Shown: one piece after another, positions 1-41,765 of the stretch
Numbering within the stretch: the first letter of the stretch is position 1
Layout of the letters: every line of letters starts with the position of its first letter
From: Balneolales bacterium
GTDB lineage: Bacteria; Bacteroidota; Rhodothermia; Balneolales; Cyclonatronaceae
NCBI GenBank assembly: GCA_022565805.1
Contig: JAIULZ010000021.1
Span: forward strand, 1 to 41,765
Length of the DNA stretch: 41,765 nt
Direction of reading: 5' to 3'
Translations under genes and position numbers: made by a program
The notes under the pieces: model-generated
Database searches by the model: none
What the model was told of the DNA's origin: nothing
Seen by the model: the letters and a program-made list of their open reading frames with translations, nothing else

Positions 1-8
1 TTAAATAA

Positions 9-44
9 AAAGCCCTGTCGCTTTTTGATGAGCAACAGGGCTTT
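9..44 (-). terminator. Rho-independent terminator of hppA
   Basis: A perfect 10-bp stem (9-18 with 35-44, arm AAAGCCCTGT) encloses a 16-nt loop. Read on the minus strand it is followed by a T-rich tract. It lies about 70 nt past the hppA stop codon, so it most likely ends that transcript. Confidence 0.8.
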
Positions 45-74
45 CAGGTATAGTTTAATATAATGCTATTCAGG

Positions 75-98
75 ATGATGAAACCGTGATTTCATCAT
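75..98 (-). other. Second hairpin between the hppA stop and its terminator
   Basis: ATGATGAAA (75-83) pairs perfectly with TTTCATCAT (90-98) around a 6-nt loop. No T-tract follows, so it is probably not a terminator. It would lie in the 3' untranslated part of the hppA mRNA and might block 3' exonucleases; that role is inference. Confidence 0.4.
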
Positions 99-115
99 GC
101 CGGACAGATTTTCGC

Positions 116-2215
116 TTACAGCAACCAACCGCCGCTTGTGGCGATCAGGGTAGCAAAAATAAGCGCTACGGTGTTAATTACCTTAATGAGCGGGTTGATA
201 GACGGTCCGGCGGTGTCTTTGTATGGATCGCCAACGGTATCGCCTACAACGGCTGCGGCGTGGGCATCAGAGCCTTTTCCACCGTGGTTGCCGTCTTCGA
301 TGTATTTCTTGGCGTTATCCCATGCACCACCACCATTCGACATCATCAGGGCCATCATTAAACCGGAAGCAATCACCCCGATTAACAACCCACCAAGCGC
401 GAGCGGACCAAAAAGGAAGCCTACGATGAGGGGAGCAAATACGGCAAGCAGACCTGGAATCACCATTTCCTTAAGAGCAGATTTAGTTACGATATCTACA
501 CAAGAACCGTAATCGGGGCGGGTCTCCCCTTTCATAATTCCTGGCATTTCGCGGAACTGACGACGAACTTCTTCGATTACCGCACCGGCTGCTTTACCTA
601 CAGATTCCATCAAATAAGAAGAAAACAGGAATGGTAGCATTGCACCAATAAACAAACCTACGAGAACGATAGGATCGTTGAGCACAAACGCGTCTGTGTA
701 TCCGGCTTTTTCCAGGTTCAGGATGTAATCCGCAAAAAGTACAAGCGCTGCAAGGGCTGCAGAACCAATGGCATATCCTTTGGTTACGGCTTTGGTGGTG
801 TTTCCAACCGCATCGAGAGCATCGGTGTTTTCGCGCACGCTTTCGGGCAGGTTGCTCATTTCGGCAATACCGCCGGCGTTGTCGGTAATTGGTCCGTAGG
901 TATCCATGGCGATAATCATACCGGTTACGCTAAGCATGGCAACGGCTGCAATTGCAATTCCATAAATACCGGCAAAGGTAAAGCTAAGGAAAAGTGCAAG
1001 TACCAGCACAATAGTTGGGTATAGCGTACTTTCCATCCCAACGGCAAGACCACTAATGATATTGGTGGCAGATCCGGTTTCGGAAGATTTTGCAATTTTT
1101 CTAACCGGGCTGTATTTAGTCGAAGTGTAGTATTCGGTGATGTGGATCAAGCCGATTACTACTACAATTCCCACAAGCGTAGAGTAGAACAGGTGCAGCC
1201 AGCTTGTGGGCGCATTAGTAAGATGGGCAAGCTCGGCAAAATCGAGGTTTCCAAAAATAGCGTGCGTTATCCATGCAAAACCAGCTATGGAAATTATTGC
1301 GCTTGCGTACATTCCTTTGTAGAGGGCGTTCATAATATTGTTGCTCTTGCCCATGCGCACAAAAAATACAGATACAATACTTGCCATAAGAGCAAAAGCC
1401 CCTAAAAACAGCGGGTATGTTACAAAAGCGGTAACGACCTGCGCATCCGGCAGCAGATATCCCAAAAGCAGCGCACCAATTACGGTTACGGCATAGGTTT
1501 CGAAAAGGTCGGCACCCATACCGGCACAGTCGCCCACGTTGTCGCCCACGTTATCGGCAATAACGGCAGGGTTACGGGGATCATCTTCGGGAATTCCGGC
1601 CTCTACTTTACCAACAAGGTCGGCGCCTACGTCGGCAGCTTTGGTGTAAATACCACCACCAACACGGGCAAAAAGAGAGATAAGGCAAGAGCCGAAGGCA
1701 AAACCTACGAGGGGATTAACCGGGTCTGCCAGCATCAGAACGTTGTTGAACAGATAAAAGAAACCGGCAACACCGAGAAGTGCCAGACCTGCTACTGCAA
1801 GACCGGATACCGCGCCACCGTTAAAAGCCAGCTTAAGAGCGCCGGGAAGACCGGTTTTAGCGGCTTCGGCTACACGAATATTAGAGCGAACGGCAATAGT
1901 CATACCGGCATAGCCGCTTAGTGCAGAAAAGAGTGCACCAACTGCGAAACCTATGGTTGTCCACCACCAGGTTGTGGCTGCATTTCCTTCTTGCGTGAAA
2001 GCTATAGCGGCAAATGCTACTATAATAGCCACGGCTACATAGGTAATGGTTGTGTACTGCCTGTTCATGTAAGCATTTGCACCCTCTTTTACGGCATCTG
2101 CGATGTCGTTCATTTTGGCATCACCTGTGGGTGCTTTCAGCACGCTTTTAGCCAGGATGAAGGCTGCAATCAGGGCTACGATGGCAGCTAATGGAGTTAG
2201 AATCAATAAGTCCAC
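116..2215 (-). CDS. hppA: K+-independent-type proton-pumping membrane pyrophosphatase
   Basis: Integral membrane pyrophosphatase of 699 residues, the usual family length, with many hydrophobic segments throughout. It hydrolyses PPi and pumps H+ out of the cytoplasm. The signature around residues 187-240 is intact, with [20 protein letters not shown] and the Asp-rich DDPRNP and [12 protein letters not shown] motifs that bind Mg-PPi. The subtype-determining motif reads GNTTKAVTK at residues 471-479, giving Lys475 and Thr478. In this family Lys at that position, where K+-dependent enzymes have Ala, marks the K+-independent H+-pumping subgroup. The start is GTG, with AGGGAAAA upstream as a distant Shine-Dalgarno. 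The gene appears monocistronic and ends in a strong terminator. Identity is essentially certain; ion specificity rests on the motif. Confidence 0.97.
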
Positions 2216-2622
2216 GTGTAAAGTTTTCCCTATTATTTTTGATTAACTTCGGTTAAGGGGCTGTAACAACGGCTGATAAAACGGGTTCGGCCGGAGCCTG
2301 CATTACATTACGTTTATCACCCTTCTGCAAAAAACCGATGCCCGATATGGGTTAGCTTTATCGTTTTTTTACCCCGTGGGAGCAGAATATTAACAACCGG
2401 CCGGATCGAGCTTATAACGTTTATATTCAGGAAACACCTTCCATAAGCAGAAGACATAAACAAGGGTCTCAGATGTTTCCATAAGCCTGCGTTTATAAAC
2501 CAGAAATCGACCGGCCTCAATGTTACAACAGTTAAACTATTTTAGCAAGAAGGCTTTCAAAAAGGGTTTACTATCTGTTCTGTAATGGATTACTGCATGT
2601 AAATCATGCTATTGCCCATAAA
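2216..2622. other. Gene-free region upstream of hppA
   Basis: About 400 bases with no convincing gene. It should hold the hppA promoter and leader. A small TTAAC-TTCG-GTTAA inverted repeat lies near 2243-2256, and a 10-bp direct repeat (TTCCATAAGC) occurs at 2439-2448 and 2477-2486. A 67-codon minus-strand reading frame at 2317-2520 has only a TTG start and no family resemblance, so it is not called. Confidence 0.5.
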
Positions 2623-2658
2623 AAAAAGCCGGAATGCGTAGGAGCAAACCGGCTTTTT
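2623..2658 (-). terminator. Terminator downstream of floA
   Basis: AAAAAGCCGG (2623-2632) pairs perfectly with CCGGCTTTTT (2649-2658). On the minus strand the stem is followed by a run of T. It sits 27 nt past the floA stop codon. Confidence 0.8.
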
Positions 2659-2684
2659 ACGATTATTTTCAAATCAAGACTGAC

Positions 2685-3698
2685 TTATTTTTTACGCTTA
2701 GGCTCGTCGTCGTCGTCGTTTTTCTTGTCGAGCTTATCGGTGCCTTTCGCAATTGCGTCGCGCATTTCCGTGTCAGAAATCACATTTTTCATGTTGTAGT
2801 AATCCATGATACCGAGATTACCACTGCGGAACGCTTCAGCAATGGCTTTTGGAACTTCTGCTTCTGCTTCTACTACGCGAGCCTGCATTTCCTGAATCTT
2901 GGCTTTGTTTTCCTGCTCGGCGGCTACGGCCATTGCGCGGCGCTCTTCAGCTTTGGCACGCGCAACTTTAAGATCGGCCTCTGCCTGATCTATCTGAAGC
3001 GCAGCACCAATATTATTTCCAACATCTACGTCGGCAATATCAATAGACAGTATTTCGAATGCTGTACCGCTATCGAGACCTCTGTCGAGCACAACGCGCG
3101 AGATTTGATCCGGATTTTCGAGTACTTTTTTGTGATCATCGGCAGAACCTACTGTGGTTACAATACCTTCACCAACACGAGCAAGAATTGTTTCTTCTGT
3201 AGCACCACCCACGAGTCGGTCGAGATTTGCTCTTACCGTAACTCTTGCGTTTGCTTTAACCTGTATACCGTCTTTAGCAACAGCGGTAATTATAGGAGTC
3301 TGAATTACTTTAGGATTTACAGAAATCTGAACCGCCTCGAATACATCACGACCGGCAAGGTCGATGGCTGCGGCACGTTCGAATGTAAGTCCCAGATTGG
3401 CTTTGTCGGCAGAAATAAGAGCCTGAACTACTTTATTAACGTTACCGCCGGCAAGATAGTGAGCTTCAAGTTTTCCAACATTAAGGGGCAAATCTGCTTT
3501 ATGAGCCGTAATTGCGGCCTTAACGATGGGAGCAGGAGGTACGTTACGCAGCCTCATGGCTACAAGATCGGAGAAGATTCCTACTTTTACACCAGAGAAA
3601 TATGCGGTAATCCAGAGTCCTAAGGGCACAAAGTACAGAAAGAGGAAAAGGCCGATTAGGGAACCACCGATAACGAGTAACGGGAATAGTTGTTCCAT
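2685..3698 (-). CDS. floA: Flotillin-like protein FloA
   Basis: Flotillin-like membrane scaffold of 337 residues, close to Bacillus FloA/YqfA at about 331. These proteins form detergent-resistant membrane foci and affect membrane fluidity and protein interactions. An N-terminal hydrophobic hairpin (about residues 3-32) is followed by the family core, including [14 protein letters not shown] and [10 protein letters not shown]. Next comes the Ala/Glu-rich coiled-coil stretch ([33 protein letters not shown]). The tail is strongly charged ([10 protein letters not shown]). The frame opens 17 codons further upstream, but those residues are polar and not family-like; the ATG at 3698 places the membrane anchor at the N-terminus, so I chose it. 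The NfeD gene lies 236 nt upstream on the same strand, a pairing conserved in many bacteria. Confidence 0.95.
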
Positions 3699-3820
3699 GT
3701 AAGTAATTTTTTTTAGTGTGAACGTGTGATGTTGAAGACAGCAACCCAAGTAAAGGCTTATATCCGGGTTACCTTAATAAATGCGCATTAAACAGCTGTA
3801 AATACCCAAAAAGAGTTATA

Positions 3821-3842
3821 GCCGGAAATAAAAAATTCCGGC
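3821..3842 (-). terminator. Possible weak hairpin terminator or processing site between nfeD and floA
   Basis: GCCGGAA (3821-3827) pairs with TTCCGGC (3836-3842) over an 8-nt A-rich loop. On the minus strand a short T run (CTCTTTTT) follows about 5 nt later. It may attenuate nfeD transcription before floA. Confidence 0.3.
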
Positions 3843-3934
3843 CCTGATGAATATAAGGAAAGTAAACATTACCCTTTAATTAAATAAAAAAAGGTTATGC
3901 TTCTTTTCTGCAGGATGAAACCATCACGAGCTTA

Positions 3935-5341
3935 TCAGGCGTTACGGCGTTTCACCATAACTCTGCTCGAGCTTGTGTTAGTTACTACAATTCGCGCGCC
4001 GTTTTCGATATAATCACCCTGTGATACAACATCAACACGCTCATCATCTATGAGCGCAATACCGGCCGGGCGCAGCGCAGTTACCGCAACACCTTCTTTG
4101 CCGAGGAGATTATCTTTATTGTCAGACGAAATGTAGCCCTGTTCCTTGCTTGTAGAGTCTACTAAAATGAGCCTTTTAAACATAGTATTTTGAGGCAAAT
4201 ATTTACCGAGTGAGAACATCATTAGAACACCCAGAATCAGTGTAATGGCCATGGTCCAGATAGCGCGGGTCATGTGCTCCATTTCGGGGAATTCAAAACC
4301 TACGTTACCAACCATAGATACAATCAGGCTTACAAATACCATTGTTATGCCTAAAATACCCGGCACACCAAAACCTGGTAGCACAAATATCTCTACTATT
4401 ATAAGCAAAACACCTATGGCAAACAGAATTATTTCCCATGGCTCTGCAAAACCCATTATGTAAAGCGGGGCAAAGAACAGAAGCGCTCCTGCTGTTGCCA
4501 TAGCACCCGGAAACCCGACTCCGGGCGACTGTAATTCAAAATAGAGCCCGCCGAGCATCATGAGCATAAGCATACTGCTTATTACCGGATTTGCAAGGAA
4601 ACGCAGCACCTGCTCGTTAGTGGTTTCCTGCACATAAATTAGCTCGCTCTCTTCCCAGCCTATTTCGCGCAGAGCTTCCTCTATAGTTGAAACCCTGCCT
4701 TCGATCATGCCGAATTCCAGCGCTTCAGAAGTACTCAAAGTAACCAGGTTTCCTTCTGTGGTGATGCCGTCAATTTCAATTCGCTCGTCTACCATGGCTT
4801 CGGCTATACGTGCATTTCGGCCCGTGGCCTCGGCAGTAGAGCGCATTAACCCGCGCATGTAGCTTTGCATTTTTTCATCTGCCTTACCGCCACCTCCGTC
4901 AACCACGGTCGCCGCGCCTATTGAAGAACCGGGCGCCATATAAATTGTATCGGTTGCAAATGCGATTAATGCACCGGCCGAAGCAGCGTTTTTATCAATA
5001 AAAGTGAGGGTATGTATGTCTGTATCCAGCAAATTCTTGCGAATTTTGTCAGCAGCATCAACAAGACCACCAAATGTATCCATATGTAGAATAAGGCCGG
5101 CTGCGTTTTCAGATTCCGCTAGTGCAATACCGCGCTCGATATAGCGGTGCAGGCCATTATCGACCAGCCCTTCTACTCTTACTACGAAAACAGGACCCGG
5201 TGAATCGGGCAGCGTTATTTCTCGTTCAACACGGACGGTATCTTCCTGTACGCCGGCTGATCCGACGCTCATCCATGCGCTGAAAATGACAACCATTAAG
5301 ATGGAGCCGAAAATAAAACGGAGTCTTTCTTTACCTTGCAT
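3935..5341 (-). CDS. NfeD-family membrane serine protease (ClpP class, long form)
   Basis: Long NfeD (NfeD1b) protein of 468 residues. A signal peptide or first membrane segment (about residues 8-30) precedes a ClpP/SppA-fold protease domain (about 50-230). A Ser-Lys dyad is visible: Ser121 in NAASAGALIAFA and Lys157 in ADEKMQS, matching the archaeal 1510-N protease pattern. Several transmembrane helices follow (about 255-380), then a C-terminal OB-fold NfeD domain (about 405-465, LLGKEGVAVTALRP). Family members are tied to membrane quality control; the archaeal homologue cuts stomatin-like proteins. The neighbouring floA encodes a stomatin/flotillin-class protein, so the product is the likely protease partner of FloA. 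That partnership is inferred from gene order and family knowledge. Confidence 0.93.
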   Translation of the reverse strand: MQGKERLRFIFGSILMVVIFSAWMSVGSAGVQEDTVRVEREITLPDSPGPVFVVRVEGLVDNGLHRYIERGIALAESENAAGLILHMDTFGGLVDAADKIRKNLLDTDIHTLTFIDKNAASAGALIAFATDTIYMAPGSSIGAATVVDGGGGKADEKMQSYMRGLMRSTAEATGRNARIAEAMVDERIEIDGITTEGNLVTLSTSEALEFGMIEGRVSTIEEALREIGWEESELIYVQETTNEQVLRFLANPVISSMLMLMMLGGLYFELQSPGVGFPGAMATAGALLFFAPLYIMGFAEPWEIILFAIGVLLIIVEIFVLPGFGVPGILGITMVFVSLIVSMVGNVGFEFPEMEHMTRAIWTMAITLILGVLMMFSLGKYLPQNTMFKRLILVDSTSKEQGYISSDNKDNLLGKEGVAVTALRPAGIALIDDERVDVVSQGDYIENGARIVVTNTSSSRVMVKRRNA

Positions 5342-6292
5342 AGATTTGTTTGTTAAGATTCGTGCTGTTGATGTTCATTTATTGCTAGCGTGTTTGTATG
5401 AATTTCGGAAAAGCCTGTTATCCGAAATGATCAGTATATTCTTCTATGGGAATATAACCCATGAAACGTTGAACTTCTCATTTATTGGGTATTCACCCTT
5501 GTTAAATCTATCCACTTATTAAATTCCTTTTATATCTATCGAGGCGTTAATATAGCCAAATCAGCATTTTTACCCATTCATACTAAACATCTTTTTTTAT
5601 AACGATCGGGTACTTTGCGATGATAAAAAATCATCACATCACAAATAAAGCTGAATTCGTATGCATTTGCCTTGAAATGGATTGAAACTCTTGTTGCGAC
5701 TAAGTTAATCGGGAAACAAGATGCTCTATGCGATAGAAATTAAATCTCTTGTACACTACGCAGAACAAAAGGGGTTGTTTCAGCATTCATTAAAATAAGC
5801 CGGGACTATAGTTCTGTATGAAAGAATAAATTTCAGATTCACGATTACGAAAATGATTGCGCTTTTATTTTCAGCTTTTTGCTACCGCTTTAAAGACCAT
5901 CAGGCTATGATTTTTTTTCCACTTGGCAAAGGCACTCCACATAGTTTGCGCTTGTAAACTAACAAAGAACTCTATCACGCTTTATCAACCAACAAGTTAA
6001 AGCGCAGGAGTAATCGGTTTTACCATCCTGAAGTGAAGAAATATCGTACTTTTAAATTCCTCGGGCTAAACTAATCCTGAGCAGAATACATCAGAACGAT
6101 GTTGGCCTGCATAAGCTTTATAAGCAGGAAATCTATTGTTTGTCAAAAGTAGCAGCGGTGCTGTTTTTGTTGAAACCAGCAGAACAAAAACACGTATTTC
6201 TCCATGCAGATAATTGCAGAAATGATTTTACCATTATTTAAGTCCTTTTTTCAACGGATACAATTTCCTTGAGCCTCCGAAAATTATTATTC
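5342..6292. other. Long gene-free, AT-rich divergent region
   Basis: About 950 bases between nfeD (minus) and the TonB-dependent receptor (plus). No reading frame resembles a known protein, and no tRNA-like arm pattern was seen. It must carry the two divergent promoters. Its length is unusual for this otherwise fairly compact window; it may hold an unrecognised small RNA or decayed sequence. Confidence 0.5.
5402..5428. promoter_or_regulatory. Inverted repeat upstream of nfeD
   Basis: ATTTCGGA (5402-5409) is perfectly repeated in inverse as TCCGAAAT (5421-5428), separated by 11 nt. It lies about 60 nt upstream of the nfeD start, where an operator or leader hairpin would be expected. No regulator can be named. 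Confidence 0.3.
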
Positions 6293-8620
6293 ATGTTTTT
6301 GATTGCCCTATTGCGGCCGAATCGCAGTTCACGCTTTAACAAAGCTTCTTTACCTGTTTTTTTAAGGTTAGCCTTATTTATTTTTTTCCTGCATGTACTT
6401 CCAGACACCCTCGCTGTGGTCTCTAAAGACAGATCGGAGCAATCTCAGGCATCGGTTAACGGCTATATTACAGAAGCCGCAACCGGCGAAGCAATCTGGG
6501 GTGCAAACGTAGTGCTGGAGGGTACCACAATCGGGGTTTCGACCAATAGCTCGGGATTTTACAGCTTGAACCGCATCCCGCCCGGCGAGTATACTATTTT
6601 GGTTAGCTTTGTGGGCTTTAATGAGTTCCGAAAAGAGGTAAGCCTGAGCTCTGGTGAGACTCTTCGGCTTAATATCGAGCTTACGGAAGCCGGCCTCCAA
6701 ATGGATGAAATTACGGTAACATCAGAGTTTATAGATCGTGAATCACGACAAAATATCGGCGTAACTACCGTACCTACACGGCTTATCCGGGAAACCCCGG
6801 CAGTGTTACAAGCCGATGTGTTTCGTTCTATTCAGCTATTGCCCGGTATAACCTCAGCATCTGATTTCTCTTCGGGTCTTTATATTCGTGGCGGCAGCCC
6901 CGATCAGACGCTCATTTTATTGGATAATACCACGGTGTATAATCCTTCCCATTTCTTTGGCTTCTTTTCTACCTTTAACCCCGATGCCATTCGGGATGTA
7001 CGGGTATTTAAGGGAGGTTTTCCGGCAGAATACGGCGGAAGACTTGGTTCGGTTGTAGATATTTATAATAAAGACGGCAACCGGAGAAGAAGGGCAGGCA
7101 CAGCTTCTGTGGGCTTGCTTTCATCCCGCTTTTCTGTTGAAGGTCCCTATAGCAGAGGCTCGTATATGCTTGCAGTTCGCCGATCTACGCTGGAACCGCT
7201 CCTCTGGTCGCTGCAGGGGAATGTAGACAACATACCCGAAAGTTTTTATTTCCTGGACATTAACGGGAAACTGAATTTCGACGCCTCCGATACCGACCGG
7301 CTTAGCGTTTCGTTTTACTCCGGTTTAGATGATGTAGTCTTCCCCGCTGCCGACGATCTGCTGCTAAAATTATACTACGGTAACTTAACCGGAAGCACCA
7401 CCTGGAGACGAATTTTAGGGCCGGGACTTTTCAGCACGCTTACTTTTACTGGTTCGCGCTATTTCAATGAGCCCGTTTTTGAGTTTGGCGGCACCGTATT
7501 TGAGCGACGAAATACGGTTACCGATTTTTCGATGAAAGCCGACTTGGACTGGAATATTTCTTCCAGCCATAATTTTAAAGCGGGTATATGGACCGGTAAC
7601 GTAGAGGTAACCATTGCCGATCAATTCGACGGGCAGCGTACGCAGCAGTCGCGTATAGATTCCTGGTATTTTTCGGGCTATTTACAGGACAGATGGGAAA
7701 TTAGCCCGGAGTGGATTTTTACCGGCGGTCTTCGCGGCAGCTGGTATTCGAGCGGAGACTACTTTCGCCTGGAGCCACGGGCTGCCTTAGAGTACAGGCC
7801 GCATCCCGATATAAGGTTACAAACTGCAGCGGGACGCTATTACCAATTTAAATCGCTCATCACCAATGAAGCGTTTTCCGGATTTGATATCTGGCTGTTA
7901 ACCGATGATGGTGTTGCCCCTTCCTACGGAGATCAATTCTTAGCTGGTGTAAAATGGAATCCCGTTCCGGAATGGTCTGTAGAGCTGGAAGGCTTTTATC
8001 GCACTATGCGTCAGCTTTTCGAATTTGATCCCCGCATACCCGATACGGCCGGCCTCGATTACAACGAACTGTTCCGCTTTGGCCGCGGCTATGCCTATGG
8101 GGTAGAACTGCTTCTGCAGCGAAATACAGGTCGGCTTACGGGTTTTGCGGGCTACACATGGGGGACCAGCCGCCGAAGCTATCCCGGATTTAATAACAGC
8201 AATATGTTCCCGCCCCGCTTCGACCGTATTCACGACCTTAATATCCTGCTAAATTATAGCTTAAGCGATCGTTGGATGGCAACCACAGTTTTTAGCTATG
8301 GCACGGGTCAGGCCTACACCGAACCGCTTGGACGTACCCAAATCCGCAATCCGTTTAACGACGATAACGACAACCCTTTAATTGTTGGCAGGGTGAACGC
8401 ATCGCGGCTGCCGGCATACCACAGGCTCGATATTGGATTTACCCGATACGGACGATTTTTTAATCTGGGCGATTCTGAGCTTCAGCTACAGCTTATAAAC
8501 GTGTACTCACGCAGAAATGTCTGGTTTTATCAATTCAATTTTGATGAAAATCCTCCCGAACGTTCGGCTGTTCGCATGTTGCCGATTATTCCTTCGGTAA
8601 CCTATACCGTTAATTTCTGA
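6293..8620 (+). CDS. TonB-dependent outer-membrane receptor with carboxypeptidase-regulatory-like domain
   Basis: Outer-membrane beta-barrel that should import a ligand using TonB energy. Numbered from the ATG at 6293 it has 775 residues. A membrane/signal segment (about 22-42) precedes a carboxypeptidase-D regulatory-like domain (about 53-132; VNGYITEAATGEAIWGANV, IPPGEYTILVSFVGF). The TonB plug (about 157-260) shows LYIRGGSPDQTLILLDN and FKGGFPAEYGGRLGSVVDI, and the barrel ends in a terminal Phe, as expected for BAM-assembled proteins. The frame also opens at a TTG at 6269; neither start has a clear ribosome site, and the ATG is preferred. The DUF4249 lipoprotein gene follows after 38 nt, a common Bacteroidota-type pairing. 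The ligand is unknown. Confidence 0.9.
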   Translation: MFLIALLRPNRSSRFNKASLPVFLRLALFIFFLHVLPDTLAVVSKDRSEQSQASVNGYITEAATGEAIWGANVVLEGTTIGVSTNSSGFYSLNRIPPGEYTILVSFVGFNEFRKEVSLSSGETLRLNIELTEAGLQMDEITVTSEFIDRESRQNIGVTTVPTRLIRETPAVLQADVFRSIQLLPGITSASDFSSGLYIRGGSPDQTLILLDNTTVYNPSHFFGFFSTFNPDAIRDVRVFKGGFPAEYGGRLGSVVDIYNKDGNRRRRAGTASVGLLSSRFSVEGPYSRGSYMLAVRRSTLEPLLWSLQGNVDNIPESFYFLDINGKLNFDASDTDRLSVSFYSGLDDVVFPAADDLLLKLYYGNLTGSTTWRRILGPGLFSTLTFTGSRYFNEPVFEFGGTVFERRNTVTDFSMKADLDWNISSSHNFKAGIWTGNVEVTIADQFDGQRTQQSRIDSWYFSGYLQDRWEISPEWIFTGGLRGSWYSSGDYFRLEPRAALEYRPHPDIRLQTAAGRYYQFKSLITNEAFSGFDIWLLTDDGVAPSYGDQFLAGVKWNPVPEWSVELEGFYRTMRQLFEFDPRIPDTAGLDYNELFRFGRGYAYGVELLLQRNTGRLTGFAGYTWGTSRRSYPGFNNSNMFPPRFDRIHDLNILLNYSLSDRWMATTVFSYGTGQAYTEPLGRTQIRNPFNDDNDNPLIVGRVNASRLPAYHRLDIGFTRYGRFFNLGDSELQLQLINVYSRRNVWFYQFNFDENPPERSAVRMLPIIPSVTYTVNF

Positions 8621-8658
8621 TTTACTGTTCGTAACTATCGCGAAAACATCCAGCACAA

Positions 8659-9573
8659 ATGAAAACAATAGCCCTTTGCCGGAATACTCTGGCCCTTACT
8701 CTTTTCTCATTTATTTTTCTGCTTACCTCTGGCTGCGATCCCTATCGGCAGGATTCTTATGAAGAGCAGCTTGTAATTTACGGTATGCTAACTGCCGGCG
8801 AACCGTTTTCTCCGATACGCCTTACACGAACAGTTCCATTTAGCGAAGCCTACAGTGAAGAAGCCGCGGCTTTACGAAATATGCATGTTCGCGTTATAGA
8901 AATGGATGAAGACGGTGAGTTTATACGCACCATACAGTACCAGGAGAGTGAACGCGACCCCGGCGTTTATTTTCCCCGCAGCCGTTCCAGCATCGTACAA
9001 GGCAGATTTCGATACCGTGCTGAAGTTCGGCAAGTCGAAGCCGCGGAGCTTCTGTTAAGTGCACAAACCATTGTTCCGGGATCATTCGAACTTGTTGAAA
9101 CCAATGGAAGCACATTTATTTATCAGGGTCCGGAGCAGTACGAAGCAACCTATACCACCAGCTTTTATCCGGGCAGGCAAAATTATTTTATTATTAGCAC
9201 CCGAGCCTTAAATCCGGAGCTGGGAATGACCCCTTTTTACGACAGCATAGCAGAAGAACCCGATGAGTTTATAACCGTTTCATCACCAATTATTAATGAA
9301 CAGAATTACGAGCTTAATCCGGATGGAACCATAACACTGCGTCTGCCTTGGATCTCCGTATCACACTTTGGCATAAGCGCTATATCGGTTTTTGCCATAG
9401 ACACCAACTGGTACGACTATCAGCGCTCATTGGGAGTACAGCTGGGTGGCTCAACCGTATCGCCCGGACAAATAGAAAATCTGCTTTGGAATGTTGAAGG
9501 TGGTATTGGGGTATTTGGGTCAAGAGCGGGAGTACGGTCAGAAGTCACTATTTTAAGCCCACCTATTCCTTAA
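8659..9573 (+). CDS. DUF4249-type lipoprotein, partner of the TonB receptor
   Basis: Predicted lipoprotein of 304 residues with a type II signal peptide ending in LTSGC (Cys26). The mature part begins CDPYRQDSYEEQLVIYGMLTAG, the usual opening of DUF4249 proteins: a short linker, then a beta-strand-rich domain with a LVIYGML-like strand, RLTRTVP, and a mid-region of extracellular-type repeats. Members typically sit directly after a TonB-dependent receptor carrying a regulatory-like domain, as here, and probably act at the cell surface with the barrel. No ligand or catalytic residues are evident. The family assignment rests on length, lipobox and context plus recognised motifs; function is unknown. 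Confidence 0.8.
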   Translation: MKTIALCRNTLALTLFSFIFLLTSGCDPYRQDSYEEQLVIYGMLTAGEPFSPIRLTRTVPFSEAYSEEAAALRNMHVRVIEMDEDGEFIRTIQYQESERDPGVYFPRSRSSIVQGRFRYRAEVRQVEAAELLLSAQTIVPGSFELVETNGSTFIYQGPEQYEATYTTSFYPGRQNYFIISTRALNPELGMTPFYDSIAEEPDEFITVSSPIINEQNYELNPDGTITLRLPWISVSHFGISAISVFAIDTNWYDYQRSLGVQLGGSTVSPGQIENLLWNVEGGIGVFGSRAGVRSEVTILSPPIP

Positions 9574-9599
9574 TTTTGTAACGTATTTTCATTTTTTTT

Positions 9600-11126
9600 A
9601 TGACGAATAGCAAAGCTGTATCTATTGTAATTGGGGCTGTACTGGTAGGCAGCATTATTAAAGCTTTGATTATTCGCTCAGTTTTTGAGCCAACCGGAAT
9701 GCTGCATACCGATTCTTATCAGTATCTCCGGCTTGCCATTTCATGGTTGGAAGCAAGTCCCATGCAAATACACGGCCATACCGAGCTTGTATGGCCACCG
9801 GGGTACCCGGCTGCGATTGCTGCAGTAGCAATGCTTACAAATTTGTCGGTCTTCTGGGCTTCCAAGCTGCTTAACGCCCTCCTGATATTCATTTGCAGCT
9901 CTCTGCTATGGTTTCGGTTTAAAGAAAATACCCTGCCCTTTCTGGCCGTTCTGGGACTTGCACCGATTCTTTTCACATTTTTCTTTAGTCTGTCGGAGGC
10001 TCTTTTCATCACCACTATGCTTTGCCATATTTTGCTGCTCGAAAAAGGCTTGAAATCGGGGCATTCAGGCACATTATTCGCAGCAGGACTTGCCATAGCT
10101 GCACTTTTCCTAGTGCGATATGCAGGCTTGTATGGTTTCCTTGTGAATGGATTTGTAATACTCGGTCTGATCATAACCAGACAAAGCCGAAAAAGCATCG
10201 CTCTGTTACTCGGTACCGTGGTCAGTGGTGCTCTGGCTGGAATTTATATGTACCAAACTCAGAAAATTACGGGATATCTCACTGGCGGTAACCGTACATC
10301 CACTACACAGTCTTTGGCAGAAGGAATGTTTGATCTTCTTAAAGCTTTTGCAGACGATTTAAATCTGCTTCATGTTTTGGGAAATCAGCAACCGGTTTTT
10401 TTCTTCCTTACCCTCATCCTGCAAATTGCAGCAGTTGCTATATTCATCGGCATCATCAGAAAATATCGTCTTCGGTTCAGAATACAATTTTCTGTATTTA
10501 GCGGGCTTTGTTTTTTGAGCGCATTTGTTTATTTCAGCACGGTTGCAATCGTACACGTTCTTTTTGATGTATCCAGTTTTTATTACCGCTTTACGGCACC
10601 GGCCTTATTTTTCATCTTGCTGGGCACAATTGCTTTCATGATGAGCCAGCAGGTACGCATAAAGCAGTATTTCACTTTACTTGCCGTTGGCCTTGCGTTT
10701 ACATCTGTTCTGCTGCACGGCTCCGGCTTTTTCATAAGCTCTGTTTTAACCGAGCAGGTTCCCAGAGGAGAAACAGAGCGTCGGGTGCTTCAATCTTATT
10801 CCGGCATTCCATCACAGAGCGTCTTAATTTTCGGCAGACGCGAACTCTATTATCTGCGACCCGATATCGTTGTTGAGTTTCCCCGCTTTGAACCAGCTTT
10901 CGACCGTACCGAAAGCTGGGAAGACTTCAGCCAGAGATTAGACCGTGACTTTCCCGGCTATCATTTACTTTATATGACGTACAATCCCCAATTTACCGAC
11001 AGGCCCTTTCATCCGAGCATACGCGAATTTATGACTGAGCAGTATGACGGACGTCTCCGGGCCATACGGCTCGAAATGGGAGATACCGCACTAATGCCAT
11101 CATCATACAAATCTGCCCCCGATTGA
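9600..11126 (+). CDS. GT-C-fold membrane glycosyltransferase-like protein (PMT/ArnT type)
   Basis: Polytopic membrane protein of 508 residues with about ten hydrophobic segments up to about residue 385, then a soluble C-terminal part of about 120 residues. The first extracytoplasmic loop contains HTDSYQYLRLA (Asp38) and VWPPGYPAAIA; an acidic residue in this loop followed by a W-P-P-G-Y-P motif is typical of the dolichyl-phosphate-mannose/ArnT-like GT-C superfamily, which use lipid-linked sugar donors. Substrate cannot be deduced. The gene starts 26 nt after the DUF4249 gene, so co-transcription is plausible. However, TAATTTTG at 9571-9578 overlaps the preceding stop and resembles a Bacteroidota -7 element, so a separate promoter is possible. 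Alternative: a non-catalytic hypothetical membrane protein. Confidence 0.7.
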   Translation: MTNSKAVSIVIGAVLVGSIIKALIIRSVFEPTGMLHTDSYQYLRLAISWLEASPMQIHGHTELVWPPGYPAAIAAVAMLTNLSVFWASKLLNALLIFICSSLLWFRFKENTLPFLAVLGLAPILFTFFFSLSEALFITTMLCHILLLEKGLKSGHSGTLFAAGLAIAALFLVRYAGLYGFLVNGFVILGLIITRQSRKSIALLLGTVVSGALAGIYMYQTQKITGYLTGGNRTSTTQSLAEGMFDLLKAFADDLNLLHVLGNQQPVFFFLTLILQIAAVAIFIGIIRKYRLRFRIQFSVFSGLCFLSAFVYFSTVAIVHVLFDVSSFYYRFTAPALFFILLGTIAFMMSQQVRIKQYFTLLAVGLAFTSVLLHGSGFFISSVLTEQVPRGETERRVLQSYSGIPSQSVLIFGRRELYYLRPDIVVEFPRFEPAFDRTESWEDFSQRLDRDFPGYHLLYMTYNPQFTDRPFHPSIREFMTEQYDGRLRAIRLEMGDTALMPSSYKSAPD

Positions 11127-11515
11127 TTAAAATAAAGATAAGCTTGGAATTTGTTCTTCTTAAACCTACCACACTATTTCACTGTAAAAAAAGAAGACAC
11201 CAGCTATTTTGTACTTTTATAGAAGTCAACTTCATCAAAATCTTAAAACCCAGACTTCTTTCCATTTAAAACAGGGTCGATAGTACTTCATCATTTATTT
11301 TACAGCCTGCTCTGCTATTACTGTTTATCCCATTTCAAAGCTTTCTGGCATCTAACCCAAGCTACAGACCGACAACATTTTCGGTTTGTATTTTCGTAAA
11401 AAGCATGTTTATAAAAAAACGATTCAGGAAAAAAGCACTGGTGTTGCGCCATATCCGGCCCACCGCCATTGTAAAGCAAGGGTCCGGCTTTAGAGCATGA
11501 AAAAAAGTGTTACCC
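11127..11515. other. Convergent intergenic region without clear terminator
   Basis: About 390 bases between the ends of the glycosyltransferase gene (plus) and the lipoprotein gene (minus). I see no strong hairpin with a T-tract and no plausible gene. Rho-dependent ending is possible. Confidence 0.4.
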
Positions 11516-12502
11516 CTACCTATCAAAGCTGAACTTAACCAGCTTCCTGTCTTTATAAGCCACAAAATAATTATCCATTATACCAAGCACAAAATGGGGC
11601 ACCGGCTGATTAACAAGGGTTTCTCCTTCTGTGGTAAAAACAGCCACAAATCTTTGCTCCTGGTAAAAATAAAACACGGCGAGAAGCGGCTCATCTCCCC
11701 CATTCTCCAGCAAATGAAGTGAGTAGTACTGCTGGAAACGGCTCATTTGCTCAATAAGCTGTGTAACACCATCTGCCGGCATATCGGGCAAAACTCTGGT
11801 ATTTGCGCTTCGCTCCATAAACTCGGGTAAAATATAGCTTACTTCGATACTTTCTTCGTCGTATACATAGATATAGGGCATCAAAGAACTCATTGCAAAC
11901 AGCTTACTGCCGTGGCGCACGAGTCCGCCACCGTTTACCTGTAGCGAAAAAATTTGAAAGGGCTGTGGCAAACTAAATAGAACTCTTTCGCTTCCATTTT
12001 CGGTATTTACCTGCCGCAGCAGATTTATACCGGTATCTGTATGGTATAAAAACGGATCGCCATCTGCGTAGCTAACCGATCTTGCCGGAGTATCGTAATA
12101 CGGGAAGCTTCGCACCAGATTTCCCTTTTCGCCAAGAATATGAAACTCGCTCTCGGTAAAATCATTCAGGATGATGGTGTCTCCTGTTTTATACAACCTG
12201 TAGGGATTCGAAAAAAGATTTAGCGGTGGTCTTTGCACCCAAACAAAAGACTGATCGCACCAATCGGCTTCGGCAAGCAGACCACGTCTGTTCTCAGAGA
12301 TAAGGCTGCGACAGCTGCCCGAGGGTACCGAGCTAAGAAATAACGCGTTATTAAGCGAATCCGGAACACTTATTTCGTTATGGGTAACTATTTCATAGCT
12401 GGTTAAGGTTGCTTCCGGCAATCCGGGCCTGCCGCACGAAGCTATCATAAAGAGAATTGAGATAGCCATAACGGCTTTTGCAAGTAGTGCTTTGATGTGC
12501 AT
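11516..12502 (-). CDS. Predicted lipoprotein, possibly beta-propeller
   Basis: Protein of 328 residues that I do not recognise by family. A signal peptide with a lipobox (MIASC, Cys23) predicts lipid anchoring. The mature part is rich in short beta-strand-like segments with aromatic residues and repeated motifs of the type D-G-D-P-F-L-Y-H and G-S-K-L-F-A-M-S-S, resembling the blades of 6-bladed or 7-bladed beta-propellers common in Bacteroidota lipoproteins. Three Cys residues (the lipobox Cys plus two near residues 64 and 82) might include one disulfide. No catalytic motif is visible. It stands alone: the GH13 gene upstream on the same strand is separated by 231 nt including a strong terminator. 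Confidence 0.65.
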   Translation of the reverse strand: MHIKALLAKAVMAISILFMIASCGRPGLPEATLTSYEIVTHNEISVPDSLNNALFLSSVPSGSCRSLISENRRGLLAEADWCDQSFVWVQRPPLNLFSNPYRLYKTGDTIILNDFTESEFHILGEKGNLVRSFPYYDTPARSVSYADGDPFLYHTDTGINLLRQVNTENGSERVLFSLPQPFQIFSLQVNGGGLVRHGSKLFAMSSLMPYIYVYDEESIEVSYILPEFMERSANTRVLPDMPADGVTQLIEQMSRFQQYYSLHLLENGGDEPLLAVFYFYQEQRFVAVFTTEGETLVNQPVPHFVLGIMDNYFVAYKDRKLVKFSFDR

Positions 12503-12607
12503 AAAGTTAGTTTAATGATGGCTTTCTATAGTCCGGTTTACGGTATTTGCTGTAATGCGGTGCAAAGATAAAAAGATTGAAGCTTCACAAAGAATAAGAA
12601 ATAAAAA

Positions 12608-12650
12608 AAACGCAAATCAGCGTGGTGCATTACCCGCCTGATTTGCGTTT
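12608..12650 (-). terminator. Terminator downstream of the GH13 amylase gene
   Basis: A 13-bp perfect stem (12608-12620 with 12638-12650, arm containing CGCAAATCAG) encloses 17 nt. On the minus strand it is followed by a long T-run. It separates the GH13 gene from the lipoprotein gene downstream. Confidence 0.85.
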
Positions 12651-12677
12651 TCTAAACTTTCTAATTTACAGATTTAC

Positions 12678-12697
12678 TTTGGTTTGGTTTGGTTTGG
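12678..12697. repeat. Pentanucleotide tandem repeat (TTTGG)x4
   Basis: Four perfect copies of TTTGG lie between the GH13 stop codon and its terminator. Such short arrays can change length by slippage. Here it is in a 3' untranslated region, so little phenotypic effect is expected. Confidence 0.85.
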
Positions 12698-12733
12698 TAC
12701 TCAATCTGCAAAGGTACTACGTGGCGCATCAAA

Positions 12734-14623
12734 TTATTCCAGCTCTAAAATAAGTGCTTCTCTAGGGCCGAGCTGTAAGTTTTCGTGCAAAGGAACAATA
12801 CGGCCGCTTACTACTTCTCTGCCGCTTTGGAAGCCTTCCGTCAGTTCTATGTAGCGCGACATATCGAGTGTGGTTTCTTTGGGTTCTCCATTTAAGATTA
12901 CCATTACGCGCTCATCATCATTGTAACGAAAATAAACATACACATCGTCGTGAGGCACAAAATGCCGCAATCTACCTGTATGAATAACTTCTTTATCTTT
13001 ACGCCAATGCGTTAATGTGCGTAAATAATCAAACATTTCGGGAATAGGCTGGTTTTTAAGCTCACCAAGCGCTACGCGACCTTCCGGGGTAAATGCATTG
13101 ATTTCATCGCCCGGCCAGCCTCCCGGGAATGGTATTCTTTTTGCCGCATCGTGGAAGTTCCCTTCCATATCCATCATTATTTCGGTGCCGTAATAAATTT
13201 GAGGAATTCCTCTTGTGGTAAGTATAAAGGCGAGACCCAGCCTGTATTTATCGGCATCATGATTCACGATTTCCATGAAACGGGTAAGGTCGTGATTATC
13301 CAGAAATATAACGTTTAGCAGCGGATCTGTGTACAGGAAGTCCTGCCCCAGCGTATAATACAAGCGCATAAGACCGGTATCCCAGCCCGGACCTTCATTA
13401 AGGCCGGCAGCAATGGCGGAAAACAAAGGAAAATCGGTTACGCTTGGTAAATAGGAATTGTAGCCATCCTGAGTGGGAAAATTATACTGCCACCATGCTG
13501 TTGTGGGCACATCCGGCATCCACACTTCACCCACAATATTAAAATCGGGATATTCCTCGAGAACGCGCCGTGTCCATTCGGCCATATAATCGGGGTATGG
13601 GTAGGCGTGCGTATCCATACGAATACCATCGATACCGCTGTTTTCGATCCACCAGAGCGTATTTTGTATAAGATAATCGGCCAATAAGTGATTCCGTTGA
13701 TCCAGATCGGGCATTTCATCCACAAACCATGCACGAACGGTTTTGTTGTAATCCCTTTCGGAAGCGTACGGGTCCATAATGGTATTGGTGCGGTATTCGG
13801 TATTGCCATAAACCGACTGATCGTGAATCCAATCGTGTGAAGGCAGATCTTTAATAAACCAGTGATGCGTGCCCACATGATTATGAATCATATCCATAAT
13901 AACTTTCATGCCCATTTCCTGCGAGCTTTGCACCAGGCGGTTAAAATCGTCGTTCGAGCCGAAGCGTCGGTCGACCCGGTACATATCGGTTGCGGCATAG
14001 CCGTGGTAGAATCCTGCCCGAATTTCATAATTGGCCGGCATATCGTTCTCGAAAATAGGATTCAGCCAGATAGCCGTCATTCCCAAATCCTGAATATAGT
14101 CCAGGTGATTAATAATCCCCTGTATGTCGCCGCCTTTACGCGCAAAAGGCTCATCCATATCTACGCCTTCGAGCATTCCTTCGATTTCTGAAATAGATGG
14201 ATCGCCATTGGCGAAACGGTCGGGCATAAGCAGATAAATAACATCGCTGCTATCGAAACCCTGATGTCTGTTATAAGAGCCTTCCCGCTGCCGTAGCTCA
14301 TAGGTATGCGTAAATCGATTGCGGCCCTGTGTAAAGTGAATATCCAAATTGCCGGGTTCGGCTTCTTCTGTGATATTGAGATAAACAAAAAGATAATTCG
14401 GGTTCTCTGTAGTTACCATACGGCTCAGCTTTACGCCGGGGTAATCTACCCGAACCCTTGCAGTTCCAATATTGTCTCCATAAACCAATAGCTGCAGTTC
14501 GGTTTGTTTAAATCCGGTCCACCAGTGGGGTGGCTCTACCTGTTTAATGGCCTGCTGCTGTGCGCAACCTGTGCTGGTAAAAAATAGTAGCAGAAGAGAT
14601 ACTGAGAAAAGTCGTTTAATCAT
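12734..14623 (-). CDS. Lipid-anchored GH13 alpha-amylase/neopullulanase-type glycoside hydrolase
   Basis: Retaining alpha-glucan hydrolase of 629 residues with a lipobox (TSTGC, Cys20), so it is probably anchored in the envelope, like SusA-type periplasmic amylases. An N-terminal Ig-like cyclomaltodextrinase-N-type domain (about 30-115) precedes the (beta/alpha)8 barrel. Conserved regions are visible: region I MDMIHNHVG, nucleophile Asp337 in GIRMDTHAY, acid/base Glu366 in VGEVWM, and the transition-state Asp445 in FLDNHDLTRF. A C-terminal beta domain follows (about 535-629). A second ATG lies seven codons further upstream, but AGGAAG sits just before the ATG at 14623, which decides the start. 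It likely degrades maltodextrin, starch or pullulan oligosaccharides. A LacI-family operator candidate lies 190 nt upstream. Confidence 0.93.
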   Translation of the reverse strand: MIKRLFSVSLLLLFFTSTGCAQQQAIKQVEPPHWWTGFKQTELQLLVYGDNIGTARVRVDYPGVKLSRMVTTENPNYLFVYLNITEEAEPGNLDIHFTQGRNRFTHTYELRQREGSYNRHQGFDSSDVIYLLMPDRFANGDPSISEIEGMLEGVDMDEPFARKGGDIQGIINHLDYIQDLGMTAIWLNPIFENDMPANYEIRAGFYHGYAATDMYRVDRRFGSNDDFNRLVQSSQEMGMKVIMDMIHNHVGTHHWFIKDLPSHDWIHDQSVYGNTEYRTNTIMDPYASERDYNKTVRAWFVDEMPDLDQRNHLLADYLIQNTLWWIENSGIDGIRMDTHAYPYPDYMAEWTRRVLEEYPDFNIVGEVWMPDVPTTAWWQYNFPTQDGYNSYLPSVTDFPLFSAIAAGLNEGPGWDTGLMRLYYTLGQDFLYTDPLLNVIFLDNHDLTRFMEIVNHDADKYRLGLAFILTTRGIPQIYYGTEIMMDMEGNFHDAAKRIPFPGGWPGDEINAFTPEGRVALGELKNQPIPEMFDYLRTLTHWRKDKEVIHTGRLRHFVPHDDVYVYFRYNDDERVMVILNGEPKETTLDMSRYIELTEGFQSGREVVSGRIVPLHENLQLGPREALILELE

Positions 14624-15184
14624 TACTTCCTGGTATAAATTCATTTGAATGAAAATTAAAAATCCGCTTTTAAATAAGTTGAAATGAGCGTTACCAAAAT
14701 GAATCAGCTTTACATGTTCTAAAGTTTTTCTAACTATGCAGATATTGGGGCAAGAAATTTAAATTGCTCACCCTGTTAATATAAAATATTCTCCTAAATC
14801 CTGTTACATTTTTGTAAGCGCTTTACCTGCTTTTATTGCACAGAAAGGGCAATTATAACCCTTCAAATGAAATAATTTGGTTTGCTTGTATTATTTTGAA
14901 GAAGCTTTTCCTAAGCCTTACACTATATATGCGATTCCCGCATACGGAACGGGTTTAGCTTCCGTTAAAAAACAGAGTATTTTTGAAGAACTGCCGGCCC
15001 TGTTTTTCAAAGCCTGCGCATTTAGAAAACAGTTTGGAGCGGCATCTTTTTCATAATTTAGCGGTTATAGTATGCATCTATGCGTATTTTCAACTCAGTT
15101 ATGATCACCCGACTAAGATACAGGCTGTTGTTGGAACTTACAGCAGGAATGCACAAACACACTTAACTAATACACCCGTTTTCT
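14624..15184. other. Divergent regulatory region between GH13 and DUF4159 genes
   Basis: About 560 bases with no convincing gene. It contains the cre/LacI-like site at 14813-14826, the possible -7 element TATTTTTG at 14978-14985, and an inverted repeat ACGGAA (14944-14949) / TTCCGT (14960-14965). An 85-codon frame from 14983 overlaps the DUF4159 start in another frame and has no family resemblance. Confidence 0.45.
14813..14826. promoter_or_regulatory. Candidate LacI-family (cre-like) operator upstream of the GH13 gene
   Basis: TGTAAGCGCTTTAC matches 12 of 14 positions of the consensus TGWAARCGYTWNCW bound by CcpA and related LacI-family sugar regulators. It contains the perfect core AAGCGCTT. 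It lies 190 nt upstream of the amylase start on the minus strand. LacI-family regulators commonly control alpha-glucan genes, so the location fits. No regulator gene is in the window. Confidence 0.45.
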
Positions 15185-15982
15185 ATGTTTTTAATGGAAG
15201 CTCAGTTAAAAAATTTCATTTCAAAATTTCCCGCCGGTAAGGGAATAAGTCTTGTTTCCGGCATGGTGATTGGGCTTTTTATGTTCTCTCCGCTACAGGC
15301 AGAACAGGGTACGCTTTATGATTCAATAATTGAGGTCGAAACGACAGCCGGCAGTGTACCTGAAGGCATGGCGGCTGTAAATCAGGACGATTTCAGAATT
15401 GCCCGGCTTCAGTATCGGGGCGGTGGCGACTGGTATAATGATCCTTCTGCGCTTACTAACCTCATTCGCTTTGCCCGGCAGCATGTTCCCATTTCTTTGA
15501 GCGACCGCTATGATGATGTACATATAGGTAGTCGCGACATTCACAACTACCCTTTTGCATTTCTAACCGGACACGGAAATTTTGTGATTAATGAGTCGGA
15601 AGCGGCCAATATTCGTGCCTTTGTAGATAACGGCGGTTTTCTTTATATAGATGATGATTGGGGGCTCGATCCATACGTGCAGGAATTTTTTCGCATTGCG
15701 TTTCCGGATGATGAGGTTATTGAGCTGCCCATAAATCACCCGATATACAATAAAGTGTTCGAATTCCCCGACGGCCTTCCAAAGATTCATCAGCATACGG
15801 GTAAGCCGGCTCAGGGTTTTGGTATTTTTAGAAACGGCAGACTTGCGGTTTACTACACCTACGAAACAAGTTTACACGACGGCTGGGCCTACGATGTGCA
15901 CGACAACCCGGAAGAGAAAGTTCAGGCGGCGCTTCGTATGGGGGTAAATCTGCTGGTATACGCATTTACTTCGGAGCGTTAA
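15185..15982 (+). CDS. DUF4159-domain protein
   Basis: Protein of 265 residues with an N-terminal hydrophobic segment (about 22-38, ending SPLQAEQG) that looks like a signal peptide or anchor. The mature part matches the DUF4159 pattern: FRIARLQYRGGGDWYNDPSA near the start, then HVPISLSD, FAFLTGHG, NGGFLYIDDDWG, and a C-terminal NLLVYA. This resembles a class-I glutamine-amidotransferase-like fold used for ligand binding rather than catalysis. DUF4159 proteins are secreted, often found near MoxR/BatA-type operons in Bacteroidota and other phyla; none of those genes is here. Start codon choice (15185, or ATG at 15194) is uncertain. Biochemical role unknown. Confidence 0.85.
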   Translation: MFLMEAQLKNFISKFPAGKGISLVSGMVIGLFMFSPLQAEQGTLYDSIIEVETTAGSVPEGMAAVNQDDFRIARLQYRGGGDWYNDPSALTNLIRFARQHVPISLSDRYDDVHIGSRDIHNYPFAFLTGHGNFVINESEAANIRAFVDNGGFLYIDDDWGLDPYVQEFFRIAFPDDEVIELPINHPIYNKVFEFPDGLPKIHQHTGKPAQGFGIFRNGRLAVYYTYETSLHDGWAYDVHDNPEEKVQAALRMGVNLLVYAFTSER

Positions 15983-16194
15983 TGCAGAACTCCAAATGCC
16001 TTCTACGGCCGTTTAGATTACGTATTTAACGCACCAAAAGCACAATTTGGGAAGGCATCGGAAAACTACACGTTCCTTTTATTCATACTAATACGAAAGG
16101 GGCTTTTCCGGAAGCATCAAATAGAGCATCCTGAACCCACATATTCTGATTCTCATTCTTTCTAAATCACAAAAATTAGCCTTAAATTTACTCC

Positions 16195-16635
16195 ATGATA
16201 ATTCCCATAGCATCCGACCACGCCGGCTTTGAAGCCAAAGAATACGTAAAGAAAGTTTTAGAAAAACTTGGCTACATGCCAGTAGATTATGGTACCCATG
16301 CCGAAGATTCTGTAGACTATCCCGATTTTGCCAAACTGGTTGCCTCTGCAGTAACTGATGGAGAATACGAAAAAGGCATTCTTATTTGCGGATCGGGACA
16401 GGGAATGTGCATGACTGCCAATAAATTTCCCGGTGTTCGTGCCGCACTCGCATGGTCTGCCGAAATTGCAAAGCTTGCGAGTCAGCATAATAATGCCAAT
16501 GTACTGTGTCTTCCTGGTCGTTTTTTAAATGAAGACGAGCTGGAAACTATTGTGGCGGCCTGGATCGAAACACCATTCGAGGGAGGGCGGCATCAGAACC
16601 GCGTTAACAAAATTATGAGTAACACAAAACTGTAG
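16195..16635 (+). CDS. rpiB: Ribose-5-phosphate isomerase B
   Basis: Interconverts ribose 5-phosphate and ribulose 5-phosphate in the pentose phosphate pathway. The 146 residues are the normal RpiB/LacAB length. Visible active-site elements are ASDHAG (Asp8-His9) and CGSGQGM, where Cys65 is the catalytic base, followed by [10 protein letters not shown] (His98) and PGRFL. The usual CGTGIG is replaced by CGSGQG, a conservative change. Its stop lies 11 nt before glyA, so the two are probably co-transcribed. Confidence 0.97.
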
Positions 16636-16646
16636 AACCATTTATT

Positions 16647-17951
16647 ATGATAAATAAGCACCTGAGCGAACAAGATCCGGAAGTATTTAGCCTGATCGAA
16701 AAAGAGACCGACAGACAGAACCAAAACGCAGAAATGATTGCATCCGAGAACTTTGCTTCAAAAGCAGTTATGGAAGCTAATGGTTCTACACTTACCAATA
16801 AATATGCGGAAGGCCTGCCCGCGAAAAGATATTACGGGGGCTGCAAGTTTGTAGATGTGGTAGAAGATCTGGCCAGAGATCGGGCTAAGGCTCTTTTCGG
16901 TGCAGAATGGGTAAACGTACAGCCTCACTCTGGTGCACAAGCCAACGCGGCAGTATATCTCGCCTGTATGAAACCCGGCGAAAGACTACTGGGCTTCGAC
17001 CTTGCCCATGGTGGTCACCTTACGCATGGTTCTCCGGTTAATTTCAGCGGTATTCTCTACGAAGCTCATTTTTATGGCGTTGAACAAGATACCGGCCGTC
17101 TCGACATGAATAAAATTCGTGATAAGGCCAGAAAAGTAAAGCCAAAAATGATTTCTATTGGCGCATCGGCCTATTCCCGGGATTTCGATTACGAGGCATT
17201 TCGCGACATCGCAGACGAAACCGGAGCCATGCTGTGGATGGATATGGCCCATACAGCCGGTCTTATCGCAGCAAAAGAAATGAATGATCCGCTGCCTTGG
17301 GCCCATCTTGTAACAACCACAACGCACAAAACGCTACGCGGTCCCAGAGGCGGTATGATACTGGTTGGCAAAAACGGTGAAAATACACTTGGTATAGTTG
17401 CGCCAAAATCTGGCAGAACTAAAAGCTGGGGCGAAATTCTGGATAGTGCGGTATTTCCCGGCACACAAGGCGGGCCACTAATGCACGTAATTGCAGCAAA
17501 AGCTGTTGCATTCGGCGAAGCACTGCAGCCTGGTTTTAAAACTTACCAAAAGCAGGTTAAGAAAAATGCCAAGGCCATGGCGGCTCGTTTTACGGAATTA
17601 GGCTATAATATAGTAAGTGGCGGAACCGACAACCACCTCATACTAATAGATCTAAGAAACAAAGGGATAAACGGTAAACAAGCCGAGGCTATCCTGGGCA
17701 CAGCAGAAATAACCGTAAACAAAAACATGGTGCCTTTCGATACAGAAAGCCCGTTCGTAACTTCCGGAATACGGATTGGTGCGCCTGCTATGACCACACG
17801 TGGCATGAAAGAACCTGAGTTTGAGTTTCTGGCTACGCTAATCGACAAGGCTTTAAGCAAACCTGCAGACGAATCTCTGCACCATTCTGTTGCTGAAGAA
17901 GTTAAGGCTCTCTGTGAAGGTTTCCCGCTATACGATCAGGTACCAGCTTAA
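16647..17951 (+). CDS. glyA: Serine hydroxymethyltransferase
   Basis: PLP enzyme converting serine and tetrahydrofolate to glycine and 5,10-methylene-THF, the main one-carbon entry point. Length is 434 residues. Recognisable blocks are [44 protein letters not shown] and [17 protein letters not shown], with Lys228 as the PLP Schiff-base lysine and Asp199/His202 at the cofactor ring. It lies 11 nt after rpiB, probably in one transcript, and is followed by a hairpin. folC, the other folate-related gene of the window, is far away (31190-32500). Confidence 0.98.
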
Positions 17952-18003
17952 TTTTATGCAGAGCGGATAATATTTTCGCACTGCCGGCTTTTTAACCAAA
18001 CGG

Positions 18004-18035
18004 CCTGCCGGATACAAAATAGAGTAACCGGCAGG
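18004..18035 (+). terminator. Probable terminator after glyA
   Basis: CCTGCCGG (18004-18011) pairs perfectly with CCGGCAGG (18028-18035) and is followed by a modest TCTTTG tract. A further copy of CTGCCGG at 17981-17987 could form an alternative stem with the same right arm. Confidence 0.5.
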
Positions 18036-18097
18036 TCTTTGTAATTTAGCAAACGTTAAATCTTAAACTTTTGGCAAGCACAACCCAGCGGCAAATA

Positions 18098-18925
18098 ATG
18101 GACCGCAATCTGCCCAAACCAGACGCTCCCTCGTTGAGTACAGATAATATGCATTTTCTGGACCACCTTGAGGAATTACGGTGGCGTATAATAAAGGGGC
18201 TCGGCGGAGTACTCCTCGGGGTAGTTATTGCCTTTATTTATTCCGATTTCCTAATCGATACGGTACTTTTAGGGCCCGTATATAAAGATTTCTTTATGTA
18301 CAAATTAGTAGGAATAGAAGCCGTAGACGTTTCGCTACAGAACAGAAGGCTGCCGGGGCAGTTTTTTACTTATTGGGGTACGCTTATTGTTGTAGGCTTT
18401 ATTATCGGTTCACCGCTCTTTATATATCAGCTTTGGAAGTTTATCGAGCCTGCGCTCGAATCGGGCGAGAAAAAGAAAACACGGTATACGGCATTCGTTA
18501 TTTCTTTTTTATTCCTGCTTGGCGTTACTTTCGGCTATACCGTTCTGGTTCCCTTTGCTGTACAATTTTTTGCGCAGTTTCAAATGTCTGCATCCGTACG
18601 AAATGATATAGATATTACGGCCTATTTTTCGGCCGTAACCATGTGGATTATAGCCTGCGGTATTATTTTCCAGCTGCCCATGATTAGCTACACGCTTTCG
18701 AAATTCGGTATTCTTACACCCGAGTTTATGATTAAATACCGCAAGGTAGCCATTGTACTTTGTTTTGTGCTTGCCGCTTTCATTACACCTCCCGATCCGG
18801 TTTCTCAATTCTTGATTGGTATTCCTCTTATTCTGCTTTACCAACTTGGCATCTATATCAGTAAGGTCGTAAACCGAAACCGAAATAAAGAAATTTGGGG
18901 AAGCGAAGGTCCTCCGGCTTCATAG
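18098..18925 (+). CDS. tatC: Sec-independent protein translocase TatC
   Basis: Polytopic core subunit of the twin-arginine translocase, which recognises RR signal peptides of folded exported proteins. From the ATG at 18098 it is 275 residues with six hydrophobic segments. The family N-terminal motif HFLDHLEELRWRI is present, with conserved loop residues FIEPALESGEKKKTRY and later FGILTPEFMIKYRKVAIV and AAFITPPDPVSQ. The frame can begin at a TTG at 18071, but that start has no ribosome site. A linker of some 17 residues precedes the conserved motif. No tatA/B gene lies nearby, so those partners are elsewhere. Confidence 0.95.
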   Translation: MDRNLPKPDAPSLSTDNMHFLDHLEELRWRIIKGLGGVLLGVVIAFIYSDFLIDTVLLGPVYKDFFMYKLVGIEAVDVSLQNRRLPGQFFTYWGTLIVVGFIIGSPLFIYQLWKFIEPALESGEKKKTRYTAFVISFLFLLGVTFGYTVLVPFAVQFFAQFQMSASVRNDIDITAYFSAVTMWIIACGIIFQLPMISYTLSKFGILTPEFMIKYRKVAIVLCFVLAAFITPPDPVSQFLIGIPLILLYQLGIYISKVVNRNRNKEIWGSEGPPAS

Positions 18926-19001
18926 CCCGGCTGCACCGGCTTTCGATTGCGCAACACTCTTTTCCCTGTAATTATATCAAACGCATTACCCATACCAACT
19001 A

Positions 19002-20321
19002 ATGAAAACCAAGCCTCCAAAAGTTTATTTACACACCCTTGGCTGTTCCAAAAATGATGTCGACTCTGAAGTCTTACTGGCACAATTTCGGGCAAACAAG
19101 TTCGATGTAGCCTCAGAAGCCGACGGTTCTGATGTCGTGGTTATTAATACCTGCGGTTTCATCGAATCTGCTAAACAGGAATCCATTGATCAAATTCTGG
19201 AAGGCGTTCGCCTCAAAGAATCCGGAAAAATTCAGCAGCTCATGGTTATGGGATGCCTTTCTGAGCGCTATGCCGATGATCTTAAAAAAGACATTCCGGA
19301 GGTAGACGCTTACTTTGGCTCGCATCACCTGCAGGATATCCTTAAAGCGCTTGGTGGAGAGTACAAACATGAGCTTATTGGTGAGCGGTCGCTAACTACG
19401 CCTTCACATTTTGCATATCTCAAAATTTCTGAGGGTTGCGATAACCCCTGTTCGTTTTGCGCAATTCCTATTATGCGGGGCGGCCATAAGTCGAAACCGA
19501 TGGAAGAGCTTCTGCTCGAAGCCAGACTACTTCGCGAAAAAGGAGTAAAAGAGCTTATTTTGATTGGTCAGGATTTAACCTATTACGGCCTCGACCGCTA
19601 CGGCAAACGCTGTCTTGATGAGCTTCTGATGCGACTTTCGGATCTGGACTTCACCTGGATTCGCCTGCTTTATGCCTATCCGGCGAAATTTCCGGTTGAA
19701 ATCCTGCCGGTAATCCGCGATCGTGAAAACATCTGCAACTATCTGGATATGCCTATTCAGCATACTTCTACCCGGGTGTTAAAGTCGATGCGCCGCGGAG
19801 TTACCGAAAACAGGCTACGCGATCTTATCGGGCTCATTCGCAGCGAGGTGCCGGGTATTCGCCTTCGCACAACGTTTATTGTTGGCTATCCGGAAGAAAC
19901 CAGAGAAGAATTTGAGTCCCTTCTTACTTTTATGGAAGATATTCGCTTTAACCGGGTTGGCGTTTTCCCTTATTCGCAGGAAGATGATACCTTCGCCTAT
20001 AGCCTGGGCGACCCGATTACAGAAAAAGAAAAGATGCGCCGGGTTAAAAAAGTAATGGAGCTGCAGGAAGATATATCCATGGATCACAACATGATGCTCA
20101 TTGGTAAGCAGCTACCCATTCTGATAGACCGTATTGAAGACGGAACCGCATTTGGAAGAACCGAATTTGACTGCCCCGAGGTAGATAACGAGTTTATAGT
20201 ACAGGCTGCATCGCCGGAATTTAATACCTCTGAACTGCGAACCGGCGCCTTTTATCTTGCCGAAGTTACCGATGTAGAGCCTCATGATGTGTTTGGCACC
20301 ATTTTAAAACGTCTTTCCTGA
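19002..20321 (+). CDS. rimO: Ribosomal protein S12 methylthiotransferase RimO
   Basis: Radical-SAM enzyme that adds a methylthio group to the conserved Asp of ribosomal protein S12. Its 439 residues carry the N-terminal MTTase domain with auxiliary cluster cysteines Cys15 (HTLGCSKN), Cys51 (INTCGF) and Cys85 (VMGCLSERY). The radical-SAM triad is Cys146, Cys150 and Cys153 in SEGCDNPCSFCAIP. A TRAM domain is at the C-terminus (about 370-439). The HTLGCSKNxVDSE opening and the IPIMRGGHKSK context favour RimO over MiaB. It begins 76 nt after tatC, possibly in the same transcript. Confidence 0.97.
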   Translation: MKTKPPKVYLHTLGCSKNDVDSEVLLAQFRANKFDVASEADGSDVVVINTCGFIESAKQESIDQILEGVRLKESGKIQQLMVMGCLSERYADDLKKDIPEVDAYFGSHHLQDILKALGGEYKHELIGERSLTTPSHFAYLKISEGCDNPCSFCAIPIMRGGHKSKPMEELLLEARLLREKGVKELILIGQDLTYYGLDRYGKRCLDELLMRLSDLDFTWIRLLYAYPAKFPVEILPVIRDRENICNYLDMPIQHTSTRVLKSMRRGVTENRLRDLIGLIRSEVPGIRLRTTFIVGYPEETREEFESLLTFMEDIRFNRVGVFPYSQEDDTFAYSLGDPITEKEKMRRVKKVMELQEDISMDHNMMLIGKQLPILIDRIEDGTAFGRTEFDCPEVDNEFIVQAASPEFNTSELRTGAFYLAEVTDVEPHDVFGTILKRLS

Positions 20322-20431
20322 TACCCAACACCGTTCAGTATTTACCTAACTTAAACCAAGCCCGAAAAAAAACGATTAAGCTGTATACAACAGCTTTCTA
20401 TTTATACGTTTACAGATTCGTGCTTTTTACT

Positions 20432-20439
20432 TATTTTTG
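20432..20439 (+). promoter_or_regulatory. Possible Bacteroidota-type -7 promoter element
   Basis: TATTTTTG fits the TAnnTTTG element of Bacteroidota primary-sigma promoters and lies 30 nt before the start of the FKBP-like lipoprotein gene. No clear -33 TTTG was found at the right distance, so support is limited. Confidence 0.25.
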
Positions 20440-20468
20440 AAAGCTGTAACCATCACAGCAAATTTTCT

Positions 20469-20996
20469 ATGACCATTTTCTCAAAAACAACCGCTGCTTT
20501 TTTTGCCATTCTCGCTTTTCTGCTCATCGCTGTATCAGCTTGTGAAGATACCCGCCGTGGCCCCGATTTCAGTTTAGTACCAGATCCCATAAGCCTGACT
20601 GGCCTAACACCCGATACCACTTTGCCAAACGGTGTTGTAATTTACATCATACAGGAAGGTGATCCCGGTTTTGGCCCGCTAACTATCCGCGACCGTGCTC
20701 TGATGCGCTATTCCATTTGGAGAGAAAACGGACGCGGACGCGTGCTTGACAGCTCTTATCAAGGCCGTTTTGCCGATCCTGTTATTGTAGACATTTTAAA
20801 CCTTGAGATTGGCGCGGGTATAAATATTATTACCGGCGGGTATTTCCGTGGTATGGTTAACGGTATGTTGCCGGCACCTCTTTCTGCGCCCGAAAATACG
20901 GTTGGAGAAATTCGCGCAGCCTTGGTGCCTCCTTCCCTCACGCAGTTTTCCGATACCCTGCGTTACGATGTTGAGCTGTTCTCTATACTCGATTAA
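20469..20996 (+). CDS. Small lipoprotein with a degenerate FKBP-like domain
   Basis: Lipoprotein of 175 residues with lipobox AVSAC (Cys25). The mature part has the order of an FKBP-type peptidyl-prolyl isomerase domain: LPNGVVIYIIQEGDPG, RDRALMRYSIWRENGRG, VLDSSYQGRFADP, then GGYFRGMVNGMLP, corresponding to the family's G-x-x-Y-x-V-x-x-G, V-x-V-x-Y-x-G, F-D-S-S and G-x-x-x-G-L-x-x-M elements. Many canonical residues (for example the Trp of the binding floor and the AYG/IP segment) are missing, so activity is doubtful. It follows rimO by 147 nt with its own possible promoter. Alternatively an unrelated beta-rich lipoprotein; the fold call is inference. Confidence 0.6.
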   Translation: MTIFSKTTAAFFAILAFLLIAVSACEDTRRGPDFSLVPDPISLTGLTPDTTLPNGVVIYIIQEGDPGFGPLTIRDRALMRYSIWRENGRGRVLDSSYQGRFADPVIVDILNLEIGAGINIITGGYFRGMVNGMLPAPLSAPENTVGEIRAALVPPSLTQFSDTLRYDVELFSILD

Positions 20997-21032
20997 CGAA
21001 CTTAGCCACACAAGTTAGCGATTAAAATATGT

Positions 21033-21066
21033 ACGAATTGGGTCCCACCTCCGGGAACCAATTCGT
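21033..21066. terminator. Long inverted repeat between convergent genes
   Basis: Arms 21033-21046 and 21053-21066 form a 14-bp stem with one mismatch and a 6-nt loop. It lies 37 nt past the FKBP-like gene stop and 250 nt past the alr stop on the other strand. There is no proper T-tract on either side, so it may be a processing/stability hairpin rather than an intrinsic terminator. Confidence 0.45.
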
Positions 21067-21315
21067 TACCATATGCGCGGTACTTTTCTACAGCTTTGCT
21101 TTGTATATAATCTCGCATTGCATCATTTAGGAGAGACTTTTTATCCGGCAAATTGCTAAGTTCAATAACCGCTATCAGAAGTATTTAAGAAGAATGCCAT
21201 GAAGTTTTCTCTCTAATATAATGGCATACCATGCAGGAATAAGTCAATCTGATAACGGGTAATACCAACCTCCGACCTAATAAAAAAACTCAACACTCAT
21301 CACCCAAAAATCTCC

Positions 21316-22431
21316 TTAAGCTCTCCCTGTTACTGTATGCCGGTCTATCTTGGGATGAATACCACAGATAATTTCGTAGGTTATGGTGCCCAGCATTTCT
21401 GCCCATTGATCTGCTGTCATCGCATCCGGACCTAAAATAGTTACTTGTTGCCCTGTTGGTACGGGCTTTTCGCTCCATAGCATGGTATAATCCATAGTAA
21501 TATTACCCACCTGCTTAAGCATTTCCCCACCTGTTTTCATATAAATGCGGTTACTTAGCCCTCGACGAAGTCCGTCTGCATAGCCTACCGGAATAACCAC
21601 AAGCCAGCCATCTTTATCTGCAGTGTAGGTTGCATCGTAGCTAATTGTTTCCCCCTTTCTTAAACGCTTGCAAGCCACAACTGTCGATTTCCAGCTTAGC
21701 ACCGGCTTTAAATCCTTCAGCGCATCAGGAAACTGCTTACCGGGTGCATACCCATACAGCGATATCCCGAAACGAACCATTGAAAACCGGGCCTCAGGGT
21801 AATGCATCATCCCGCCAGAATTACTGGCATGAATAACTTTCGATTGCGACCAGCTTCCCATCTCATCTAACAAAGAGTTAAAACGAGAGAGCTGATCCGC
21901 TGTTTTAGCGGTTGAGGGCTCGTCTGCTGTCGCAAAATGGGTCATAATGCCAGAGGGTCGCAGCTTTTTCTTTTCTAGCACTTTTTTAATTTCGGGCCAG
22001 TCTGCCGGTTCGAAGCCAAGGCGCCCCATCCCCGTATCAAACTCAAGGTGAAATGATACAGCCGGGCTCATTAGTTGTAACTCCTCAAAAGAACCGGCCA
22101 CCGCTACAATATTAAAGGCCTTATAATCTGAGAGCGCCGACTTTCGGACCGGCGCAAATACAAGCAACGGCATTATTACACCAGCTTTTCGTATCGTAAC
22201 AGCCTCTTCTACCGTTGCAACTCCTAATGCGGTAATCTTACCCGATAATGCACGTGCAATAAGCACTGAGTCGTGGCCATACGCATTGGCTTTCACAACT
22301 GCCATCGTTTTAACACCCGGACCGGTTACTTCCTTAATCCGTTTCAGGTTGGCATCGAGGGTGTCGAGATTTATTTCTACAAATGATGTGCTTTCGCTTT
22401 TCTTTGTAATTGTTGTGGAGCTTACTACCAT
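21316..22431 (-). CDS. alr: Alanine racemase
   Basis: PLP-dependent racemase supplying D-alanine for peptidoglycan. Length 371 residues, typical. The PLP lysine is Lys47 in VVKANAYGHD and the opposing catalytic base is Tyr265 in ISYDATYTA. Other family blocks seen are FHLEFDTGMGRLGF, IMTHFATAD, ASNSGGMMH, RFGISLYGY and IPVGYADGLRR. The first ten residues (MVVSSTTITK) are a polar extension before the conserved FVEINLDTLDAN. The gene stands alone between intergenic regions of about 320 and 600 nt. It is a single-domain enzyme, not the MurF-Alr fusion found in some Bacteroidota. Confidence 0.96.
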   Translation of the reverse strand: MVVSSTTITKKSESTSFVEINLDTLDANLKRIKEVTGPGVKTMAVVKANAYGHDSVLIARALSGKITALGVATVEEAVTIRKAGVIMPLLVFAPVRKSALSDYKAFNIVAVAGSFEELQLMSPAVSFHLEFDTGMGRLGFEPADWPEIKKVLEKKKLRPSGIMTHFATADEPSTAKTADQLSRFNSLLDEMGSWSQSKVIHASNSGGMMHYPEARFSMVRFGISLYGYAPGKQFPDALKDLKPVLSWKSTVVACKRLRKGETISYDATYTADKDGWLVVIPVGYADGLRRGLSNRIYMKTGGEMLKQVGNITMDYTMLWSEKPVPTGQQVTILGPDAMTADQWAEMLGTITYEIICGIHPKIDRHTVTGRA

Positions 22432-23035
22432 ACGTAATGTTCAATAATAGACGACAAGTGTATAATCCTGAAAATGGGCACACAAAATAATATTAAAGAC
22501 TTTCTGCATGCTTGATTCTTGATCTATGCTCAGCACCTAATCAATAAAATGGCTTTACAAAGCATTCTTAATATACAGTCAAATACAGGTCGAAATGAAA
22601 GCTTTTGTTTAAATAGTTACCTTGAACGGATGGTTTACCAGTTAATCAAGGTCTTTGAAAATAAATCAGCAATGTCAGGAAAAAGAATACAAACACATTC
22701 TTCATTAGTAAATCTATTGATATTCTATAACCAAATTGCTCAGTAAATACCCAGCTAAGTCTTTTAGCCCTATCCCGACATTTAGTTATTCCTGTTTCCA
22801 GCAATATTTAATATTCACTATGATGTTTAAGTTGCCTTGATTATTCTGGGTGTACTAAAACTACCCATATTTAAAAACCAATGCCTTTCTGGCGTAGTTC
22901 AATTTCTATCGATAAAAAAGATCGGCCTTAGGGATGAGTCAGAACCCGGGAATTTAGCAGATACGCGAATAATGGGCTCCATTGTTAAGCTTACCTAAAA
23001 CTCGGGATAATTAAGGCATATTCGCTAAAAACACC
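22432..23035. other. Gene-free region between alr and the M50 protease gene
   Basis: About 600 bases. A 75-codon plus-strand frame at 22519-22746 starts with TTG, lacks a ribosome site and resembles nothing known, so it is not called. No strong hairpin or tRNA was seen. The alr promoter should be within the first 150 bases. Confidence 0.45.
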
Positions 23036-24184
23036 TTATGCATTAGGCCAGGCTGTTTCCTGAGTATCTAAATAGCCAAAATGTTTCTTTTCTTTGAGGA
23101 AATCTCTAAGCTGTTTACTCTGATGCATCCAAAACCGAAGTTCTCTTGCGTCGGTCATACCGATTAGATTCTGTCCGCAGTAAACCGGAATCCATTCAGC
23201 GTTATAGGTTAGTGATTTTTCCCAGGTTTCTTTTTGCTCTATATCTATATAATCTCCCGATATAGCTGAACGAATAGTACCCGGATCAACACAGAACGTT
23301 TCTAATTGAACTTTCTTACCATCTATAACCTGCAACACACCATTTTGATCTGAGACCGGAAAAATACAGCGTTCCATAACTTTATCGCGGGTGCCTATCA
23401 TACGCCTTATCATCTCCTCTGTACCCTCTTTTTCTTCTACAAAGTGGATGAGATCGCGTGGATTCGGGGCATAGGTGAGCTCATATCTGCCAGAGTGGTA
23501 CGTATAAAGCAGGTAAAGACCTAAAACTCCGCCAATCATAGCGTAGCCCTTTTCAAGAAAAAAATAATCTACCATTGCACCTATAAGCAAAAGCCCGACC
23601 ATGCTGCTTCCTGCTTTCCGGGTAAGGCGCGATGCTTCTATAAAATTCCCTTGAATACCCCACAAAACAGACCGAAGTATACGCCCGCCGTCGAGTGGAA
23701 AAATAGGCAGCAGGTTAAAGACACCTATCAGTAAATTAATTAGGGCGATAAAACGAAAAAGATTATAAGGCAGGTGAGAGGGCGTAAGAATCTGAGCATA
23801 AATTACCCAGGACAAAAAAGCCAGCGCAAAGGAGGCCAGCGGGCCCGCTACTGCAATCCAGAATTCTTGCCTGGCATAGTGCGGACGGTGCTGCAGCTCG
23901 GCCATCCCACCGAACAAAAATAAATGTATTCGCTCAATGGGTATATGCAGCTTTTTAGCCGTATAGCTGTGGCCCAGCTCATGCACAATTATGGAAAGCG
24001 TTATTAATACCGCCGTTATTCCACCCAGCATCCAATATTGCCAGCTGTTTTCCAGATACATTACTTCCGGATAATAGCGATGGCTTAGCGCCCATGCCAT
24101 CACAATAAGCACAAGCGGCAACAGTGGATCAAGCGTAAGCCGAAGCCTATCAAATGAAATATTTCTGTTTTTAAAACGCATCAT
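23036..24184 (-). CDS. Site-2-protease-like membrane metalloprotease (M50 family)
   Basis: Intramembrane zinc metalloprotease of 382 residues. The zinc motif HELGH (68-72) lies in transmembrane helix 2 and the third ligand is Asp165 in NLLPIFPLDGGR, both intact. Four to six hydrophobic segments cover about residues 18-230. Unlike RseP it has no PDZ domain; instead the last 150 residues look like a degenerate pair of CBS modules (VMERCIFPVSDQNGVLQVI, WIPVYCGQNLIGMTDAREL), matching the Rip/SpoIVFB-like M50B group with CBS tails. The substrate is unknown; regulated intramembrane proteolysis of anti-sigma factors is the usual role. Two consecutive ATG codons make the start uncertain by one residue. 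It lies 87 nt after the FAD oxidoreductase gene. Confidence 0.9.
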   Translation of the reverse strand: MMRFKNRNISFDRLRLTLDPLLPLVLIVMAWALSHRYYPEVMYLENSWQYWMLGGITAVLITLSIIVHELGHSYTAKKLHIPIERIHLFLFGGMAELQHRPHYARQEFWIAVAGPLASFALAFLSWVIYAQILTPSHLPYNLFRFIALINLLIGVFNLLPIFPLDGGRILRSVLWGIQGNFIEASRLTRKAGSSMVGLLLIGAMVDYFFLEKGYAMIGGVLGLYLLYTYHSGRYELTYAPNPRDLIHFVEEKEGTEEMIRRMIGTRDKVMERCIFPVSDQNGVLQVIDGKKVQLETFCVDPGTIRSAISGDYIDIEQKETWEKSLTYNAEWIPVYCGQNLIGMTDARELRFWMHQSKQLRDFLKEKKHFGYLDTQETAWPNA

Positions 24185-24271
24185 ACAGGCGCAACGGAGT
24201 TTTATTACCCATATACATTGGATTAATGATCTTCTCTCTCAACAAAATTAAATATGTAGAGAAGCCTGCCA

Positions 24272-25882
24272 TCACAAAGAAAACCACCGTTTCTTCTTTA
24301 ATGCTTTAAGCACAACATGCGCAGCATTGTAACCTGCAGCCGCAAAAACGCCGCCACCGGGATGACAGGAAGCGCTCGATAAAAACAGATTTTTTACCGG
24401 AGTTTCGTACCTGCTAAGCTCCGGCGTGGGCCGGAACATAAACATTTGGTCGAAGCTCATTTCTACGTGCATTACATTGCCTTTTAATAAGCCGTGCTTA
24501 CGCTCTATATCGAGCGGAGTCTGTATATACCAGTCTATGCGTTTATCTTTCATATTAGGCGCATACTTTTCTACGACATTATAAATTTTTTCTGCTTCCT
24601 GCTCCTTAATATCGTCCCAGCGCAATCCCTGCTGCATTGTGTAAGGATGCCATTGGGCCCAAAGGAAAAGCGTGTGCGCACCTTCATCGCAAAGAGAAGG
24701 GTCAATTTTAGAGAAGGTCATAGCAACTACGGCCGGTTCGTCGGGCGGCAGTCCTTTGTAGTAATTGCCGATAGCACGTTTCATATAATCCATATCCGGG
24801 CAAAGAAGCTGTAAACCATTATGAATATGGGGATCTTGAGGGGCGCTTTCGTAGACGGGAAGTTCTTTAACGGCACATCGCAATACCATCCCAAAACCAT
24901 TTCCTACGTTAATGTTGCGCACGCTTTGTACAGTATTTTCGGGCAGATGATCAGACCCGACCATATCCAGCATTGTCGTTTGCACATGGGCATTAGAAAC
25001 CACAGCTTTTGCACGAATTTCCTGACCGTCCAGAAGCCTCACACCACAAGCGGTACCGTTCGATACTATTATTTTTGCGACCGGAGCATTGGCGCGCACC
25101 TCCCCGCCATGTGCTTCCAGCATCTTAGCCATTGCCTGTGTTAACATGCCGCTGCCGCCCTTAGGCCGCTTGCCACCACTTTGGTGAAGCATAGCCTGCC
25201 AGCCTACAAACGGGCCTGTAGCAGATTGATCGGGCGGCGGGCCCGACTGTGCCGCCATCCAGATCAGAGCAGTTTTAACATGCTCGTTTTCAAAATATTT
25301 ATTCACTACCTGCTCGTAGCTGGCAAAAATCTGCTGAAGACCGTTAAGCTGATCGCCCTTTGCGAACATACTGCCGTCCCGAACTTGTCCGCGGGCCATT
25401 TCAGAAAAAACATTTCCAGCAGTAGGTGGCACAAGAAATGTACGCAGCACGCCCCGGTTAATTCTGGTCCAGAATTCAATAAACTCTTTGTAAGACCGCG
25501 CATCCTTTACCGAAACCTGCGCTATAGACTCCATCGTTTTTTCCACACTTCGATGAAAATGAATCACTTTTTGCTCCCCAAGTACAGGAAACGACATAAA
25601 GGGATCCATTTCGATATATTCAAGGCCGTAATCATTAAGCTTCAGATCGGCAATAACCGGCGTTTGATGAATCATAAAATGGGCCGATGAGCCAACATCC
25701 ATGCGAAAACCCGAAGGATACGCCTCTGATTTGAACATTGTTTCGGTACATACTGCTCCTCCAATAGTATCCCTGCGCTCCAGAACCAGCACCTTATGCC
25801 CCGCTTTCGCCAAATAGCAGGCAGCGGTTAAACCATTATGGCCGGAGCCTATGACAATAATATCGTATGAGTTATCTGGCAT
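24272..25882 (-). CDS. Phytoene-desaturase-like FAD-dependent oxidoreductase
   Basis: NAD(P)/FAD-binding amine-oxidase/carotenoid-desaturase-fold protein of 536 residues. The N-terminal dinucleotide motif DIIVIGSGHNGLTAACYLAK and the acidic ribose-binding LVLERRDTIGGAV are intact. The second FAD contact is at the C-terminus (LSSASCHPGGGVFAAAGYNAA). These features and length fit the CrtI-related family annotated as phytoene desaturase or PYROXD2-like. No phytoene synthase or other carotenoid gene is nearby, so a carotenoid role should not be assumed. The M50 gene follows on the same strand after 87 nt. A purine-rich AAAGAAAAGA precedes the start. Confidence 0.85.
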   Translation of the reverse strand: MPDNSYDIIVIGSGHNGLTAACYLAKAGHKVLVLERRDTIGGAVCTETMFKSEAYPSGFRMDVGSSAHFMIHQTPVIADLKLNDYGLEYIEMDPFMSFPVLGEQKVIHFHRSVEKTMESIAQVSVKDARSYKEFIEFWTRINRGVLRTFLVPPTAGNVFSEMARGQVRDGSMFAKGDQLNGLQQIFASYEQVVNKYFENEHVKTALIWMAAQSGPPPDQSATGPFVGWQAMLHQSGGKRPKGGSGMLTQAMAKMLEAHGGEVRANAPVAKIIVSNGTACGVRLLDGQEIRAKAVVSNAHVQTTMLDMVGSDHLPENTVQSVRNINVGNGFGMVLRCAVKELPVYESAPQDPHIHNGLQLLCPDMDYMKRAIGNYYKGLPPDEPAVVAMTFSKIDPSLCDEGAHTLFLWAQWHPYTMQQGLRWDDIKEQEAEKIYNVVEKYAPNMKDKRIDWYIQTPLDIERKHGLLKGNVMHVEMSFDQMFMFRPTPELSRYETPVKNLFLSSASCHPGGGVFAAAGYNAAHVVLKALKKKRWFSL

Positions 25883-26025
25883 ATTCTTTTCTTTGATATA
25901 TAAAACGTGTTTGAAGAAAGCGCGGGTAATTTGCAGTACAAAAATAAGGCCCGAATTTACGTAAAACTTAGATAAAGGCTTTGCAAAATCGATCTTTCAA
26001 TTATATTTACCTGAATTTTTAAACA

Positions 26026-26041
26026 GCACTTTTAAAAGTGC
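26026..26041. promoter_or_regulatory. Perfect 16-bp palindrome
   Basis: GCACTTTTAAAAGTGC is self-complementary over all 16 bases, with no spacer. Such a site suits a dimeric DNA-binding protein. It lies about 145 nt upstream of the oxidoreductase start and 600 nt upstream of sppA. Confidence 0.35.
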
Positions 26042-26051
26042 CGTTGCATTA

Positions 26052-26071
26052 TTTTCCGGGAATCCGGAAAA
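26052..26071. other. Hairpin TTTTCCGG/CCGGAAAA
   Basis: Eight-base perfect arms (26052-26059 and 26064-26071) around a GAAT loop, ten bases from the palindrome at 26026. It resembles a short bidirectional terminator in shape, but no gene ends nearby. Confidence 0.35.
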
Positions 26072-26644
26072 ATCATAAAGCTCTTACATACTTGCTACAA
26101 GACAAGCTCCTGCAGGCGTAAAAGAGGGTTTATTATTACGAAAAATTCGGATCCTCATAATTGAGTTTTCAGGATGATGATTTCTTCCCCTAAAATAACA
26201 TCAGGGCCGCGAAATTATCTTTAATTGTATTTTCAACCAAACGATAATCCGGGCTGAACCATTTATGGGAGTTGTTTATTCTCTTTAAACCATTTGCAAA
26301 AGCGTCGGTAACTAAACTTTTTATTTGCTTCAACGTAGAATCAAATGCTCCTTTTTTACGATGCATTTATCCTTAATTTAGGCCAGCCCAGCCGGTGAAC
26401 ATCCTCATTTTTTTGCTACAGCAAAAGAAAAGGAATCCGAAAAAGCCGGTCATCATTATATTAATTAACGATTCACTGAAAGTCCTGATATTCGTCTTAT
26501 TTTACAGTTCAAAGCTTTCTTAAGCATAGTAGAAGCCCACAGAAATGCGCAGTTTCTGTTACGCTATGTTTTCTTAAGCAAGGCGCTAAAACCGGATATC
26601 AAAACTTTCTTACACTTTCCAGGATACTAAACCTACTACCATCC

Positions 26645-28435
26645 ATGATTGATTTTATCAAACAGATTTTCGCCTCAGCAATCGGGTTTCTGCTTGTATT
26701 TGTTGTTTTTTTCTTTTTTCTGTTCATCTTATTCGTGAGTGCCTCGAGTGATCCGGAGCCTAGCGTTCGGGATAACTCTGTGCTTTATATAAAAGCCAGC
26801 GGCCTTATACCGGAAAGAACCAGCAACGACCCGTTTGAAGAACTATTAAGCGGCTTGCACCCTGCAAGTACTTCACTGCAGGCCTTTGATCGCAATTTAA
26901 GAAAAGCCGCCTCAGACGACCGTATTGACGGCATTTTACTTGAAGTTGATATGCTGCAGACCTCATGGCCGGTTTTACAGCATATGAGGCGTGCTATTAC
27001 ACAGTTCAGAGAAGATTCCGGCAAATTCGTATTTGCCACAACTAATGATCTTGGTCTAAACGAACAGGGATATTACCTTGCTACCGCTGCCGACAGCATT
27101 TTCGCACCCGGCAACAGCCTTATGCTTATGGATGGCTTTGTTATTGAGGGAGTTTTCTTCGAAAATTCGCTTTCTAAACTGGGCGTTAACGTGCAGGTTG
27201 TTAATCGTGGCGCGTACAAATCGGCCGGAGATTCTTTCCAGAGAACATCTTTTACAGACGAAGACCGTGAACAGCTTACAGCCATTTTCGAAACCATAGT
27301 TGATGAGTTTGAAGATGCCGTTGCAAAACGCACCGGAATGAGCAGAGAAGAATTAACTGAGATGCTTAATCAGCCACCGCGCCTCGATATCGAATACTAT
27401 GCCGAACGTGGTCTCATTGATGAGATTATTACCCGTAGCGAGCTCGAAAAAAGAATCAAAGCCCGCACCGGCATTCGTGAAAGTCAATCGGTTCGTTTTA
27501 TCAATAACCGCACTTACTCCGGCGTTTCGGAGCGCTCTGCTGGCTTACCACGACCGGCCAGAGAAGCCATTGCCGTAATCTATGCCGACGGGCCTATTAT
27601 GCCGTCAACAGGTTCTGCAAGCCCTCTGAGCACAGATAACACGATTAGCGCTACCTCTTTCCGCAGATCTCTCGACCGCGCGCTTAATGATTCGAATGTA
27701 AAGGCCATCGTGGTTCGTATTAACAGCCCCGGCGGAGCAGCATCCACATCGGATGCGATCTGGGAAATGCTGCAGGAAGCCCGCGAAAAGAAGCCTGTAA
27801 TTGCCTCTATGGCCAACGTCGCAGCTTCGGGCGGATATTACATTGCTATGGGTGCCGACGAGATTGTAGCTGACAGAACCACCATAACCGGTTCAATTGG
27901 TGTTATTGGCCTTAATGCAGACGCAAGTGAGTTGCTCACCGACAAAATGGGGCTGGAATTCGATGAAATCCGCTTCCACCGCAACGCCAACTGGCTGAGC
28001 GCAAATAAGCCAATGACAAACGATCAACTACAGGCATTTAACCAGTTTATCGATATTGCTTACAAAGCTTTTGTTAACCGCGTTGCTGAAAGTCGAAATA
28101 TGACCTTCGATGAAATAGACGCCATTGCTCAGGGCCGCGTCTGGTCTGGTCAGGATGCATTGGAGATCGGGCTTGTGGATCATCTTGGCGGTCTAGAGAC
28201 AGCTCTTCGGGTTGCTGCAGAGCGCGCCGATCTGCAAGAGTACAGCATTCGTGAACTTCCTGCTATTCCGGGTTTGCTTGAGCGTCTGCTAAGTTCGCCA
28301 CAGGCTATGGTACAGTCTTTTGCAAAAAGCAATATTCCTGCCTATGAAGAAATTAACACCATGAAAATGATGATAAGCGAGCCTTCACGTCCTCAGGTTT
28401 GGGCCATGATGCCTTATTTTATTGAAGTACGGTAG
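26645..28435 (+). CDS. sppA: Signal peptide peptidase SppA, 67-kDa type
   Basis: Membrane-bound Ser-Lys protease degrading leftover signal peptides. Length 596 residues, matching the long E. coli-type SppA with two tandem ClpP-like domains. A single N-terminal transmembrane segment (about 12-33) anchors it. The catalytic Lys192 is in NRGAYKSAGD of the N-terminal domain and Ser395 in NVAASGGYYIAMGAD of the C-terminal domain, the expected split dyad. RINSPGGAAST and TGSIGVIG are also canonical. It is monocistronic, sharing a bidirectional terminator with rho. Confidence 0.97.
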   Translation: MIDFIKQIFASAIGFLLVFVVFFFFLFILFVSASSDPEPSVRDNSVLYIKASGLIPERTSNDPFEELLSGLHPASTSLQAFDRNLRKAASDDRIDGILLEVDMLQTSWPVLQHMRRAITQFREDSGKFVFATTNDLGLNEQGYYLATAADSIFAPGNSLMLMDGFVIEGVFFENSLSKLGVNVQVVNRGAYKSAGDSFQRTSFTDEDREQLTAIFETIVDEFEDAVAKRTGMSREELTEMLNQPPRLDIEYYAERGLIDEIITRSELEKRIKARTGIRESQSVRFINNRTYSGVSERSAGLPRPAREAIAVIYADGPIMPSTGSASPLSTDNTISATSFRRSLDRALNDSNVKAIVVRINSPGGAASTSDAIWEMLQEAREKKPVIASMANVAASGGYYIAMGADEIVADRTTITGSIGVIGLNADASELLTDKMGLEFDEIRFHRNANWLSANKPMTNDQLQAFNQFIDIAYKAFVNRVAESRNMTFDEIDAIAQGRVWSGQDALEIGLVDHLGGLETALRVAAERADLQEYSIRELPAIPGLLERLLSSPQAMVQSFAKSNIPAYEEINTMKMMISEPSRPQVWAMMPYFIEVR

Positions 28436-28560
28436 CTGTAATTTCCGATTCGGGATATTACAATTACCAAGACACCAATTTAATGTGTAAAAGGCTTTGA
28501 AAAACCAGATTCGAAGAAACACGACATCGAAATTTGACAAAACCTTTATTTAACGGAATA

Positions 28561-28602
28561 AAAAAGCCCCGTGATTCGTACCTGAACCACGGGGCTTTTT
28601 TT
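28561..28602. terminator. Strong bidirectional terminator shared by sppA and rho
   Basis: A 13-bp perfect stem (28561-28573 with 28588-28600, arm AAAAAGCCCCGTG) around 14 nt, flanked by A- and T-runs so that it works on both strands. It lies 125 nt past the sppA stop and 60 nt past the rho stop. Confidence 0.9.
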
Positions 28603-28663
28603 ATAAAGAATTAACCAATTGTTTCTCAAGTGAAACGCCCGGATACGGAAAGCTAGTCCCGAC

Positions 28664-30943
28664 CTACTGATTCATAGAAATCAGAAACTCCTGATTATTT
28701 CGAGTCCCGCGAATCTTCTCGAGCATAAACTCAACCGATTCTATCGGCGACATATTAGATAAGAACCTGCGAAGCAGCACTACTTTCTGACGCTCATCTT
28801 CGCGAACAAAAAGCTCTTCTTTTCTTGTTCCACTCTTAAATACGTCTAAAGCCGGATAAATACGATGTTCGGCCACTCTTCGATCCAAAACCATTTCCAT
28901 ATTACCGGTTCCCTTAAATTCCTCAAAGATTACGTCATCCATTCGGGAGCCAGTGTTAACCAGAGCGGTTGCAAGAATAGTAAGGCTTCCGCCGTCTTCC
29001 ACATTTCTGGCAAGACTAAAGAGTTTTCTGGGCTTTTTAAGAGCTTCAGAATCAACCCCTCCACTCATGGTACGGCCAGAATTAGTAGCAATGTTATATG
29101 CACGAGCAAGACGTGTTAAAGAATCCATCAAAATAACAACATCGTTGCCGCTTTCGACTAGTCTACGTGCCTTCTCAAACACGAGTTCGGCCAGAGCTAT
29201 ATGATTTTCGGGCTTCATATCGAATGTAGAGGCGAGTACTTCTGCGTTAGCAACATTACGCCTCATTTCTGTAACCTCTTCCGGACGCTCATCTATTAAC
29301 AATATGATGATTTTACACTCCGGATTATTTGCGGCGACAGCATTCGCGGTGGTGCGCAAAATAGAAGTCTTACCTGTTTTAGGCTGTGCTACGATTAAAC
29401 CACGCTGCCCTTTTCCTACAGGACAAAATAAATCCATAAGCCGTGTAGTGTACTCAAAGGGAGAAGTTTCCAACTTGAGGCGTTCATTCGGGTATACGGG
29501 CAGAAGATCATCAAACTCCGGGCGCTCATCCATATTTCTTGGAATCTTGCCATTCACACCATCTACTCTAAGTAAAGCAAAATAGCGTTCGCCAACTTTC
29601 GGTGGGCGAATAATGCCGACTACGGTATCGCCTTGCCTTAGCGCAAAACGCTTTATTTGTGATGGAGATACGTAAATATCATCCGGGCTTGCCTGGAAGT
29701 TATAGTTTACCGAGCGTAAAAAACCGTAGCCATCGGGCAAGATTTCAAGGGTACCTTCATTAAGTAAATAACCACCCAAAAGAGGTGTTATATCCTTTAT
29801 TCTTTCCTCAAGCGTTTCCGCATCAGAAGATGGGAAAGCATCATAAGCGTTTTGCTGAACGGGTGGCTTATATGCCTGACTTTTCTTGTTTTTTTTGCTC
29901 TTTCCAGTCTTCTTGGGTGCACTTGCAGGCGAAGCAGAATCTTTTTCCTTCTCAGGCTTTTTTTGCTCCTGCTTGTCTTTTACAGCAATTTCTTTTTTGG
30001 GTTCAGCCGCTTTATTATCAGCAGAAGGTTCATCCTTACCGGTAGCGGTGGTCTTGTTGGCAGCTGATGATTTCCCGGGCTGCTTTGTAGCTGACTTTCC
30101 GGAATCCTTATCTTCTACCGCAACCTTTTCTTCATCAGAAATCTCTTTAGCAGCTTTGGCAGCATCAGCTTTCTTTTTTGATCCTGCCGAAGCTCTGGAT
30201 TTTGCCGGAGCATCATCACCGGAAGATGCAGTTTTTTTGTCGTCTTTTTTGAAGGTAGGCTTTATGCTATTTGTTTCAATAGAAGGAGAAGAAGCCGGCT
30301 CGCTTTCCTTTTTTACTCCGGGTTCCACTACAAATGCACGTCGCACAATTTCTTCGTAATCCGGTTTTTCGAAGCTACTTTTTTCCTCTTCAGCCAAACT
30401 TTCATCATCGCTGCCGCCCTGCACAAGACTACGGAATTCATCCGGAATAAGGCTGGAATATCGGGGAAGTTCAGATTTCTTTTTCCGCTTCCTTTTCTTT
30501 GGGGCAACATCCTCTTTAGAGCTGTCGTTGCCAGCAGCCTTAGATTCTTTCTTAGCCGAAGGATCCGCTTCATGACCATTTTGATTTTGCTCAAAGAAGG
30601 TCCCGCCGATTCGGCTTTCTTTTATATGCTTTTTGCCGGCCGAATCCTTCGCAACTTTTTTATTAGCCCCTTTGCCCGACGAAGCAGACTTAGGTTCGCT
30701 TATATTCCAAATCTTATCATTATCGGGCATCAAGTCGTTAAAAAGTGACTGCTGCAAATCTGCCTCACCCGATTCATCGTCAGATTCTTCCTTTGCCAGA
30801 ACAGCACCTTTAATTCTTTCGATGAGGGTGGCTTTAGACTGCCCCGCTGCGGATTTCAGGCTCAATTGTTTTGCTAATTGCTGCAGTTCGCTAACTGTCT
30901 TGTGCTGCAGAGTTTTTAAATCAGAGTGTGATAATTCAACCAT
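28664..30943 (-). CDS. rho: Transcription termination factor Rho with a long disordered insertion
   Basis: Hexameric RNA-dependent ATPase that ends transcription. It has 759 residues against about 420 in E. coli. An N-terminal SAP-like Rho_N domain (about 1-50) is followed by about 330 residues of Lys/Glu/Ser/Ala-rich low-complexity sequence (about 51-385, including KKRKRKKK at 149-156). Then come the cold-shock RNA-binding domain (about 390-465; [23 protein letters not shown]) and the ATPase core, with Walker A QPKTGKTS at 520-527, [14 protein letters not shown] and [11 protein letters not shown]. Long Rho insertions are known in several phyla and can change RNA binding or drive phase separation. 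Two inverted repeats lie just upstream (30977-31027), a place where autoregulation would act. Confidence 0.97.
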
Positions 30944-30976
30944 AGGGTTGTTTTGTAAATTTAAGATCTATCATAT

Positions 30977-31027
30977 TGATTGTTATGGCTTAACAATCAT
31001 TTTAATACGCATATCGTATAGATATGC
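30977..31027 (-). promoter_or_regulatory. Two adjacent perfect inverted repeats upstream of rho
   Basis: TGATTGTTA (30977-30985) pairs with TAACAATCA (30991-30999), and GCATATC (31009-31015) pairs with GATATGC (31021-31027). Both have 5-nt loops. They lie 34-84 nt upstream of the rho start. They could be operator sites or, if transcribed, leader hairpins; rho genes are often autoregulated through the leader. Confidence 0.4.
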
Positions 31028-31189
31028 TGTAAGTGAGAATACAGGAAAAAAAGCGCAGGTTACGTCATTTAACAGACATATGGGAGGCTACATCACAGAT
31101 GCAGTGTAATCGCGGGTAGAAATCAGAAAAGCTGTTATCTTTTGCCGTAAAAACGAAAACCCGGATCAGAATAAAAAGCTGAGAAAATA

Positions 31190-32500
31190 TCAGGATTGCT
31201 TTGCCGGGGTAAAGGTCGTGTGTGTGTTATTAAACAGCCCCAAAACGTGACTATAAAAGTACAATGAACCCGAGAAAACTACGAAAACAGTTTTTGCGTG
31301 CAAGCGTGATAACAATAATACCCATTCTTTGTCATTAAACTGCTTTGCATCGGGAAGGAGTGCGCGTACCTCTTGAACGGACGCAGCTCTTTTTGTAGTG
31401 CTTTCAAAATAGTATAATTCTTCGAATTGTGAAATAAGTGAAAGCATTTCTTGTGTTAATTTATCACGCATTATTGAAAACACCAATACTTTTTTCTTAA
31501 TTCCTGCTTTTTTTAAGGTTAATTTTAACATTATCTCAAATGCTTCTGGGTTATGTGCCCCGTCGAACCAAACTTCATAGGCCGGATGCAGCTGTTCAAA
31601 TCGGGCTTTATACGCGCCCTGCTTCGATGAGAGGCCGATTCCTGCGTGAAACAAAGCGTCGTTAACAGGAAATTGATTCTGCAAAATAGCCGTAATTTTA
31701 AAACTAATTGCGACATTAATAGCCTGTACAGGCTGTAAAAAATCAGACTTCACACAGCGCTTTTCCCCGTTTTCTTGTAGCAAATAAATGGCTCCATCCA
31801 CAAATTCGGGTTTTAAATCCATCGCAAAATGTATATCTGCGTCTTGCTGTCTGGCTTTATGCTGTATTACTTCGAGCGCAACAACCGGAATATTTCCACA
31901 GACCAATGGCACATTTTTTTTAATAATTCCCGCTTTTTCAAATGCAATCTGCTGCAGAGTATCACCAAGAATATCGGTATGATCGTACCCGATACTTGTT
32001 ATAACACATGCCATTGGAGAAACTATATTTGTAGCATCCAATCTACCGCCAAGACCCGTTTCTATAATGCATATATCGGTATTTTGTGTTTTAAAATACC
32101 AAAATGCAATAACTGTTGTAAGCTCAAAAAAAGTGGGCTTAAACTCCAGAACCACATCACCATACAGCTGAAAAAATTCCAGTAAAGCTTCATCGGGTGC
32201 AGGCTGCATCTGTACCATAAACCGCTCATTTATGCGTGTAAGATGCGGCGAAGTATAAACCCCGGTTGTATATCCGGCATTGGTGTATATCCAGCCCAGT
32301 TGATTACAAACCGATCCTTTTCCATTTGTACCGGCTACATGTATTACTTTAAGCCCTTGCTGAGGATTCCCCGTTAAAGCACATAGTTCTGCAATACCTT
32401 CTATGCCAAAACGGGTTGCTTTTAAACCGCTACTGCCAAACGTAGGGATAGCATACATGTAGTCCTCAACTTCCCTGAATGTATTAAACTTTTTCTTCAC
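31190..32500 (-). CDS. folC: Bifunctional folylpolyglutamate synthase/dihydrofolate synthase
   Basis: ATP-dependent Mur-ligase-family enzyme that adds glutamate to dihydropteroate and folates. Length 436 residues. The P-loop HVAGTNGKGSV is at 54-64, followed by YTSPHLTRINERF, ETGLGGRLDATN and SIGYDHTDILGDTLQQIAFEKAGI, all diagnostic. The C-terminal ligand-binding domain contains EVWFDGAHNPEAFE. The start is GTG with no good ribosome site; no ATG lies nearby in frame. It lies 246 nt downstream of the 3'-to-5' oriented rho start, transcribed towards rho. Confidence 0.96.
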   Translation of the reverse strand: MKKKFNTFREVEDYMYAIPTFGSSGLKATRFGIEGIAELCALTGNPQQGLKVIHVAGTNGKGSVCNQLGWIYTNAGYTTGVYTSPHLTRINERFMVQMQPAPDEALLEFFQLYGDVVLEFKPTFFELTTVIAFWYFKTQNTDICIIETGLGGRLDATNIVSPMACVITSIGYDHTDILGDTLQQIAFEKAGIIKKNVPLVCGNIPVVALEVIQHKARQQDADIHFAMDLKPEFVDGAIYLLQENGEKRCVKSDFLQPVQAINVAISFKITAILQNQFPVNDALFHAGIGLSSKQGAYKARFEQLHPAYEVWFDGAHNPEAFEIMLKLTLKKAGIKKKVLVFSIMRDKLTQEMLSLISQFEELYYFESTTKRAASVQEVRALLPDAKQFNDKEWVLLLSRLHAKTVFVVFSGSLYFYSHVLGLFNNTHTTFTPAKQS

Positions 32501-32846
32501 TATGTGACTAAAAATTAAATTTATTATGGTGCAAAGATACTATAATTGAATAAAACAGTTACTTATACATATTTTCCTTCGTCGAAAAACCGGGATTTCA
32601 GATACGTATTGAGCTTCAATCCGGCAGAAACAACTGCCAACACACTGTGTAGCCCGTCTTTTTAGCTTTAAACATGTGCTAAAAAATATACTGCTGCACA
32701 TGCCCCGGTGCCGGATCTACCTCATATTTTCTGATTAAACCAAGCAGTCGGTCGTTCCCTTTTTCTATGTCGTCTGCAGAATCGGTATCTTGATAAATTA
32801 GCTAACGCATCGTTATTGAACCAACATTCAGAAAAAACTGACCTAC
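32501..32846. other. Divergent promoter region of folC and pyrD
   Basis: About 345 bases without a gene. It should hold both promoters. I see no clear operator, hairpin or riboswitch in it. Confidence 0.4.
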
Positions 32847-33902
32847 ATGATTTACGAGTCTTTGATACGCCCTCTTTTATTTCGGATGGATGCCGAAAAA
32901 GCCCATGATTTTGCTTTCGCCCAAGGACAAAAGATACAGCAGTATGATGCGGCACTTGCTCTTATCAAAGATTTATGCAAAACTGAAAATACAAAAGGAA
33001 TTTATGCTTCCGGTATTCATTTCCCAAACCCCGTTGGTCTGGCAGCAGGCTTCGATAAAAATGCCCGTTTACTCCCATTACTTGAAGCGCTCGGCTTTGG
33101 TTTTGTAGAAATCGGAAGCATAACAGCAGATCCTTCTTCCGGAAATCCCAAACCCAGAATGTTTCGCCTCGCCAAAGACGAAGCCGTAATAAACAGAATG
33201 GGGCTCAATAATGCAGGAGCATCAGCCATACTTCATGATCTTGAGCAAACTATTAGCGGGCACAAATTGCGCTTTCCGGTTGGCGTTAATATTGCCAAAA
33301 CGCCGGGCAAGGGCAAGTCTACAGAAGACGCTATTCAGGATTATTTCTTTAGCGCCGAGAAAGCCATGAACTGCAAAAATGCGGCCTATATAACCCTTAA
33401 CATTTCTTGTCCCAATTCGGGGGACGGGAAATCTTTTGAAGATCCCGCCCTTTTCAAAGAGCTTGCAAATAAAGTTTTTAGCGGTATAACTAAAACGAAA
33501 CCGGTATTTATCAAGTTTTCGGCTGACACATCCGAAGACGTACTCTATCAGCTAATCGACATTGCCCTCGAAGCTGGTTCAGATGGTTTTGTGGCCGTTA
33601 ACACCACCACCCAAAGAAACGAACTTCAAACCGCAGAAGGCGAAGTGGCTCGTGCCGGCAAAGGTGGCTTAAGTGGTAAACCTTTGCGGGAAAACGCTCT
33701 CAAACGAACCGAACTTATAAGAAAAAGAATTCCAGACGATAAAACCCTTATCTCTGTTGGCGGCATCAGCAGTGCTCAAGACGCAGCTGAAAGATTAGAT
33801 GCCGGGGCACAGCTCATACAGCTTTATACCTCACTGGTTTATAAGGGGCCTTTTCTGATACGCGATATTAACAAAGGATTGGAAGCGGAAGCCTGGTCCT
33901 AA
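32847..33902 (+). CDS. pyrD: Dihydroorotate dehydrogenase, class-2-like, with Cys at the catalytic-base position
   Basis: FMN enzyme of pyrimidine synthesis oxidising dihydroorotate to orotate. Length 351 residues. The N-terminal RPLLFRMDAEKAHDFA helix region is characteristic of class 2, membrane-associated quinone-dependent enzymes, as is FPNPVGLAAGFDKNARL and VEIGSITADPSSGNPKPR. The catalytic-base segment reads LNISCPNSGDGKSFED: Cys188 stands where class 2 enzymes have Ser (NISSPN) and class 1 enzymes have Cys (NLSCPN), and the class 2 TPGLR continuation is absent. FMN-site blocks FIKFSADTS, AVNTTTQR and SVGGISSAQDA are intact. Its stop is only 30 nt from that of the convergent TPR gene. 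Confidence 0.95.
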   Translation: MIYESLIRPLLFRMDAEKAHDFAFAQGQKIQQYDAALALIKDLCKTENTKGIYASGIHFPNPVGLAAGFDKNARLLPLLEALGFGFVEIGSITADPSSGNPKPRMFRLAKDEAVINRMGLNNAGASAILHDLEQTISGHKLRFPVGVNIAKTPGKGKSTEDAIQDYFFSAEKAMNCKNAAYITLNISCPNSGDGKSFEDPALFKELANKVFSGITKTKPVFIKFSADTSEDVLYQLIDIALEAGSDGFVAVNTTTQRNELQTAEGEVARAGKGGLSGKPLRENALKRTELIRKRIPDDKTLISVGGISSAQDAAERLDAGAQLIQLYTSLVYKGPFLIRDINKGLEAEAWS

Positions 33903-33932
33903 GAATAATCTGCTGGGTAACGTGGCACTACC

Positions 33933-36824
33933 TTATTCTCTGGGTACCGATACAGGCAGATCCAGATTATAAATTACCGGAACTCTTTTCTCATTAAAAA
34001 TGGCTGGTTCAAAGCTTAGCAAAAGCTGCATTTGTTCCATAATCGTTTCCAGCAAACCAAATTCATCATCCTGATCGACCGGAACGACCCGCGTAATTTC
34101 ACCTTCTGTATCTACATGCACTCTAAAGCTGAATGTAGCCTGCATCACATTAATGCGCTGCATTTGTTCAATTACGCCAGACTTGTCGATAAAGGCCTGT
34201 AAGCCACCTTCTGTTGCTACTCTGGGCTCCACGCGAATATCATCTGCATTATAAACAGTTGTGTCGTCGGGCTCGAGTTTCCAGGCAACGGCATGTCCAT
34301 CCGTCAAGACGACCTCTTCCTCTTTTTCAGTTTCTGTTTCGTCTCCGGGCTGCTCTGATTCCGGCTCTGGTTCAAGCTCGGGCTCGGGTTCGGGTTCCGG
34401 TTCCGGGAGTTTGGCAATTTCTTCCTTTAAAACGCGAACTCTCGGCATCTGGCGAAAATTGGGGAAGCGGGATTCGATAGTAGCAAGCGCCTCCCGGGCA
34501 AAATCCCAGCGTTCTCCGGTATATGGAAAAACAGAGCGTAAATCCGGTTCCTGTATTTCCTTTTCGGTTATTTCAGTCCAGTAAAGAAACAACTCCGGAT
34601 CTGTTTCTGCAAGAGCTGTATCTGCCAAAACAACGCGGGCAGAATCTTGTAATACACTCAAGTTTTGCTTTTCGGTTAAATAATGTTGCTCTTTATCGCG
34701 GTAAAGCCCAAGTCTTTGCTGAAAACTATCGGAACTGACCTCCATTTGTATAAATTTACGAGCAGCATTCATCAATGCTTCCGGTGCTTTGGAGGAAATA
34801 GTATCGGCAACTCCAAAATGAAATAAGGCATGAGCGGCTTCTTCTTCGGGCATCTCATCGATAGCTGAAAGAAGGCGGGTATATTCAAGGGCTACCCGCT
34901 CCTCCTCAGAAACCGGGGTTTCCTCAGCTACAATGCCAAGATCGAAGCGCTCCGATAGCCTTCTTGCATATGGCGTTGCCGGATATTTATCGGCAATTTG
35001 CAACGCCCATTGATGAGCCTCTTCTTCATTCCCGTCTGAGTAAAAAACCTCCGACAGCGAATACATAACCAAGGCCTCCATACTGGAGTTCTGGAACCTG
35101 TTTAAAATCGACTGGAAATAGTTTTTCGCATTATCGGGTTCGCTGAGTGATAAAAAATATAGATTGCCGATTTCATATTTGGTGCGCACCAAATCATCAC
35201 GCATTTGCTCTCTCGCGGCCCTGGTTCGGGGAATAGCCGAAAGATCCAGCTCATATTCATCAAATTCGATTTCTTCTACAAAAACTATATCCAGTTTTTC
35301 GGCCTCTTCGCCCCCTTCTTCGGCCAAGATTATAGCCTGTCTTACCGCATCCTGCCGACGCCAGTTATCTACAAGCGGCCGACCATCCCATAAAGCCTGA
35401 AATTGTAAACTCGCCTGCGACATAAGCTGCCTGTTTAAGTGAAAAAGAAATCCGTTTTCACCGGATTCGGTCGCACTATCCATATCGCCCGGCTCTACGG
35501 TTACAATACGGCTGCTCTGTCTTCTCCTTTCTCGTTCGGCTGCCCTCATTTGCCGGCGGTAATCTTCCTGTATGCGGGTTATAACCGAATCGAACTGAGC
35601 CGGTGGCAAAGAACCGAGGGTTAACAGGCTGTCCATTCGTTCATGGTCGTTATGGAGTCTTGCAAATTCACTAAAAGCGCGCGATGTTTCCCTGGCTTTA
35701 AAACCACGGGGCAGCATTTCAAGATCAGAGGTATTTCTGGCTGCTGTATCGTAATGAGCCGCAGCCAGATTAATATCGTTAATACGGAAACGGTAGAGCT
35801 CGGCAAGTCCAAAATGGGTTTGGGCAAGTACTTCGCGCTGAGGAGTACGATGGCTAAAATAGAGCACCTCTCTAAATCGCTCTTTGGAGGCATCAACCTC
35901 GCCCATAGCCGAAAATGTTTTGGCCAGATTCATATTAATTTCGGGCAAAAACTCAAAATTATTGTTATCCCTGGCCATAGATACAAAGTGTCTTCTCGAC
36001 TCTTCATAGCGCTCCATTTTACGCAGCAAAATTCCTTTTTTAAGCTCAGAGAAATAAATCATCTGATAGTACGGGTTAGATCTTCTCACCCTGTTGTACG
36101 CTTCAAATGAAGCTTCGTAATCGCCCAGATATTCTAAAATTTGCCCGTGCAGAAAATATCCTCTTGCACGTAGCTCGTTATCCCGAACATTCGGCAGCGC
36201 AGCAAACAGAACCCGGCCAGACTCTTCCCATTGATTTGTTTTGACCAAATGCTGTGCGTAAATCAATTCGGCTTCGGCCAATTCCCGACGCCCCCACGAA
36301 ATTTCGGGCGAGTCGAATTGTGAGACTAAATAGTTAATGCCATCAGAATAGCGCTCCTGCTCGAGCATAGTACGCGCACGCCAGATTACAGCCTGCTGCC
36401 GCAGCGTATTCGATTCTGTTATTGAGTACAGTTCATTAAATTTTTGCTCGGCATTATAGTAGTTTTGCAAGAAGAAAAACGATTTCCCTATCAGCAGAAG
36501 CGTATTGTCTACATGGCGCGATTCCGGGAAACGAACCAGCAGGTCGGATCCTCTGGCAATGGCGTCTTCAAAATCGTTGGAGCCCGCTCGCACCGGAGAG
36601 CGGTGAATTCGAATCGGGCGCTCGGCGTTAATCCGGTCTACTTGGTTTTCAAATGCCTTGAAACCTCTTTTATAGCTTTGCTCGGCATTGTAGAAAGTAT
36701 TGAAGTACGAGTTAAAATTAATCCATGAACTTCTTAACGACCCGGAGCATCCGCTTAGCATTACCGGAAGAAGTATTGCGCATGCTACAACAAAAATGGG
36801 GGCTGTACGGGTTTTAACTGTCAT
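33933..36824 (-). CDS. TPR-repeat lipoprotein with Pro-Glu linker and TonB-like C-terminal domain
   Basis: Large lipoprotein of 963 residues with lipobox MLSGC (Cys26). After a conserved-looking NSYFNTFYNAEQSYKRGFKAFE segment come many tetratricopeptide-type helical repeats (about 90-720). An acidic Pro-Glu repeat (807-822) and a Glu/Asp-rich linker follow. The last 65 residues fit a TonB C-terminal domain, with GEITRVVPV, LSFEPAIFNEKRVPVIYNL and a closing LPV strand. The opening segment resembles TPR lipoproteins such as SprE/PorW of the type IX secretion/gliding system, but the identity is uncertain. Its role is probably scaffolding in the periplasm or at the outer membrane. The gene is convergent with pyrD with a 30-nt gap and no hairpin there. 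Confidence 0.75.
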   Translation of the reverse strand: MTVKTRTAPIFVVACAILLPVMLSGCSGSLRSSWINFNSYFNTFYNAEQSYKRGFKAFENQVDRINAERPIRIHRSPVRAGSNDFEDAIARGSDLLVRFPESRHVDNTLLLIGKSFFFLQNYYNAEQKFNELYSITESNTLRQQAVIWRARTMLEQERYSDGINYLVSQFDSPEISWGRRELAEAELIYAQHLVKTNQWEESGRVLFAALPNVRDNELRARGYFLHGQILEYLGDYEASFEAYNRVRRSNPYYQMIYFSELKKGILLRKMERYEESRRHFVSMARDNNNFEFLPEINMNLAKTFSAMGEVDASKERFREVLYFSHRTPQREVLAQTHFGLAELYRFRINDINLAAAHYDTAARNTSDLEMLPRGFKARETSRAFSEFARLHNDHERMDSLLTLGSLPPAQFDSVITRIQEDYRRQMRAAERERRRQSSRIVTVEPGDMDSATESGENGFLFHLNRQLMSQASLQFQALWDGRPLVDNWRRQDAVRQAIILAEEGGEEAEKLDIVFVEEIEFDEYELDLSAIPRTRAAREQMRDDLVRTKYEIGNLYFLSLSEPDNAKNYFQSILNRFQNSSMEALVMYSLSEVFYSDGNEEEAHQWALQIADKYPATPYARRLSERFDLGIVAEETPVSEEERVALEYTRLLSAIDEMPEEEAAHALFHFGVADTISSKAPEALMNAARKFIQMEVSSDSFQQRLGLYRDKEQHYLTEKQNLSVLQDSARVVLADTALAETDPELFLYWTEITEKEIQEPDLRSVFPYTGERWDFAREALATIESRFPNFRQMPRVRVLKEEIAKLPEPEPEPEPELEPEPESEQPGDETETEKEEEVVLTDGHAVAWKLEPDDTTVYNADDIRVEPRVATEGGLQAFIDKSGVIEQMQRINVMQATFSFRVHVDTEGEITRVVPVDQDDEFGLLETIMEQMQLLLSFEPAIFNEKRVPVIYNLDLPVSVPRE

Positions 36825-37060
36825 ACTGCAGGAACATCTAAAAAATTAAAAACAAATTATACTGATCAATTCCGGATTGGATATACTATTGCTACTGTCT
36901 GAAATTAACAGATTGACAGAGCAAATAAAAACGGAGGGCGGCATAAACCTAAAACCTGACAACAAATATTGGCTGCGCCTGCTTATTTGAACGTATTTGG
37001 GATGTATTTAGTGCAGTTGCATTAATATGGTATACAGAAGAAAAAGACAGAACCTCAACG
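36825..37060. other. Upstream region of the TPR lipoprotein gene
   Basis: About 235 bases between the TPR gene start and the pyk terminator. It must carry the TPR gene promoter; no specific element was recognised. Confidence 0.35.
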
Positions 37061-37098
37061 AAAAAAGGATGAAGCCTGTAGAGCCCTCATCCTTTTTT
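37061..37098 (-). terminator. Terminator of pyk
   Basis: AAAAAAGGATGA (37061-37072) pairs perfectly with TCATCCTTTTTT (37087-37098) over a 14-nt loop. On the minus strand it ends in a run of six T. It lies about 55 nt past the pyk stop. Confidence 0.85.
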
Positions 37099-37119
37099 AA
37101 TTTTTGTTCCAACAATCTA

Positions 37120-37149
37120 AGTCTTAAAATCAGAATGGATTTTAAGACT
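37120..37149 (-). other. Second hairpin directly after the pyk stop
   Basis: AGTCTTAAAATC (37120-37131) pairs perfectly over 12 bp with GATTTTAAGACT (37138-37149), 6-nt loop. It begins three bases past the pyk stop and lies before the terminator, the same arrangement as after hppA. Confidence 0.6.
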
Positions 37150-37152
37150 AGG

Positions 37153-38583
37153 TTAAAGCGTACTGATTTTAATCATATTGGTGCGGCCACGCTCGGAAAT
37201 TGGCATACCGCTTGCAATAATAATACGCTCGCCCTTGGGAACCAACCCACGGTCGCGAAGATAGCTTTCCATAACTTCTACGCTTTGATCTGTATTAAAT
37301 ATCTCGCTTAGTTTAATGCTGTGCACACCCCAAACCAAGTTTAGCTGACGTCGAACCAAAACGCTTTCGGTAAAGGCATAAACGGGAACATCCGGGCGGT
37401 ACTTGGCAATTCTTTTAGCCGTATTGCCCGAATGGGTAATTACAGCAATAGCCTTGGCATTTACATACTGTGCCATTTTTACACAAGAATAACTGAGCGA
37501 TTCCACAACCTGTTTATCACGCCATTCGGGTTTTGTATAAGGAAGCGTGAGGTAGAGCTCATCCGAATTATTTTCCACGCTGGTACAAATCCGGTCCATA
37601 ACGCGCACGGCTTCGAAAGGAAATTTACCGGCAGCGGTTTCTCCGGAAAGCATAATGGCATCGGTACCGTCTAAAATCGCATTGGCCACGTCGGAACTTT
37701 CTGCGCGTGTAGGCCTTGGATTAACAATCATAGAATCCAGCATTTGTGTTGCCGTAATAACTGGTTTACCGGCTCTGCGACAGCTGTCTATAATTTTCTT
37801 CTGAACCATAGGCACTTTCTCACTCGGTATTTCGATACCAAGATCGCCCCTTGCTACCATAATTCCGTCTACTTCCTCAATAATTTCATCTATTACATCT
37901 AGTGCTTCGGGCTTTTCGATTTTAGCGATTACGCCGGCATTCGATCCTTTAGAGCGAATTTTGGAAACAAGCTCCTGCACATCTTCTGCTTTTCGCACAA
38001 AAGAAAGTGCCACGAAGTCTACATTTTGCCCGATTCCAAATTCCAGATCTTCATAATCTTTCTCTGTAATGGAAGAAATTGAAAGCTTTACTCCTGGAAG
38101 ATTAACGCCTTTTCTGGATTTTAGCAGGCCTCCGTTAATCACTCGGGCGGTTATAATACCAGCGGCGATTTTCACAATCCGGAACTCGAAAAGACCATCG
38201 TCGAGCAGTATAGTGTTGCCTTCTTCGGCATCATCAGCCAGATATTCGTAGTCAATGGGGATTACAGAGCTGGTGCCCTCAATATTTTCGGGCGTAAGGG
38301 TTATATAGCTGCCGGTTTCCACCATTTGTGCGCCGTCTTTCATCTGGCCCACGCGTATTTTAGGCCCCTGAAGGTCCATTAAAATAGGGATGCTATACTG
38401 GTATTTCTTGGCGGTCGAGCGAATCATTTCGATTACTTTTGCATGATCCTCGTGCTTGCCGTGGGAAAAATTAAGCCTGGCAACATTCATACCACTCTTA
38501 ACCAACCCCTCTATACCTTCGAGCGTATTTGTGCTCGGGCCAATAGTACAAACAATTTTTGTTCTGCGTTTTAAATTTCTCAT
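37153..38583 (-). CDS. pyk: Pyruvate kinase, K+-independent type
   Basis: Last glycolytic step: phosphoenolpyruvate + ADP to pyruvate + ATP. Length 476 residues with the usual A, B and C domains. Diagnostic parts are RTKIVCTIGPST, ARLNFSHG, VIAKIEKPEAL (catalytic Lys), MVARGDLGIEI and the ITATQMLDSMI/PTRAE effector region. The segment DLQGPKIRVG places Lys75 at rabbit-muscle position 117, with Leu71, Gln72 and Val78 at positions 113, 114 and 120. This is the complete signature of K+-independent pyruvate kinases; K+-dependent ones have Glu117 with Thr113/Lys114/Thr120. The extra phosphotransferase-like C-terminal domain of some bacteria is absent. Two hairpins follow the stop. Confidence 0.97.
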   Translation of the reverse strand: MRNLKRRTKIVCTIGPSTNTLEGIEGLVKSGMNVARLNFSHGKHEDHAKVIEMIRSTAKKYQYSIPILMDLQGPKIRVGQMKDGAQMVETGSYITLTPENIEGTSSVIPIDYEYLADDAEEGNTILLDDGLFEFRIVKIAAGIITARVINGGLLKSRKGVNLPGVKLSISSITEKDYEDLEFGIGQNVDFVALSFVRKAEDVQELVSKIRSKGSNAGVIAKIEKPEALDVIDEIIEEVDGIMVARGDLGIEIPSEKVPMVQKKIIDSCRRAGKPVITATQMLDSMIVNPRPTRAESSDVANAILDGTDAIMLSGETAAGKFPFEAVRVMDRICTSVENNSDELYLTLPYTKPEWRDKQVVESLSYSCVKMAQYVNAKAIAVITHSGNTAKRIAKYRPDVPVYAFTESVLVRRQLNLVWGVHSIKLSEIFNTDQSVEVMESYLRDRGLVPKGERIIIASGMPISERGRTNMIKISTL

Positions 38584-38795
38584 AGCGTAAGTTTCGCTGC
38601 TGTTTAGATCAGTCAGCCGATTAATATCTCTTTACTGAGTCTTTATTTACCGCCACAAATCCTAATAAACCAGAAATGCGTCGGGTAGTGAGCACTGCCC
38701 GAATTTGTTGCGGGCGTTATGCTACAGCTGTGTAGAATATACAAAATCTTCTGTAAGCCATTCTATCAGGATTAACTATTAAAGAAATAAGACGC
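38584..38795. other. Region upstream of pyk
   Basis: About 210 bases holding the pyk promoter and leading into the repeat zone. No clear element was recognised. Confidence 0.3.
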
Positions 38796-38834
38796 TCAGA
38801 TGTCAGATGTCAGCTGTCAGCTGTCAGCTGTCAG
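38796..38834. repeat. Heptanucleotide tandem array TCAGMTG x5
   Basis: Five consecutive 7-bp copies: two TCAGATG, three TCAGCTG, then a partial TCAG. The same heptamers recur as one copy (39042-39048) and two copies (39260-39273) between the following 209-bp units, so array and units form one composite structure. Confidence 0.9.
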
Positions 38835-39041
38835 AATTAATGATAAATTCGACACAAATAAAAGCATCCGATTCCTGAGCGGCAGACTTTTCTTAATTGC
38901 AAGGGATTTCCAAAATGTTGATAAGCATCTAAATACCAAGCATGCCCGAATGGATCTCCCATCATTTGGCAACGCCTTAACCGAAGCCCCAAAAGGTTGG
39001 AGCAGAGCGCGCAATCTTGCTATACTAGTAAAGACCCGGGG
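38833..39041. repeat. 209-bp repeat unit, copy 1
   Basis: Begins AGAATTAATG and ends at the GACCCGGGG boundary. It differs from copy 2 at only about two positions (both transitions), indicating recent duplication. It contains small open frames on both strands (65-70 codons), but these show no ribosome site or family resemblance. Confidence 0.9.
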
Positions 39042-39050
39042 TCAGCTGTC

Positions 39051-39259
39051 AGAATTAATGATAAATTCGACACAAATAAAAGCATCCGATTCCTGAGCGG
39101 CAGACTTTTCTTAATTGCAAGGGATTTCCAAAATGTTGATAAGCATCTAAATACCAAGCATGCCCGAATGGATCTCCCATCATTTGGCAACGCCTTAACC
39201 GAAGCCCCAAAAGGTTGGAGCAGGGCGCGCAATCTTGCTACACTAGTAAAGACCCGGGG
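39051..39259. repeat. 209-bp repeat unit, copy 2
   Basis: Nearly identical to copy 1 and the same length. One TCAGCTG heptamer separates the two. Its end includes the palindrome GACCCGGGGTC, which with the following T and C joins into the heptamer array. Confidence 0.9.
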
Positions 39260-39275
39260 TCAGATGTCAGATGTC

Positions 39276-39483
39276 AGAATTAATTATAAAATCGACACAA
39301 ATAAAGGCATCCGATTCCTGAGCGGCAGACTTTTCTTAATTGCAAGGGATTTCCAAAGTGTTGATAAGCATCTAAATACCAAGTATGCCCGAATGGATCT
39401 CCCGTCATTTGGCAACGCCTTAACCGAAGCTCCAAAAAGTTGGAGCAGGGCGCGCAATCTTGCTACGAATTAATCGTAAAATA
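39276..39483. repeat. Repeat unit, copy 3 (3'-truncated) and start of a fourth
   Basis: Core 39276-39466 aligns with copies 1 and 2 but differs at about ten positions, mainly transitions, and lacks the last 18 bases including GACCCGGGG. GAATTAATCGTAAAAT at 39467-39482 resembles a new unit start, suggesting a fourth copy mostly lost. Two TCAGATG heptamers precede it. It is the oldest copy by divergence. Confidence 0.85.
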
Positions 39484-39951
39484 CCTCCAATTATCCTTCC
39501 GTAATTTTATGATTTAATTAACCTTATTCCACACCACTGCTCAACCCAGACCTTTAAAGCGAATTTACATTTTTGTTTCAGCAACTCTTCATTACTAATT
39601 TTTCCACGAAAGATTAACAATCGAAGCACTTTTCAGGCCGATTTACAGTTATGCTGGTATCAGCTCCTTAAAAAAAAAATGCGCCCGGAGTAAAATTGCG
39701 CATATTCTACAGTAAAAATTCAGAAAAAACCATGATTTGATTCACACAGCTTCTTAACTTCGTGCAGGTACATTTTTGCGGTTTAGATTGCTTTCAGGTT
39801 TCATTCAAATGAAAAGCGAGCATACCATATCGATAGGCTAATTTATAGAATTCTGCAGTTACCATGCTCCGGACCCTGTTTTTTTATTATTGAATGGCTT
39901 CAAACCGATTACTGTAAACATTTTATTTCATTTCAACTTATTCCTCCTGCG
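39484..39951. other. AT-rich region upstream of the GWxTD gene
   Basis: About 470 bases without a gene. A possible promoter element, TACATTTTTG, lies near 39769-39778, and a small TTTCAT/ATGAAA inverted repeat lies at 39799-39814. Nothing else was recognised. Confidence 0.4.
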
Positions 39952-41382
39952 ATGTTCCTAAGACATTTTGCCACAATGGGCATTTGGTGCGGTAGCTGGC
40001 TTTTTCCCGCAATGCTGCTATTTATTACAGCCTGCTCTTCAAGCGGCGAAAGCCGTATAGACCGAGGTACATCCCATGCATTCGAAGTAGGACATCCGGA
40101 AGTAAGAGCCCGTGTAACCAGTTTTTTTGATGATGAAGGGCTGCCGGTTTCTGATTTAAATCTGGAGTTGCCGCATCAAAACCTTGTGTTTCGCACCATG
40201 GACGGAAACCGCACTGCAGAAACCGAAATCCGTATTTTGTATCGAAAGGCCGAAACAGGAAACCTGGTAAAGCGCATAAACGAAAATCTAAGTATTCGCG
40301 AAAATGCCAGCGACCCTGTTTTTACCAGTCTGTTTAACCACAGAGCCTATTTAGAGCCAGGCAGATATAATGTTGAGGTTACGGTAACCGATGTATCATC
40401 GCGTAAACCAACTACGGTACAGCTTCAGGTAAATATCCCGGATCAAGAATCCAAGACCGCAGCAATATCCGACATTCGGGTTAAATTGCTTGGGAATGGG
40501 ACAACCAGACCCATAACATCTTATCTTATTCCCGCAGCCAAAGATTCGCTTCGATTTGAGCTTTTCGTAACCCGTAAATCCGAAGATGTGCCTGCCCGGT
40601 TGCGTATGAGGCTAATTGAGTACAATTCCGATACTTCTCCGGCCCGCGCTATGGGCCAACTCCCCGTTTCAAGCGGTAGTATTATATATCGTGGCATCGA
40701 TTACTCCAACCAAACTATACTGGAAGAACAGGAACGCACCCTCGACCGGGAAACAGGACCGGTTTTAATCGAATACCTGCTGCCCAGACCGGACCGCGGC
40801 AACTATCGTATCGAGGTTGAACTAACTACCGATAATGCAGATGGGGAATCGGAAACGTCCACAAGGTTTCGCGAATTCGGTATTGTGAGCAGTAATTTTC
40901 CCAGAGTCCAATCTGTACTCGAAATGGCAGAGCCCCTCGCTTATTTAATGCGTGAACGGGATTTCAGAAATATGATGCGCATAGAAGAACCCGACAGCAT
41001 GCTGCAGGTTGTAGACCGTTTTTGGCTGCAGGACATGACTCCGCGTATGGCCCGAGAACAAATTCAGCGTTTTTATACCCGCGTAGAAGAAGCAAACCGT
41101 CTTTTCTCCGGCTTTAAAGAAGGCTGGAAAACCGATATGGGGCTTGTTTACATATTAATGGGCCCTCCGCTTTATGTTGAAAATAATATGGAAGTCATGA
41201 TCTGGCACTACAGCTATAACCGCATGGATCCACGCACCGTAATCATCTTCGAAAGAACACGCGTAACCGGCAACTCCTGGCCCTTCAACCACTATATTTT
41301 AGTCCGCAACCGCTTCTACCAAGGCATAGAATTAGAAGCCATAAACAACTGGACGAGCGGGAGAATACCGAGAATTAATTGA
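39952..41382 (+). CDS. GWxTD-domain lipoprotein
   Basis: Predicted lipoprotein of 476 residues with signal sequence ending ITACSSS (Cys28). The middle (about 45-330) is beta-rich, like the Ig-type repeats of this family. The C-terminal GWxTD domain (about 350-476) contains GFKEGWKTDMGLVYILMGPP, followed by MIWHYSYNR and NHYILVRNRFYQG, typical for proteins of this kind in the FCB group and Acidobacteria. The domain's function is unknown; it is usually secreted or envelope-bound. The ATG lies behind a weak ribosome site. The gene is enclosed by tandem-repeat arrays on both sides. Confidence 0.85.
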   Translation: MFLRHFATMGIWCGSWLFPAMLLFITACSSSGESRIDRGTSHAFEVGHPEVRARVTSFFDDEGLPVSDLNLELPHQNLVFRTMDGNRTAETEIRILYRKAETGNLVKRINENLSIRENASDPVFTSLFNHRAYLEPGRYNVEVTVTDVSSRKPTTVQLQVNIPDQESKTAAISDIRVKLLGNGTTRPITSYLIPAAKDSLRFELFVTRKSEDVPARLRMRLIEYNSDTSPARAMGQLPVSSGSIIYRGIDYSNQTILEEQERTLDRETGPVLIEYLLPRPDRGNYRIEVELTTDNADGESETSTRFREFGIVSSNFPRVQSVLEMAEPLAYLMRERDFRNMMRIEEPDSMLQVVDRFWLQDMTPRMAREQIQRFYTRVEEANRLFSGFKEGWKTDMGLVYILMGPPLYVENNMEVMIWHYSYNRMDPRTVIIFERTRVTGNSWPFNHYILVRNRFYQGIELEAINNWTSGRIPRIN

Positions 41383-41397
41383 GTTTTTTGTTTTGGA

Positions 41398-41425
41398 TGT
41401 TGAGTGTTGAGTGTTGAGTGTTGAG
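41398..41425. repeat. Heptanucleotide tandem array TGTTGAG x4
   Basis: Four perfect 7-bp copies starting 15 nt past the GWxTD stop codon. Different in sequence from the TCAGMTG array but of the same period. Confidence 0.9.
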
Positions 41426-41450
41426 TGAAAATAACCACCCAAGGAAGTTA

Positions 41451-41550
41451 AACCACGAAGTTCACGAAGTATTTCGCGAAGGACACGAAGCAAATCACTA
41501 CCTCAACCTTCGCGCCCTTCGTGAACGCACCTTTGCGCACCTTTGCGGTT
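41451..41550. repeat. CACGAAG-rich imperfect inverted repeat with a 10-bp tandem duplication
   Basis: GTTCACGAAG (41460-41469) and CGCGAAGG (41475-41482) are repeated in inverse as CCTTCGCG (41507-41514) and CTTCGTGAAC (41517-41526), giving a long stem with a 24-nt loop. GCACCTTTGC is then duplicated head to tail at 41527-41546. CACGAAG-rich short repeats of this kind occur between genes in many environmental Bacteroidota genomes. Confidence 0.75.
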
Positions 41551-41591
41551 AATCTAGCTGAGTAACTAAAAAACGAACCATTAGTAATTCG

Positions 41592-41640
41592 TTATTGGTT
41601 ATTGGTTATTGGTTATTGGTTATTGGTTATTGGTTATTGC
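41592..41640. repeat. Heptanucleotide tandem array TTATTGG x7
   Basis: Six perfect copies and a seventh ending in C. It ends 40 nt before the start of the helicase frame, so changes in copy number would shift promoter or leader spacing there. Confidence 0.92.
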
Positions 41641-41680
41641 TCATTAATTAAATTCACCTTTCACAATTCACCATTCACAA

Positions 41681-41765
41681 TTGAAACCCACATTTTCCTA
41701 CAAAATCATCCGGAAATTCTTCTCCGCTCAGGGGTGGAAGCCGTTTCCGTATCAGGAGGAGCTTT
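41681..41765 (+). CDS. Ligase-associated DEXH-box helicase, 5' fragment
   Basis: A frame opens after a stop at 41645-41647 and runs off the window. From the TTG at 41681 it encodes 28 residues beginning LKPTFSYKIIRKFF and including AQGWKPFPYQEEL. The G-W-x-P-F-x-x-Q-x-E pattern is the Q-motif-like opening of Lhr-type helicases of the ligase-associated DNA damage response cluster (exonuclease, helicase, phosphoesterase, DNA ligase). No ATG precedes it in frame; TTG (or ATT at 41666) must serve as start. Partners would lie beyond the window. Confidence 0.6.
   Translation, partial: MKPTFSYKIIRKFFSAQGWKPFPYQEEL

Follow-up and report, generated by a model that had tools for sequence, protein, structure and literature searches.

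Three head-to-tail copies of a REP-like hairpin element beside heptamer repeats in a Balneolales genome

The window (the whole 41,765-nt stretch of Balneolales DNA analysed here) holds three head-to-tail copies of a repeat unit between two genes, the array proper occupying positions 38796-39466. Taken as a whole, our data probably reflect a REP-like hairpin of an old family that was amplified locally between TCAG/heptamer direct repeats. Within the repeated unit, a non-coding palindromic element of REP-like type lies shortly 3′ of a TCAG that in many cases is expanded into arrays of 7-bp repeats, and the stretch bounded by TCAG or heptamers would have been duplicated twice by slippage or unequal exchange between these short direct repeats. 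The hairpin perhaps aided duplication by stalling replication, and the number of heptamers could have changed through ordinary slippage.

The array and its orthologous sites

The three copies, a number taken from a draft assembly of 290 contigs representing one genome of the species, align without gaps in a 218-column register (38823-39040, 39041-39258 and 39266-39483), with spacings of 218 and then 225 nt, and TRF delimits the array at 38816-39466 with a score of 1165. The initial annotation had described head-to-tail copies preceded by 5, 1 and 2 heptamers, and both the register alignment and TRF bear this out, since complete TCAGMTG heptamers precede copies 1, 2 and 3 in exactly these numbers and one extra TCAG closes each run. 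On the plus strand, as for all features given here, the run before copy 1 (38796-38834; TRF period 7, score 59) consists of two TCAGATG, three TCAGCTG and the TCAG, and leads into a unit body of 207 nt (38835-39041). A single TCAGCTG with its TCAG (39042-39052) precedes the 207-nt body of copy 2 (39053-39259), and two TCAGATG with TCAG (39260-39277) precede that of copy 3 (39278-39466), which lacks the last 18 bases of the unit.

Between copies 1 and 2 there are 2 differences, both transitions, and their 99% identity includes the 3′ sequence beyond the conserved element. Copy 3 shows 8 differences from copy 2 and 10 from copy 1 (outside the heptamers and up to register position 201). These counts match the roughly two and ten differences first estimated. 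Most of the differences are indeed transitions, although "nearly all" was slightly too strong because copy 3 has transversions at two of the sites (register positions 20 and 26). Copy 3 ceases to match the unit after ...CTTGCTAC (39466). The repeat had been thought to extend to 39483 with copy 3 missing its end; the missing 18 bases are confirmed, but the final 17 bases (GAATTAATCGTAAAATA, 39467-39483) resemble the start of the unit and not its end. This is a weak match in AT-rich sequence (14 of 16 bases, compared by eye) that may represent the stub of a fourth unit. The palindrome noted at the end of the unit, GACCCGGGGTC, is an inverted repeat of 5+5 bases around one base. As regards the terminal inverted repeats and target-site duplications typical of MITEs, no long inverted repeat bounds the unit; a GAATTAAT-like stretch is found at both ends of copy 3, but it also lies within every unit. 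A chance origin of the array is excluded.

The flanking genes, named by eye, are a minus-strand gene that reads as a pyruvate kinase and a plus-strand lipoprotein-like gene, and are divergent. The same pair is adjacent in G001, G002, G003, G004, G005 and G009, among others, and the DNA between them measures 1368 bp in the window versus about 230-510 bp in the relatives. Because neither the array nor the heptamers are found in the orthologous intergenic regions of these six related species, comparison of the sequences indicates that the array was most likely gained in the window's own lineage. The G009 region contains one 21-bp stretch that is weakly similar to the first conserved block of the element (E 0.14).

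A dispersed family with a paired core

The unit was initially taken to be non-coding and possibly repeated elsewhere, and dispersed copies do occur in its own genome and in relatives. A DNA search with the unit gave 18 matches in its own genome at 69-100% identity, and a covariance model matched 23 sites there (G000), 11 in the congener G003 and 6 in the congener G001, with no match in three other congeners searched. These counts are minima, because the first-look filter used in the genome search scores only part of the candidates. An exact pattern search of 84,980 species genomes recovered this type only in two Balneolia metagenome genomes. The unit is thus not confined to this locus, nor did it match a known IS, gene or Rfam family, the two outcomes that would have spoken against the original proposal.

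The copies, which are not independent of one another, are mostly intergenic according to an ORF scan, most of them between co-directional genes, and pairs of copies from the window's genus have a median identity of 53%. Their alignment reveals conservation in two blocks, one around AAATAAAAACATCnnATTCCTGAGCGGCAG and one around AGCATGCCCGAAGGATCTCCCTTCATTTGGCAACGCnnTnATCGAAG, and variable sequence in between. Weak model hits led to a sister set (TGTCATTTCGAGGGTA ... TACCCGAGAAATCTCCC) in G006, which belongs to another genus of the same family, with at least 37 exact-pattern copies against 0 for a reversed control pattern. We regard these copies as an old dispersed family of the window's genus with a diverged sister in the other genus.

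RNAalifold pairs the two conserved blocks (UCCU-GA-G-C-GGCA with UGCC-C-GA-AGGA), so that the core consists of an outer stem, a GA/AG internal motif, an inner stem and a loop of about 60 nt, the stem comprising nine standard pairs and two G-A appositions. In copy 1 the core lies at 38871-38955, with arms at 38871-38884 and 38943-38955 (covariance-model match 38852-38988, E 7e-31); in copy 2 at 39089-39173, with arms at 39089-39102 and 39161-39173 (match 39070-39206, E 7e-31); and in copy 3 at 39314-39398, with arms at 39314-39327 and 39386-39398 (match 39295-39431, E 9.8e-29). The loop is 58 nt in the window copies. Core length is 84-87 nt in the window's genus and 83-86 nt in G006, and the loops share little sequence. 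Four stem pairs have changed on both sides between the two sets, and the GA/AG motif is unchanged, as are the G-C pairs that follow it. This covariation supports the stem on condition that the sets are homologous, which their matching length and layout suggest; it depends on that homology because the stem hardly varies within one genus. The core of each window copy, folded alone, closes this stem around the internal loop, and 150-nt pieces of the unit, folded on both strands, were no more stable than shuffles. The core is predicted to fold into a hairpin, either within a single strand of DNA or in RNA.

Several other arrangements were seen among the copies. On contigs 3, 6 and 58 of G003 (L010, L013 and L054) elements are paired tail-to-tail with their TCTCC ends facing, and the G006 copies have a similar inverted partner about 50 bp downstream. 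One G003 copy (L015, about 1500-1580) has another kind of REP-like sequence (CCCTGAGCGTAGTCGAATGG) breaking up its 3′ block, possibly a nested insertion. A second tandem module of 112-116 bp (AAAGCCCCATAAATTTAAAGCTACC...GTGCTACCTAT), in about three to four copies, lies directly downstream of element copies at L026 (1249-1604) and L016 (1167-1798).

Heptamers and the origin of the array

In the interval 30-60 bp ahead of the stem no tetramer is more frequent than TCAG, which 16 of 30 copies have there; the expectation from shuffles is 2.8, and the highest count among 500 of them was 8. In the window's genus, period-7 arrays (12-of-14 criterion, within 90 bp of the element) lie upstream of 9/30 copies and downstream of 1/30; in G006 the figures are 4/28 and 0/28. 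The resulting 5′ bias (13/58 against 1/58 combined) has a Fisher p of 0.012 in the window's genus, 0.11 in G006, which is not significant alone, and 0.001 for both together. The same scan revealed no other prominent period in the element flanks. The proposed check of whether heptamers flank each copy thus finds them on the 5′ side of several other copies, but a clear array is present upstream of less than a third of those in the genus. The heptamers themselves vary from copy to copy (TCAGATG, GGTCAGA, AATCAGT, AAAGCTN, GTGAATT), and short-loop REPs from other genomes have 7-bp arrays upstream in 2/27 cases and downstream in 0/27. The heptamers are not simply part of the element, since a survey of 12 x 20 kb and of the window itself turned up solitary arrays as well, among them two in the window (41398-41427 and 41587-41639) and one with which another contig begins. 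Close to the contig end, 7-bp arrays of TGTTGAG, ATTGGTT and AATTCAC occupy 41379-41427, 41587-41639 and 41651-41682 of the window, with no element recognised beside them.

Amplification by duplication, as first proposed, is also seen at other loci: contig 102 has two head-to-tail pairs, with spacings of 370 and 191, and contig 189 has one with a spacing of 182. Second copies in these pairs start after TCAG or GTTAG that follows short purine-rich or mixed sequence, and clean heptamers are not always present at the junctions. Among all pairs, the three with the highest similarity are tandem neighbours, and the closest match between dispersed copies has 83% identity. The most economical interpretation is amplification through recombination or slippage at short direct repeats, with a dispersal that looks old. 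The suggestion that heptamers may have acted as recombination points agrees with the junctions, since that between GACCCGGGG and TCAGCTGTCAG fits a putative exchange at TCAG or at the heptamers. The idea of a mobile repeat fared less well: recent mobility is unsupported because the closest pairs are tandem, dispersed copies reach at most about 83% identity and no cognate transposase was found. On the reading of local amplification, the locus shows how DNA between divergent genes can grow when repeats are amplified locally.

It is unlikely that the element is a miniature mobile element moved in trans by a Y1 (HUH) or other transposase, with TCAG as its insertion target, TCAG-containing heptamers as preferred sites and arrays produced by repeated insertion into neighbouring heptamers. 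TCAG is conserved 5′ of the element, the hairpin is subterminal, the array was gained relative to relatives and the window's genome has IS200-type Y1 genes. However, neither the Y1 genes present in some of these genomes nor any RAYT gene has the element at its flanks, G003 has 11 copies yet neither kind of gene, dispersed pairs never exceed the identity given above, and the near-identity of copies 1 and 2 extends 3′ beyond the conserved element, which fits duplication of the locus. No RAYT-type gene was found in G000, G003 or G006, and no such hairpin lies alongside the Y1 genes, save that in G006 an unrelated copy is located about 600 bp from one. RAYT and IS200 were rejected as the cognate enzyme, being neither element-flanked nor correlated in presence with the element. 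Elsewhere, two RAYT-type genes on contig 165 of G004 (9567-10226 and 10550-11209; L081 and L084) score identically, are spaced by about 980 bp and seem to stem from a recent tandem duplication.

A selected structured non-coding RNA or a transcript-processing signal (e.g. for mRNA end protection), with tandem copies as a by-product, would suit the conserved blocks, the constant core length, the paired stem and the prevalence of co-directional neighbours. We nevertheless find it distinctly improbable, given that an Rfam search of the unit returned nothing at gathering or E-value thresholds, that orthologous sites have no copies, and that the window copies lie between divergent genes, where no upstream transcript would enter. 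An assembly artefact, in which the assembler made the number or tandem order of the units, is quite improbable as well. The assembly is fragmented and several contigs, the window's own included, end near element copies or heptamers, but the copies are distinguished by individual differences and heptamer counts, and tandem pairs are found again elsewhere, so that more than one copy must be real.

Very doubtful, in our view, is that the heptamers belong to the element's own copying, as in a mobile hairpin whose TCAG end would be lengthened in 7-bp steps on copying or insertion. By analogy with retroposon tails, this would leave a one-sided tail of varying heptamers and, if true, would define a new class of bacterial mobile repeat. 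That the 158-codon open frame at 38997-39473 is a real gene is scarcely credible, even though it stays open across copies 2 and 3, and protein coding was rejected because no Pfam family scored above cut-off and dispersed copies differ by single-base indels (e.g. CGAAGGATC versus CGAATGGATC) that break any shared reading frame. Derivation from a phage or plasmid was also set aside, since searches gave no match and the pattern turned up in no viral contig, as were an integron attC (no R-box sequences, by eye) and a hammerhead-like RNA (no hammerhead core, by eye).

Relation to known repeat systems

The initial annotation knew of no element with this structure, but the core of the unit has REP-type anatomy and the structure is therefore not without relatives. 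Di Nocera et al. (2013, PMC3733652) characterise CGTC-tagged REPs by their tag, an 8-9-bp stem that opens with AT, a 4-5-nt loop and the lack of a dedicated transposase. Like them, the element is an intergenic palindrome in many copies, with a stem of nine standard pairs that begins with AT, a tandem GA motif, inverted-orientation dimers (in G003 and G006) and no dedicated transposase, and the G006 set, which reads TGTCATTTC, has a TGTC tag and an ATCTC-type end (TGTC...TCTC). Unlike them, window-type copies read CATCNNATTCCT, without a CGTC, TGTC or CCTC tag beside the stem, and the window's set has conserved flanking blocks on both sides; the loop of about 60 nt in both sets is more than ten times the published length, and head-to-tail duplication is negligible in CGTC families (PMC3733652). 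The phylum-sample genome G250 has the same ends as the G006 set, with loops of about 5 and about 27 nt. Since the window's set has no tag and neither set is short-looped, we call the element REP-like and do not file it as a member.

With GTAG-tagged REPs and their RAYT genes the element shares a hairpin near a short unpaired motif (GGGAG before the stem on the minus strand), but it has no GTAG tag, and RAYT genes are absent from G000 and G003 and not element-flanked where present. Miniature derivatives of the IS200/IS605 type have a subterminal hairpin and a fixed short motif on the 5′ side. In general terms the element shares both features, but its copies have no conserved second hairpin at the 3′ side and no parental element was found.

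Intergenic heptamer arrays are also known, as TAACTGA repeats (MacGregor 2015, PMC4679880) and GGGAATC repeats (Rehm et al. 2015, PMC4692102). The window array likewise consists of tandem 7-bp direct repeats in intergenic DNA that are missing at the same gene pair in close relatives, and the known arrays also occur in some Bacteroidetes. Several heptamer sequences are involved here, in contrast, with a one-sided bias beside a hairpin, a link that the accessible parts of the two papers do not report. A literature search, with most subscription journals outside its reach, found no long-loop REP adjoining heptamers.

The element is thus of a known kind, the bacterial palindromic repeats, and what is new is an unusually long loop of nearly fixed length, which places this REP-like family outside the classification of Di Nocera et al. 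(PMC3733652). The one-sided heptamer link joins two poorly explained kinds of bacterial intergenic repeat and, if it holds in more genomes, would make the origin of heptamer arrays testable, as slippage at a hairpin versus an insertion target.
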